DNA from: a virus
Direction: 5' to 3' (one strand)
IMG/VR virus record: IMGVR_UViG_3300025889_000329
Coordinates: 1-38,564 of that record
Length of the DNA: 38,564 bases
The translations under genes were made by a program, and so were the position numbers. The notes beneath the pieces are model-generated. The model made no database searches, was not told the DNA's origin, and saw only the letters and a list, made by a program, of their open reading frames with translations. Below are positions 1 to 38,564 of the stretch, one piece after another; the first letter of the stretch is position 1, and every line of letters starts with the position of its first letter.

Positions 1-775
1 CTGTTTTAATAAAAGCTCTAACATTCCAACCAACTGTATCTGTACTTGCAAATCTTAACTGAGTCTCATTACCAGAAATATAAACATTTTGATTTTGATC
101 TATTTTTAGAGCCTCTGTTAATGTACCTGAATTTGCAGTATATAGTTTTAATACTCCATTACTTGTACCCCCACTAGTACCTGCACCTATTTTTGCTAGT
201 GACACGCTAGTGTTGTTATTGTAAAAATCTATATCTAAATAATCTTCAGTCGCATTAGAAGTAGAGCCCCATATTCTTGCTGCACCAGCTACATTTAATT
301 GTTTACCACTGTGCGTAGTACCTATACTCACATTATTTCCTAATGGATTAATAGATAAAGGATGAGAGTCTAGGGATTGAATCCATTTATACCCGCCAGT
401 GCTATAATCCCCTAAAGCTAAACCATCTACTGCTTGTGAAGGTTGCCAGTCTGTATCTATCGTTAATATTCCATTAACTTCTAATCTTGTAGATGCACTT
501 GAAGTGCCTATACCTACTGAACCACCACCACTAGCTATAAGTACATCTGCAGAATGAGAGTCATTAATATAAACTTTTGATGTAACTTTTCCTCCTCTAA
601 TATAGGTATGCTCATCTGTCGCATAATTAAAATGACTGCTGTATGTTGTCCCGTTAAGCTTAGCTGTCGAAGTGCCAGATCCTCTTGCTATTTCAAGAGT
701 CGAACCCGGACTTGTAGTTCCTATCCCTACGTTCCCATTGGCATCTTTATAAATTTTATAATAAGTTTTTGACAT
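1..775 (-). CDS. Tail-fibre-like repeat protein, partial (C-terminus off the window)
   Basis: This reading frame starts with ATG at 775 (MSKTYYKIYKDANGNVGIG) and stays open to the left edge, so about 258 residues of the N-terminal part are visible and the stop lies outside. It carries the same VGIGTTSP-type repeats as its giant neighbour, for example NVGIGTTSPGSTLEIA near residue 15 and SVGIGTSSASTRLEVNG near residue 86. In phages such repeats form long beta-structured shafts of tail fibres or tail-associated adhesins. The start lies 3 nt beyond the stop of the 2835-aa gene, so the two are almost certainly co-transcribed. No chaperone or peptidase domain is visible in this portion. The structural role is inferred from repeat type and position. 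Confidence 0.8.
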   Translation of the reverse strand, partial: MSKTYYKIYKDANGNVGIGTTSPGSTLEIARGSGTSTAKLNGTTYSSHFNYATDEHTYIRGGKVTSKVYINDSHSADVLIASGGGSVGIGTSSASTRLEVNGILTIDTDWQPSQAVDGLALGDYSTGGYKWIQSLDSHPLSINPLGNNVSIGTTHSGKQLNVAGAARIWGSTSNATEDYLDIDFYNNNTSVSLAKIGAGTSGGTSNGVLKLYTANSGTLTEALKIDQNQNVYISGNETQLRFASTDTVGWNVRAFIKT

Positions 776-777
776 AC

Positions 778-3700
778 TTAGAACCTTTTAATTACCTTAA
801 CTTGAAAATATGAATTACCTGCATGATTAGATATTTTTAATCTTACTTGATAACTACTTGCTGAACTATTCGGACAACTATCTGATTCAGTTGAACCAGT
901 TAAAAATACGGCTTCTATTATATTACCAGACGCACTACTACCACTAGTAAAAGCCTCTCTAGCAATCGGGGCTATTTGTGTACTATATACATAATTAGTT
1001 ACAGCTGAGCCATTCCATCCTACTCCATTATACACGTATATATGTACTGGATCTCTATAAAGAGCAGATCCGGCGCTATTAGGATTAACATGCCCCACGA
1101 CCTCTAACATTCTAAATTCATCAGCAGTAAATCCAGTGTCAATTGTTCCACCTGTGGAAGTTAAATATTTTTCTTCATCTGTTTCGATTACGTTACCGGA
1201 GGAATCTACAGCTAACTTTTGCGCAACTGTTCCTGTATTATTTCCTGATCCATAAGTGTTAAACTGTACCTGACCATCAGCTTTTATTCTTAATTTTTCT
1301 GCATAAACAGAAGAAGAGTCTCTTAACTGAAATGTAAACGCACTATCATTGTTACCATTTGTAGGCGAAACTAGATTAATTATACCAACTGCATTATTAG
1401 TTCCATTGTTAGAGCTAGCTAACATTCTGATAGATGAATATGCTCCGCTCGTTGTTGTGCTTTGTAATGTACGAATTTGCACATGGTCAGCAGAAGATGA
1501 CGAAGATGAATAAGCAGATGTATTACTTAATTCTACTTGCAGTTTGGAGCTAGGACTATCTGTACCTATACCTACATCACCGTCTGCATCAATAGTTACT
1601 CTAGGGTTGTTATTTGTATGAAATTGTAAGGCTGTGCTTCCTGTTGTACCTAAAGAAGTTGCATAAGCTAAACCACTGCTAAATAAAATCCCATCACTTC
1701 TGTTAATACCTAGAATAAATTCGCCACCTGTATTAGTCGATTTTAAATATGTATAACCTGTCCCGGCTCCAGTATTAACTAAAAATGCAGAGTTAGCTGA
1801 ATTAACTATTTGTAGCTTTGCTAAAGTAGGAGTTGCAGTACCAATACCTACATTGCCATTCGTATTGATTCTTACTTGCTCAACATTAGAGCCAGTATGA
1901 AAAGCTAATTCTCCAAAATTTGGGCTAGTTGCAACATGAATTGATTTAATGCTAGTAACAAGCTGATCAGCAGGACCGCTGTTGTCGCCAGAGAAAAATT
2001 CTATAGCTCCGTGTGTTCCTCCAGCATCAATTGCATTATTAAGGTTAGAAAGCCTGATAACCGGTCCAACAGTGGTGCTAGAGTTTGATACTTCTAAAAG
2101 TTGATTAGGACTTAGAGTGCCTATACCAACTAATCCAGCAGAAGTAATACGCATTCTTTCAGTAGGCAAATAAGATCCATCAGCAGTAGTTGAAAAAACT
2201 AATCTAGTAGGCAAATCATTTGCGCCCGGAGTACCATCTACTACAGCTTCAATAGAAGCTCCCCATGTAGCGTAATCAACTCCATCTGCACCAGCCCAAA
2301 TAATTTCTCCTAAACTATCACTCGCTTGAACAATTGTATTACTATAGTTAGTAGATCTGTCTTTTAAGAAAAATAATTTATTTGAATATGCATCATTAGT
2401 GCTACGAGTAACAGCAATGCCGTGACCTTGTATATTTGCTTGCGCTGGCCCTATGTTTGATGTAATAGGCGTGATACCGACACCCAACCTACCACCGCTA
2501 TCAATGCGAAGGCGTTCAGTAAGGGCTGTAGCATCTTGAATAACCAGCGCACCACTTGTGAGTAAAAATTGCCAGTCATTAGTCGCATCTCGCTCCAACC
2601 TCAAATTGTTTGCAGTCGAACCTAAAATATGTAATGAGCTTTGAGGACTTGTAGTGCCTATACCAACATTGCCACCAGAATGTTGTAGGGCTAAAGCTCT
2701 TGTTGTAGGATTGTGATCATAAACCTGAAGGCCGAACCAACGATTTGTTGCATTACTAGCAGAAGTAGCAGATGTAAATCTTAAATGCGTGTTAGTTGTC
2801 GTTAATGAAGATGTGCCTTGAATTCTTGTTATCTCAGCAGAGCTATTATCGGTAACACTAGCCTCTACATGTAACTTAGTTGCTGGACTATCTGTACCTA
2901 TACCAACATTACCGTTTGGTATCCAAGATTTAGCTGTAGAAAAAACAGCAACGTCAGAACCAGAAGCCCAAGTGTTTGTTCCAGCAGTTCGTCCACCTCT
3001 TCTAATATGGAATTGCGTGTTACCTTGATCCCGCCCCATATCAAGATAAACATTATAGTCTGCACTTGAGTCATCATGAATTCTGACGCCACCATAAGTA
3101 TTATTTGTCACATCGACGATTAGGTCGCCCCTAATGTCTAATTTTGCAACAGGACTTCCATTATTTATACCTACTCGCTGATTAGCGAAATCAAAGGACG
3201 TTAATGCTGAATTATAAGTAGATCCATTAGCATTGGTAAATCCTGCTACATGTAAACTACCTCCCGAATAAGCTCCTATATATGGACTATTACTTATACC
3301 TCTTGCTATAAAACCCCAATTTGCACCATTGCGTAAACGCATAACGCCTTCAGTGCTGTTAGAGAAGAGTTGAATGTGTTCCAGATCTGAATCTGTGTCT
3401 CTAACTATAATATTTTCTTTTACATCTAATCGAGCTGTTGGATCTGCTTTACCTATACCTATATTAACTCCTGACTGAGCTATAACGCTATCTCCTAACG
3501 TATCAGGATCATCCCATTTAGGAATATAATTTGTCGTACCTCCACCGCCTACACCAGACAATACATCTTCAATAGATTGCCACTGTGGACCGCCAGCTTG
3601 AGAAGCTAAAACATACCCAGCTACTCCTGTTGAATTTGTGGAATCGTATAAATAACCACTGATTATAGCGTCACCCTCTACGTGCAAATCATGTTGAGGA

Positions 3701-6700
3701 GTTGCTGTACCTATACCAAGACCTCCTCCTAGTAAATAAGAATCTGCATTTGCAGCAATATATGCTTTAACTCCACCTCCAGCTTGATATAACGCAAACT
3801 CACCGTACCCTGCAGAATCTTGAATAGCGCTAACTATACCACTACTAGTTCTAGTTAATATTAAAGATCCATTAGTAGCGCCAAGAACATCTAGTTTCGC
3901 ACCCGGAGTAACTCCTATACCTACGTTACCATTAAACAAAGAATCTATATAAGTGTTTCCGCCGCCTAATCCAAATCTAACTATTTCAGCGCTTGATTGA
4001 GTAGAGTATATTGTTAAACCATTACCATTTACATAATTCCAAGCTTTATTATTAGGTAAATCATAAAATACTTTAAATTGATCTGTGCCACCTTCATCTC
4101 TAAAGTTTAAAGAGGCGTTCCCTGCGTTAGTAGTATTTTCAATTGTTAATACTGATGTACTTGCACTAGATATATGCAATTGAGTAATAGGCGTAGCTGT
4201 GCCTAATCCTAAGTTGCCATTTGTATCAAGATAAAAATCGTTTTGCCCGTATCTTCCTGCAACAATATGGCTGTCTGCAAAAACTTCTAAAACTGGTAAA
4301 CCCGCTGCGTCATTTACAGACATTAAGCTGCCACTTAAATCATCTACTACTTCGAATAAAGTGCCGTTTGTCCCATCGACTTTTAGGACGGAAGAGCCTG
4401 ATGTTCCGTCGTAGATATTTAGAGTAGATGTTGGTGAAGTCGTGCCTACACCAATGTTTCCATCGTCTTGAATAACCATGTGCCAAGAAGAACCAGCTTG
4501 ATTTCCTATAAACAATTTTCCAGCATAATAATCAAACTGAGAACCAGCGCCGCTGCTATCAGGATAAAATTGTAAATCTCCGTTTGAGATTAATATATCC
4601 CCATCATGCACATGCAATAAACTAGTTGGAGTCGTGGTATTTATTCCAACTTTACCGTCAGAAAGAATTGTGAAAACATTACTATCGTCATGAGTGAATA
4701 TCTGGAATGAGTCCGAAACGCTACCCATTACCTTCAAGTTCCAATCACGAACATCATTTCCTATTTTTATACCAACATCAGAGTCAGCATTAGGGTTTCT
4801 CAAATGCAATAAAGAAGTAGGGCTTGTAGTGCCTATTCCAATATTACCATCCCCATTGATTGTTAAACGATCAGTAGTACCTAAACCATTATTTCTAGCA
4901 ATTTTAAATTTATCGTCATCGCTATTATCTATACCAATAGTATAAGACCTGCCGCTAACATTAAAATGTAAAGATGCATCACCAGTAGAACCGTTTTGTA
5001 ATAAAGCTGTAGGGGTTGCATCCGTATCTGGATTAACTACATGTAATTTACTAGAAGGAGTTCCAGTGCCTATTCCAATAAATGCTCCATCACTAATTGT
5101 ACCGTGAACAACTAAACCTTCAACAAGAGAACCTCCAGTAGATCGAGGCATTAACACAATGTCAGTTCTAAATGCACTAGCATTAGTCCTAACCTTTATA
5201 TCTCCAATAGGAGTATAACTATTGGTATATGGACCTCTGAATCTTAATATACCAGCATCTGTATTGGTAAATGTATCTAAATTAGATCCGGCTTCTATAG
5301 TACTTATAACAGGAAGTGAACTTTGACTAACTGTAAAAATAGAAGACGGGCTATTCGTGCCTACACCAACACTACCACCAGTAAAATAAGAAGATCCTGC
5401 AGTTCTTAAATTTACTTTTGTTACATTGTTGTCCCTTAAATCAAGTATACCTTCGGTGCCATTATCGTATAATAAACCTATTCTTAAACCTGTATCTTGA
5501 TCTAAAAATTCAGTGTCTCCTCTAATTGAAAAATGAGCATTAGGGCTTTGATGATTTACAGATACATTTCCATTAGAATCTTGATAAATATTACCTGTTG
5601 TTAAAGTATCTTCATCCTGCCACAAGGGAACGTAGTTTGCGGTCCCTGATCCACCAACACCCGAAAGCACATCTTCGATTTGTTTCCATTGAGGACCTCC
5701 AGCTTCCGAAGTTAATACATACCCTGCCTCTCCAGTAGTATTATTGTAGTCGTAAAGATAGCCACTTATAATAGCATCACCATTAACATGTAGTTTGTGC
5801 GCTGGATTTGGTTGTCCTACGCCGATACTACCTGCAGTATTAATTATTAAATCATCAGTCCCTGCAGTTTCATTTCTAAATGTTAAAGAACCAGATAAAT
5901 CAGCTTCTCTTACTGACATTTGCCAAGTACGGGAAGCTGTTTTTAGCTTTAATAAACTATTTGCACTAGCAATAGTATTTTCAAAAAGAATAAAATCATT
6001 ATTAACTACATGGAATTTAGAATCTGGGTTGACTGTGCCTATACCTACTCTAGAACCATCAATTGTCATTCTAGCAGAAACGCCCCCTGCATCTGCTGTT
6101 TCAAAAGCTATCCTTCCTTTTTCAGTACCTGCTGTAGGGTCATCAATTAAACCTACTATTTGAGCATAAAGTTGAGATGCACTTCCATCATCTAAAGCTT
6201 TATATTGAATGGCGGCTATTTCTGCGTTTGCAGCGCTGTCATTGTTTTCTAAAATTACATCTGTTCTTGTAACATCATCTCGATTAATATGTAATAAGGC
6301 AGAGGGATCTGTAGTGCCTACCCCAACATTACCATCAGATTTTAGATATAAAGTGTCGTTCCAACTTCCAGCATTTCTAGTTTGTATTTTAAAATCAGCA
6401 GTTCGATTTGCTGTCGTTGAAAAATCTGCTTTAGAAATCGCTTGAAATAATACGCCTGCGACATTATTTGCGGGAGCAAAACCCAAATTTACGTATCTAT
6501 TCGCAGCAACGGCTGAATTTCTAATAAAGACGTAAGGGTTATTAGAGCCATCAATAAATGCTATGTTGCCTGACGCATCTCCACTACCAGCATTTAAATG
6601 AAATTTTACTGCAGGACTTGTAGTTCCTATGCCAACCTTACCATCGTCCTCAATTCTCATTTTTTCAGTTCGAGAATTTGAAGCGCCAGTATAAGTATAA

Positions 6701-9285
6701 AAACCTAAACCATTCGTTTGGCTATCTCCTGTTGATATAATTGCGCCTATACCCGGAGCTGAATTAAAATAACCTGAATTAGTAAAATCGCTTGAGCCTA
6801 AATATATCTGACCACTAGTAGAAGAGTTAGCGCCGTAAACACCTATATTGTTTCTTACGTCTAGATCTGTTAGAGGGGTTGCAGTTCCTATACCAACTTT
6901 GCCATTAGCATTAAAATGGGCAGTTACATTAGTAGGAGGAGTGCCTTCAGAAGGCATATCAGTTAAAATCTGAATAGATCCCTCTCCACCTGATGCATGT
7001 GCTACCCCCCTTATTATACCAAATACGCCGGGAGTAAAATCAGTGTCATCACTATTGAAAAATTGAATCTCCCCTAAGGTATCACCTAAAGATACGCTAC
7101 TTGTTTTATTTGTAAGTCTTAAAACTGGAGGATTATTTAAGACACCTCCTATATCTAAATGTCCACTAGGAGTTGTATTGTTGATACCTATGTTTCCATT
7201 TGAATCTTCGTAAATACTACTGTTGCCTAAAGTGTCAGGATCGTTCCACTTAGGAATATAGTTAGCAGTTCCTGATCCACCAACACCAGACAATACGTCT
7301 TCAATCATCTGCCATTGTGGGCCTCCGGCCTCAGAAGTTAACACGTAACCTGCTGTTCCAGTCGAATTAGTCGAATCATATAGATAACCGCTAATTATAG
7401 CGCTACCTGATACATGTAAATTGTGTTGAGGTGAAGTAGTATTAATACCTACTTTAGAATTTGCTATATCAACGTGAATAGTACCATCAGCAACTGCTCT
7501 ATTAGAAGAGTTACCTACAAATAATCTACCTTCATTTAAATTAGGAGTAGCATTTGATCTACCAGCACCCATGATTTTGACGCTACCAACTGTAGCGTCT
7601 TGTCTAGTAACCTTAGCTATCTTTTGTATCTGAGCAGATTCTCCTGCTGGAACTGTGCTAACTAATTCACCAGCAGTTGTACCAACAAATAGTTCTGTGC
7701 CTTCAGTCCAACTAGAAGTGTCAATATTAGAAAGAGTTCCAAAAGTATATATAGTAATATCAGAATTAGCTGAAGCTGTTTCCGCTGCAACACCAAATGC
7801 TGGCATTTTCGAGGCATCATCTGCATCCGCCAAAGATACAACGGTTTTATTACCACTAATTCCAGATATATAAACAGCTTGACCTTTAGAAATGTTTTCT
7901 CCAGCATTAGCTTTAAATACTACAGCGCCCCTTAAGTCTCCTATAAACTCTTCAGCTTCAACTCTACCATTAACTGTTAATGCTTCAGCTAAAGTTGTAG
8001 TACCGATACCAACACTAGTTCCGTTATCATAAATAACTCCACTAGTTAAATTAGTTTCTCCGTCCCATCTAGCTACGTAACCACTAACACCTGATCCACT
8101 AATTGTGCCACCTCCAGCTTGAATCTCTTCCCAAACTGGCCCACCATTTCTAGAAGTTAAAACATAACCATCTTGCCCGGTTGAGTTGGTATAATCGTAA
8201 AGGTAGCCGCTGATTTGCGCATCGCCTGAAACATGGAAATCATGAATTGGAGGATTAATTCCTATGCCAACAGAACCCCCAACAAGAGTCATAACTCTTG
8301 ATCCATCAACCTCTAAACCTAATTCAGTGTTCGCACTGGCGTTACTAGCATCCGCCCTTAATTTTAAATTACCATTATTATCTTCAATAATACTAAAAGC
8401 ATCATCAGCATTATCTGTATCCTCGAATCTAATAGCTGGAGCAGCGCTTGATAAATGTAATAAATCGGAAGGCTGTGTAGTACCTATGCCAACCTTGCCA
8501 TCACTTAATATAGTTAAGAAATAATTATCATTAGCTCTTAAATGTAATTTATTAGCATTATTATCATAAGCAATTCCGCCGACATTTTGGTCAGCAGAAT
8601 CACCCATGTCTAAAATACTAAATCCTGTCGTGCCACCTATAATTCCAATTCTAGAATTATTAGAAGCTTGAGCATTATTAACAGCCAACAAACTGGTTCC
8701 TGCAATAGGAGATACCGTAGAGCCACCGCTAGAAACTATTTTTAATTTAACTTCAGGTGTATCAGTTCCTATTCCTACATTTACTCCTGACTGAGCGATG
8801 ACGCTATCAGTCAAAGTATCCTCATCTTGCCATAATGGAACGTAATTAGCTGTTCCGCTTCCTCCGACACCAGACAAAACATCTTCTATCATTCTCCAGA
8901 CAGGGCCACCAGATTCAGAAGTTAACACCCACCCAGATTGTCCACTGCTATTGTTTATATCGTATAAATAACCACTAATTTGGACATCGCCGCTTATGTG
9001 TAGCGCATGTTCAGGGTAAATTGTGTTAATACCAATATTTGCGCCAGATTGATAAATAAGACTATTACCTATAGTATCTTCATCTAACCATAAAGGCAGA
9101 TATCCGCTAATACCTGATCCATCTATGCCAACCCCCACTTCTACCCATGAGCCATCTTTCTTGAGGTACTGCTTGTCTAAGTCAGTAGCTATATAAAAAG
9201 CTCCATCCATTACTTTGGATAGTAATGAATTTTTTTCTTCATCTAAACCTACAAACCTGTCTCCTGCGTATCTTGTAATAGCCAT
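778..9285 (-). CDS. Giant tail-fibre/adhesin protein with VGIGTTSP repeats, 2835 aa
   Basis: A single uninterrupted frame encodes a 2835-residue protein, by far the largest in the window. The N-terminus (MAITRYAGDRFVGLDEEKNS) is likely the virion-attachment end. The body is a long series of VGIGTTSP-like turns, each ending a 50-100-residue module, as in tail-fibre shafts of marine phages. Five copies of a longer module (ISGYLYD, GYVLTSEAGGP, IEDVLSGVGGSGTANY, NVGIGT) recur at about residues 90-180, 345-430, 615-700, 1160-1250 and 1860-1950. One insert near residues 450-610 (VFKANAGENISKGQAVYISG onward) resembles a module common in large environmental phage fibres. The last ~130 residues are a different globular domain, possibly the receptor-binding tip. 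No recognisable S74 endosialidase chaperone is seen. Stop and start sit within 3 nt of the flanking fibre genes, indicating one operon. Confidence 0.9.
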   Translation of the reverse strand: MAITRYAGDRFVGLDEEKNSLLSKVMDGAFYIATDLDKQYLKKDGSWVEVGVGIDGSGISGYLPLWLDEDTIGNSLIYQSGANIGINTIYPEHALHISGDVQISGYLYDINNSSGQSGWVLTSESGGPVWRMIEDVLSGVGGSGTANYVPLWQDEDTLTDSVIAQSGVNVGIGTDTPEVKLKIVSSGGSTVSPIAGTSLLAVNNAQASNNSRIGIIGGTTGFSILDMGDSADQNVGGIAYDNNANKLHLRANDNYFLTILSDGKVGIGTTQPSDLLHLSSAAPAIRFEDTDNADDAFSIIEDNNGNLKLRADASNASANTELGLEVDGSRVMTLVGGSVGIGINPPIHDFHVSGDAQISGYLYDYTNSTGQDGYVLTSRNGGPVWEEIQAGGGTISGSGVSGYVARWDGETNLTSGVIYDNGTSVGIGTTTLAEALTVNGRVEAEEFIGDLRGAVVFKANAGENISKGQAVYISGISGNKTVVSLADADDASKMPAFGVAAETASANSDITIYTFGTLSNIDTSSWTEGTELFVGTTAGELVSTVPAGESAQIQKIAKVTRQDATVGSVKIMGAGRSNATPNLNEGRLFVGNSSNRAVADGTIHVDIANSKVGINTTSPQHNLHVSGSAIISGYLYDSTNSTGTAGYVLTSEAGGPQWQMIEDVLSGVGGSGTANYIPKWNDPDTLGNSSIYEDSNGNIGINNTTPSGHLDIGGVLNNPPVLRLTNKTSSVSLGDTLGEIQFFNSDDTDFTPGVFGIIRGVAHASGGEGSIQILTDMPSEGTPPTNVTAHFNANGKVGIGTATPLTDLDVRNNIGVYGANSSTSGQIYLGSSDFTNSGYFNSAPGIGAIISTGDSQTNGLGFYTYTGASNSRTEKMRIEDDGKVGIGTTSPAVKFHLNAGSGDASGNIAFIDGSNNPYVFIRNSAVAANRYVNLGFAPANNVAGVLFQAISKADFSTTANRTADFKIQTRNAGSWNDTLYLKSDGNVGVGTTDPSALLHINRDDVTRTDVILENNDSAANAEIAAIQYKALDDGSASQLYAQIVGLIDDPTAGTEKGRIAFETADAGGVSARMTIDGSRVGIGTVNPDSKFHVVNNDFILFENTIASANSLLKLKTASRTWQMSVREADLSGSLTFRNETAGTDDLIINTAGSIGVGQPNPAHKLHVNGDAIISGYLYDYNNTTGEAGYVLTSEAGGPQWKQIEDVLSGVGGSGTANYVPLWQDEDTLTTGNIYQDSNGNVSVNHQSPNAHFSIRGDTEFLDQDTGLRIGLLYDNGTEGILDLRDNNVTKVNLRTAGSSYFTGGSVGVGTNSPSSIFTVSQSSLPVISTIEAGSNLDTFTNTDAGILRFRGPYTNSYTPIGDIKVRTNASAFRTDIVLMPRSTGGSLVEGLVVHGTISDGAFIGIGTGTPSSKLHVVNPDTDATPTALLQNGSTGDASLHFNVSGRSYTIGIDNSDDDKFKIARNNGLGTTDRLTINGDGNIGIGTTSPTSLLHLRNPNADSDVGIKIGNDVRDWNLKVMGSVSDSFQIFTHDDSNVFTILSDGKVGINTTTPTSLLHVHDGDILISNGDLQFYPDSSGAGSQFDYYAGKLFIGNQAGSSWHMVIQDDGNIGVGTTSPTSTLNIYDGTSGSSVLKVDGTNGTLFEVVDDLSGSLMSVNDAAGLPVLEVFADSHIVAGRYGQNDFYLDTNGNLGLGTATPITQLHISSASTSVLTIENTTNAGNASLNFRDEGGTDQFKVFYDLPNNKAWNYVNGNGLTIYSTQSSAEIVRFGLGGGNTYIDSLFNGNVGIGVTPGAKLDVLGATNGSLILTRTSSGIVSAIQDSAGYGEFALYQAGGGVKAYIAANADSYLLGGGLGIGTATPQHDLHVEGDAIISGYLYDSTNSTGVAGYVLASQAGGPQWQSIEDVLSGVGGGGTTNYIPKWDDPDTLGDSVIAQSGVNIGIGKADPTARLDVKENIIVRDTDSDLEHIQLFSNSTEGVMRLRNGANWGFIARGISNSPYIGAYSGGSLHVAGFTNANGSTYNSALTSFDFANQRVGINNGSPVAKLDIRGDLIVDVTNNTYGGVRIHDDSSADYNVYLDMGRDQGNTQFHIRRGGRTAGTNTWASGSDVAVFSTAKSWIPNGNVGIGTDSPATKLHVEASVTDNSSAEITRIQGTSSLTTTNTHLRFTSATSASNATNRWFGLQVYDHNPTTRALALQHSGGNVGIGTTSPQSSLHILGSTANNLRLERDATNDWQFLLTSGALVIQDATALTERLRIDSGGRLGVGITPITSNIGPAQANIQGHGIAVTRSTNDAYSNKLFFLKDRSTNYSNTIVQASDSLGEIIWAGADGVDYATWGASIEAVVDGTPGANDLPTRLVFSTTADGSYLPTERMRITSAGLVGIGTLSPNQLLEVSNSSTTVGPVIRLSNLNNAIDAGGTHGAIEFFSGDNSGPADQLVTSIKSIHVATSPNFGELAFHTGSNVEQVRINTNGNVGIGTATPTLAKLQIVNSANSAFLVNTGAGTGYTYLKSTNTGGEFILGINRSDGILFSSGLAYATSLGTTGSTALQFHTNNNPRVTIDADGDVGIGTDSPSSKLQVELSNTSAYSSSSSSADHVQIRTLQSTTTSGAYSSIRMLASSNNGTNNAVGIINLVSPTNGNNDSAFTFQLRDSSSVYAEKLRIKADGQVQFNTYGSGNNTGTVAQKLAVDSSGNVIETDEEKYLTSTGGTIDTGFTADEFRMLEVVGHVNPNSAGSALYRDPVHIYVYNGVGWNGSAVTNYVYSTQIAPIAREAFTSGSSASGNIIEAVFLTGSTESDSCPNSSASSYQVRLKISNHAGNSYFQVKVIKRF

Positions 9286-9286
9286 C

Positions 9287-11572
9287 TCAGTACTGAACCT
9301 TTCTATGAATTACACTCTGAGGCCGTGATATTTCGTTAGATAAATAAGGTAAACCAGATTTATATTTATATAAAAATGAATTATAGTTTTTTTTCGCTTG
9401 CGAAGCTGAAATAGTAGTATTATATAAACCCACTCTAAATATGTAGCCTTGGAAATAATTAGGTGTTAGAGATGTCACTGGGTAATCTCCAAAACACATT
9501 TTTGCCCCATTTTCATCAACAAAACTCGTAACATTCCTATCGTAAGGATTAGTGAATGTTGCTATTGTTTTAGGAGACCCTGTTTTTAACGGATAGTTCT
9601 CATCAGTAAAAGATAATATATCAACACTGTTAATGTCTGCTAAAAGTGAAGAAGAACTAAAAGTCGAAGATCCTGATCTATAAATATAATAGCCGGAAGC
9701 AGTAGCGACAGTATCCCAATTTAGTTTTACAGATTGTTTTAATGAATTTGTTGGCACGGATAGAACGCTTGAGCCAATAGACTCTCCATTTCCATCATAT
9801 GAAGATATTTTATAAAACTGAGTGCTATTATTTTTAAATCCTGTTTGTTGAGTTTGCGCTGTAAAACCAACTGTTTTTACTGAAGCCTCGACATTGTTAA
9901 AACTAAAGTTTTCTGGTGGCGATAACGTTGAAAATACAGTAGAAGTAACTAAAGACCCATTTATATAAACCTTCACTTTTTGCCCCAATGCAGCATTTAA
10001 ATTAATAGAAATAATTAAATGATATAAGTTATTGGTTTGTATTACCTGATTAGTTGTATACCCAGCAAAAGTTTTATTATTAGAAGCGGAGAAGCTAAAA
10101 TAAACTCTTTGGTTTTGAATATAAATATGATGAGGGTAGCCTTGGTTATCTACAAATAAATTATTTTGGACGGAGGATGATCTAGAAAATAAATAAGCTC
10201 TAGTGTTCGAAGCTAATGTTTGCTTAAACCAAAAATCAAAAGATTGATTCGTGTTGCTACCCATTGAGAAAGTAGAACTTTGGTTGCTTTTTAAATTTAA
10301 ATCTATAAAACCGCCATCATTTAAATTATTTCTTTTGCCAAAAAGTAAATAACCTGCCGAATCATAGTTAGCGTTTGTTTGGCTAGAATTTTTAGAGTTG
10401 CCAGTTAAATCTGTTATGGTTCCTATAGATGATCTAGAAGTGGACGTAAAATGAGTTTTATGCTTCTGCCCCTTAAACATAACCTTATTGCGCTCGAACT
10501 GCATGTTCTTATACAATATGTATCCCGTACTTATGTCTCCATCTGATGCACTATAAATGCCTCTAGTAGGATCAAAGCAAACAGCGTAAGATTCTGAAGT
10601 TAAAGTCGTGCCTGTGTTTCCAGTATTACCTACGTTACCTGTGTTTCCAACGTTACCTACATTACCTGAGTTGTACCCTCCAACTATATTAATTTTACCA
10701 CCTACGTACGTGCTGCCATTTCTCCTTGAGTTATAATATAAAACGCTTGGCGCATTATATGGAACATTAAAAACAGCGTATCCATCTAAACCTTTGTTTC
10801 CATAATAACTAAAGCCATTTTGATAACTATTATCTCCCGCTCCAGAATCTATAGTTGTTGATATATATAATTCATCTAAAGAATTTGAATCATTAGTTTG
10901 AATAAAAACATAAGTGCCGCCCTTGTATAAATATAAAGTTTTGCCTTCTACATTTCCTACAACAAACCCAAAACTAGACCCTTGGTTGTAATAAGGGTGC
11001 GCTGCAGTTTTATTTTGAACGCTTGTTTCTAAATATATAGGACTAGTTGATACTGCATTTACTGCTGGAGGAACAAAAACTTTTTCTTGGATCGTTTGCC
11101 AAGTTCCTTTTCTATCGCAGTCGTAATCACTAACTACCGTAGTAAAAGATCCAGATAAGTTAGGGTTTAAACTAAAAACTGGCTGGTCTCCTGTTCTTGG
11201 ATGGTTAGCTGAAACAAAAACGTCTACGGATGCAGTATAAGTTTCGCCCCTAATAATATTTATAAGAAAACCATGTTTGTTTCCTCCTCCAGTTTGAGTT
11301 GGGTTATCGTCATACTGGCTAGTTGTAAAGCTGTATTTATATATCGAGTCTGTATCTAAGTAATTCCCAGAGGCATTAGTTTCAAAATCTGCGTAGGCTA
11401 ATTTATCAAAAGATCTAGCGGAGTCTGCTGGTTTAATTTCGAAGCCAGCGTTATTAGCTGGTTGAGTAAAAAGATTTGTAGTAGGCTCTCCGTTAAAAGA
11501 ACCTGCCGAAAAATCATATAATAAAACACAACTTTGTCCAGCTGTATCGTAAGAACCATGTACCGTGCTCAT
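9287..11572 (-). CDS. Tail/adhesin protein with LamG-like domain and GNxGNT repeat
   Basis: This 761-aa protein begins MSTVHGSYDTAGQSCVLLYD. Residues ~305-325 form a short collagen-like or low-complexity tract of NVGNTG units. Residues ~425-560 (FDFWFKQTL, then YHLIISINL and VKVYINGSL) look like a LamG/concanavalin-type jelly-roll, a fold that binds sugars or proteins. Residues ~575-650 (GFKNNSTQFYKISSYDGNG, then VKLNWDTVATASGYYIYRSG) resemble a fibronectin type III domain. Such a combination fits a surface-exposed virion adhesin that contacts host glycans. The stop is 1 nt before the start of the 2835-aa fibre gene and the start is 1 nt after the stop of the 268-aa gene, so it is part of the fibre operon. 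The domain calls are by eye and the glycan target is inference. Confidence 0.8.
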   Translation of the reverse strand: MSTVHGSYDTAGQSCVLLYDFSAGSFNGEPTTNLFTQPANNAGFEIKPADSARSFDKLAYADFETNASGNYLDTDSIYKYSFTTSQYDDNPTQTGGGNKHGFLINIIRGETYTASVDVFVSANHPRTGDQPVFSLNPNLSGSFTTVVSDYDCDRKGTWQTIQEKVFVPPAVNAVSTSPIYLETSVQNKTAAHPYYNQGSSFGFVVGNVEGKTLYLYKGGTYVFIQTNDSNSLDELYISTTIDSGAGDNSYQNGFSYYGNKGLDGYAVFNVPYNAPSVLYYNSRRNGSTYVGGKINIVGGYNSGNVGNVGNTGNVGNTGNTGTTLTSESYAVCFDPTRGIYSASDGDISTGYILYKNMQFERNKVMFKGQKHKTHFTSTSRSSIGTITDLTGNSKNSSQTNANYDSAGYLLFGKRNNLNDGGFIDLNLKSNQSSTFSMGSNTNQSFDFWFKQTLASNTRAYLFSRSSSVQNNLFVDNQGYPHHIYIQNQRVYFSFSASNNKTFAGYTTNQVIQTNNLYHLIISINLNAALGQKVKVYINGSLVTSTVFSTLSPPENFSFNNVEASVKTVGFTAQTQQTGFKNNSTQFYKISSYDGNGESIGSSVLSVPTNSLKQSVKLNWDTVATASGYYIYRSGSSTFSSSSLLADINSVDILSFTDENYPLKTGSPKTIATFTNPYDRNVTSFVDENGAKMCFGDYPVTSLTPNYFQGYIFRVGLYNTTISASQAKKNYNSFLYKYKSGLPYLSNEISRPQSVIHRKVQY

Positions 11573-11573
11573 C

Positions 11574-12380
11574 TTAGTATGTTCCTGTATAAATGTTAGA
11601 AGACATTATGCATTCTTCCCCATCAGGAAAAACCATCTTATTAACAAAAATATCTCCTGTCATATAACCGCCCGACTCAAACCCACTTATTCCGCTTACA
11701 AAAAAAGTCGCATCATCTGAAAACTGAGTATAAAAATAATTATTAAGCCCGCCCGGATTAATATAATCTCCAGTAACTGGAACTATATTAATTAATTTAA
11801 AATTAGTTCTGGCATTAAAGTTTTTCTGACCAGAAATAGTTTGATTGTTCGAAACTAAGTCAACAAAACTACTTCCGCTATTTGAAAAGACTCCTTCTAA
11901 AGATGTAATTCTTGAAGATAAAGTTCCGCTAGTAGTTGTGATTTTTGTATTTAAAGTAGTGTCTTGAGTAACCACATAACCACTAAGATCGCTAATATCT
12001 CCAGATAAATCTGTTCCTATGGCATAAGCGTATCCTGTCGATACAGTTTGAGCTGTATTTACATTACCTGAAACAGTCGCTATATCAGCGTTTGACTCTT
12101 CTACGTAGCCACTAAGAGTATCTATTTTAGAATCTAGAGTCTGCCCAGTAGAATTAAGATTTGTAGAAAGAGTTTGACCAGTCGTTGCTAGATTAGAAGA
12201 AAAATCCCCACTTAGTGAAAAAACATCTCCGCTTAATTGCAGGAAATAAGAATCTCCACTAATTGAGGATATATAACCAGATGGATTAGACTGCAGATAG
12301 TATTTAGCGTCACCTATTTGTTCTACATAACCGGAGAACTCAGGTTTATCTATCTGTTTTAGCCTAATAAGATTTGCCAT
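11574..12380 (-). CDS. Small fibre-like structural protein, MANLIR family copy 1
   Basis: The 268-aa product starts MANLIRLKQIDKPEFSGYVE and is a paralogue of the 294-aa protein encoded between portal and terminase (MANLIRKKQVDQTEFSGFIV). After the shared ~45-residue head domain comes a long stretch of Ser/Thr/Gly-rich heptad-like repeats (LSGDFSSNLATTGQTLS, LDSKIDTLSGYV) typical of trimeric fibre stalks, then a ~70-residue C-terminal domain ending EECIMSSNIYTGTY. It probably forms a short fibre or a connector for the larger fibres encoded next. It follows the 115-aa gene by 17 nt. Function is inferred from paralogy and context. Confidence 0.75.
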   Translation of the reverse strand: MANLIRLKQIDKPEFSGYVEQIGDAKYYLQSNPSGYISSISGDSYFLQLSGDVFSLSGDFSSNLATTGQTLSTNLNSTGQTLDSKIDTLSGYVEESNADIATVSGNVNTAQTVSTGYAYAIGTDLSGDISDLSGYVVTQDTTLNTKITTTSGTLSSRITSLEGVFSNSGSSFVDLVSNNQTISGQKNFNARTNFKLINIVPVTGDYINPGGLNNYFYTQFSDDATFFVSGISGFESGGYMTGDIFVNKMVFPDGEECIMSSNIYTGTY

Positions 12381-12397
12381 CTAATAAATTACACAAA

Positions 12398-12745
12398 TTA
12401 TCTACCTTCCGATAAAATCTTAGCTACTTCTTTTGATATTTTCTTTTGTTTTTGTTCTGTTTTGCTTGGAGCTTGAAAAGAAGATGTATGTCTAATGAAT
12501 TCTCTTTCTAATCTTGCGAATAAAATTTCCATATTATCAATAGGAACAATGCCTACCTCTATAGCATGGTTGTGAATATCAGTTCTATTTAAACCTTTAA
12601 TGTATTCCCTATACTCATCTACATCAGAAATGCCATACTTAGTAAGCCCCGTCTCGCCCCATATCTGATCTAAGGTCATAGGTTTTGAAGGTTCAGCTTT
12701 ACCGTCAATTTGCTTGAGTTCTTTTAATTTCTTTTTTCTAGGCAT
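12398..12745 (-). CDS. Small basic phage protein of unknown function
   Basis: This 115-aa protein begins with a lysine-rich segment (MPRKKKLKELKQ). Its centre, DQIWGETGLTKYGISDVDEY followed by REYIKGLNRTDIHNHAIEVG, has the look of a compact helical domain, and the C-terminus is again basic (KTEQKQKKISKEVAKIL). It is the first gene after the capsid terminator and so may need its own promoter; the 36 bases before its ATG are almost pure A/T and include the string TTAAATATAATTT. I do not recognise a function. The position between capsid and fibre genes suggests a minor virion or assembly protein. Frame, length and conserved operon orientation support it as real. Confidence 0.7.
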   Translation of the reverse strand: MPRKKKLKELKQIDGKAEPSKPMTLDQIWGETGLTKYGISDVDEYREYIKGLNRTDIHNHAIEVGIVPIDNMEILFARLEREFIRHTSSFQAPSKTEQKQKKISKEVAKILSEGR

Positions 12746-12780
12746 AATAATAAATTATATTTAAAGATTGTAGTTATATC

Positions 12781-12813
12781 AAAAAAAAACCCGCTAGGGG
12801 TTAGCCTAGCGGG
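12781..12813 (-). terminator. Strong rho-independent terminator after the capsid gene
   Basis: A perfect 9-bp stem, CCCGCTAGG at 12790-12798 with CCTAGCGGG at 12805-12813 and a 6-base loop, is followed on the minus strand by nine consecutive T (A at 12781-12789). It lies 16 nt past the stop of the major capsid gene. It would end most head-gene transcription there, giving more capsid than fibre mRNA. Confidence 0.93.
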
Positions 12814-12829
12814 TAAACTTTCGTTTATA

Positions 12830-13969
12830 TTAAACAATAATTCCAGAAAGAGCCCTTGCATCGATACAGATGCGGCCTTCTTCCATTGCTCCGTAGAAAC
12901 CAGTCTTATCGGTTCTTTGTAAGAACTGATCGTCAGGCTGAACGGTAAAGGTACTTCCAACTTCAGAGTTGGTTGCAACAGGGCGAATCATAGCTCCCTT
13001 AGAGTTGTCAACACCAACAAGAATCTGGTGAGTACTAGGATTGAAGGTTGCTCCAGTAGGAATGGTGGTGATGTAGTTGTCGAAAAGAACGTTGTACTTC
13101 TTACCGAGGCCAAGCTCGATCAATTCAACAATATTAACACCATAGATTTCCTGCATACCAGCGTTACGATAAATCTCCTCTCTCATTCCGTCAGGAAGAG
13201 CAACTGCGGATTCGGTGCTAGTGCTAGAAGATCCAGCTGTTCTCACGCCACCAACAGTGTTAAGAGGATTGTAAGCAAACGCACGGATCTTTTCTTTAAT
13301 CTCAGGAGAGACGTAAAGATCAGTTAAACCAGTGCTGTAAGGGTCAGCAGGAGTACCGCCAGCCCAAGACTCATTGATTCTCTTAACTCTGGTCATTAAC
13401 TTATTTAAATCATCTAATTTAAACTCAGTTAAAGTACCAGCTTCGGTATAGTGCTTAAGTGCGCTACCGCCAGAAGGGGTGGTAGAAGCTTCACCAAGAG
13501 CTTTAAGAAGAACTGCCCAAGCATTACGTTCTTGCTTGACTAAGACTTCCTGAGACATACGCTCAACCAACTTAGCAATAACGTCTAAGCGAGCCTGACG
13601 AGCATATCTCTTGTTGATGGAGACGGCACTATCCAAACGATAAGTAGCGATCTTAACTTCCTGTACTGCAGATACGTCCTGTGAGCTAGGTAATCCACCA
13701 GCTAAGGTCTGAGACCAAACGCTAACATATCCATTGGCCAACTCGTTGTAATACAAGTCGAGAGGATAAGAAGGTGAATCATTTTCATCGAAAGGAGCGT
13801 CAGTATAAATCTGAGATGCAGTACCTGCCTGTTGGATCACTCTTTGAATAACAGGGCCAAGGAAAGCGGCGAAAGCTTCAGAAGCTTCAGCTGCAACAAG
13901 CCTGTTCTTTGAACCAAGAGCTTTGATTAATTCAACTTGTTCAGGGGTATTTTTTAATTTAATTCTCAT
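12830..13969 (-). CDS. Major capsid protein
   Basis: The 379-aa product (MRIKLKNTPEQVELIKALGS) forms the shell of the head. It has no hydrophobic signal and ends with the motif DARALSGIIV. Size, position directly after protease/scaffold and decoration genes, and the strong terminator just behind it are those of an HK97-fold major capsid protein. A central segment (RQARLDVIAKLVERMSQEVL, then ERNAWAVLLKALGEA) resembles the spine helix of this fold, and the glycine- and threonine-rich part (GSALKHYTEAGTLTEF) its beta-rich domain. The bases are visibly richer in G+C than the fibre genes, with few rare-looking codons, as expected for the most expressed gene. The ATG has AAAGGA upstream. Identification is by context and composition, not by a diagnostic active site. 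Confidence 0.85.
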   Translation of the reverse strand: MRIKLKNTPEQVELIKALGSKNRLVAAEASEAFAAFLGPVIQRVIQQAGTASQIYTDAPFDENDSPSYPLDLYYNELANGYVSVWSQTLAGGLPSSQDVSAVQEVKIATYRLDSAVSINKRYARQARLDVIAKLVERMSQEVLVKQERNAWAVLLKALGEASTTPSGGSALKHYTEAGTLTEFKLDDLNKLMTRVKRINESWAGGTPADPYSTGLTDLYVSPEIKEKIRAFAYNPLNTVGGVRTAGSSSTSTESAVALPDGMREEIYRNAGMQEIYGVNIVELIELGLGKKYNVLFDNYITTIPTGATFNPSTHQILVGVDNSKGAMIRPVATNSEVGSTFTVQPDDQFLQRTDKTGFYGAMEEGRICIDARALSGIIV

Positions 13970-13987
13970 TATGATATATCCTTTATA

Positions 13988-14563
13988 TTAAAGTTCCAAT
14001 TTGACAAGAGTGTCGTTGTTGTTATCTTTGGCTCCTAAGAACTTTCCGACGGCTACGGCGCTACCAGCGCTGCTAGCGCTGATCTGACCGCTAACGCCTG
14101 CATAAGCAGTACCACCAGCAGCAGGGGTTCCAGCAACGTCCTTAACCAAGAAGATACCTCTGGTTACGACAGGAACTGCTTGGCCGGGAATAACAGCCTG
14201 CATTTCAGCAGCTTTACGAGGGTTGTACTTAAGTAATTCTCCGTTTTCGTCTGCATCCTTAACATCGTAAAGAGTCATACCGAGAGGAGTTTCGCCAGTG
14301 GTGGTTTCGATAACCTTTGCTACAACGCCATAACGCTGAGAAGTAACATTGGTTGGATCAAGAGTTCCAGCACTTCCAATAAACTCAAGGCCACCGCCAA
14401 GCTCTGCAGAAGAATCGTAATTCTTCCATCCAGTGCCAATTTTAACGAGGGTACCCTTGGTTACGCTGATAGATCCAGCTGTTAAAGCTGAAGTATCATA
14501 AGCAAACAAGTTTAAAACATCATGTTCGCTGTAATCTCTAAATGGTCTAAGTGAGTAAGCCAT
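13988..14563 (-). CDS. Probable capsid decoration/stabilising protein
   Basis: This 191-aa protein (MAYSLRPFRDYSEHDVLNLF) is rich in Gly, Ala, Thr and Val, with alternating beta-strand patterns (AGSISVTKGTLVKIGTGW, then RYGVVAKVIETTTGETPLGM) and an Ala/Gly-rich C-terminal half (AGTPAAGGTAYAGVSGQIS). Its place immediately upstream of the major capsid gene, between it and the protease/scaffold, is the usual site of head decoration or capsid-cement proteins. It shares the capsid gene's higher G+C and preferred codons, so high expression is likely. The SD is AAGGA, 6 nt before ATG. The function is inferred from position and composition, and a head-fibre role is the alternative. Confidence 0.65.
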   Translation of the reverse strand: MAYSLRPFRDYSEHDVLNLFAYDTSALTAGSISVTKGTLVKIGTGWKNYDSSAELGGGLEFIGSAGTLDPTNVTSQRYGVVAKVIETTTGETPLGMTLYDVKDADENGELLKYNPRKAAEMQAVIPGQAVPVVTRGIFLVKDVAGTPAAGGTAYAGVSGQISASSAGSAVAVGKFLGAKDNNNDTLVKLEL

Positions 14564-14602
14564 ATTTTTTCCTTATTTTATAATATATTGTTTTGTTGTT
14601 AG

Positions 14603-15205
14603 TTAACTAACTACGAAACCGTCGTAGTTGAAAGCTGTTTTGTATTTTTCGTAAATGGTTTCTTCAGAAGCGGTAGAAGTCATAGGAACGTCAACGACTT
14701 CCTTTTCTGCCTTCTCTGTAACTTCTTCTACAACTTCTTCGGCAGAAGCAACAACTTCTTCAGTTTTAGCTTCGGCGACCTCTTCCTTCTTAACCTGTAA
14801 GAAAGCAGAAATCTTTTCCTTGTAAGCAGAGAAAGCTTCTTCATCAAGCCCAGCAATATCAGAAGCAATAACTTTTCTCATCTTGTCATCTAATTCGAAT
14901 TCAGACTCGAAACCAGACATTCTGGCGTTAAATGCTTCAGCAGCTGCGGCTTTATGAATTTCTTCTTGAGAAGCCTGTAGAGCTTGCTTTAAAGATTCCA
15001 TTTCTTCTTTAAGGGAAGTCTGAGATTCTAAAAGAGTCTCATACTTTTCTTCTGTAGCTTTAAGAGCTGAATCTACCGCTCCCTTTTCGGCGGCAAATTT
15101 TTCTGAAGCGTTCTTAAGCTCCTGCTCAATAAGCTCTGAAATCTGAGAAGCTGAAATTTCTTTCAAGTTCTCATCTGTTATATCGTTAATGCTTGTGATT
15201 TTCAT
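14603..15205 (-). CDS. Possible nested in-frame scaffold protein (internal start)
   Basis: Within the protease-scaffold gene, an ATG at residue 283 (MKITSINDITDENLKEISAS) falls exactly where a low-complexity linker ends and the coiled-coil scaffold begins. Starting there would give a free 200-aa scaffold, as lambda makes Nu3 from inside gene C. The bases just upstream on the minus strand (AAAGATCAAAAGTCT) contain only a weak SD-like AAAGA, so this is a proposal based on the domain boundary and not on a strong ribosome site. Confidence 0.35.
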   Translation of the reverse strand: MKITSINDITDENLKEISASQISELIEQELKNASEKFAAEKGAVDSALKATEEKYETLLESQTSLKEEMESLKQALQASQEEIHKAAAAEAFNARMSGFESEFELDDKMRKVIASDIAGLDEEAFSAYKEKISAFLQVKKEEVAEAKTEEVVASAEEVVEEVTEKAEKEVVDVPMTSTASEETIYEKYKTAFNYDGFVVS

Positions 15206-16051
15206 AGACTTTTGATCTTTACTATTATTTACATTTGTTTTTTCGAAATTGGAAATATTTTCTTCACTTGCAACGTTTTCCTCCTGAACAATTTCAGGTT
15301 CTTCAGTCGCTAAAACGGCATTCGTTGCCACTCCTTTGACATCAGCTGCAGGAGTTTCAGTTAAACCGATACCTAAAGGAATAACATTTCCAATAACTTT
15401 TCGATAAACGAACTTATCTTCGTCTACCTTTCCTGAACCACCAAAGGCTCTAAGTTTAGACTTCATACTGTCTACCTCTTCCTGCTCAGAAATCTCTATT
15501 CCGTCTTCAATATTTTTAGATTCACCTTCGACGACTACTAAGTTGTATTCGCTAAATCCTAGCTCCCAGCTAGCGCTAATCTTCTGGTAGTTGTCGCTTG
15601 AAGCATCGCTAGAATCTTCAATAGCTTCAGCCAAACTTGGATTTGCAACTTTCCATAAAACGCCACCTAGGGTAATATTGAATGGATTTTTTAAATTTTT
15701 TACATGCTCAGCGGTTAGAGGAGCATCAGTTCCAAACTCGCTAAAACCTGCTGTTAATATAACACCAAAAATTCTCTCCCTATTATGTTCAAGATTAATT
15801 GGCTTGTTAATAAAATTTTCATACATGGCTACAGCCGTTTCAGCGTCGATAACATCTCCATTTTTGTTGACACGATTAACAACCGCAGCATTAAATGCCA
15901 CAGGTAATAAATCTATATTTTTTTCAGTATCAACGTTAGGAATAAAATTACCTACTTCAACTAGAGAAGCTAAAGCCAAATACTTATCTTTCTCTTCTGA
16001 AACCAATGGTTTCAAAATAGAACTAAATGTAGTTGTGTATTTGTGTTTCAT
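14603..16051 (-). CDS. Prohead protease fused to scaffold/core domain
   Basis: The 482-aa product has two parts. Residues 1-~230 look like a herpesvirus-assemblin-type (S78/S80/U9) prohead protease: NKPINLEHNRERIFG places the probable catalytic His at 89, and KISASWELGF places the nucleophile Ser at 159 or 161, about 70 residues later as in this family. Residues ~250-482 are acidic, coiled-coil-rich and without globular pattern (SLKEEMESLKQALQA, KTEEVVASAEEVVEEVTEKA), as in scaffold proteins that fill the prohead and are then degraded. The fusion means the protease is built into the core and matures the capsid from inside. The ATG is 2 nt after the stop of the 201-aa gene. An internal ATG at 15205 may make the scaffold alone. 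The His/Ser assignment is by eye. Confidence 0.85.
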   Translation of the reverse strand: MKHKYTTTFSSILKPLVSEEKDKYLALASLVEVGNFIPNVDTEKNIDLLPVAFNAAVVNRVNKNGDVIDAETAVAMYENFINKPINLEHNRERIFGVILTAGFSEFGTDAPLTAEHVKNLKNPFNITLGGVLWKVANPSLAEAIEDSSDASSDNYQKISASWELGFSEYNLVVVEGESKNIEDGIEISEQEEVDSMKSKLRAFGGSGKVDEDKFVYRKVIGNVIPLGIGLTETPAADVKGVATNAVLATEEPEIVQEENVASEENISNFEKTNVNNSKDQKSMKITSINDITDENLKEISASQISELIEQELKNASEKFAAEKGAVDSALKATEEKYETLLESQTSLKEEMESLKQALQASQEEIHKAAAAEAFNARMSGFESEFELDDKMRKVIASDIAGLDEEAFSAYKEKISAFLQVKKEEVAEAKTEEVVASAEEVVEEVTEKAEKEVVDVPMTSTASEETIYEKYKTAFNYDGFVVS

Positions 16052-16053
16052 AA

Positions 16054-16659
16054 TTAAATTTCAAACCATTTTTCAGTTTCTTTTTCTTCGTCAATATAAA
16101 GTTCATCTATATTGTCGAAATCAAAATCTTCAAAACCTTTAAGGTCTAAAGCAGCTAATGCGAGATCTTCCTCTTCAGGCTCCCAAAAATCTGAGATATC
16201 TACAACTGAAGCTTTAGCTACATCTTGGTCAGCTTTTCTGTAAGACTCTTTGACTTTGCCGCCGCCCATCATTCTTAAAAACATATTTACTCTAGCCATT
16301 GCCCATTGACCTCTAGTTTTACCGGGCCTGTGAGATTGGCTAAAAGCACCAGCTCCTCTTCTATAAACTTTTTTTAATTGAGAAAGAGAAACTTTTCTTG
16401 AGTGTTTAGCGTTATGCTCCTTAACTTTGTTTTTAAGCGACTCTACAACTTGAACTGAAAATTCAATAGCTTTCTCTGACTTCGAAGAAGCAGATCCGGG
16501 TTTATTTTTATCAGAGCCCTTCCTTTTTTCACTAGGTTTAGAAGGTGTTTGCGCAGAGCTTTTAGGTCCGGGCCTTTTAGCAGCTTCGATCTCTCTAGAA
16601 AAAAAATCCACCCAATAATCGGAGTCTATTCTTTTATTGTTTTTGCTATTAGAATCCAT
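16054..16659 (-). CDS. Basic-acidic head-region protein of unknown function
   Basis: The 201-aa protein has a Lys/Ser/Pro-rich disordered region (residues ~30-65: KRPGPKSSAQTPSKPSEKRK), a compact positively charged domain (~75-145: LSQLKKVYRRGAGAFSQSHR, then GQWAMARVNMFLRMMGGGK) and a strongly acidic tail (EEEDLALAALDLKGFEDFDF). The central domain pattern recurs in large-phage virion proteins as far as I recall, but I cannot name a function. It lies between portal and protease, 33 nt after the portal stop, a position often taken by minor head or portal-associated proteins. A role with DNA or the inner head is possible because of the basic domain. Confidence 0.65.
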   Translation of the reverse strand: MDSNSKNNKRIDSDYWVDFFSREIEAAKRPGPKSSAQTPSKPSEKRKGSDKNKPGSASSKSEKAIEFSVQVVESLKNKVKEHNAKHSRKVSLSQLKKVYRRGAGAFSQSHRPGKTRGQWAMARVNMFLRMMGGGKVKESYRKADQDVAKASVVDISDFWEPEEEDLALAALDLKGFEDFDFDNIDELYIDEEKETEKWFEI

Positions 16660-16692
16660 TACGATTTTCTTACTTAATTTTTACACAAAATA

Positions 16693-18597
16693 TTAGGAAA
16701 TTTGACTATAATTTAAAACCGCAGCAGAAAATAAATCTAAATCAAAACATTCAGCGAGCTGATTTAAGTGATTTAACTTATTTTGATTAGTTTTAGCTTT
16801 ACCATTTGAATGCAATTCTATAGCAGCAGACCAATTATCTTTATCTTCATTAATAAAGATTTCCTTAGCCATTTCTTCACAAACTTCTTTCTGTTTTTTT
16901 GTTAAACTTCTTTTACTATGCTTCTTTCTAAAAAAAGCTTTTACTTCATCTTCAAGTTTTTGATAATCCTTGAAGCTGTCTGAAACTTTAGTCATTGAAT
17001 AATTAGCAATCGCCGGAGCCTTCTTATTATCTCCTTGAGGGGAAACATTTTTAGTAGACTGAGGGGTTGAAACGCCCGGAGGTCTTCCAGTGTTTATTGG
17101 GGCTCCTCCAGCATTTGGAGTAACGGGAGCGTAGAGCCCTTCTTCTTTCAAATCTTTGAATTTTCTTTGAGATTCTACGGATTCTTCATGATCAGGAAGC
17201 CTACCGTTTTCTATAGCTTGAATTCCTTCTTCAGCCGTCAAAACCCCTAGCTGCATTAACTGAGCTACAACCCTTTGCCAAACTGAAGAATCTTTAATAT
17301 CTATTTCTTCAAAATGAGGAGTAGGGAAATTTTTAAACCCTAAGCTTCTGCATAATCTTTTAACCTCTGGCATTAAGAAGTTGTCAAGGAAAGCCTGTCT
17401 TCCCTGCTCTAATCTTTGCAGAAAAATATTTACTTTAATGCTTGTACTTGAGAACTTCTCTTCGCCAATGAGAATATTGTTTAATCCTTGTTGTATGTCA
17501 GTATTAACAACTTCGTATTTTCTAGGGTCAAGGATTGCAGCAATATTAGGAATGACAAATTCAGCTTTAGTAGTATAATCAGAAACAAGAACTTTTCCAA
17601 CTGACTGGTTCTGGAAAAGAGCTTGCATAGCCTGTATATTTTTTTGATTTACATTAAGAGTTCCATTCTTTAGCTCACTACCCATCGTAATCAGCAGTAC
17701 GGCTTGCTGAGTTGTCCGAGTTAAAGCCATGTCCATTTTTTTCATCTCCTGCTTCCAGTTAATGTCTTCTAGAACAGGGAATCCCATTGGCACAGCAAAT
17801 GGTTCGTAGTCTTGTTTTTTATAAAATACAGCGCTAACCTTATCTACATTAAGGGGTAACGTAATATAAGATCCTGTGCCAGCTAAAGTTTTTTTGCTTA
17901 ATTTCTTTCTATTCTCTTCGCTTAAACTTCTTAATACTTCTCGATCTTCTTCTGTAGTTGGGTTTTTTAATCTTTCTAACTCGTAGTCAGTTAGTATTTT
18001 ATAATAATTGGTGCCGACAAAAGAAATGTTTCCTCCATACTGAATATCAGCAGGATTTAAAACCATGTAGTTAGAAGGCAGTCTTAGGTCTTGCCCAGCT
18101 TCTGCTGCTAAAGATCCAATTTGATTGCCAAACACCTGAGTAATTTTAGGTAAGTCTCCTCTGTCTACTTTATAATCAAATCTATAAGTAAACACATTAC
18201 CAGATCTGTAGTATTCTCTGAAAAATTTATCAGTAAAACTATTTATGTTAATTTTCTTAAATAAAGCGTGAAGAAAATCTCTAGACTTCTTATTGCCCCC
18301 CGTAAAATAAATAGGGCTGCAAGAAAACTCAGTCATTAAATCAATAACATTTCTAAAAGAAGAAAAATTATAGTAAGCCTTCTGACAAAGAATAACAGCG
18401 TCTCTAACATTTAAGGCGCTTTTGTTAGAAACCATATTCGAATACTTGAACGGCACTAGCCCGTATTCAATATTATGAAAACGGTCTGTCCTTTCAATTG
18501 TGCCAGCAATATTCCTTCTTGATTTCAAAGTATCATCGCTACCTGAAGAAGCTGTTGCCATCAAAGGCGTAATATCTTGAATTGTTTTCTTTGTCAT
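16693..18597 (-). CDS. Portal protein
   Basis: The 634-aa product (MTKKTIQDITPLMATASSGS) has the length and layout of a portal: an N-terminal mixed domain with RDAVILCQKAYYNFSSFRNV and VIDLMTEFSCSPIYF, a middle alpha/beta part (residues ~270-400, including NVDKVSAVFYKKQDYEP and IQQGLNNILIGEEKFSSTSI), and a C-terminal helical and disordered Pro/Gly-rich tail (~490-520, GGAPINTGRPPGVSTPQS). Segments such as NILIGE and QQGLNN are typical of SPP1/T4-type portals near the stem. Twelve copies would form the ring through which the terminase packs DNA. It is downstream of terL and upstream of the protease, the classical order. It starts 14 nt after the 294-aa gene's stop. Confidence 0.85.
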   Translation of the reverse strand: MTKKTIQDITPLMATASSGSDDTLKSRRNIAGTIERTDRFHNIEYGLVPFKYSNMVSNKSALNVRDAVILCQKAYYNFSSFRNVIDLMTEFSCSPIYFTGGNKKSRDFLHALFKKININSFTDKFFREYYRSGNVFTYRFDYKVDRGDLPKITQVFGNQIGSLAAEAGQDLRLPSNYMVLNPADIQYGGNISFVGTNYYKILTDYELERLKNPTTEEDREVLRSLSEENRKKLSKKTLAGTGSYITLPLNVDKVSAVFYKKQDYEPFAVPMGFPVLEDINWKQEMKKMDMALTRTTQQAVLLITMGSELKNGTLNVNQKNIQAMQALFQNQSVGKVLVSDYTTKAEFVIPNIAAILDPRKYEVVNTDIQQGLNNILIGEEKFSSTSIKVNIFLQRLEQGRQAFLDNFLMPEVKRLCRSLGFKNFPTPHFEEIDIKDSSVWQRVVAQLMQLGVLTAEEGIQAIENGRLPDHEESVESQRKFKDLKEEGLYAPVTPNAGGAPINTGRPPGVSTPQSTKNVSPQGDNKKAPAIANYSMTKVSDSFKDYQKLEDEVKAFFRKKHSKRSLTKKQKEVCEEMAKEIFINEDKDNWSAAIELHSNGKAKTNQNKLNHLNQLAECFDLDLFSAAVLNYSQIS

Positions 18598-18611
18598 TTT
18601 TTAAATTTCTA

Positions 18612-19496
18612 TTAGACTATTTTTAAAGTTCCGCCGTCACTATAAATAGCTCCTGCCGGTAAACCAGAAGAGCTAGTAGGCAAATTAGGCATAAGTATAG
18701 TTCCGTTTACACCACTAATTACTATAGCTTGACTAGCATTTCTACCTAAAACTAAAGTAGTATTATCAAACATTTCTAAATAAGCTAAACCAGCCGCATC
18801 ATTAACAGCAAATAAACTACTAGAGTTGCTCCCCACCCCAGTCTCCACGAAAGACATAAAAGTACCATTCGAGCCTACTACCGAGACAATGCCTGAACCC
18901 GCTACTAAAGAAATTTCAGTAGGAACGCCAGCTCCACTTATATTTACAGTTGGCGCTGTGATTTCAGAACCAAAAACTTTATCTCCAGTAAAAGTAAAAT
19001 TACTTCCACTAACTATGCTGTTAACAACAGTCGTGCTAGAACTATTACTAATCTCAGTAGATAAATTTCCTGAAACAGTATTTGTATAACTAACTAGATC
19101 TCCACTGGTAGTATTAATCTGAGTGTTAAGGGTTCCACTAGCGGTATTAATACTAGTGTTTAAATTTCCACTTACAGTTCCGACATACCCACTTAAATTA
19201 TCTATGTTTGTACTTAAAGTCGTACCTGTAGTTTCTAGTCTGGTTGATATTGCTCCGCTGACACTATTAGTATAAGAGGTGGCTGCAGAACCTGTTTGAC
19301 TAATACTTGTATTTAAAACTCCTGAGGTGCTCTGAATATCCGTATATAATTCTCCAGAAGTAGTGGAAAGCTCTGTTGTAGTAGCAAAACCAGAAGGGTT
19401 AGTAGATAATGGGTAATAGTTAGAATTACCGACATCTACGATGAAACCGGAAAACTCTGTCTGATCTACTTGCTTCTTACGGATTAAATTGGCCAT
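18612..19496 (-). CDS. Fibre-like structural protein, MANLIR family copy 2
   Basis: The 294-aa product starts MANLIRKKQVDQTEFSGFIV and is homologous at its N-terminus to the 268-aa protein at 11574. Residues ~40-160 are regular Thr/Ser/Gly repeats (TTSGELYTDIQSTSGVLNT, LSTNIDNLSGYVGTVSG) like a trimeric stalk; the C-terminal part contains SSLFAVNDAAGLAYLEMFDN, a phrase also found in the giant fibre (SLMSVNDAAGLPVLEVFADS). The protein is therefore a fibre component although its gene lies between terminase and portal. The odd position suggests gene duplication and movement. It is cotranscribed with terL, 18 nt behind it. Confidence 0.75.
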   Translation of the reverse strand: MANLIRKKQVDQTEFSGFIVDVGNSNYYPLSTNPSGFATTTELSTTSGELYTDIQSTSGVLNTSISQTGSAATSYTNSVSGAISTRLETTGTTLSTNIDNLSGYVGTVSGNLNTSINTASGTLNTQINTTSGDLVSYTNTVSGNLSTEISNSSSTTVVNSIVSGSNFTFTGDKVFGSEITAPTVNISGAGVPTEISLVAGSGIVSVVGSNGTFMSFVETGVGSNSSSLFAVNDAAGLAYLEMFDNTTLVLGRNASQAIVISGVNGTILMPNLPTSSSGLPAGAIYSDGGTLKIV

Positions 19497-19514
19497 ATCC
19501 TCTAAAGAATTACA

Positions 19515-21353
19515 CTAAAACATTACAGGAGTGAAAGTATTTAAATTTTGTTCCACTTTTTGTTGCATTATATCATTATAACATTTAACTCCCCAATTAG
19601 CTAACATAAAGGCTGAGTAATTATCTTTTCGGGCTTTGTTTGCCGAGCTGCCTCTTTTTAGGTGCTGCGGCAAGTCAAAAGATTGCTGCCCTCTGGAAGT
19701 GGTTTTATATTCTACTAAAGCGCATTGCTTTTTAGTTTGATATATGAAGTCGTCTTGATTCTCGATGAAATCTAAAGTCGTCCAATCTTTTTTGCTATCT
19801 ACAAATATGCATTCTTTAGGGAGATTGATTCTAATGGTGTTATCAAAAAACGCTTCGTTGGAACAAGTCCTTGAAGCAAATAAAACTTTCTTGTAATCTA
19901 TACATGCTTGCAAATATTCATTTGCCTTTCGAATAAAATTAGTAGAGAACACTTGGTTAAATGCTATTTTATGTTCCGATAAGTTGTACTGTATTCTAGC
20001 CGACCTTAGTTCATTCTCATACTCAGGGCTATCAGCTTCTGGAGTAAAATTAAGAAGCTTCATATTGATATTAGCTTTCTTAAAAAATTCAGACTGATTA
20101 CAAGTATCAAAGAAAATATCTCCGCCAGCGTTATCACAAATAATCATAACTACATCAAAGTAAGTCATGATATAACTAAAATATTTAACATGATTATTGA
20201 GATTGCCTAATCCAGCATAAGTATGAACTAGCGTACCGATACCAGTCTCTTCATCTAACTCCATGACTGCTATAGCAAAATAGTCAGCGTTTGGACTATC
20301 ACTCATGTTAGGGTCAATCCCAACTACATATTTTTTACCAGCGGTGCCTTTTATTAAAGTGTGGGGATGCTCGTCTTTCAACGTGCATTCTTCCATTTTC
20401 TTAGCACTGAAATAACTGTCAGAACCGTCTGTAAACTGAGCGCAATATTCTCGAAGAAAAGCTGAGTGAGAAGTCCCGCCGCTTTCTGCTTCTTCAATAA
20501 TCGTTTTATCAATCATCTCCGCAGGCAAAGCTTCATAACTTAATTGAGAAACAAAATAAGATGATTCATCTCTTTCGGGAGAAGTAATTTTATTAATCCA
20601 TTCTTGATAAGTTTTATATAGGTTCTCAAAAGTATAACTTGCAGATGATAAAGCTATCATTTTAGAATTGTTTTTGAAAACCATTCTATCTTCCTCTTTC
20701 ATCTTTCCTTCTTTAATAAGAAGGTCTTCCATTTCTCTAACGTCAATACGTCGCTTCATGTCCTGAGGGGCCACTAGGAACGGCATTAAAACGTTTTTGA
20801 TTAATTCCTCAGGTAGCAAAAGAAACTCGTCTAGAACTAGTATATTGGCACGGAAACCACGAATCTTTTCGCCACTCAGAGGGATAGCTCTAATAGATCC
20901 ACCATTTATATCCCATTCATATAAATCGTTTCTTTTACTCTTAGCTCCGAATGCTTGCATTAATAATTCAGCACCTTTACTGTCTACAATTTTTTCTATG
21001 TTGTTGAAGATAGCTCTGGCCGTTCTAAAAGTTGGGCCAGCTATTAAAATTTTTGTTTCTGGTTCAAATATGGTTTGGAGTACACAATACAAACCAGCTA
21101 TAAAAGATTTGCCACAGCCACGACCCCAGACACACATACTGAAGTTTCTATTAAACATCCCTTTAAGAGTCATCTCTTGGTAGGGGGCTAATTTAATTCC
21201 AGTAAGTAAATAAGTAGTGAAGTATAAATTTTGACGAAGAAACTTTGCTAGACTTATTTTTGCAGTTCTATCTTCCAACTCTCCTTTTAGAGATCTAAAG
21301 GTATCGTTAAGATTTGTTAGCTCTCCTTTATATTTATCAGCAGGTTGCCACAT
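19515..21353 (-). CDS. terL: Large terminase subunit (DNA-packaging ATPase/nuclease)
   Basis: The 612-aa protein powers DNA packaging through the portal and cuts the concatemer. The ATPase has a Walker A at residues 77-83 (GRGCGKS) and Walker B at 171-176 (ILVLDEF, catalytic Glu following the Asp), with a likely coupling motif at 232-239 (MIALSSAS). The nuclease domain begins with VVGIDPNMSDSPNADYF, Asp347 as first metal ligand; VVMIICDNAGGD gives Asp407; a third acid lies near the C-terminus. Length and motif spacing match complete terminases. The start is 1 nt past the stop of the ERCC4-type nuclease gene. No intein or frameshift is seen. Confidence 0.95.
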   Translation of the reverse strand: MWQPADKYKGELTNLNDTFRSLKGELEDRTAKISLAKFLRQNLYFTTYLLTGIKLAPYQEMTLKGMFNRNFSMCVWGRGCGKSFIAGLYCVLQTIFEPETKILIAGPTFRTARAIFNNIEKIVDSKGAELLMQAFGAKSKRNDLYEWDINGGSIRAIPLSGEKIRGFRANILVLDEFLLLPEELIKNVLMPFLVAPQDMKRRIDVREMEDLLIKEGKMKEEDRMVFKNNSKMIALSSASYTFENLYKTYQEWINKITSPERDESSYFVSQLSYEALPAEMIDKTIIEEAESGGTSHSAFLREYCAQFTDGSDSYFSAKKMEECTLKDEHPHTLIKGTAGKKYVVGIDPNMSDSPNADYFAIAVMELDEETGIGTLVHTYAGLGNLNNHVKYFSYIMTYFDVVMIICDNAGGDIFFDTCNQSEFFKKANINMKLLNFTPEADSPEYENELRSARIQYNLSEHKIAFNQVFSTNFIRKANEYLQACIDYKKVLFASRTCSNEAFFDNTIRINLPKECIFVDSKKDWTTLDFIENQDDFIYQTKKQCALVEYKTTSRGQQSFDLPQHLKRGSSANKARKDNYSAFMLANWGVKCYNDIMQQKVEQNLNTFTPVMF

Positions 21354-21354
21354 A

Positions 21355-22275
21355 CTATAATAATTTTAAATTATACATTAACTGCAAATCGTATTTTTTA
21401 AATTCGCTTTCGCAGAAAAATATTTTCTTCATTACCCTTACGCTCTCCTCTCTTCCTTTAACAAAAAGAAATTGAATCTCAGGATACTTTTGGATAATCT
21501 CTCTTACATGAAAAAAGATATACTCAGGAGTGACTTGTGTTTTTTTGAATACCTCTTCAACTTTGTTAAAATTCAAACAATCAGATAATGGACTTTCAAC
21601 TAAAACAACTAAATGAGCGTTTGCAGCGATAGCTCTTTCTATCTCTCTACAAAAACGTTCATAGCCACCGCTTAAAGTTCCAATAAAATCTTTTATAGAC
21701 TTTCTTTCTATATAACATTTATTATCGGGATCATTTAAAGCGTAGTCTCCGAATTTCAAACCTCGAACCTCAGTAGGGTAATCTATCTCTAGCGGCTGTT
21801 GCTCTCTAGTATCAATAAATATTTTAAATCCTTTTTTTATTTTAAACTGCAAAGGCTTTGTCGGATACTCGTATTTGTTTTTAAAATTTAATTTCTTACA
21901 AGTGTCGTAGTAGCTTCCTAAAACAGAATTGTAATACGATAACGGCGGGCTAGAAATTGATCTAAGCTCTACCTCTGTGGGCGTATATTCAATTTTATGT
22001 TTTTCTTTTCTTTTTTGTAATAAGTTAAATAAATATTCTTTTTGTTTTTCTTGTGGCTGTGCTTTAAGCCACTTTCTCATGTTATCTTTAGAATTGAAAT
22101 CGTTTGAGAAATAAAAATCTTTACTTTTAAAATAAATAAATTCTCCAGTAAACAAATCTTTTCGAGGTTCGTACTGATAGTAGTAATCCTCCATCTTCAT
22201 TTTGTGAGCTTTTAAATGTGCATGAAGTTTTCTATCTGTCTCGTATTCTTTTTCACACGCTTTACATTTAACCAT
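21355..22275 (-). CDS. ERCC4/XPF-family nuclease with N-terminal C2H2 zinc finger
   Basis: The 306-aa protein joins two domains. Residues 4-24 form a C2H2 finger: Cys4-x2-Cys7-x12-His20-x3-His24. Residues ~150-300 are an ERCC4-type nuclease: FIDTREQQP at ~153-161 and FGDYAL (Gly176-Asp177), then YIERKSIKDF (catalytic E-R-K at ~190-192), the GDxnERKxxxD signature of the XPF/Mus81 family. The family cuts branched or flapped DNA. Just upstream of terL and coupled to the preceding gene by an 8-nt overlap, it may resolve branched replication DNA before packaging, as endonuclease VII does in T4. The motif is seen; the packaging role is inference. Confidence 0.85.
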   Translation of the reverse strand: MVKCKACEKEYETDRKLHAHLKAHKMKMEDYYYQYEPRKDLFTGEFIYFKSKDFYFSNDFNSKDNMRKWLKAQPQEKQKEYLFNLLQKRKEKHKIEYTPTEVELRSISSPPLSYYNSVLGSYYDTCKKLNFKNKYEYPTKPLQFKIKKGFKIFIDTREQQPLEIDYPTEVRGLKFGDYALNDPDNKCYIERKSIKDFIGTLSGGYERFCREIERAIAANAHLVVLVESPLSDCLNFNKVEEVFKKTQVTPEYIFFHVREIIQKYPEIQFLFVKGREESVRVMKKIFFCESEFKKYDLQLMYNLKLL

Positions 22276-23350
22276 CTAATACCTCCTCTTCAGTGAGTCC
22301 AAAAATTCTAGCTTTAACATCATCCATAGAAGAAAGTTTGTTAATCTCAGTTTTCAATACTTCCCTACGCATATCAGCCATCTTAATCATTTCTTTGCGG
22401 CTTTCTTCATCTTTCCACAATTGCACTAAATTTAAAATAGAAGCATTTTCTTTTACTTGTTTTGAAATTCTTTCACTTCTTTTTACTTTTAAATCATTTA
22501 ATAATTTTTGTTGACGGCCTACGCATTGATTGTACTCTGTTCGTGCTGAATTCACTGCTTCGACTAGAGTCATAGGGATCTTTTCTCCTGATTCTAATTC
22601 TATAGCAATTTGTTCCTGCATCGTTTGAATCGTGCGCTGAATATTTGCTGAAATAACAACTTCTGTGCATAAAACAATATATTGATCAACTTCTTCTTGG
22701 GTTAAGTCTGCTTTATCGTATGTATATCTGATAAAACTACTTTCGAATAATTTTTTATCAACTTCACTGGGATAAGTATTGATTTGATGAATAAATCTAT
22801 AAGTATTAAGGTATCCAGACAAAGATTCTAAATTTTTCTCTTGCTGGTTGGTTCTTTGTTTACTAAAAGCGTTAGTAATATACTCGTTAACTCTTGAAGC
22901 TAATTTAGCCACCGATTCCGGTGCTAGATAGGTATCTTCATTACTTCTAGATATAACAGCGGCTACTTCTTTAGATTCTTCCGTAATATTTTTTTTGTAA
23001 GCATCTACTGCCCTGCATTCTTTACTGTTGTTTTTTAATTTATTGTTTTTAAATAAAAGCTTTGCAGTTTCTAAGTTATCTTCTGTTATATTATTTTTTA
23101 TATATTCTTTATTCTCTTCTGAAAGCTCTACTTTTTTAGGTACATATGGACCTTTTATAGTGGCGAGTCCAAAAAATGTTTTAACAGCTTTAAACTCCCT
23201 ACTTCTTTGGGTTAGATTTGGCACACCGGGACAGGCTAGTTTAGTTAAATTAATAAGAGATGCGTAATCTTTATCTTTTCCATTCCAGCTTTGTTTTAGT
23301 AAATCTTTTTGAGCTTGAGAAAGAATTTTATCGACTTCTTCGTTTGTCAT
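22268..23350 (-). CDS. Candidate small terminase subunit or packaging accessory protein
   Basis: The 360-aa, highly helical, charged protein (MTNEEVDKILSQAQKDLLKQ) has an N-terminal region with RSREFKAVKTFFG that could form a DNA-binding helix-turn-helix, a long helical centre with coiled-coil-like spacing (~245-330), and a C-terminus ending GLTEEEVLDG. It lies two genes upstream of terL in the packaging cluster and overlaps the genes on both sides (4 nt with the sigma-like gene's end, 8 nt with the nuclease), so its translation is coupled to theirs. Small terminases are very divergent and this one is longer than most, so the identification rests on position and helical content only. Confidence 0.45.
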   Translation of the reverse strand: MTNEEVDKILSQAQKDLLKQSWNGKDKDYASLINLTKLACPGVPNLTQRSREFKAVKTFFGLATIKGPYVPKKVELSEENKEYIKNNITEDNLETAKLLFKNNKLKNNSKECRAVDAYKKNITEESKEVAAVISRSNEDTYLAPESVAKLASRVNEYITNAFSKQRTNQQEKNLESLSGYLNTYRFIHQINTYPSEVDKKLFESSFIRYTYDKADLTQEEVDQYIVLCTEVVISANIQRTIQTMQEQIAIELESGEKIPMTLVEAVNSARTEYNQCVGRQQKLLNDLKVKRSERISKQVKENASILNLVQLWKDEESRKEMIKMADMRREVLKTEINKLSSMDDVKARIFGLTEEEVLDG

Positions 23351-24015
23351 AACTCTACTTCTCCTTCATAAATAGCTTTTCGAGCTTTAGTTATAATTGA
23401 CTTTTGGATACTCCTTAATTGTTTATTATATCCGTTTTTTATTCTTTTATCTAGAGCCTTACAAGCCTGTTCTTCGGAGTTCTGTTCGATATATAAAAGT
23501 TCATAAACTCGCCATTCTACAGGTTTCAAAATTTTTTTCATAATATTATGCAAACTTTGAGTTGACTTTTCAATATCAACATAGTCTTCTGTAGAATTTG
23601 ACACTTCGTAAGGATGGTCTTCTATAGAAAACGCCATTTTTATATCATAAGCGTTTTTCTTAGTGTTAGTCCAATTGAGAAACAAAGGGCAGCTGCTTAA
23701 ATCTTCCCTATAAATCCTGCAGCTAGATTCACCCATGAAGGCGGCGCACTTTAAACAAGGTCTTGTATAATTACCATAATTATTACGTATTATATTTTTT
23801 ATCTGATTTGATATAATACGATTGACCCAAGGCAGCAAAGGTTTAGAGTTGTCATATAAACTCCATTTTTTATAAATATGAAATTTAATTATCTGCGAGA
23901 CATCATCAAAATCCATCCAGCTTATCGCTGATAACGTCCATTTATGCCTTCTCTTACTTATTTCTGTATCAATTAGATCTATTATAGATTCAAACTGAAT
24001 TTTACGCTTCTTCAT
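23347..24015 (-). CDS. Sigma-factor-like transcription protein with a Cys4 insert
   Basis: The 222-aa protein resembles the phage sigma factors found in large environmental phages. Residues ~28-85 fit sigma region 2: WMDFDDVSQIIKFHIYKKW then LPWVNRIISNQIKNIIRNNY, the helices that bind RNA-polymerase beta-prime and the -10 element. Next comes a likely zinc-binding insert, Cys-x2-Cys-x8-Cys-x9-Cys, starting RPCLKCAAF. The C-terminal part (~150-215: LKPVEWRVYELLYIEQNSEE, then a basic QLRSIQKSIITKARKAIYE) could be a region-4-like helix-turn-helix. It probably replaces host sigma at late promoters of the head and fibre genes, as T4 gp55 does. It overlaps the zinc-ribbon gene by 14 nt and the next gene by 4 nt. 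Confidence 0.7.
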   Translation of the reverse strand: MKKRKIQFESIIDLIDTEISKRRHKWTLSAISWMDFDDVSQIIKFHIYKKWSLYDNSKPLLPWVNRIISNQIKNIIRNNYGNYTRPCLKCAAFMGESSCRIYREDLSSCPLFLNWTNTKKNAYDIKMAFSIEDHPYEVSNSTEDYVDIEKSTQSLHNIMKKILKPVEWRVYELLYIEQNSEEQACKALDKRIKNGYNKQLRSIQKSIITKARKAIYEGEVEL

Positions 24016-24421
24016 CTAGATTTTGTCTGGACGAGTAATAACCCGCTTCCCTTTTAAAGCTCTCCATAAATTCTTTTTGATCTACTGGAGCCACTGACCC
24101 TTCAGACAATTCCGATACGTCTCCTTCTTTTCTAGTTCCGGCTATGTCCCTTAAAGTAGTTTTTCTATTCGGCGCTGGACCAATATCCACATCTAAACTC
24201 GACATAGCTCTAATCTGATCTAGAGACGATTCGTCATCAATTTCGCTTTGGAGCTTTTTAGGTGTAATATTAGGACGAGGAGCAGGGGTTGCTCTTGAAA
24301 ATGCGGTAGAAGCTGCGCTAGTCCTTACATTAGAGAAGCTAGAACCACACTTTGTACAAAAATTGGGTTTTTCATAGGTATAATCAGTACCCGACCCGCA
24401 CTGTTGACAATATACTTTCAT
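24002..24421 (-). CDS. Small zinc-ribbon protein overlapping the sigma-like gene
   Basis: From the ATG at 24421 the 139-aa product begins MKVYCQQCGSG and carries a zinc ribbon, CQQC then CTKC (Cys-x2-Cys-x13-Cys-x2-Cys). The rest is low-complexity, Ser/Ala/Pro-rich then acidic. A longer frame starts at 24463, but it adds an unconserved-looking MNLKSLSF stretch that would run across the divergent gene's start; I chose 24421 because it begins right at the zinc ribbon. The gene overlaps the sigma-like gene's start by 14 nt, so both are made together. A partner or co-activator of the sigma-like protein is a reasonable guess from this coupling, nothing more. Confidence 0.65.
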   Translation of the reverse strand: MKVYCQQCGSGTDYTYEKPNFCTKCGSSFSNVRTSAASTAFSRATPAPRPNITPKKLQSEIDDESSLDQIRAMSSLDVDIGPAPNRKTTLRDIAGTRKEGDVSELSEGSVAPVDQKEFMESFKREAGYYSSRQNLDEEA

Positions 24422-24437
24422 AATATTTATTTTATTT

Positions 24438-24728
24438 ATGAATGATAAAGATTTTAAGTTCAAAACAGACGAGGGCTATAAATATAAAGTAGAAAATCAC
24501 GTTCTACCCCCTGTATTTAAAAGAGCCGCTGGCATCTGTTACGATCCAAAATCCGAAAATCCATTAATTATTATAGATCCTACCCTTTCACCTCGTAGAG
24601 AACTCTCCGTTTCCATCGAAGAATTCGCTCATGCCTTCTTTTTTGAAAAAACAGAAAAGAAAGTACGTAAATTTTCCGCTACCCTTGCTAAATATTTATA
24701 CTCTAGAGGTTGGAGAAAGACCCTTTAA
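24438..24728 (+). CDS. Small protein with metallopeptidase-like EExxHA motif, plus strand
   Basis: This 96-aa frame is the only convincing plus-strand gene in the window. Its second half, ELSVSIEEFAHAFFFEKTEK then KKVRKFSATLAKYLYSRGWR, looks like a short phage family in which a helix with a His near two Glu (EEFAHA) precedes a helical tail; in relatives that I recall the helix reads more like HExxHA of zinc peptidases. Here the first His is replaced by Glu, so catalytic activity is doubtful. It starts only 16 nt from the divergent zinc-ribbon ATG, and its last 33 nt overlap the end of the PhoH gene tail to tail. Function unknown. Confidence 0.65.
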   Translation: MNDKDFKFKTDEGYKYKVENHVLPPVFKRAAGICYDPKSENPLIIIDPTLSPRRELSVSIEEFAHAFFFEKTEKKVRKFSATLAKYLYSRGWRKTL

Positions 24729-25424
24729 CTTAGAGACCATATATTTAACTAATTCACTACGCATTATATCTTCTTCAGTCAAATAAAACGAATAAATCCC
24801 AAACTTTTTACTTTCATCATCATTAAAAAGGCTGCAAAGCTTTTGAAAGCCCCCGGCTTTCCCATTAGTTAAATCAGTTTGATCTGGATCGGCTAATATA
24901 AAACACTTACTAAAATTACCCATTCTAGTCATTAATGTAATAATTTCCTTTTGAGTACAATTCTGCGCTTCATCTAAAATTACAGACTTACAATTCCAGC
25001 TCATCCCTCTTACAAATGACAATGGATGACCCATAATTCTATTCTGCTTATGTAATAACTCTATATCAGCCTTTGTTAACAACTCATCTAACTTATCCGA
25101 AAAAGGTAAATTATAATACTTTAACTTCTCATCAGCATCTCCGGGTAAAAAACCTATCTTTGAATCGGAGCTCTCTACTGGAGACCTAACATATATAATA
25201 TCACTTACCTTCTTATCCCTTATCAAACATAAAGAACAATAAATACTCAAAAGAGTCTTCGAAGACCCAGCGGGGCCAGAAACAAATATAATCTTAGTCT
25301 CCTTATCTAAGCCCAACCTTATAAATTCCTGCTGCTTCTCCGTCCATTTCAAATCCTTAATATTTAATCCAGTTGTTAACTTTCCCCTTTGTGTCACCTT
25401 TGGCGACTTATCTTGCTTTGACAT
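24696..25424 (-). CDS. phoH: PhoH-like P-loop ATPase
   Basis: The 242-aa protein carries Walker A GPAGSSKT at residues 50-57 and Walker B SVILDEAQN at 147-155, plus ADPDQTDL (~178-185, sensor-like), all in the PhoH order. Other family marks are IYVRSPVE and GFLPGDADEK. PhoH-like ATPases/helicases, widespread in marine phages, are related to RNA helicases; their role in infection is unsettled. This is the short type with only the ATPase domain, lacking the PIN domain of PhoH2. ATG at 25424 is preceded by AAAAGG and an A/T-only stretch with TATAAT. It faces the plus-strand gene and overlaps its 3' end by 33 nt. Confidence 0.92.
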   Translation of the reverse strand: MSKQDKSPKVTQRGKLTTGLNIKDLKWTEKQQEFIRLGLDKETKIIFVSGPAGSSKTLLSIYCSLCLIRDKKVSDIIYVRSPVESSDSKIGFLPGDADEKLKYYNLPFSDKLDELLTKADIELLHKQNRIMGHPLSFVRGMSWNCKSVILDEAQNCTQKEIITLMTRMGNFSKCFILADPDQTDLTNGKAGGFQKLCSLFNDDESKKFGIYSFYLTEEDIMRSELVKYMVSKLKGLSPTSRV

Positions 25425-25599
25425 CCTTTTATATTATATATAAATACACAAAAAACCCCAATTATATAATTTATATAAAAAATCACCTTTTTTAACAAAT
25501 AACCCCGACCAAATTTTTAGTTTGCTTTTTTCCGATTTTTTTAAATTACAAAACTTACTTTAAAAAGGGGGTGGGGAGAATGAAGAAAAGCTCCCCCCC

Positions 25600-25631
25600 C
25601 CGCTCCCGAAGATCGAGAGCGGAGGGTTTTT
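25600..25631. terminator. GC-rich hairpin with T5 tail on the plus strand
   Basis: CCGCTC at 25600-25605 pairs with GAGCGG at 25617-25622, with an inner CGA/TCG stem, and TTTTT follows at 25627-25631 on the plus strand. A run of nine C lies to its left. It sits between phoH and the next gene, in a gene-free stretch (25425-25668) that otherwise shows only A/T-rich sequence. It may terminate plus-strand read-through or act with the next hairpin as a double terminator. Confidence 0.5.
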
Positions 25632-25661
25632 GAAAAAGGGTCCCCTTACGCTAGGGGACCC
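25632..25661 (-). terminator. Rho-independent terminator of the 140-aa gene
   Basis: GGGTCCCC at 25638-25645 pairs perfectly with GGGGACCC at 25654-25661 (8-base loop), and the minus strand continues with a T-rich tract (A run at 25633-25637). It lies 8 nt past the stop of the gene at 25669-26091. Confidence 0.85.
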
Positions 25662-25668
25662 GTGGGTG

Positions 25669-26091
25669 TCAAGCTTTTATTTCACTTTCTATGCGCTCAA
25701 TCTCTTGGGCAATGCGCTCATCTTTAACCGATGCCTTGGGATCTCTAGGGTTAAACCGATGGTGTGCCTTCTTGCCTAATTTCCAGCCAGCAGGGATAAC
25801 TTGTTCTTCTTGCCATGCTACCGATTGCTTTACCCAAGAAAACCATGCTAGAACCCGCCTCCTAGTCTTTAAAATCACGTTGACGGCTTGCCCGTCCGTA
25901 TGCCTATCAAGAAGGTTAGCAAGAAGTTGTTTTTCTAGTTTCTGACTTGTCTTGATAGTGTGGCGCAAGCGCATGATCTCATTGATAACGTCCACATCAT
26001 TAGCGGTTGCCATTGCAATGACGGTTGGAGTCTGAGTTTTATAAGCGGCCATCGCCCGCTGTCCGATGTTATTGTCTTGGATCGTGTCCAT
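25669..26091 (-). CDS. Hypothetical basic helical protein
   Basis: The 140-aa product (MDTIQDNNIGQRAMAAYKTQ) is helical and basic: VINEIMRLRHTIKTSQKLEK, then QAVNVILKTRRRVLAWFSWV, and a KKAHHRFNPRDPKAS segment before an acidic tail (RIAQEIERIESEIKA). I do not recognise the family. Its base composition is more even (higher G+C) than the phoH and head genes, marking the start of a different block of the genome. It is a single-gene unit with a terminator right behind it. Upstream, TTGCAA and GACTTT 17 bp apart with a 14-bp palindrome between them form a possible repressed promoter; no SD is visible within the 6 bases between GACTTT and the ATG. Confidence 0.65.
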   Translation of the reverse strand: MDTIQDNNIGQRAMAAYKTQTPTVIAMATANDVDVINEIMRLRHTIKTSQKLEKQLLANLLDRHTDGQAVNVILKTRRRVLAWFSWVKQSVAWQEEQVIPAGWKLGKKAHHRFNPRDPKASVKDERIAQEIERIESEIKA

Positions 26092-26107
26092 GGAAATAAA
26101 GTCTCAT

Positions 26108-26121
26108 ATCCTGATCAGGAT
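26108..26121. promoter_or_regulatory. 14-bp palindrome inside the promoter of the 140-aa gene
   Basis: ATCCTGATCAGGAT is a perfect palindrome lying between the possible -35 (TTGCAA, 26121-26126) and -10 (GACTTT) of the gene starting at 26091. A dimeric repressor bound here would block RNA polymerase. The regulator is not identified in this window. Confidence 0.45.
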
Positions 26122-26152
26122 TGCAACAAAAAAGTGAGAAAAAGTGAAAATA

Positions 26153-26185
26153 GTTATAAGGTGTTGAAAATCAACACCTTATAAC
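26153..26185. repeat. Perfect 15-bp inverted repeat with AAA loop
   Basis: GTTATAAGGTGTTGA (26153-26167) is exactly repeated in reverse complement at 26171-26185, with AAA between. There is no T-tract after it on either strand, so it is not a normal terminator. The size, 3-base loop and ATAAGG core recall the three hairpin modules at 28.8, 29.6 and 31.9 kb, though the flanks differ. Protein-binding site or RNA hairpin. Confidence 0.6.
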
Positions 26186-26224
26186 GGTATCTCAAGAAAA
26201 GTGATCTTTTTCGCTTTTTAGTGC

Positions 26225-26254
26225 TTGACAATAGTGGGGAAAATGTGGTATTCG
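26225..26254 (+). promoter_or_regulatory. Possible plus-strand promoter facing the GC repeat
   Basis: TTGACA at 26225-26230 is followed after 18 bp by TATTCG with a TGG just before it (extended -10 style, as in the four plus-strand promoters near 29 kb). Transcription would run straight into the GC-rich repeat, where no gene exists. The -10 is poor. Confidence 0.3.
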
Positions 26255-26335
26255 CACACGCCCGCCCGCACCCGCACGGGCGCACCCGCCCACGCCCGCA
26301 GGCGCACCCGCACCCGCAGGCGCACCCGCCCGCCC
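26253..26335. repeat. Very GC-rich tandem repeat of CGCACCC/CCCGCA units
   Basis: About 80 bp built almost only from G and C, with irregular units such as GCACCCGC and CAGGCGCACCCG (the latter repeated exactly 18 bp apart). The minus strand contains GGGCGGGCGGG followed by further GGG runs, so it could form a G-quadruplex. It lies in the gene-free interval 26092-26401 of an otherwise AT-rich genome. Confidence 0.85.
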
Positions 26336-26349
26336 ATATTTAGCGTATT

Positions 26350-26400
26350 TCTGGCGAACTTGGCATTCTTGCCTATTTAGAAAATGTCTGGCATTCTTGG
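26350..26400 (+). repeat. Iteron-like repeat cluster A (CTGGCATTCTTGG)
   Basis: Two to three plus-oriented copies of a ~14-bp sequence: TCTGGCGAACTTGG at 26350-26363, an overlapping TGGCATTCTTG at 26361-26371, and TCTGGCATTCTTGG at 26387-26400, with CTATTTAG between. The same word recurs in clusters at 32.1 and 34.0 kb. Confidence 0.7.
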
Positions 26401-26401
26401 G

Positions 26402-26644
26402 TTACCTTTCCCAAGGTGCAACGTCAAAGCTCAAGTCTTCCTCAAAGCAGTAGTAGTCATGGTGGCGGTTCTTCCAGTCATACATATAGATGTAGTGCTT
26501 ACCTTCCCAATGAGTGGGGACTTCATGGCCGTCACAAGCCATGCAATACATTGCGCCCCTAACAGGGATTGAATATTGCTTGCCATTGTCAAAGGTGTAG
26601 GTGCGAAGGGTGATTCCGTTTGATGTAGTATCAGTGAATGTCAT
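26402..26644 (-). CDS. Hypothetical small protein with Cys/His cluster
   Basis: The 80-aa product begins MTFTDTTSNGITLRTYTFDN and has a Cys/His-rich middle (YCMACDGHEVPTHWEGKHYI) that could bind a metal, and an aromatic, acidic C-terminus (HHDYYCFEEDLSFDVAPWER). I do not recognise the family. The ATG is preceded by no SD; instead a good promoter ends 6 bases before it, so the mRNA should start at or next to the ATG. A CTTGGG/CCCAAG hairpin overlaps the gene's end, without T-tract. Confidence 0.6.
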   Translation of the reverse strand: MTFTDTTSNGITLRTYTFDNGKQYSIPVRGAMYCMACDGHEVPTHWEGKHYIYMYDWKNRHHDYYCFEEDLSFDVAPWER

Positions 26645-26650
26645 GTGATT

Positions 26651-26678
26651 AAATTACCATATCTTGTTCAGGAGTCAA
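26651..26678 (-). promoter_or_regulatory. Sigma-70 promoter, leaderless type, for the 80-aa gene
   Basis: On the minus strand TTGACT (26678-26673), 16 bp, then TAATTT (26656-26651) preceded by TGG (extended -10). Only AATCAC separates the -10 from the ATG at 26644, so transcription should start at about the A of ATG. The TGGTAATTTAATCAC-ATG block is identical to that before the next gene. Confidence 0.75.
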
Positions 26679-26690
26679 TAGGAAAAAAGA

Positions 26691-26720
26691 AAAAAGATTC
26701 CCCTTGATCTCTCAAGGGGA
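26691..26720 (-). terminator. Terminator of the 77-aa gene
   Basis: TCCCCTTGA (26699-26707) pairs with TCAAGGGGA (26712-26720), 4-base loop, followed on the minus strand by a T-rich tract (A run at 26691-26695 and further left). It lies 9 nt past the stop at 26730. Confidence 0.88.
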
Positions 26721-26729
26721 TTTTGTTAG

Positions 26730-26963
26730 TCAGGCTGCGCAGTCCGCCCCGTTCGATGATGGATGCATCCCCAAGGTCTCGCACACCGTCATCCAGATCC
26801 CCCGCTCACAGTAGTCCTGCCTCATGTCGTTGAACTGGTCGATCATGTCCCGAAGCTTGTCGGATCTGTGAGGGTTCTCAAGCTGGTAGGAATACCTGTG
26901 GATCGCATTGGCGAGTGAGTTGAGCTTCTTAGCGGCTTTGGTTATGTCTTTCGTTCCTGTCAT
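26730..26963 (-). CDS. Hypothetical small helical protein
   Basis: The 77-aa product (MTGTKDITKAAKKLNSLANA) is mostly helical, with IHRYSYQLENPHRSDKLRDM and a Cys-containing C-terminus (YCERGIWMTVCETLGM). The gene is clearly richer in G+C than the head genes. It forms a single-gene unit with its own promoter and terminator and no SD. Family not recognised. Confidence 0.6.
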   Translation of the reverse strand: MTGTKDITKAAKKLNSLANAIHRYSYQLENPHRSDKLRDMIDQFNDMRQDYCERGIWMTVCETLGMHPSSNGADCAA

Positions 26964-26969
26964 GTGATT

Positions 26970-26997
26970 AAATTACCATATTCCATTTGAGAGTCAA
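26970..26997 (-). promoter_or_regulatory. Sigma-70 promoter, leaderless type, for the 77-aa gene
   Basis: TTGACT (26997-26992), 16 bp, TGG-TAATTT (26975-26970), then AATCAC and the ATG at 26963. Apart from the spacer it matches the promoter at 26651-26678, a duplicated control element for two unrelated proteins. Confidence 0.78.
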
Positions 26998-27008
26998 TAG
27001 AAAAAGTG

Positions 27009-27037
27009 AAAAAAAAGGGGGGCCGTTTCCGGCCCCC
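27009..27037 (-). terminator. Terminator of the lysozyme-like gene
   Basis: GGGGGCCG (27018-27025) pairs with CGGCCCCC (27030-27037), loop of 4, with eight A to the left that become T8 on the minus-strand RNA. It is 57 nt past the stop at 27094. Confidence 0.9.
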
Positions 27038-27093
27038 TTGCACGTATGATGAACAATGACAATACTACGATAACCAAACGAGGGATGAAAATT

Positions 27094-27468
27094 TTATAAA
27101 TACTTCTTGACTTTCTGCCAATACTTGATAGTGGCTTGCTTCTTGTGTCCCTTCGGACCGCCATTCCAGATCCTTGCCTGTTGCTCTAGCGTCTTGCCTT
27201 TGCCATACCTTTTGATGTAAGCGTTGAAAACTTTCTTGGCGTAATCAAGCTTGTGGCAATCCTGATAAGATCCTCCAATGCTCTTATCATACTCTACAGC
27301 ATCAAGCCAGCATACCTTGTGGATCTGAAGGGGGCCGATAGCTTTGCCATTATCCCCAACAATCCCTGCTCCAGTCCTGCCACTGCTTTCCACCATGTGG
27401 ATTGCTTCGACCAGTTCTCCTGCATTGATTGAACAAGCAGCCAGTAAAAATAAAATGATGTTTTTCAT
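27094..27468 (-). CDS. Secreted SLT-type lysozyme / transglycosylase (possible endolysin)
   Basis: Starting at ATG 27468, the 124-aa product begins MKNIILFLLAACSINAGE: a signal peptide with Lys at 2-3, a hydrophobic core and a likely cleavage after INA. The mature part carries an SLT-like catalytic segment, ELVEAIHMVESSGRTGAGIV then GPLQIHKVCW (catalytic Glu in VESSG), and ends with QQARIWNGGPKGHKKQATIK, the conserved NGG and Tyr region of small lysozymes. It would cut peptidoglycan in the periplasm, either as endolysin exported by the host Sec system or for entry. The longer frame from 27507 would cover the promoter and is rejected. It has its own promoter and terminator. Confidence 0.82.
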   Translation of the reverse strand: MKNIILFLLAACSINAGELVEAIHMVESSGRTGAGIVGDNGKAIGPLQIHKVCWLDAVEYDKSIGGSYQDCHKLDYAKKVFNAYIKRYGKGKTLEQQARIWNGGPKGHKKQATIKYWQKVKKYL

Positions 27469-27478
27469 ATGCACGATT

Positions 27479-27507
27479 AATCTAATGGAAAGAGCGCTTG
27501 TTGTCAA
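27479..27507 (-). promoter_or_regulatory. Sigma-70 promoter, near-leaderless, for the lysozyme-like gene
   Basis: TTGACA (27507-27502), 17 bp, TAGATT (27484-27479), then 10 bases to the ATG at 27468, giving a predicted leader of about 3 nt with no room for an SD. Confidence 0.75.
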
Positions 27508-27517
27508 AGGGAAAAGT

Positions 27518-27544
27518 AAAAAAAAGAGCCCCCCGAAGGGGGCT
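27518..27544 (-). terminator. Terminator of the DUF932-like gene
   Basis: AGCCCCC (27527-27533) with GGGGGCT (27538-27544), loop CGAA, preceded on the plus strand by an A run that gives the U-tract on the minus RNA. It is 11 nt past the stop at 27556. Confidence 0.9.
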
Positions 27545-27555
27545 GTTGATTGTTC

Positions 27556-28551
27556 TTACATAACCAAAGCAAACTCAGCACTTGGCTTGACTTTTAACTC
27601 TGCCAAAGCCCCCCTTGAGAAAGGATTACTGTCTGAAGGGTTAGCAGCAAGGTTCAAGATATCGCAGAACTTCCTTCGAGCCTTGAGGGAAGCATCAGCC
27701 TTGATCTTTTCCCAATCTCTAAAGAGCCGTGTCCCTGCGTTAAACAAACGGTAAAGAGTATCCCCAAGCCCTTGTTCATCCTCTGAAGGTGACACCCAGT
27801 TGACTGCAATGCGGGCTGCTGTAGTGGTCGAAACAACGTTTTTGCTGCAACGGATCACATTACCCAAGATGTTGAAAGCATCCTCATTGGATATCTGAAT
27901 CTCTTTCATCTTATCAAAGTTCCTTAGGTCGTTCTGAGCCTCGACCAATCCTTTCTGAAAAGTATCAGCAAGGAAGGAAAGGTTGATCTTCCCATCCTCC
28001 CCCAGCAAGGAGCGAGAATGTTTACGTTTACTCTTGGCTTGAGCAACGGACACTTCCATGCCATTCAAACAAGCAAGGCGTTTGATTGAAAAAGCCCCCT
28101 CTACTGACCAAGTGCCATCATAAGAGTTTTTCACTGAAAAGACTGGATTGAAGTCTTCCTTATCACTTTTCAAATCGGAAAGGATATCATAGTTCAAAAT
28201 TGCTCTTGAGCCGTGATCAAATACCTTTGCATTCATCTCGAAGTCCATCCCTGCACGTTCAATAGTTTGCGCCACTGCTTCATGCACTTCCCTGTTGGTG
28301 ATCAGGCACTTTGTCTGATAGTCGCCAAGGTAGTCGTCATTGTCTTCCCTAAATACGCCCCATGGTCCAGTGGGTTTTTTGGTTCGGGGGGAAAGCATTC
28401 GGTCTTGGTAGACTCCAAAATCCCAATCCTCAGATTCGGCGCTGCTTTTCTTCAATTGCTCTACTGGCGTCACGCTCTGAAAGCGAGGAGTGCCAGTCGT
28501 GATGACGCTTGTCATGTCGTAGTGTCCAGATGATGTTAATTGAATTGCCAT
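27556..28551 (-). CDS. DUF932-like protein of phages and plasmids
   Basis: The 331-aa product (MAIQLTSSGHYDMTSVITTG) resembles the DUF932 family: the segment FSVKNSYDGTWSVEGAFSIK then RLACLNGMEVSVAQAKSKRK matches the usual NSYDG...GAFRLVCxNGM signature. The C-terminal half is helical and carries AARIAVNWV and YRLFNAGTRLFRDW. The family occurs on plasmids, phages and mobile elements and has no settled biochemical role; it is often near replication or defence genes. Length is usual for the family. The leader (about 45-55 nt) is longer than those of neighbours but shows no SD, only A-rich sequence. Confidence 0.75.
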   Translation of the reverse strand: MAIQLTSSGHYDMTSVITTGTPRFQSVTPVEQLKKSSAESEDWDFGVYQDRMLSPRTKKPTGPWGVFREDNDDYLGDYQTKCLITNREVHEAVAQTIERAGMDFEMNAKVFDHGSRAILNYDILSDLKSDKEDFNPVFSVKNSYDGTWSVEGAFSIKRLACLNGMEVSVAQAKSKRKHSRSLLGEDGKINLSFLADTFQKGLVEAQNDLRNFDKMKEIQISNEDAFNILGNVIRCSKNVVSTTTAARIAVNWVSPSEDEQGLGDTLYRLFNAGTRLFRDWEKIKADASLKARRKFCDILNLAANPSDSNPFSRGALAELKVKPSAEFALVM

Positions 28552-28604
28552 AGTTTTTTGCAGTTAGTTTTTTTAGTTGATAGCCGCTTAATGACTATGG
28601 GATC

Positions 28605-28632
28605 AACCTATCAGAATTCAATTGAATGTCAA
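28605..28632 (-). promoter_or_regulatory. Sigma-70 promoter of the DUF932-like gene
   Basis: TTGACA (28632-28627), 16 bp, TAGGTT (28610-28605). The ATG is at 28551, so the leader is about 47 nt. It diverges from the plus-strand promoter at 28668; their -35 boxes are only 35 bp apart. Confidence 0.65.
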
Positions 28633-28667
28633 CACTTAAAACAAAAAAAGATTTTTAAATTTTCTTG

Positions 28668-28696
28668 TTGACAGCCGCCGTTGAATATGGTAAAAT
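28668..28696 (+). promoter_or_regulatory. Plus-strand promoter P1 with conserved GTGGTGCCCTGATG start
   Basis: TTGACA (28668-28673), exactly 17 bp ending in TGG, TAAAAT (28691-28696). GTGGTGCCCTGATG follows at 28701-28714, where transcription should start. No open frame of useful size follows: ATG at the end of the box gives only MCRS. An A7/T6 inverted tract follows at ~28728-28747, just before P2. Confidence 0.8.
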
Positions 28697-28748
28697 AGTA
28701 GTGGTGCCCTGATGTGCCGTAGCTAAGAAAAAAAGTGAAACTTTTTTG

Positions 28749-28777
28749 TTGACAACGCTTGACGCTTGTGGTAAAAT
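28749..28777 (+). promoter_or_regulatory. Plus-strand promoter P2 with conserved GTGGTGCCCTGATG start
   Basis: TTGACA (28749-28754), 17 bp ending in TGG, TAAAAT (28772-28777), then GTGGTGCCCTGATG at 28782-28795. Its transcript would run ~90 nt to the end of the hairpin module at 28839-28875. The A/T-tract in front (AAAAAAAGTGAAACTTTTTT) can be a UP-like element or a weak terminator of P1. Confidence 0.82.
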
Positions 28778-28838
28778 GTAAGTGGTGCCCTGATGTTGCC
28801 GCCGTCAAAGACTACACTCCCCCCTGCGCTCCCCCTTC

Positions 28839-28875
28839 TTTTATACAAGGTAGCTTGCAGCTACCTTGTATAAAA
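28839..28875. repeat. Hairpin module copy 1 (17-bp stem, TGC loop)
   Basis: The arm TTTTATACAAGGTAGCT (28839-28855) is perfectly complementary to 28859-28875. It is preceded by C-runs (CTCCCCCTTC) and followed by AAGATTATA, as in copies 2 and 3. It ends the region transcribed from P2. No U-tract follows on either strand, so it differs from the window's ordinary terminators. Confidence 0.85.
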
Positions 28876-28929
28876 AAGATTATACTGAAATCAAATTTTC
28901 ATGTCAACACCTAAATCGAAAAAAAGAAG

Positions 28930-29003
28930 AAAAAAAAGAGCGGGGACCGCTCCCCGCTCAAGACATATGAAAAGTATCAGCACAATCAACTGATACGGTT
29001 TGA
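28930..29003 (-). ncRNA. Candidate small RNA with two hairpins and a terminator
   Basis: Between two minus-strand units lies an orphan terminator: GAGCGGGG (28938-28945) with CCCCGCTC (28952-28959), then a long T-tract on the minus strand (A run from 28937 leftwards). Upstream of it is a second hairpin, GTATCAG/CTGATAC with a 9-base loop (about 28974-28996). A TTGACA at 29031-29026 is correctly placed for a start near 29000, but the -10 is poor (CAGGCT). No open frame exceeds two codons. This looks like a ~75-nt sRNA, or the remains of a deleted gene. Confidence 0.5.
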
Positions 29004-29064
29004 GCCTGCCCTTTTTGACTGGATTTGTCAACTAGAAAAAAAGAAATTTTTTGCAATTTTTTTG

Positions 29065-29093
29065 TTGACTGGTAGCGATGCAATTGGTATAAA
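29065..29093 (+). promoter_or_regulatory. Plus-strand promoter P3 with conserved GTGGTGCCCTGAT start
   Basis: TTGACT (29065-29070), 17 bp ending in TGG, TATAAA (29088-29093), followed by GTGGTGCCCTGAT at 29098-29110. It would transcribe into the terminator at 29129 and then antisense to the 96-aa gene. Here no hairpin module follows. Confidence 0.8.
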
Positions 29094-29128
29094 ATAAGTG
29101 GTGCCCTGATTTCCCCAGTAAATAAGGC

Positions 29129-29156
29129 AAAAAAAAGAGGGGGCCAAAGCCCCCTT
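29129..29156 (-). terminator. Terminator of the 96-aa gene
   Basis: GGGGGC (29139-29144) with GCCCCC (29149-29154), loop CAAA, and eight A on its left forming the minus-strand U-tract. It is directly behind the stop at 29159. Read on the plus strand it could also slow transcripts from P3. Confidence 0.9.
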
Positions 29157-29158
29157 GA

Positions 29159-29449
29159 TTAAATCCGCTCAAGGATCATTACGTTCCCGTCGGTGTCAAT
29201 GATGCGGAATCCCAGCCCCTTCAAGCCCTGCTCCATCTCGTTGTAGATGGTTTCAGAAACATATCCCGCCAGCAGAGGAGCAATCTCTTCATCCTCAAAC
29301 ACAATGCGAGTCTCCTCGCTGCCGAAGCCCCACCGTGCGATGTCAGGATATATCTCCTCACCTTCAACAGTCATCTCATACTTCTCGATGAGTCCAGCAA
29401 AGAAGCTTTCAACTTCCTTGATCCGATTTGGTTTGTTCATTGTTGCCAT
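29159..29449 (-). CDS. Hypothetical small acidic protein
   Basis: From ATG 29449 the 96-aa product reads MATMNKPNRIKEVESFFAGL, then an acidic alpha/beta stretch (EYEEI-like: YEMTVEGEEIYPDIARWGFG, VFEDEEIAPLLAGYV) and ends GFRIIDTDGNVMILERI. The pattern suggests a compact cytoplasmic protein with a C-terminal beta-hairpin. Family not recognised. The longer frame to 29626 would include promoters and a poly-Lys/Phe stretch and is rejected. It has its own promoter and terminator and no SD. Confidence 0.6.
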   Translation of the reverse strand: MATMNKPNRIKEVESFFAGLIEKYEMTVEGEEIYPDIARWGFGSEETRIVFEDEEIAPLLAGYVSETIYNEMEQGLKGLGFRIIDTDGNVMILERI

Positions 29450-29459
29450 AACAGTAAAG

Positions 29460-29488
29460 AAATTATCAGATCCTAATTGAGTTGTCAA
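29460..29488 (-). promoter_or_regulatory. Sigma-70 promoter, near-leaderless, for the 96-aa gene
   Basis: TTGACA (29488-29483), 17 bp, TAATTT (29465-29460), then 10 bases to the ATG at 29449. The spacer end GGATCTGA is shared with the promoter at 30379-30407. It diverges from P4. Confidence 0.78.
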
Positions 29489-29532
29489 CAGATTCTGATC
29501 AAAAAAAAGAAAAACTTTTTTGCATTTTTTGC

Positions 29533-29561
29533 TTGACCTACCCCATAGGAATTGGTATAAA
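29533..29561 (+). promoter_or_regulatory. Plus-strand promoter P4 with conserved GTGGACCCCTGATG start
   Basis: TTGACC (29533-29538), 17 bp ending in TGG, TATAAA (29556-29561), followed by GTGGACCCCTGATG at 29566-29579. The predicted RNA of about 86 nt ends with hairpin module copy 2. The ATG in the box opens only MKIK before a stop. Confidence 0.8.
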
Positions 29562-29616
29562 ATAAGTGGACCCCTGATGAAAATTAAGTAGCTCAGACTC
29601 CCCCTTTCTCTCCTCC

Positions 29617-29653
29617 TTTTATACAAGGTAGCTTTCAGCTACCTTGTATAAAA
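29617..29653. repeat. Hairpin module copy 2 (17-bp stem, TTC loop)
   Basis: The arm TTTTATACAAGGTAGCT (29617-29633) is complementary to 29637-29653. Arms are identical to copy 1; the loop differs (TTC against TGC). Flanks are again C-rich on the left (GACTCCCCC) and AAGATTATA on the right. Confidence 0.85.
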
Positions 29654-29708
29654 AAGATTATAACGTCACAATCAAAATCTCGTCAAGCATAATCGAAGAA
29701 AAAAAGAC

Positions 29709-29738
29709 AAAAAAAAGAGGGGGCCGAAGCCCCCCTTG
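29709..29738 (-). terminator. Terminator of the 74-aa zinc-ribbon gene
   Basis: GGGGGC (29719-29724) with GCCCCC (29729-29734), loop CGAA, A8 to the left giving the U-tract on the minus RNA; it abuts the stop at 29740. Confidence 0.9.
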
Positions 29739-29739
29739 T

Positions 29740-29964
29740 TTACTCTTCGAACCTATCCCATGGGCACTTATCGCACCATTCGATAGAGTCTTGGTTTTCG
29801 TCCCTGTACCACCTTTCGCCACATCCTGAGCAATCAAGGATTCTCTGCTTCCTTTCTTTTAAGGTTTTGTTCTCTTCCTTTGAATCGCCACCTCTCCAGT
29901 TCTCTTCGTCGTCTGAGTTGTTGTAGCGGTCCCAGCAGATGTCGTAATAGGCTTGATCATTCAT
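29740..29964 (-). CDS. Small acidic zinc-ribbon protein
   Basis: The 74-aa product (MNDQAYYDICWDRYNNSDDE) is acidic and has a zinc-ribbon-like pair CSGCG ... WCDKC near residues 45-68, separated by ~17 residues. Such small phage proteins often touch host transcription or nucleases, but nothing here fixes the role. It is a single-gene unit without SD, with a promoter 8 bases upstream of the ATG. Confidence 0.6.
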   Translation of the reverse strand: MNDQAYYDICWDRYNNSDDEENWRGGDSKEENKTLKERKQRILDCSGCGERWYRDENQDSIEWCDKCPWDRFEE

Positions 29965-29972
29965 ACGATTAA

Positions 29973-30001
29973 AATCTAATTGAAATATGATATCTTGTCA
30001 A
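29973..30001 (-). promoter_or_regulatory. Sigma-70 promoter, leaderless type, for the 74-aa gene
   Basis: TTGACA (30001-29996), 17 bp, TAGATT (29978-29973), 8 bases to the ATG at 29964; predicted leader about 1 nt. Confidence 0.78.
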
Positions 30002-30012
30002 CGGTTAATTGC

Positions 30013-30042
30013 AAAAAAAAGAGGGGGGCCGAAGCCCCCCTT
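30013..30042 (-). terminator. Terminator of the 107-aa gene
   Basis: GGGGGGC (30023-30029) with GCCCCCC (30034-30040), loop CGAA, A8 at 30013-30020 forming the U-tract; 6 nt past the stop at 30046. Confidence 0.9.
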
Positions 30043-30045
30043 GCC

Positions 30046-30369
30046 TTACCTCAAGAGAGGTTCCCAATTGAACGTCTCAGGGATAGAGTCTAAGATCTGC
30101 CGCCAGTAGCGGGGCATTTTCTTGAACAACAGCCCCATTTGCTTAGTGCTGAGAGTCCGGCCCCGCTCTACCTGCTGAGCAAAGCTTGAAAGGATCTCAG
30201 CATCCATTCCACTGAATCCCACACCATTCTGAGCCATGGTGAATCCTGCCCCTTGCTCGTCTGCGGTCTGGAAGCCGTAGACGACGGTTAACGCCCTGAG
30301 TGCCCACTTGGGATTGGTTCCGAGTTGGTTTTTGAGGGCGGCTTGTTTTGCTTTCTTTGTGACCTTCAT
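30046..30369 (-). CDS. Conserved small phage protein of unknown function
   Basis: The 107-aa product (MKVTKKAKQAALKNQLGTNP) contains KWALRALTVVYGFQTADEQ, then NGVGFSGMDAEILSSFAQQV and STKQMGLLFKKMPRYWRQIL. This arrangement (RALxxxYxxQTxxEQ ... NGxGFxGxDAxILSSFA ... KQxxxLxxxMxxYW) recurs in small proteins of phages and plasmids as far as I recall; the function is unknown. It has a promoter 9 bases upstream of ATG and no SD. Confidence 0.65.
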   Translation of the reverse strand: MKVTKKAKQAALKNQLGTNPKWALRALTVVYGFQTADEQGAGFTMAQNGVGFSGMDAEILSSFAQQVERGRTLSTKQMGLLFKKMPRYWRQILDSIPETFNWEPLLR

Positions 30370-30378
30370 GTTGGAAAT

Positions 30379-30407
30379 AAATTATCAGATCCCAATTAGA
30401 TTGTCAA
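30379..30407 (-). promoter_or_regulatory. Sigma-70 promoter, near-leaderless, for the 107-aa gene
   Basis: TTGACA (30407-30402), 17 bp ending GGATCTGA, TAATTT (30384-30379), 9 bases to the ATG at 30369. Confidence 0.78.
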
Positions 30408-30430
30408 CCGTTAAAATGAAAAAAAAGAAG

Positions 30431-30456
30431 AAAAAAAAGAGGGGCCGAAGCCCCTT
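30431..30456 (-). terminator. Terminator of the 49-aa/62-aa operon
   Basis: GGGGC (30441-30445) with GCCCC (30450-30454), loop CGAA, A8 on the left for the U-tract. It directly follows the stop at 30459. Confidence 0.85.
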
Positions 30457-30458
30457 GT

Positions 30459-30608
30459 TTAATCATCAAAGCATTGATCATCTTTCCATGAGTCATAGTC
30501 CCTGTCTACCTTCTCCCAGTAGGCCAGTTCCCTTTCTTCCATGCTCTTGTCTTCCTCTCCAATGAAAGCTCTATCCCTGTCAAATCCTCCGAATGTCCTG
30601 TCAATCAT
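30459..30608 (-). CDS. Tiny acidic protein, 49 aa
   Basis: The frame from ATG 30608 encodes MIDRTFGGFDRDRAFIGEED followed by a charged helical half ending DSWKDDQCFDD. It is real by context: an SD (GGAGAG, 3 nt before the ATG), a gap of 12 nt from the upstream 62-aa gene, and a terminator right after the stop. It is the second gene of a two-gene unit and, unlike the leaderless genes, has an SD because it is translated internally. Function unknown. Confidence 0.65.
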   Translation of the reverse strand: MIDRTFGGFDRDRAFIGEEDKSMEERELAYWEKVDRDYDSWKDDQCFDD

Positions 30609-30620
30609 ATCTCTCCTTTC

Positions 30621-30809
30621 TTAGTATCCAAGCCAATCAAGCAAGTCTTGAACGGTCCATTCTGAAGCATCATGCCATTCCGAACACCAGTCTTTTGCGC
30701 CCTTGGGCTGGAAAACATCCTCAACAAATAGCTGAGTCCTTTGCCTGTTTGTAAAGAACCTTTGGTCATGCTGCTTTAAGATCCTTACCAGTTTGTCAAT
30801 TCCTGTCAT
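30621..30809 (-). CDS. Hypothetical small protein, 62 aa
   Basis: The product begins MTGIDKLVRILKQHDQRFFT and ends HDASEWTVQDLLDWLGY, with Trp- and acid-rich C-terminal helix. Family not recognised. The promoter lies 8 bases before the ATG, so the first gene of this unit is leaderless while the following 49-aa gene uses an SD. Confidence 0.6.
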   Translation of the reverse strand: MTGIDKLVRILKQHDQRFFTNRQRTQLFVEDVFQPKGAKDWCSEWHDASEWTVQDLLDWLGY

Positions 30810-30817
30810 ACGGTTCT

Positions 30818-30845
30818 AATCTACTGGAAAAAAAGAAAATGTCAA
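30818..30845 (-). promoter_or_regulatory. Sigma-70 promoter, leaderless type, for the 62-aa gene
   Basis: TTGACA (30845-30840), 16 bp, TAGATT (30823-30818), 8 bases to ATG at 30809. Confidence 0.75.
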
Positions 30846-30880
30846 ATGGAAAATTATCAGAAAATAATTGAAAAAAGATC

Positions 30881-31039
30881 TTGCAATCAAAGGATCAAAA
30901 TGCTAAATTGTTATCAGTTAAAGGGAAGGTGGCGGCGATACCGATAGCCAGTGAGGAGATCAAACTCCAAGAGTAGGGGACCGGACCCTGCCCTAATTCA
31001 TAAATAGTAAAAGACTCTCATTTCATTTTAGCATTTTTT
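30881..31039 (+). ncRNA. Candidate structured RNA region with plus-strand promoter
   Basis: In the gene-free stretch 30846-31076, TTGCAA (30881-30886), 17 bp and TAAATT (30904-30909) could start a plus-strand RNA. AAAATGCTAAA (30897-30907) is complementary to TTTAGCATTTT (31027-31037), which is followed by more T, and a local GGAG/CTCC hairpin (30955-30968) and G/C-rich words (GGTGGCGGCG, GGGGACCGGACCC) lie between. No open frame of note crosses it. The left arm overlaps the -10, so start and closing stem cannot both be right. Confidence 0.3.
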
Positions 31040-31076
31040 CCCCTACCTTGTAAAGCTTTTTCTTCAAAAAAAAGTA

Positions 31077-31104
31077 CAAAAAAAAGACTCCCTAAAGGGA
31101 GTCT
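31077..31104 (-). terminator. Terminator of the GP88-like gene
   Basis: GACTCCC (31087-31093) with GGGAGTC (31098-31104), loop TAAA, A run to its left for the U-tract; 15 nt past the stop at 31120. Confidence 0.9.
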
Positions 31105-31119
31105 GTGCAAGCTTAATTT

Positions 31120-31827
31120 CTATACATTGTCAACAACAAATCCAGACAAATCTTTAATTGCTTTACCTTTAGCCTTGAGCGCAACAATGCAATTTTTAGG
31201 ATCTAAAAATCTCAAATCATGCTCGTCTCCATTGACTACTTTATACTTGCGACCCTTGAAAGTATACGTTCCACGTTTAATGACTTTCTCATGGTCCTTG
31301 AATACCATTGCCACATTGCCACCCTTGCGGAGTATGATATCGCATAGTTCATCATTGTTTTCTGATCTAGAAAATGTTAAGTGATAGTTTGCTGGCATTT
31401 TACCGTCTAAAAATGAGACCATTCTTTTAGCTCGTTTTGTGTAATCGTAAAATTGAGTTTCCTTTTCAGTTTGGAAAATGTTCTCATTCTCCCATGCGAT
31501 ATCACTTGTTCCATTTAAACGCACAACAAACCGATTGAATTTCTTCTTACCCTTCCTAATTTCATCCTTCAATTGTGCAATGAATTCTTGCTTGTCAGTA
31601 AAGAATCTTTGCGTTTTCTTGATCCTTGCTTGCTTCACGTTATCCATGCTTCCACGGCCAGCAGTAAAAAGACAAGCTTGTCTACATCCCTTAGAAGCAT
31701 TGGGACAAGTGTTTGCAATCCCTGATTCATCGCTTGGCGCAAGGTATACAATGCCAGTTGTGATGCCCAATTTTTGACCTTTAATGGTCTTTGCGTTTGT
31801 ATCGATTCCAAGTATTGTCTGTTTCAT
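31120..31827 (-). CDS. GP88-like phage protein with Cys cluster
   Basis: From ATG 31827 the 235-aa product (MKQTILGIDTNAKTIKGQKL) shows the arrangement of the phage GP88 family: GIVYLAPSDESG, then a Cys cluster ANTCPNASKGCRQACLFTAG (Cys-x6-Cys-x3-Cys), then NVKQARIKKTQRFFTDKQEF, VVRLNGTSDIAWEN and NYHLTFSRSENN. The Cys spacing is not the CxxxCxxC of radical SAM enzymes, although a barrel fold with metal binding is possible. Function is unknown. The longer frame to 31896 would begin inside the promoter and is rejected. It is transcribed alone, with a leader of about 3-4 nt. Confidence 0.7.
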   Translation of the reverse strand: MKQTILGIDTNAKTIKGQKLGITTGIVYLAPSDESGIANTCPNASKGCRQACLFTAGRGSMDNVKQARIKKTQRFFTDKQEFIAQLKDEIRKGKKKFNRFVVRLNGTSDIAWENENIFQTEKETQFYDYTKRAKRMVSFLDGKMPANYHLTFSRSENNDELCDIILRKGGNVAMVFKDHEKVIKRGTYTFKGRKYKVVNGDEHDLRFLDPKNCIVALKAKGKAIKDLSGFVVDNV

Positions 31828-31837
31828 ATGCACAAAC

Positions 31838-31865
31838 AAAATACCACATGACCAAAGGGAGTCAA
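31838..31865 (-). promoter_or_regulatory. Sigma-70 promoter, near-leaderless, for the GP88-like gene
   Basis: TTGACT (31865-31860), 16 bp ending in TGG, TATTTT (31843-31838), then 10 bases ending GTGCAT and the ATG. The GCATATG start context is shared with the genes at 27468, 32466, 32915 and 33841. Confidence 0.75.
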
Positions 31866-31929
31866 TTTTTTTTTCAATTAAATTCTCATAGCACAAAAAA
31901 GAAAGCTACACCTCCCCGAACGGCTTCCC

Positions 31930-31968
31930 TTCTTATACAAGATAACCGAAGGTTATCTTGTATAAGAA
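31930..31968. repeat. Hairpin module copy 3 (18-bp stem, GAA loop, covarying)
   Basis: The arm 31930-31947 (TTCTTATACAAGATAACC) is perfectly complementary to 31951-31968. Compared with copies 1 and 2 the outer TATACAAG is kept, while GGTAGCT has become GATAACC and the opposite arm has changed to match. Flanks are again CTCCCC/CTTCCC on the left and AAGATTATA on the right. No clear plus-strand promoter precedes this copy. Confidence 0.85.
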
Positions 31969-32080
31969 AGATTATACCAATGCACCAATCAAGTCGTCAA
32001 GCAAATTCGTGAACTTTTTTTATCAAATTTGTGCTGCCAGAATTCAATTAAAATCTTATAGTTTATATACTCGCCAATAT

Positions 32081-32096
32081 TATCTTATATAAGATA
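32081..32096. repeat. 16-bp perfect AT palindrome
   Basis: TATCTTATATAAGATA reads the same on both strands. It stands 5' of the iteron-like cluster B in the gap 31969-32280; a site for a dimeric DNA-binding protein or an easily melted element. Confidence 0.45.
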
Positions 32097-32102
32097 TCAT
32101 TA

Positions 32103-32240
32103 TTTAGTTATTTAGCAGTAATCTGGCATTCTTGGTTATTTAGGTAATATCTGGCATTCTTGAAAGGTTATTTAAGAGCCATCCGACAACCTTGGAGGTT
32201 ATTTAGTTATTTAGGGGGTATCCGGCAACCTTGGAAGGTT
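32103..32240 (+). repeat. Iteron-like repeat cluster B, four tandem units
   Basis: Four plus-oriented units begin at 32122 (TCTGGCATTCTTGG), 32150 (TCTGGCATTCTTG), 32182 (TCCGACAACCTTGG) and 32221 (TCCGGCAACCTTGG); each is followed by GGTTATTTAG or a close variant. Spacing is 28, 32 and 39 bp. The consensus TCYGGCAnYCTTGG-n-GGTTATTTAG is also seen in clusters A (26.35 kb) and C (34.0 kb). There is no coding frame here. Confidence 0.75.
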
Positions 32241-32242
32241 TT

Positions 32243-32260
32243 GGGGGGCTTGCGCCCCCC
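32243..32260. terminator. Strong G/C hairpin before the 61-aa gene's end
   Basis: GGGGGGC (32243-32249) pairs with GCCCCCC (32254-32260), loop TTGC, with GTTTTGG to the right and CCAAAAC on the other strand. It lies 20 nt past the stop at 32281. The T-tract is short and is on the plus strand, so as a terminator it would be weak for the minus gene and better for plus transcription coming out of cluster B. Confidence 0.5.
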
Positions 32261-32280
32261 GTTTTGGTTCTGGATGGAGA

Positions 32281-32466
32281 TTAGGATTCGTTGCTGACGA
32301 ACTCAGCATGTTGCTCCCAGAGTTCAGAGAAAGCCTGCTTGATCTTGGTAAAGTTTACATCATCAGCCCGATAAGCTGCCCTAGCGAGGGCAGAGGCAAA
32401 ACCTCCTCCTCTCAATTCCATGCTCTCAAGTATCCGATAGTCCAATTTAGTAGGTAGTGTTTCCAT
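32281..32466 (-). CDS. Conserved small protein (MELRGGGFASAL family)
   Basis: The 61-aa product is METLPTKLDYRILESMELRG followed by GGFASALARAAYRADDVNFT and KIKQAFSELWEQHAEF. The YRILExMELRGGGFAxALAxAAxRAD...KxxxxFxELWxxY pattern is one I recall from many phage and some bacterial genomes, with no known function. Start context AAAGCATATG, no SD; TTGACA at 32497-32492 is present but no good -10 follows. It is separated by 81 nt from the 35-aa gene upstream. Confidence 0.65.
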   Translation of the reverse strand: METLPTKLDYRILESMELRGGGFASALARAAYRADDVNFTKIKQAFSELWEQHAEFVSNES

Positions 32467-32547
32467 ATGCTTTTTTGTTTAGTTTATTATTTGTCAATCA
32501 AGACCCCCTGATAATGCCAGAAGGTAATTAGCAGTCAATAGTTATTT

Positions 32548-32655
32548 TTAAGAATCGAGCCACTCATCAAAGGTTTTTATCTCCTCCTCTGGAACTCCCA
32601 TTGACTCCATACAGTCACGGTAGATGTTGTATCGGTCTTCTAGTGTTCCTTCCAT
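32548..32655 (-). CDS. Tiny acidic protein, 35 aa
   Basis: ATG 32655 opens MEGTLEDRYNIYRDCMESMG followed by VPEEEIKTFDEWLDS and a stop. It has a strong SD (GAGGAG, 5 nt before the ATG) that lies inside the last codons of the preceding gene, whose stop is 2 nt upstream of this ATG, so it is translated in coupling with it. Function unknown. Too short for most gene finders but the SD and coupling support it. Confidence 0.6.
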   Translation of the reverse strand: MEGTLEDRYNIYRDCMESMGVPEEEIKTFDEWLDS

Positions 32656-32657
32656 AT

Positions 32658-32915
32658 TTACTCCTCGTTCATCATTCTGGTGATCTCTCGCCTATTAATG
32701 CAAGGTAAGTCCCAAAGCACCCCGTCAGGGTTTGCTGGCTCATCCAGTTCGTGGATCAAGTAATTGATTAGATCATCATAATTGGAAAACATTTTCATGA
32801 TATTGTATAACCTCTGGTCATTTTGCAGCCAAACAACAGTGTTCCAAGTTTCCCAGTTACTCCAGCCATTGTAGCAACGGCATCCGCATGTTTTGGTTTC
32901 TATTGCTGTTTTCAT
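32658..32915 (-). CDS. Conserved phage protein (NGWSNWETW family)
   Basis: The 85-aa product has a Cys-rich start (MKTAIETKTCGCRCYNGWSN) and the phrase NGWSNWETWNTVVWLQND, a signature of a small protein family in many marine and other phages (NGWxNxETWxxxLWxxND). The second half, YDDLINYLIHELDE then GVLWDLPCINRREITRMM, is typical for it. No biochemical function is known. The leader is about 20 nt with a GGAGGGG further upstream; promoter at 32942-32969. Confidence 0.7.
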   Translation of the reverse strand: MKTAIETKTCGCRCYNGWSNWETWNTVVWLQNDQRLYNIMKMFSNYDDLINYLIHELDEPANPDGVLWDLPCINRREITRMMNEE

Positions 32916-32941
32916 ATGCTTATGTCCCTTAAGACCCCTCC

Positions 32942-32969
32942 ATTATGGACTAGTGAGAGGTATTGTCAA
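32942..32969 (-). promoter_or_regulatory. Sigma-70 promoter of the 85-aa/35-aa operon
   Basis: TTGACA (32969-32964), 16 bp, CATAAT (32947-32942). The preceding words AAATAAAGTATTGACA are shared exactly with the promoter at 35670-35697, each lying just behind the stop codon of the gene upstream. Confidence 0.7.
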
Positions 32970-32977
32970 TACTTTAT

Positions 32978-33355
32978 TTATTTTAAATAAACGCAGTGGC
33001 TACCGTCAGAATCCCAGCCGTCAGGAGCATTATCGTTATCATGGAACTCCCCACAATAGCAACATTTATATTTGCCTTCCTCCCTTTCAAACTCCTCCTC
33101 TACCTGTTCAAGCCAATCGCCCCAGCTTCCAGCAAACAAATTACCGTCTTCTGAACAAATTGTAGTATCATAGGTATCTCCTCTATTAATGTATTTAAGA
33201 GATCTCCCGCAAACTTGAATTGATTCTATTCCATATATTTGGTTACTAAATCCTAATTCAATTAGTTTATTTTCAGCTTCTTTTAAATTCCTGCTATCTG
33301 AAATAGCTTCGACTAAAGCTGCGCTCCAATCCTTATTTATTAAAATACTGCTCAT
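32978..33355 (-). CDS. Hypothetical protein with C-terminal zinc-binding-like motif
   Basis: The 125-aa product (MSSILINKDWSAALVEAISD) has a helical N-terminal half (RNLKEAENKLIELGFSNQIY), a middle beta-like part (SLKYINRGDTYDTTICSEDG) and a Cys/His-rich end (KYKCCYCGEFHDNDNAPDGW, then HCVYLK). The CCYC...H...HC set could bind zinc. Start and upstream stop overlap as ATGA. Family not recognised. Confidence 0.6.
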   Translation of the reverse strand: MSSILINKDWSAALVEAISDSRNLKEAENKLIELGFSNQIYGIESIQVCGRSLKYINRGDTYDTTICSEDGNLFAGSWGDWLEQVEEEFEREEGKYKCCYCGEFHDNDNAPDGWDSDGSHCVYLK

Positions 33356-33591
33356 TCTAGATCTTTCAGTTTATTTAGATATTGTCGGTGCATTTGCCTA
33401 ATTAACTCCTTAGCCTGATCATGATACTCTCTATCTGATCTAAAAGCTGGTGCTGTATTTGGCTCCGTCCTCTCAATATAATTTAATATTGAATCGAGGC
33501 TATTTATAGCTAATCGCAATTTCATTAATTGATCGAGACTCAGCTCGATCTGCCGACTAGCAGAAGTAAATTCTTGTATCATCTGTGTCAT
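33352..33591 (-). CDS. Hypothetical small helical protein
   Basis: From ATG 33591 the 79-aa product reads MTQMIQEFTSASRQIELSLD, then a helical body (QLMKLRLAINSLDSILNYIE, REYHDQAKELIRQMHRQYL). An SD-like GAGGA stands 8 nt before this ATG, which is why I prefer it to the upstream ATG at 33642. It overlaps the previous gene by 35 nt and the next gene by 4 nt (ATGA), so three genes are coupled. Function unknown. Confidence 0.6.
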   Translation of the reverse strand: MTQMIQEFTSASRQIELSLDQLMKLRLAINSLDSILNYIERTEPNTAPAFRSDREYHDQAKELIRQMHRQYLNKLKDLE

Positions 33592-33841
33592 TAAATTTAT
33601 CCTCAATTGACATATCCATTGTGCGTTGACCAACAACCGCATTGATACCGGGCTTCTCTCCTTCTGGAACCTGATCCTTCCTTAGATGCTGGTATCCATG
33701 ATACGCTCCGTGAGACATCAGCAGGTCATCTGCAAACATTATCAATGTTAATCGTTGGAGTTTGTTTAACCCACCAAAAGCTAATCGGTTATTGATTGCA
33801 TCTTTGATAGCCTCGACTGGTATGGTCTTCCTGTTTCTCAT
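33557..33841 (-). CDS. Hypothetical small protein, 94 aa
   Basis: From ATG 33841 the product begins MRNRKTIPVEAIKDAINNRL, continues FGGLNKLQRLTLIMFADDLL and has a His/Tyr-rich loop (SHGAYHGYQHLRKDQVPEGE). The first gene of a three-gene overlapping operon. The leader of about 25 nt contains GGAGGAGG, 22 nt from the ATG. The longer frame from 33889 would run into the promoter. Family not recognised. Confidence 0.55.
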   Translation of the reverse strand: MRNRKTIPVEAIKDAINNRLAFGGLNKLQRLTLIMFADDLLMSHGAYHGYQHLRKDQVPEGEKPGINAVVGQRTMDMSIEDKFNDTDDTRIYFC

Positions 33842-33871
33842 ATGCTTATTTAAGTTATTTAAACCTCCTCC

Positions 33872-33899
33872 ACTATAAGCCCAATGCAACCCCTGTCAA
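33872..33899 (-). promoter_or_regulatory. Sigma-70 promoter of the 94/79/125-aa operon
   Basis: TTGACA (33899-33894), 16 bp, TATAGT (33877-33872), about 30 nt upstream of the ATG at 33841. Confidence 0.75.
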
Positions 33900-34004
33900 C
33901 CCCTTTTTTGAAACTATTTTCTGCATTCTATTATTAATCAGACAAGGGTATTTCGATCTATTTATATTCACCCTAGGGGAAAAGTAAACCCTTATTTACA
34001 TAAG

Positions 34005-34170
34005 ATACTGCAAACTAGTTATTTACAGAAAATACCACAAACTTGGTTATTTATGATAAATCGGACATTCTGCTGCGAATTCTTATTTAAATTATTTCGA
34101 TTAAACTTGACATTCTTGGCCCTTTATTGTATTTAGGCCCACTCTGGCAAACTATAATTTATTTAGAATG
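34005..34170 (+). repeat. Iteron-like repeat cluster C, degenerate units
   Basis: Plus-oriented units: CTGCAAACTAG at 34009, CCACAAACTTGG near 34035, CGGACATTCTG near 34062, CTTGACATTCTTGG at 34106 and CTCTGGCAAACT at 34142, most followed by TTATTTA. They are less alike than in cluster B but clearly the same word order. They fill the start of the gene-free interval 33900-34511. Confidence 0.55.
34107..34135 (+). promoter_or_regulatory. Possible plus-strand promoter overlapping an iteron
   Basis: TTGACA (34107-34112), 17 bp, TATTTA (34130-34135). The -35 is part of the repeat CTTGACATTCTTGG, so a protein binding the repeats could control it. The only frame downstream is the small hydrophobic one at 34232. 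Confidence 0.4.
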
Positions 34171-34231
34171 TCTTTGTTTATTTGAAAAAAGCCCAATAAA
34201 TCGCAATATATTTAAAAAAACTCAAAAAGAG

Positions 34232-34375
34232 ATGTTATTTGGATATATATCTTTTGGAGTCCTAGCATTCCCTTTCTTATTGCTTTCTTATTACCTCTCA
34301 TTTCTTCTTTATCTCCTATATTATCTCCTTTATTATTTATTCTATATTCTATTATTCTTCTTATATTTCCTTTAA
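34232..34375 (+). CDS. Doubtful small membrane peptide, 47 aa
   Basis: ATG 34232, with AAAAGAG in front, opens MLFGYISFGVLAFPFLLLSY followed by an almost pure Leu/Tyr/Phe run to the stop. It would be one or two membrane segments, like small phage membrane peptides. However, the DNA is a low-complexity pyrimidine tract (TTATCTCC and TTATTCT words), which makes such a frame by chance. Listed because a plus promoter lies ~95 nt upstream. Confidence 0.2.
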   Translation: MLFGYISFGVLAFPFLLLSYYLSFLLYLLYYLLYYLFYILLFFLYFL

Positions 34376-34458
34376 TATCTGTTTATTTGGTTACTACATA
34401 AAAACATATGTAGTGTTTTTAAAGGTTAATTAGAGATTTAAAAAAAGTTAAATGGAAA

Positions 34459-34511
34459 ATGTAAAAAAGCTGATCAAAAATGTAAAAAAGCTCAGTTGAA
34501 ATGTAAAAAAG
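34459..34511. repeat. Three ATGTAAAAAAG repeats in exact 21-bp phase
   Basis: ATGTAAAAAAG starts at 34459, 34480 and 34501. Twenty-one bp is two turns of the helix, so the A-tracts lie on one face: curved DNA, or three sites for one protein. They stand just past the stop of the nuclease-like gene; on the minus RNA they read CUUUUUUACAU three times without a stem. Confidence 0.75.
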
Positions 34512-35117
34512 TTAAAGGAGTTGTAAGTTCTCAGCCCCGATCAATGTAGCTTTTCGTTCACATTCAGTCACTAAACCTGTCCCTCTGAAGGGTTGTGGCT
34601 TCAATCGTAAGTCTCTTTTCATGTCCCTGTAATAGACATTGTAGCAGTCGCATCGAGCTGTCCAATCATTGGTTGGATCGTAGTCTCCCTTCTGGATGAA
34701 TCGGGCTTTGGCGAAGTATTCCTCCCTAGAGAGGTAACCGCAAAACCAAGCTAGATCCCTCTTGAGATTAACTCTGAAGAAGGCTACATGATCATATCTC
34801 TGATTAGGATTATAGTCGGTGATCGAAGCTTCGTAATTTAAGTCAACCCAGTCAACTGTAGTCTCCTTTGATTTAACTTCAACCTTACCTAAAACAGGAT
34901 GTAATATGTCACAATCGAATACCAAATCCCCTACGACTTCTCTCTCAAGAGTCTCCCCTCCGAAGAGTTCAGCAAACAAGAGTTCACCTATGTATCCGAC
35001 AATATTACCCTGACCACTCCTAATAGAGTTCCTGCATTCCCCTAAAGCCCCTGCTCTGGTCTCAGCCATGGCTTTGACACAGAGAGGGATTCGGGTTCTG
35101 AGCGGTGTGTCTTCCAT
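34512..35117 (-). CDS. PD-(D/E)XK-superfamily nuclease-like protein
   Basis: From ATG 35117 the 201-aa product begins MEDTPLRTRIPLCVKAMAET. Its core looks like a PD-(D/E)XK fold: NIVGYIGELLFAELFGG (Glu in the first helix), then GDLVFDCDIL (Asp) and GKVEVKSKET (E-x-K on the second strand). Family members cut DNA, as restriction or repair enzymes; no recognition domain is visible. The C-terminal part contains RCDCYNVYYRD and is basic. Stop of the upstream gene and this start share one base (TGATG), so translation is coupled. An alternative GTG one codon earlier is unlikely. Confidence 0.65.
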   Translation of the reverse strand: MEDTPLRTRIPLCVKAMAETRAGALGECRNSIRSGQGNIVGYIGELLFAELFGGETLEREVVGDLVFDCDILHPVLGKVEVKSKETTVDWVDLNYEASITDYNPNQRYDHVAFFRVNLKRDLAWFCGYLSREEYFAKARFIQKGDYDPTNDWTARCDCYNVYYRDMKRDLRLKPQPFRGTGLVTECERKATLIGAENLQLL

Positions 35118-35635
35118 CACTCCAAGACTAATACCTCACCATCCAGTTTGGCAACACTTATTTGCTCCAAATTAAACTCTCGAAAGCGTCCAATTGGAAG
35201 GTTATTTCTGATTGCTTGCTTGACTGTAGCAGGTTTAGATTTTGATTCATTACCTGCATCAATAACCAATTTAGTAGAGATCAATCCAAATACTTGAAGT
35301 GAATTGTCTTTTTGATTGAATTTCAGCCCCGAAACAATGTTTCCATTTCTGTCCTTCACGGGCTTATAGACCTCTTTCTTAGTGTAACCCTCGTTAGACC
35401 TCTCTAAGGACTTCTTGAAGGATTCTAAGAGTTCCTGAGCTGCATTTAAGGACTCTCCCTCCATGCTCTGAGACTCAATCTCTAGTTCCGTAGCTGACTT
35501 TTCAATCAGATTCCTGTAGTTAAATCCAAGTTGGATCTTGTATCGAGCTTTCTCTCCTTTGCTCGTTGTGTATTCAAATGATGCAAATCGGGCTTTCTTG
35601 GCTTGATCTGCAATCTTCTGAACTAACTTATTCAT
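35117..35635 (-). CDS. Hypothetical protein, partner gene of the nuclease-like protein
   Basis: The 172-aa product (MNKLVQKIADQAKKARFASF) has a beta-like N-terminal part (EYTTSKGEKARYKIQLGFNY), a helical middle (NAAQELLESFKKSLERSNEG) and a C-terminal half with VYKPVKDRNGNIVSGLKFNQ and REFNLEQISVAKLDGEVLVL. I do not recognise it. It is the first gene of a two-gene operon with the nuclease-like protein and has a leader of about 28 nt with GAGGAG. A functional link between the two is likely from the coupling. Confidence 0.65.
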   Translation of the reverse strand: MNKLVQKIADQAKKARFASFEYTTSKGEKARYKIQLGFNYRNLIEKSATELEIESQSMEGESLNAAQELLESFKKSLERSNEGYTKKEVYKPVKDRNGNIVSGLKFNQKDNSLQVFGLISTKLVIDAGNESKSKPATVKQAIRNNLPIGRFREFNLEQISVAKLDGEVLVLE

Positions 35636-35669
35636 TCTTACCTTTCGTTTATTGTTGAATTACTCCTCT

Positions 35670-35697
35670 AGTCTACAATAGGAGTAAAGACTGTCAA
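35670..35697 (-). promoter_or_regulatory. Sigma-70 promoter of the nuclease-like operon
   Basis: TTGACA (35697-35692), 16 bp, TAGACT (35675-35670), followed by AGAGGAG in the leader. It starts right behind the stop of the 151-aa gene, and AAATAAAGTATTGACA is the same as at the 32942 promoter. Confidence 0.7.
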
Positions 35698-35701
35698 TAC
35701 T

Positions 35702-36157
35702 TTATTTAACCTCTTCTTCCTCCTCCTCATCTTCCCAGCTTTCAAACTCATATGTTTTCATCGTATCTAAGAAATGACCGATAATCTCACCATAATCCTT
35801 GCTCCGATCTTCGCATCTCAAATTATTGCTACCTCTCCACCATGCTTTGCTGTGCCAATCATCATGAGTTTTATCAGTAAATACCTGACAACCTGATTCA
35901 GTTGGCTCATCCCAATTGTATTCATTCTCTTCAATTTCACCATAAGCATCTTCGCTTACATCCCACCATTGACCACTTTGATCATTAGCATCGTCAAATT
36001 CAATGTTTCCATCATTATCTTCTAAATACTCTTTAATCTTCTCATCGTCCCAATCTTTCATTTCTCGAAACGAGTTACGAAGATTATCAGTATCGTATTT
36101 CAGCAATTTGGAAGTTGTGGTTGACCAAATTTCCCATTTTTCTACATATATTTTCAT
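35702..36157 (-). CDS. Very acidic hypothetical protein
   Basis: The 151-aa product (MKIYVEKWEIWSTTTSKLLK) is dominated by Asp, Glu and Trp (DWDDEKIKEYLEDNDGNIEF, SWEDEEEEEEVK). Acidic, aromatic small phage proteins often mimic DNA or bind host enzymes, but that is only a general possibility. Start is 6 nt past the stop of the YubB-like gene, so both belong to one operon. No motif is recognised. Confidence 0.6.
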   Translation of the reverse strand: MKIYVEKWEIWSTTTSKLLKYDTDNLRNSFREMKDWDDEKIKEYLEDNDGNIEFDDANDQSGQWWDVSEDAYGEIEENEYNWDEPTESGCQVFTDKTHDDWHSKAWWRGSNNLRCEDRSKDYGEIIGHFLDTMKTYEFESWEDEEEEEEVK

Positions 36158-36163
36158 AGTTTT

Positions 36164-36880
36164 TTATTCTTCACTCATTGATTCTGCTTCTTGTCTAGCT
36201 TCTTCTAATGTATCGAACTCCATGTCTTGATCTTGGTCTATATAATATTTATCTTCAGTGAAAAGAGGTTGATTCTCGTCATACCTACCTCCACTTTGGG
36301 TGCATTTATAAATTATATAATCTCCTACCTCTTCTTCATCATCAAACTCTGGTAACTCCCATTCTTCGATTATACTTATTTCTCCGTCCTCTATATTATA
36401 TACTTGACCGAAACCTTGCTCCTCCTCCCAAAATACATGGATAGATTCTTTCGGGTGCTTTTTACTTAGAGCAAATATAACTGGTTCTGCTGGACCCCAA
36501 GCAGTTCTGAAGTTTATATAATTATCCCCTTCATTATATTCTTCGTCTGTTGCAGCATCCCATTTAGTTCCCCAGTATTCATTGCACCAACTATACCAAT
36601 CAACGCATCCATACTGCTCCATGAGCTTATCATGCTCTTCTTGAGTAATCCCTACATCAGATGGATAACCAAGGTCAAAATTAGCTTTTGGTTCGTTGTT
36701 ATACTTTTCCCAACAAGCATCAATCTCTTGCTGAGTCATGATTTTAAGATGCGTCCCTCTCTGAGCCATGCCTTCTGGCATTGGAATAAGTTTCTGGAAC
36801 GTAGCTTCGTTCTTGTCGTTAATGATATCTGCTAATACTTTTGGATCAGCAGTGATTGTAGTGAATACCCAGTTTGGCAT
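36164..36880 (-). CDS. YubB/Api92-like (DUF1281-type ferredoxin-like) protein
   Basis: The 238-aa product begins MPNWVFTTITADPKVLADII and has the core GCVDWYSWCNEYWGTKWDAA and FRTAWGPAEPVIFALSKKHP, which is the signature of the YubB/Api92 family (MPNWCxN start, WYxWxxxNWGTKWD, TxWxPPxPxxxxLSxxxP). The family, found on plasmids and phages, has a ferredoxin-like fold without iron-sulphur cluster. Its role is unknown. The C-terminal ~70 residues are acidic and extra. Gap to the upstream gene is 1 nt. Confidence 0.78.
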   Translation of the reverse strand: MPNWVFTTITADPKVLADIINDKNEATFQKLIPMPEGMAQRGTHLKIMTQQEIDACWEKYNNEPKANFDLGYPSDVGITQEEHDKLMEQYGCVDWYSWCNEYWGTKWDAATDEEYNEGDNYINFRTAWGPAEPVIFALSKKHPKESIHVFWEEEQGFGQVYNIEDGEISIIEEWELPEFDDEEEVGDYIIYKCTQSGGRYDENQPLFTEDKYYIDQDQDMEFDTLEEARQEAESMSEE

Positions 36881-36881
36881 T

Positions 36882-37313
36882 TTAGTTCCTTTCTAACCAC
36901 TCCAGAGGCAAACAAACTCTGTAGCATTTAATTTTTTTATAATATGTTCCGTTATCTTCTCTTTCCCAAGTCCAATCGGGATCTGCGTGTTCTCCATAAT
37001 TCAAATCATGATGATTCAGTTCTACGTCAATATCGCAAAACATGCTGATGGTTGAATGCCCATTCTTGAAGTAAGGAGTCCTAGGATCTTCATCTGGACA
37101 AATGCAATCAATTTCTGTTTTCTCGAAGATCATATCAAGAACTTGAATCTTGGATTTGCCGATCTTTTGCCCAGTTGGAATCAGTGGGTAAATTTGCTGG
37201 AACAAACAATCAGATTGCTCCGCTTCTTCAAGCACTCTTGCCCAATGAGCAAGACAGGCTTCCATCTGTGCTTTCTCAAATGAATCACGATAACTAATCT
37301 CAACAGTATTCAT
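36882..37313 (-). CDS. Hypothetical protein, 143 aa
   Basis: The product (MNTVEISYRDSFEKAQMEAC) has a helical N-terminal part, a middle with several Cys (DCICPDEDPRTPYFKNGHST) and a C-terminal half rich in Asp, His and Trp (LNHHDLNYGEHADPDWTWER). No family is recognised. The stop is 1 nt from the next start and it follows the preceding gene by 2 nt, so it is the second gene of the four-gene operon 37693 to 35702. Confidence 0.6.
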   Translation of the reverse strand: MNTVEISYRDSFEKAQMEACLAHWARVLEEAEQSDCLFQQIYPLIPTGQKIGKSKIQVLDMIFEKTEIDCICPDEDPRTPYFKNGHSTISMFCDIDVELNHHDLNYGEHADPDWTWEREDNGTYYKKIKCYRVCLPLEWLERN

Positions 37314-37315
37314 AT

Positions 37316-37693
37316 CTATTCAGAGTCTAATTTTACGATTTCAGTTTTAGCTGGAGAAGCATATTCTGCTACTCGACTAGGAACGAAGGAAGTGTTGGTT
37401 GGAGCATCGCTATCTTCTGAATGCCCCAGAAGAAACCCTTTACCAACAAATGGCCTATCCTGACCTAACCAAAACCAAACGCTTTCTGGAACCTCTGTGC
37501 TGCGCTCAATGAATTTATCTGAATCAGAAAGTGGTTCTGCATCTAAATACATTGCATTCCGATCATCAACGATAATTTTTGCGACCTTCTTTGATCCTAC
37601 AATATCGCTGATTGCTGCTTCCCAATCACCGTCGAAGATGATTGGATGAATTGACCTAATTGCTGGGTCAATTAAAATACCTTTAGTTTTCAT
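37316..37693 (-). CDS. Hypothetical protein, first gene of an early-type operon
   Basis: From ATG 37693 the 125-aa product begins MKTKGILIDPAIRSIHPIIF, continues AKIIVDDRNAMYLDAEPLSD and FWLGQDRPFVGKGFLLGHSE, and ends TEIVKLDSE. It looks like a small alpha/beta protein of the type often found in phage early regions (RSIxxI pattern followed by LDxEPL and GxGxLLG), as far as I recall, without known function. The longer frame from 37828 overlaps the promoter and the previous gene. Leader about 25 nt, no clear SD. Confidence 0.6.
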   Translation of the reverse strand: MKTKGILIDPAIRSIHPIIFDGDWEAAISDIVGSKKVAKIIVDDRNAMYLDAEPLSDSDKFIERSTEVPESVWFWLGQDRPFVGKGFLLGHSEDSDAPTNTSFVPSRVAEYASPAKTEIVKLDSE

Positions 37694-37721
37694 AATTACA
37701 GTCGTTTTCGTATTCCCTTTA

Positions 37722-37749
37722 AATCTACATTCAGATTCAAAAGTGTCAA
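37722..37749 (-). promoter_or_regulatory. Sigma-70 promoter of the operon 37693-35702
   Basis: TTGACA (37749-37744), 16 bp, TAGATT (37727-37722), 28 bases to the ATG at 37693. It starts 8 nt past the stop of the 61-aa gene. Confidence 0.75.
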
Positions 37750-37757
37750 CACTAATT

Positions 37758-37943
37758 TTAGCTTGGATTGAAAACAAGCTCCGCTTTAGATAGATCAGGT
37801 TTCTTACGTTGCTTGAGAATTTTGTCAATCAAAATAAGAACTACTGTTCCCTCATATGTCCATGAATCGTGCTGGCATTCCTCGTAATACATTGCCAAAG
37901 CTTCGATTTCCTCATCAGTCAGTGCTACAGTCAGGTCTTTCAT
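37758..37943 (-). CDS. Hypothetical small helical protein, 61 aa
   Basis: From ATG 37943 the product is MKDLTVALTDEEIEALAMYY, then EECQHDSWTYEGTVVLILID and a basic end (KILKQRKKPDLSKAELV). It may be a DNA-binding-like or regulator-like small protein because of the helix pair, but no family is recognised. It starts 2 nt after the stop of the MGLDQ-family gene, with GGTGG as a possible SD inside that gene's last codons. The upstream ATG at 37955 is inside the previous gene and unlikely. Confidence 0.55.
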   Translation of the reverse strand: MKDLTVALTDEEIEALAMYYEECQHDSWTYEGTVVLILIDKILKQRKKPDLSKAELVFNPS

Positions 37944-37945
37944 AA

Positions 37946-38320
37946 TTACCACCAAGATGTATATTCTACTTCGTAACCCTCATCAAGACTTTTTCTTGCC
38001 TCCGCTATGAACTCAAGATCCAACTGCTTGCATTCCTCGTCGTGTTTACTGCAATCACCAAAAAAGAAACCGTCAGTTTCGGGCAACTCTCCTCTTAGAA
38101 TTATTAATTCCAAATCGTCTAAGTCATCAGAGTCGAGAGTTAGAGTCTTGCAATTGAACACTCCTTCATCTCCAGTCTTGGTGCGGTAAAGGTCAGACAT
38201 ATAACCTTCAAGAGCATTATGTTTGCGCCAGTAAGCTATTTCAGTCTTGACTATTGTTTCTGTAAGGGTTTCGGCATTGTATTCCCTTTTAACTTTTTTT
38301 GCAAATTGATCTAATCCCAT
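37946..38320 (-). CDS. Conserved phage protein (MGLDQ family)
   Basis: From ATG 38320 the 124-aa product begins MGLDQFAKKVKREYNAETLT, continues EIAYWRKHNALEGYMSDLYR and FNCKTLTLDSDDLDDLELII, and ends SLDEGYEVEYTSWW. This MGLDxxA...YWRKxxxLxGYM...FGD...DxxFIxxAxxxLxxGxxVxYxSWW pattern is a widespread family of phage and plasmid proteins, sometimes mislabelled as phosphoglycerate kinase, with no proven function. GGAGGG stands 5 nt before this ATG, so the ATG at 38332, which would put the SD inside the coding frame, is rejected. Confidence 0.7.
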   Translation of the reverse strand: MGLDQFAKKVKREYNAETLTETIVKTEIAYWRKHNALEGYMSDLYRTKTGDEGVFNCKTLTLDSDDLDDLELIILRGELPETDGFFFGDCSKHDEECKQLDLEFIAEARKSLDEGYEVEYTSWW

Positions 38321-38341
38321 TTTGCCCTCCAATTACTGTTC

Positions 38342-38564
38342 TTATTCTGACGCTTCAAAAACAGAAAACCATCCTGTTTTATTTTTTGTGATTGCAAATT
38401 CATCTTCATTCGGATAAGATTTTTTATTATACTTTTCAGCCCAGTATGGTCCAGTATAACAATCACTCATATTCCCGTCCTCTTTCATGTGAGGTAGCTC
38501 TATGTAGAGTGTTCGCTCTCGGTTATTTCCTATTTCTATAGCTCGAACTTCACTTGGATCTCCG
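38342..38564 (-). CDS. Hypothetical protein, partial (N-terminus off the window)
   Basis: A minus-strand frame is open from the right edge to a TAA at 38344-38342. The visible ~74 residues include RTLYIELPHMKEDGNMSD, YTGPYWAEKYNKKSYP and KNKTGWFSVFEASE. Its real start may be off the window or at an inner ATG. The stop is 21 nt before the ATG of the MGLDQ-family gene, so it is likely in the same operon. Family not recognised. Confidence 0.5.
   Translation of the reverse strand, partial: GDPSEVRAIEIGNNRERTLYIELPHMKEDGNMSDCYTGPYWAEKYNKKSYPNEDEFAITKNKTGWFSVFEASE

Follow-up and report, generated by a model that had tools for sequence, protein, structure and literature searches.

The window analysed here is a complete virus record of 38,564 bases. 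Its terminase shares 82-84% identity with the terminases of many IMG/VR contigs, and because one of these is 174,551 bases long, the record is, judging by this match, a piece of a larger phage genome. Its gene order is that of relatives through the structural genes as far as PhoH, and nearly all of its genes are on the minus strand. Between about 26.4 and 31.9 kb lies an accessory region of short genes that appear to be mostly transcribed separately: several begin 6-10 nt past a TTGAC-17-TAGATT/TAATTT promoter, with a short leader or none, and several have a GC-rich hairpin with a T run at the 3' end. Accessory genes at 26402-31896 are leaderless or nearly so, with starts 6-10 nt past the -10 element, unlike the structural genes of the same phage, which often have Shine-Dalgarno sequences; similar gene starts are seen in two relatives (G039 and G040).

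Other repeated elements occur in and around this region. Three gaps (26337-26400, 32104-32240 and 34018-34119) hold TATTTAG-N7-CTGGCATTCTTGG repeats (families D4-D7), each ending in CTAAATA on the minus strand and resembling a late-promoter element. At 26225-26340, a plus-strand T-rich tract is followed by TTGACA, a weak -10 and a GC-rich repeat (D3); this tract resembles a gene-less promoter found upstream of PhoH in relatives, in the opposite orientation.

Table 1. Predicted features of the accessory region and its surroundings (positions in the window).
Feature	Position	Strand	Remarks
Conserved gene	24438-24728	+	
DUF932-family gene	27556-28551	-	P1 and P2 lie antisense to its distal leader
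Proximal promoter-like site TTGACATTCAATTGAATTCTGATAGG, DUF932-family gene	28601-28632	-	From sequence
P1	28643-28713	+	A/T-tract UP-like; -35 TTGACA 28668-28673; -10 TAAAAT 28691-28696, TGG before; box GTGGTGCCCTGAT 28701-28713
P2	28724-28794	+	UP-like; -35 TTGACA 28749-28754; -10 TAAAAT 28772-28777; box GTGGTGCCCTGAT 28782-28794
17-bp hairpin and purine-rich tract (repeat D9)	28834-28884	-	5' end of minus leader
Consensus promoter TTGACA-17-TATAAT, 12/12	28879-28907	-	Converges on P1 and P2; distal for DUF932-family gene
P3	29040-29110	+	UP-like; -35 TTGACT 29065-29070; -10 TATAAA 29088-29093; box GTGGTGCCCTGAT 29098-29110
Small putative gene, function unassigned	29159-29449	-	P3 on 3' side, P4 on 5' side
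Proximal near-leaderless promoter of gene 29159-29449, TTGACA-17-TAATTT	29460-29488	-	ATG 10 nt on
P4	29508-29578	+	UP-like; -35 TTGACC 29533-29538; -10 TATAAA 29556-29561; variant box GTGGACCCCTGAT 29566-29578
17-bp hairpin and AGGAGG-type purine tract (D9), 96% identity to first copy	29612-29662	-	5' end of minus leader
Promoter TTGACG-18-TATAAT	29657-29686	-	Converges on P4; distal for gene 29159-29449
Third hairpin promoter TTGACG-18-TATAAT, variant hairpin	31926-32000	-	Upstream of GP88-family gene; no plus box opposite

Four probable plus-strand promoters and the leaders and gene opposite them

Four plus-strand units in this region, P1-P4, share a single layout: TTGAC, a 17-bp spacer ending in TGG, TAAAAT or TATAAA, four bases, and a box of the form GTGG(TG/AC)CCCTGAT. 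The initial annotation had placed them at 28668, 28749, 29065 and 29533, where all are present; it did not mention the UP-like A/T tracts on their 5' sides, or the convergent minus-strand promoters with 5' hairpins. At the sequence level they carry the elements of a sigma70-type promoter (-35 TTGACA, 16-18 bp, -10 TATAAT, often with TGn and UP), and on a simple promoter score they take the top four places in the window (15, 15, 14 and 14); the related records scanned have about a dozen sites scoring at least 13 over some 700 kb. It is very probable from these motifs that P1-P4 are real promoters, and likely that they are active. The exact sequence GTGGNNCCCTGAT occurs four times in the window, on the plus strand in every case and each time behind one of P1-P4; four more sites have up to two mismatches, which is the chance level for mismatched sites.

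Several early statements about the transcripts need refinement. The box had been assigned to +1: it is in place there, but a start about 7 nt past the -10 falls on its third base rather than its first, giving predicted RNA 5' ends of GGUGCCC or GGACCCC, inside the box. That the units point against all genes is true locally and not window-wide, given the conserved plus-strand gene. The annotation was right that no gene lies behind them, yet every one of the RNAs would run across a leader or gene of the minus strand. It was also right that the downstream frames are tiny and not conserved (past a possible ATG come just MCRS and a stop, a 26-codon frame, none, and MKIK and a stop), and the RNAs are likely to be untranslated. 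A minus-strand coding role for the boxes was considered and rejected, as the frames at P3 and P4 lack a usable start or are interrupted by stops; P1 and P2, 81 bp apart, fall in one TTG-initiated minus-strand frame of about 58 codons.

The suggestion of a defined small-RNA gene fared less well. No intrinsic terminator was found on the plus strand behind P1, P2 or P3, P4 has one weak candidate (29719-29734), and the hairpins near P2 and P4 are better assigned to the minus-strand promoters. No fold common to the four RNAs was found past the box. Rfam 15 gave no match at or above gathering score in the window, this region yielding sub-threshold matches alone, and no tRNA remnants were found, though TAGCTCAG follows P4.

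On the opposite strand, all three copies of the D9 repeat (the third at 31926-31976) lie immediately behind a strong minus-strand promoter (28907, 29686 and 32000). Since this is so, and since the third copy has no plus-strand promoter or box, we read the D9 hairpins as 5' leaders of minus-strand transcripts, in which a purine-rich tract comes after a 17-bp stem-loop. Leaders of this construction resemble known 5' mRNA stabilisers. Folding of the minus-strand stretch 28745-28878 gives a z of -4.1. One other assignment was discarded, that of plus-strand small RNAs ending at a D9 hairpin: the third copy comes with a minus promoter but lacks a plus box, and the hairpin has its A-rich flank on the side opposite to that required of a plus-strand terminator.

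The gene downstream of each of these three leader promoters also has a proximal promoter of its own, and as the accessory genes have their own near-leaderless promoters, the distal leader would be a separate, regulable transcript. On the plus strand, P1 and P2 occupy the interval separating the DUF932-family gene from its 28907 promoter, and P4 that separating gene 29159 from the 29686 promoter, so that each of the three faces a leader promoter and lies a short way upstream of the proximal promoter of the gene. P3 points into gene 29159-29449 from its 3' side; no relatives of this gene were found. The P1, P2 and P4 transcripts would be complementary to leaders, and that of P3 to the end of gene 29159. 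Between P2 and P3, at 28938-29029, a minus-strand TTGACA, a CATATG TCT TGA start-stop (about 28959-28970) and a terminator resemble an emptied gene cassette.

Conservation of the units and search for relatives

The pattern TTGAC-N15..17-TGGTANAA has five sites in the window, four on the plus strand and one on the minus strand (at 32000); in 60 Markov simulations of the window it occurred once in a single simulation and not at all in the other 59. Mean pairwise identity among P1-P4 is 1.00 for TTGAC, 0.85 for TGGTANAA and 0.92 for the box, 0.65 in the 25 bp of A/T tracts upstream, 0.32 in the spacer and 0.24-0.28 past the box; further upstream it is also within 24-34%, as for random sequence. 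With the spacer and downstream DNA at random identity and the promoter elements and box at 85-100%, the units are, on this comparison, not recent copies. The pattern is what would be expected of old copies under selection on the promoter and first transcribed bases at constant spacing. Motif conservation amid unrelated surroundings supports the earlier proposal of promoters with a common start sequence: the units look like real promoters, and that sequence appears to be under constraint. The observation of four units is sound and beyond chance. A reading of P1-P4 as chance or vestigial promoters of lost genes, retained merely through recent duplication, could draw on the CATATG TCT TGA remnant, which suggests that a gene cassette was deleted nearby; given that flanks and spacer have diverged to random and the motifs have not, and that the chance expectation is close to zero, we consider it decidedly improbable.

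The search of related phages proposed at the outset was run and returned no copy. The full unit was absent from the viral contigs, 48 related-phage records and phage DNA (megablast) scanned, near-identical records perhaps lying outside these scans, and from bacterial and archaeal genomes save for one chance match inside a Moorena gene. A hairpin pattern scan also found none. In the region upstream of the DUF932-family gene, G025 alone among the relatives checked has a strong opposing promoter, without the box.

A looser scan for promoter plus GTGG gave 84 stretches, the closest being in the phage records L150 and L196, each with one promoter matching the consensus as far as AGTGGTGCC. These were rejected as relatives of the unit: the copy is single, and a dyad covering the -10 accounts for the match. 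In both (L150 3547-3640, L196 11030-11124) the dyad GCACCACTT/AAGTGGTGC extends across the -10 of a strong promoter. Beyond this promoter lie about 60 nt of non-coding sequence and an AT-rich hairpin resembling a terminator, making it another gene-less phage promoter. Seven related contigs (L007, L008, L012, L017, L048, L057 and L064) have a very strong conserved promoter with a T-rich tract and TTGAC-17-TGGTACAAT, about 1.1 kb upstream of PhoH. GC-rich sequence follows at once, with a T run in several and no gene for about 300 nt; the product is possibly a very short terminated RNA.

Candidate functions

The best fit to the layout is that P1-P4 make antisense RNAs and interfere with opposing transcription, the box being their common RNA start; we prefer this tentatively, at somewhat below an even chance. 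P1-P4 would be very strong promoters of the UP/-35/TGn/-10 type, read by the main RNA polymerase of the host, and each would start a short untranslated RNA with the common 11-13 nt box at its 5' end. Like P22 sar or lambda OOP, they would lower the expression of neighbouring genes by convergent transcription and leader pairing, with the main effect plausibly on the opposing leader transcripts. Because the opposing leaders hold the exact complement of the box, the P1-P3 RNAs could pair with one another's leaders. Predicted duplex energies of the 14-nt starts are -23 to -29.5 kcal/mol for P1-P3 on the P1-P3 anti-boxes and weaker for pairings of P4 with P1-P3 (-14.6 to -17.9 kcal/mol); outside the four anti-boxes, no minus-strand site in the window does better than -20.6 kcal/mol. 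The common box would let four RNAs act on, or be controlled via, one recognition sequence. Promoter activity, RNA length, antisense effect and box role are what we infer here; motifs, constraint and layout are read from the DNA. Several points go against the antisense model: with no plus-strand intrinsic terminator directly behind the units, no defined RNA end is predicted; P3 has no hairpin promoter opposite; and the GP88-family gene has a hairpin promoter but no plus unit, so that the pairing of the two is not obligatory. Antisense pairing by itself needs no common box, and box conservation would be accounted for equally well by an operator in the DNA or by an RNA handle for a protein.

Other possibilities give the box itself the leading part. 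A small-RNA interpretation, that of the initial annotation, is possible: the transcripts could be trans-acting, with the 5' box a seed or protein-binding handle for host or phage RNA or protein. An 11-13 nt 5' sequence that is conserved when everything past it is not would suit such RNAs, and phage decoy RNAs exist (Racr, PMC10651486); against this, there is no Rfam match at gathering score, no terminator and no common fold past the box, and the box's sole strong complements within the window are its own anti-boxes, so that we regard it as unlikely. Similarly doubtful is an RNA family defined by a common start and not a common body, in which four different short RNAs would carry a GGNNCCCUGAU 5' end serving as a trans seed or handle, or as a leaderless GUG-NNN-CCC-UGA minigene. 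The minigene alone, tying up ribosomes or proline tRNA from a position at or near the RNA 5' end, we consider highly improbable. Its products would be fMet-Val-Pro or fMet-Asp-Pro, then a stop, and the box does read GTG NNN CCC TGA in all four units, the P4 change being in codon 2, in a region where accessory genes are leaderless or nearly so; a 5'-end GUG is enough for leaderless initiation in mycobacteria (PMC4633059). But the GTG is only 5 nt past the -10, where the usual start (about 7 nt) would drop its first bases, and four copies cannot tell codon constraint from base constraint.

Alternatively, the box may act as DNA. P1-P4 could be promoter-operator units in which an asymmetric site for a phage repressor covers +1 and the transcripts are secondary, as the constant place and orientation of an asymmetric 13-mer in four promoters might suggest; L5-type repressors bind asymmetric 13-mers in an orientation following transcription (PMC9283540). 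Unlike stoperators, though, the box never stands without a promoter in the window; the minus-strand promoters lack it, and there was no repressor-family match among the proteins scanned, which were part of the window's proteins from an incomplete genome. This we judge rather unlikely. A role in replication or transcription activation would have these strong promoters furnish RNA primers or melt the duplex, as at T7 or T4 origins. Strong promoters are clustered here in A/T-rich gaps without a gene; in related phages, too, a strong promoter with no gene behind it and a GC-rich start lies about 1.1 kb ahead of PhoH. That promoter is located elsewhere and has a different start sequence, however, and no GC-skew switch was found at 28-30 kb, which makes such a role improbable.

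Units of the P1-P4 type are missed altogether by gene prediction. If they are active, the phage's strongest promoters in the window go to non-coding, gene-opposing transcription with a common RNA start, which would be an unusual means of coordinating several antisense RNAs. The layout, in which near-leaderless one-gene cassettes have hairpin-led second promoters, predicts two-promoter control.

Comparison with known systems

The individual elements are of known kinds; a start box common to four gene-opposing promoters appears to be new and was in none of the relatives scanned. Under the antisense reading, the units would be like P22 sar and lambda OOP in placing a strong promoter opposite the phage mRNA strand, with a predicted non-coding product. 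We know of no start sequence shared by the P22 antisense RNAs, unlike the four units here with their one common box. The sar-type 3' end is made by an intrinsic terminator; none was found near P1-P3, and a weak one for P4. Four antisense small RNAs have been reported in P22 (PMC13397905).

The asymmetric 13-mer, its orientation fixed to transcription, is like the operators and stoperators of L5-type mycobacteriophages (PMC9283540). L5-type stoperators lie in many intergenic gaps, including promoter-less ones; the four exact sites in the window are all behind promoters of one class, the box being confined to their +1. Racr and other solitary repeat units are short phage non-coding RNAs directly behind a strong promoter (PMC10651486), and the RNA starts at P1-P4 would have the same position. 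A CRISPR mimic of this kind was rejected: the common box is not a CRISPR repeat, and in a comparison with six repeat types only P1 against type I-F stood out. The P1 tail, TGCCGT------AGCTAAGAAA, resembles a type I-F repeat with six bases missing, at a score equalled or beaten by roughly a dozen of the 46,564 windows scanned and so attributable to chance; P2-P4 have no such resemblance.

Early promoters of T4 join UP, -35, TGn and -10 elements in a consensus extending beyond the standard boxes and compete strongly for the host polymerase (PMC2988021). P1-P4 combine the same four elements; unlike the T4 promoters, which serve early genes, they are gene-less and point against the local genes.

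Follow-up and report, generated by a model that had tools for sequence, protein, structure and literature searches.

Hairpins at the predicted start of three strong early promoters in an uncultured phage are candidate 5' mRNA stabilisers

What is the role of a hairpin that occurs in three near-copies in the early region of a phage genome, and on which strand should it be read? The window, that is, the whole stretch of DNA analysed here, is the 38,564-base IMG/VR phage fragment IMGVR_UViG_3300025889_000329, in which the called genes lie on the minus strand; these include genes for terminase, PhoH, DUF932 and GP88 proteins and for a sigma-70 region 2 protein, the last below Pfam's cut-off. About 288 relatives in IMG/VR were found for the structural half (9.5-25.46 kb), with the terminase showing 80-85% identity to the best relatives, a 174,551-base contig among them. 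The early half has remote relatives only: contigs of 127 kb and 114 kb contain GP88 matches of about 75%, the matches to DUF932, in the contigs L115, L124 and L141, reach about 28%, and a search of IMG/VR with DUF932 as the query returned 0 relatives. A chimeric contig, which this disparity might suggest, is disfavoured; as the relatives have DUF932 together with further early proteins on the upstream side of PhoH, the early region is more probably a variable one. The three hairpins are as follows.

28839..28875, minus strand: hairpin copy 1; predicted transcribed part 28871-28843, a 13-bp stem with the minus-strand loop GCA
29617..29653, minus strand: hairpin copy 2; predicted transcribed stem 29649-29621, minus-strand loop GAA
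31930..31968, minus strand: hairpin copy 3, with four compensated pairs; predicted transcribed stem 31963-31935, minus-strand loop TTC

The arms are 17, 17 and 18 bp long in copies 1, 2 and 3, respectively, and 100% complementary, with loops of 3 nt, so that the coordinates, the loop length, the shared outer stem TTATACAAG/CTTGTATAA and the shared flank AAGATTATA reported in the initial annotation are all reproduced. No other palindrome in the window reaches their length. Chance expectation is close to zero because dinucleotide-preserving shuffles of the 25.4-38.6 kb region contain, on average, 0.01 perfect arms of at least 12 bp, and the outer dyad, found 3 times, has a mean of 0.07 in shuffles. 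In the full predicted leader, folding gives a probability of stem formation close to 1, the outer pairs being weaker in one truncated M3 fold. None of the three hairpins was called as an intrinsic terminator (a GC-rich stem followed by a U-tract) in either direction, which agrees with the earlier remark that no U-tract follows on the plus strand, and a search of Rfam yielded no match at the gathering score and no meaningful one below it. Two further candidates were rejected: a fourth copy, the 15-bp palindrome at 26153-26185, lacks the promoter and the flanks and is terminator-like, and recognition of the lambda boxB type does not fit loops that differ between the copies.

The key to the orientation of these elements is the conserved right flank AAGATTATA, which on the minus strand reads TATAATCTT in all three copies and contains the -10 box of a sigma-70 promoter. 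The boxes of the three promoters, denoted M1, M2 and M3, are listed below.

28902..28907, minus strand: M1 -35 box TTGACA (12/12 together with the -10 box, spacer 17)
28879..28884, minus strand: M1 -10 box TATAAT, the reverse complement of the flank AAGATTATA
29681..29686, minus strand: M2 -35 box TTGACG (11/12, spacer 18)
29657..29662, minus strand: M2 -10 box TATAAT
31995..32000, minus strand: M3 -35 box TTGACG (11/12, spacer 18, TG before the -10 box)
31971..31976, minus strand: M3 -10 box TATAAT

M1 is the best sigma-70 match (12/12) in the 25.4-38.6 kb region, and M2 and M3 are two of the 11/12 matches; matches of at least 11/12 occur with a mean of 0.32 per shuffled region. Each hairpin thus lies directly behind a near-perfect promoter and close to, or right at, the beginning of a gene unit, and M1 and M2 lie 20-35 bp after the terminators of the preceding units (28959-28938 and 29735-29718, respectively). 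Between the copies, the hexamers, the discriminator and the hairpin are conserved, with spacers near the shuffled level (at most about 2 sd above it). Among 549 promoter-like sites scoring at least 10/12 in the window and related phages, only M1-M3 have a non-terminator hairpin of at least 9 bp at the +1 offset, the other hairpins of this size at that offset being terminators read backwards. With normal promoter spacing, the predicted +1 is the A of ATACAAG or a position one or two bases away, so that the RNA is predicted to begin with the stem.

The initial annotation had read the hairpins on the opposite strand, with copies 1 and 2 as the ends of RNAs from two of the following plus-strand promoter-like elements.

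28668..28696, plus strand: P1 promoter-like element, with the conserved start AGTGGTGCCCTGAT
28749..28777, plus strand: P2 promoter-like element (11/12, extended -10), convergent with M1
29065..29093, plus strand: P3 promoter-like element, with the sequence TTGACT-N17-TATAAA
29533..29561, plus strand: P4 promoter-like element TTGACC-N17-TATAAA (matched by eye), convergent with M2

These are convincing promoter-like elements with the start AGTGGTGCCCTGAT common to all four, and a pattern scan for the conserved start region produced no match. Since P2 faces M1 and P4 faces M2, about 80 bp apart in each pair, antisense effects are possible. The claim that the P2 and P4 RNAs end at copies 1 and 2 reflects geometry only. 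A 3' hairpin on plus-strand RNAs is not supported, as all three copies, rather than two of them, sit at the predicted +1 of minus-strand sigma-70 promoters, and the strand assignment is revised accordingly, since the conserved flank is the -10 box of these promoters. The suggestion of an RNA stability element is still reasonable.

The C-rich left flank described previously is, on the minus strand, a polypurine tract resembling a Shine-Dalgarno (SD) sequence that follows each hairpin. These tracts and the first genes downstream of the promoters are the following.

28817..28842, minus strand: M1 purine-rich SD-like tract AAAAGAAGGGGGAGCGCAGGGGGGAG, pairing with CACCUCCUU at -10.1 kcal/mol
29598..29620, minus strand: M2 23-nt all-purine SD-like tract AAAAGGAGGAGAGAAAGGGGGAG, anti-SD pairing at -10.9 kcal/mol
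31911..31934, minus strand: M3 purine-rich SD-like tract AAGAAGGGAAGCCGTTCGGGGAGG, anti-SD pairing at -14.3 kcal/mol
27556..28551, minus strand: DUF932 gene, the first downstream of M1, with a predicted leader of about 320 nt
29159..29449, minus strand: small ORF, the first downstream of M2, with a predicted leader of about 200 nt
31120..31827, minus strand: GP88-family gene, the first downstream of M3, with a predicted leader of about 136 nt

The pairing energies of -10.1 to -14.3 kcal/mol, to be compared with a background 5th percentile of -8.4, are at least as strong as those of nearly every gene start in the window, and in none of M1, M2 and M3 is the tract followed by a properly spaced start codon. 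No GC-rich terminator lies between any of the three promoters and its gene; there are U-runs at +64 (M3), +138 (M1) and +142 (M2), and the M3 run is associated with a weak terminator-like stem at about +64.

The hypothesis that we consider best compatible with these observations, with a probability of about one half, is that the hairpins are 5'-terminal stem-loops of minus-strand early transcripts and most likely act as 5' mRNA stabilisers. Transcription from a strong sigma-70 promoter (M1, M2 or M3) would begin on the hairpin or only a few bases away from it. The 5' end of the RNA would then consist of a stem of at least 13 bp, practically free of unpaired 5' nucleotides, and the purine-rich tract and the leader of DUF932, the small ORF or GP88 would come next. 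The blunt stem would deny the 5' end to RppH, RNase E or RNase J, and a 30S subunit bound on the purine tract could add protection. Stem-loops at the 5' end and polypurine or SD tracts are known to stabilise mRNA, also where a start codon is lacking (PMC3997798, PMC7509114, PMC2358910); mutation of the ribosome-binding site is reported to destabilise the messages of phage SP82, gsiB and aprE, and the stability conferred by ribosomes is reported not always to depend on productive translation (PMC7509114). The anatomy found here, with a stem at the extreme 5' end and a potential ribosome-binding purine tract, is that of known 5' stabilisers, and we accordingly propose a cassette consisting of a promoter and a stabilising leader; seated at the predicted start of three strong promoters, the hairpins most likely form the leading end of early messages, probably as a protection against degradation.

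The closest parallels are the 5' stem-loop stabilisers of the Escherichia coli ompA and papA, Bacillus subtilis aprE and Mycobacterium smegmatis gyr mRNAs, with which the phage elements share a stem-loop at or a few nucleotides from the predicted 5' end and a subsequent SD-like tract. The phage stem, however, is longer and perfect, comes in three near-copies in one phage, and is followed by a tract away from any start codon; its stabilising effect is putative. The SP82 polypurine stabiliser and the cry3A STAB-SD similarly have a purine-rich SD near the 5' end that does not have to direct translation, and the tracts described here likewise lie in the predicted 5' leader and serve no start codon; in the phage, the tract is always preceded by a perfect hairpin. 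The putL and putR antitermination RNAs of HK022 also occur in more than one copy per phage, just downstream of strong early promoters and with a terminator-rich region beyond them, but a put RNA requires a pair of neighbouring stem-loops with a defined structure, about 70 nt in all; the M3 RNA folds as two stems, whereas M1 and M2 have one clear stem each and no comparable second one. The hairpins thus most likely add an example to a known class of elements and are not wholly new in kind. Several observations temper the 5' stabiliser reading. One is the weak terminator-like M3 stem at about +64. Most early genes are devoid of an SD, which makes ribosome use of the purine tract uncertain, and the M transcripts may not be the main messages, given that the leaders are long (136-320 nt) and that the DUF932, small ORF and GP88 genes also have promoter-like sequences closer than M1-M3.

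The statement that the changes in copy 3 are all compensated is borne out: compared to copies 1 and 2, four pairs differ, 4/4 are compensated and 0/51 cells are unpaired, and sliding the register destroys the pairing. The stem pairing is thus kept through sequence change, although from two independent stem states only because the stems of copies 1 and 2 are identical, and the shuffle figure for compensation, 2/500, is not strong as a test, being drawn from only three sequences. The changes are transitions in all four cases, for each of which a G-U pair could have been the intermediate, and three of the four cluster near the loop, with one compensated pair (column 2/36) located about 2-3 nt upstream of the likeliest predicted start; this last pair counts against an RNA hairpin, which would not need it. 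Compensated changes can also result from DNA template switching between the arms, a process that can create and keep perfect hairpins and is expected to invert the loop (PMC8794818). The copy 3 loop (GAA, on the plus strand) is indeed the exact reverse complement of the copy 2 loop (TTC), so that compensation is weaker proof of selection than it appears. It is conceivable, albeit on balance doubtful, that all the compensated changes arose by such switching during replication, with the hairpins kept by mutation bias rather than by selection on pairing; the grouping of changes near the loop and the matched pair upstream of the predicted start fit this view. A 3-nt inverted match, however, has a chance probability of 1/64, three perfect palindromes at the +1 of three strong promoters would be left unexplained, and template switching can coexist with function. 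Selection on pairing or on dyad symmetry, as originally suggested, is still a reasonable reading, but compensation alone does not prove it, since template switching gives the same outcome.

The main rival to the 5' stabiliser is a DNA operator, in which a phage or host repressor or activator would bind the dyad over +1 and shut off the three strongest early promoters, the symmetry being kept because a dimer reads both halves. We regard this as rather unlikely, even though operators classically occupy such a place (-3 to about +35, here at three strong promoters), the outer half-sites TTATACAAG/CTTGTATAA do not vary between the copies and the symmetry runs just upstream of the predicted start. 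There is no excess of sites (31 matches to the inner dyad compared to 30.8 expected, and only the three for the outer dyad), although an operator could serve these three promoters alone; moreover, both arms vary in concert at the inner pairs, a feature not required if the half-sites are recognised independently, and no repressor or integrase is found among the annotated genes of the window, many of which have no assigned function. The repressor part of the earlier proposal of a palindromic repressor or recombinase site thus persists, whereas no evidence of a recombinase site was found. Quite unlikely, in our estimate, is the possibility that the M RNAs are short noncoding RNAs of about 70-150 nt (a 5' hairpin, the purine tract and a weak U-rich end) whose targets would be either ribosomes or, by base pairing, the complementary C-rich P2 and P4 RNAs: the U-runs, the strong anti-SD complementarity without a start codon and the convergence of P2/M1 and P4/M2 are compatible with it, but M1 and M2 have no GC stem ahead of the U-run, M3 has no convergent P element and Rfam gives no match at the gathering score. 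The chances are slim that the hairpins are instead 3' hairpins of the P2 and P4 RNAs, with Rho-dependent ends trimmed back to the stem. P2, with its 11/12 match and extended -10, and the C-rich, G-poor RNA ahead of the stem, which is similar to Rho-loading sites, speak for this option; however, the U-tract is absent, P1-P4 do not explain copy 3, upstream of which there is no plus-strand promoter, and the near-perfect minus-strand promoters are not accounted for. Slimmer still is the prospect of small phage RNAs in which the 5' hairpin shields an SD mimic devoid of a start codon that binds the 3' end of 16S rRNA and captures or biases host ribosomes, with the convergent C-rich P2 and P4 RNAs as antisense regulators.

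Pattern scans of IMG/VR and of one genome per GTDB species for homologs of the TATACAAG hairpin gave unrelated matches only or none among the records covered, from which those closest to the window may be absent, and the consensus promoter plus CTT was not found in 26 related records. In the equivalent place, a different hairpin, TGCAGTTCGAGG-GCGTT-CCTCGAACCGCA with variants, is present in L122 and in L115 and L141, where DUF932 is near PhoH. It stands immediately behind a -10-like TAAATT or TAATTT, some 30-45 nt ahead of early ATGs, and its four distinct sequences show two compensated pairs and two G-U pairs. The promoter reading is weaker there than in the window, and since the hairpin sequences are unrelated, the resemblance would represent a parallel design rather than homology.

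If the 5' stabiliser reading is correct, uncultured large phages would reuse one compact cassette (a strong promoter, a 5' hairpin and an SD-like tract) at several early genes to obtain long-lived messages, and related phages would have come to the same arrangement by way of an unrelated hairpin. The cassette would also provide a ready-made stabilising leader for reporter tests, and it would serve as a warning to consider both strands, as well as template switching, whenever a compensated hairpin is interpreted.

Besides the three perfect hairpins with 3-nt loops (28839-28875, 29617-29653 and 31930-31968), the window contains several further sequence elements:

28668-29578, plus strand: four promoter-like elements (P1-P4), with AGTGGTGCCCTGAT conserved downstream of them
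28935-28999, minus strand: candidate small RNA, with TTGACA upstream of hairpin GTATCAGTTGATTGTGCTGATAC, after which come terminator GAGCGGGGAGCGGTCCCCGCTC and eight T residues
30896-31041, plus strand: possible structured RNA, a noncoding stretch closed by the inverted repeat AAAATGCTAAA/TTTAGCATTTT
26153-26185, minus strand: perfect 15-bp hairpin with a 3-nt loop, GTTATAAGGTGTTGA-TTT-TCAACACCTTATAAC
32104-32242, noncoding: a repeat of about 37 nt (GTTATTTAG...ATCTGGCATTCTTG), present in four copies that have diverged

Three of the four plus-strand promoter-like elements lie back to back with promoters of minus-strand genes. Given that no plus-strand gene follows these elements, they may give rise to short antisense RNAs. 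The region 30896-31041 has a folding z-score of just -1.3 and matches no Rfam family at the gathering score, and an exact-match search of IMG/VR with its core returns no hits.

The hairpin at 26153-26185 loosely resembles the three copies but lacks the promoter and the flanks. In two 80-100 kb stretches, L202 of contig G025 and L209 of contig G026, an imperfect 27-bp dyad, GTAAGTCCTTGATAATCAACGACTTAC, is present in early intergenic regions in 23 and 10 copies, respectively. Many of these copies form pairs that are spaced 50 bp apart and flank a GC-rich spacer; the dyad is absent from the window and from G001. The stem arm ACAAGGUAGC / ACAAGAUAACC (28843-28871 and 31935-31963), which adjoins the purine-rich, Shine-Dalgarno-like tract, is similar to a segment of 16S rRNA, ACAAGGUARCC, that is universal and lies around position 1500; this likeness is probably coincidental.

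Several early genes have a -10-like box about 7-15 nt before the start (at 26630-26663, 26960-27000 and 31827-31865, minus strand), which suggests that their messages are leaderless or nearly so, in contrast to the long leaders (136-320 nt) predicted for the hairpin-associated promoters M1-M3.
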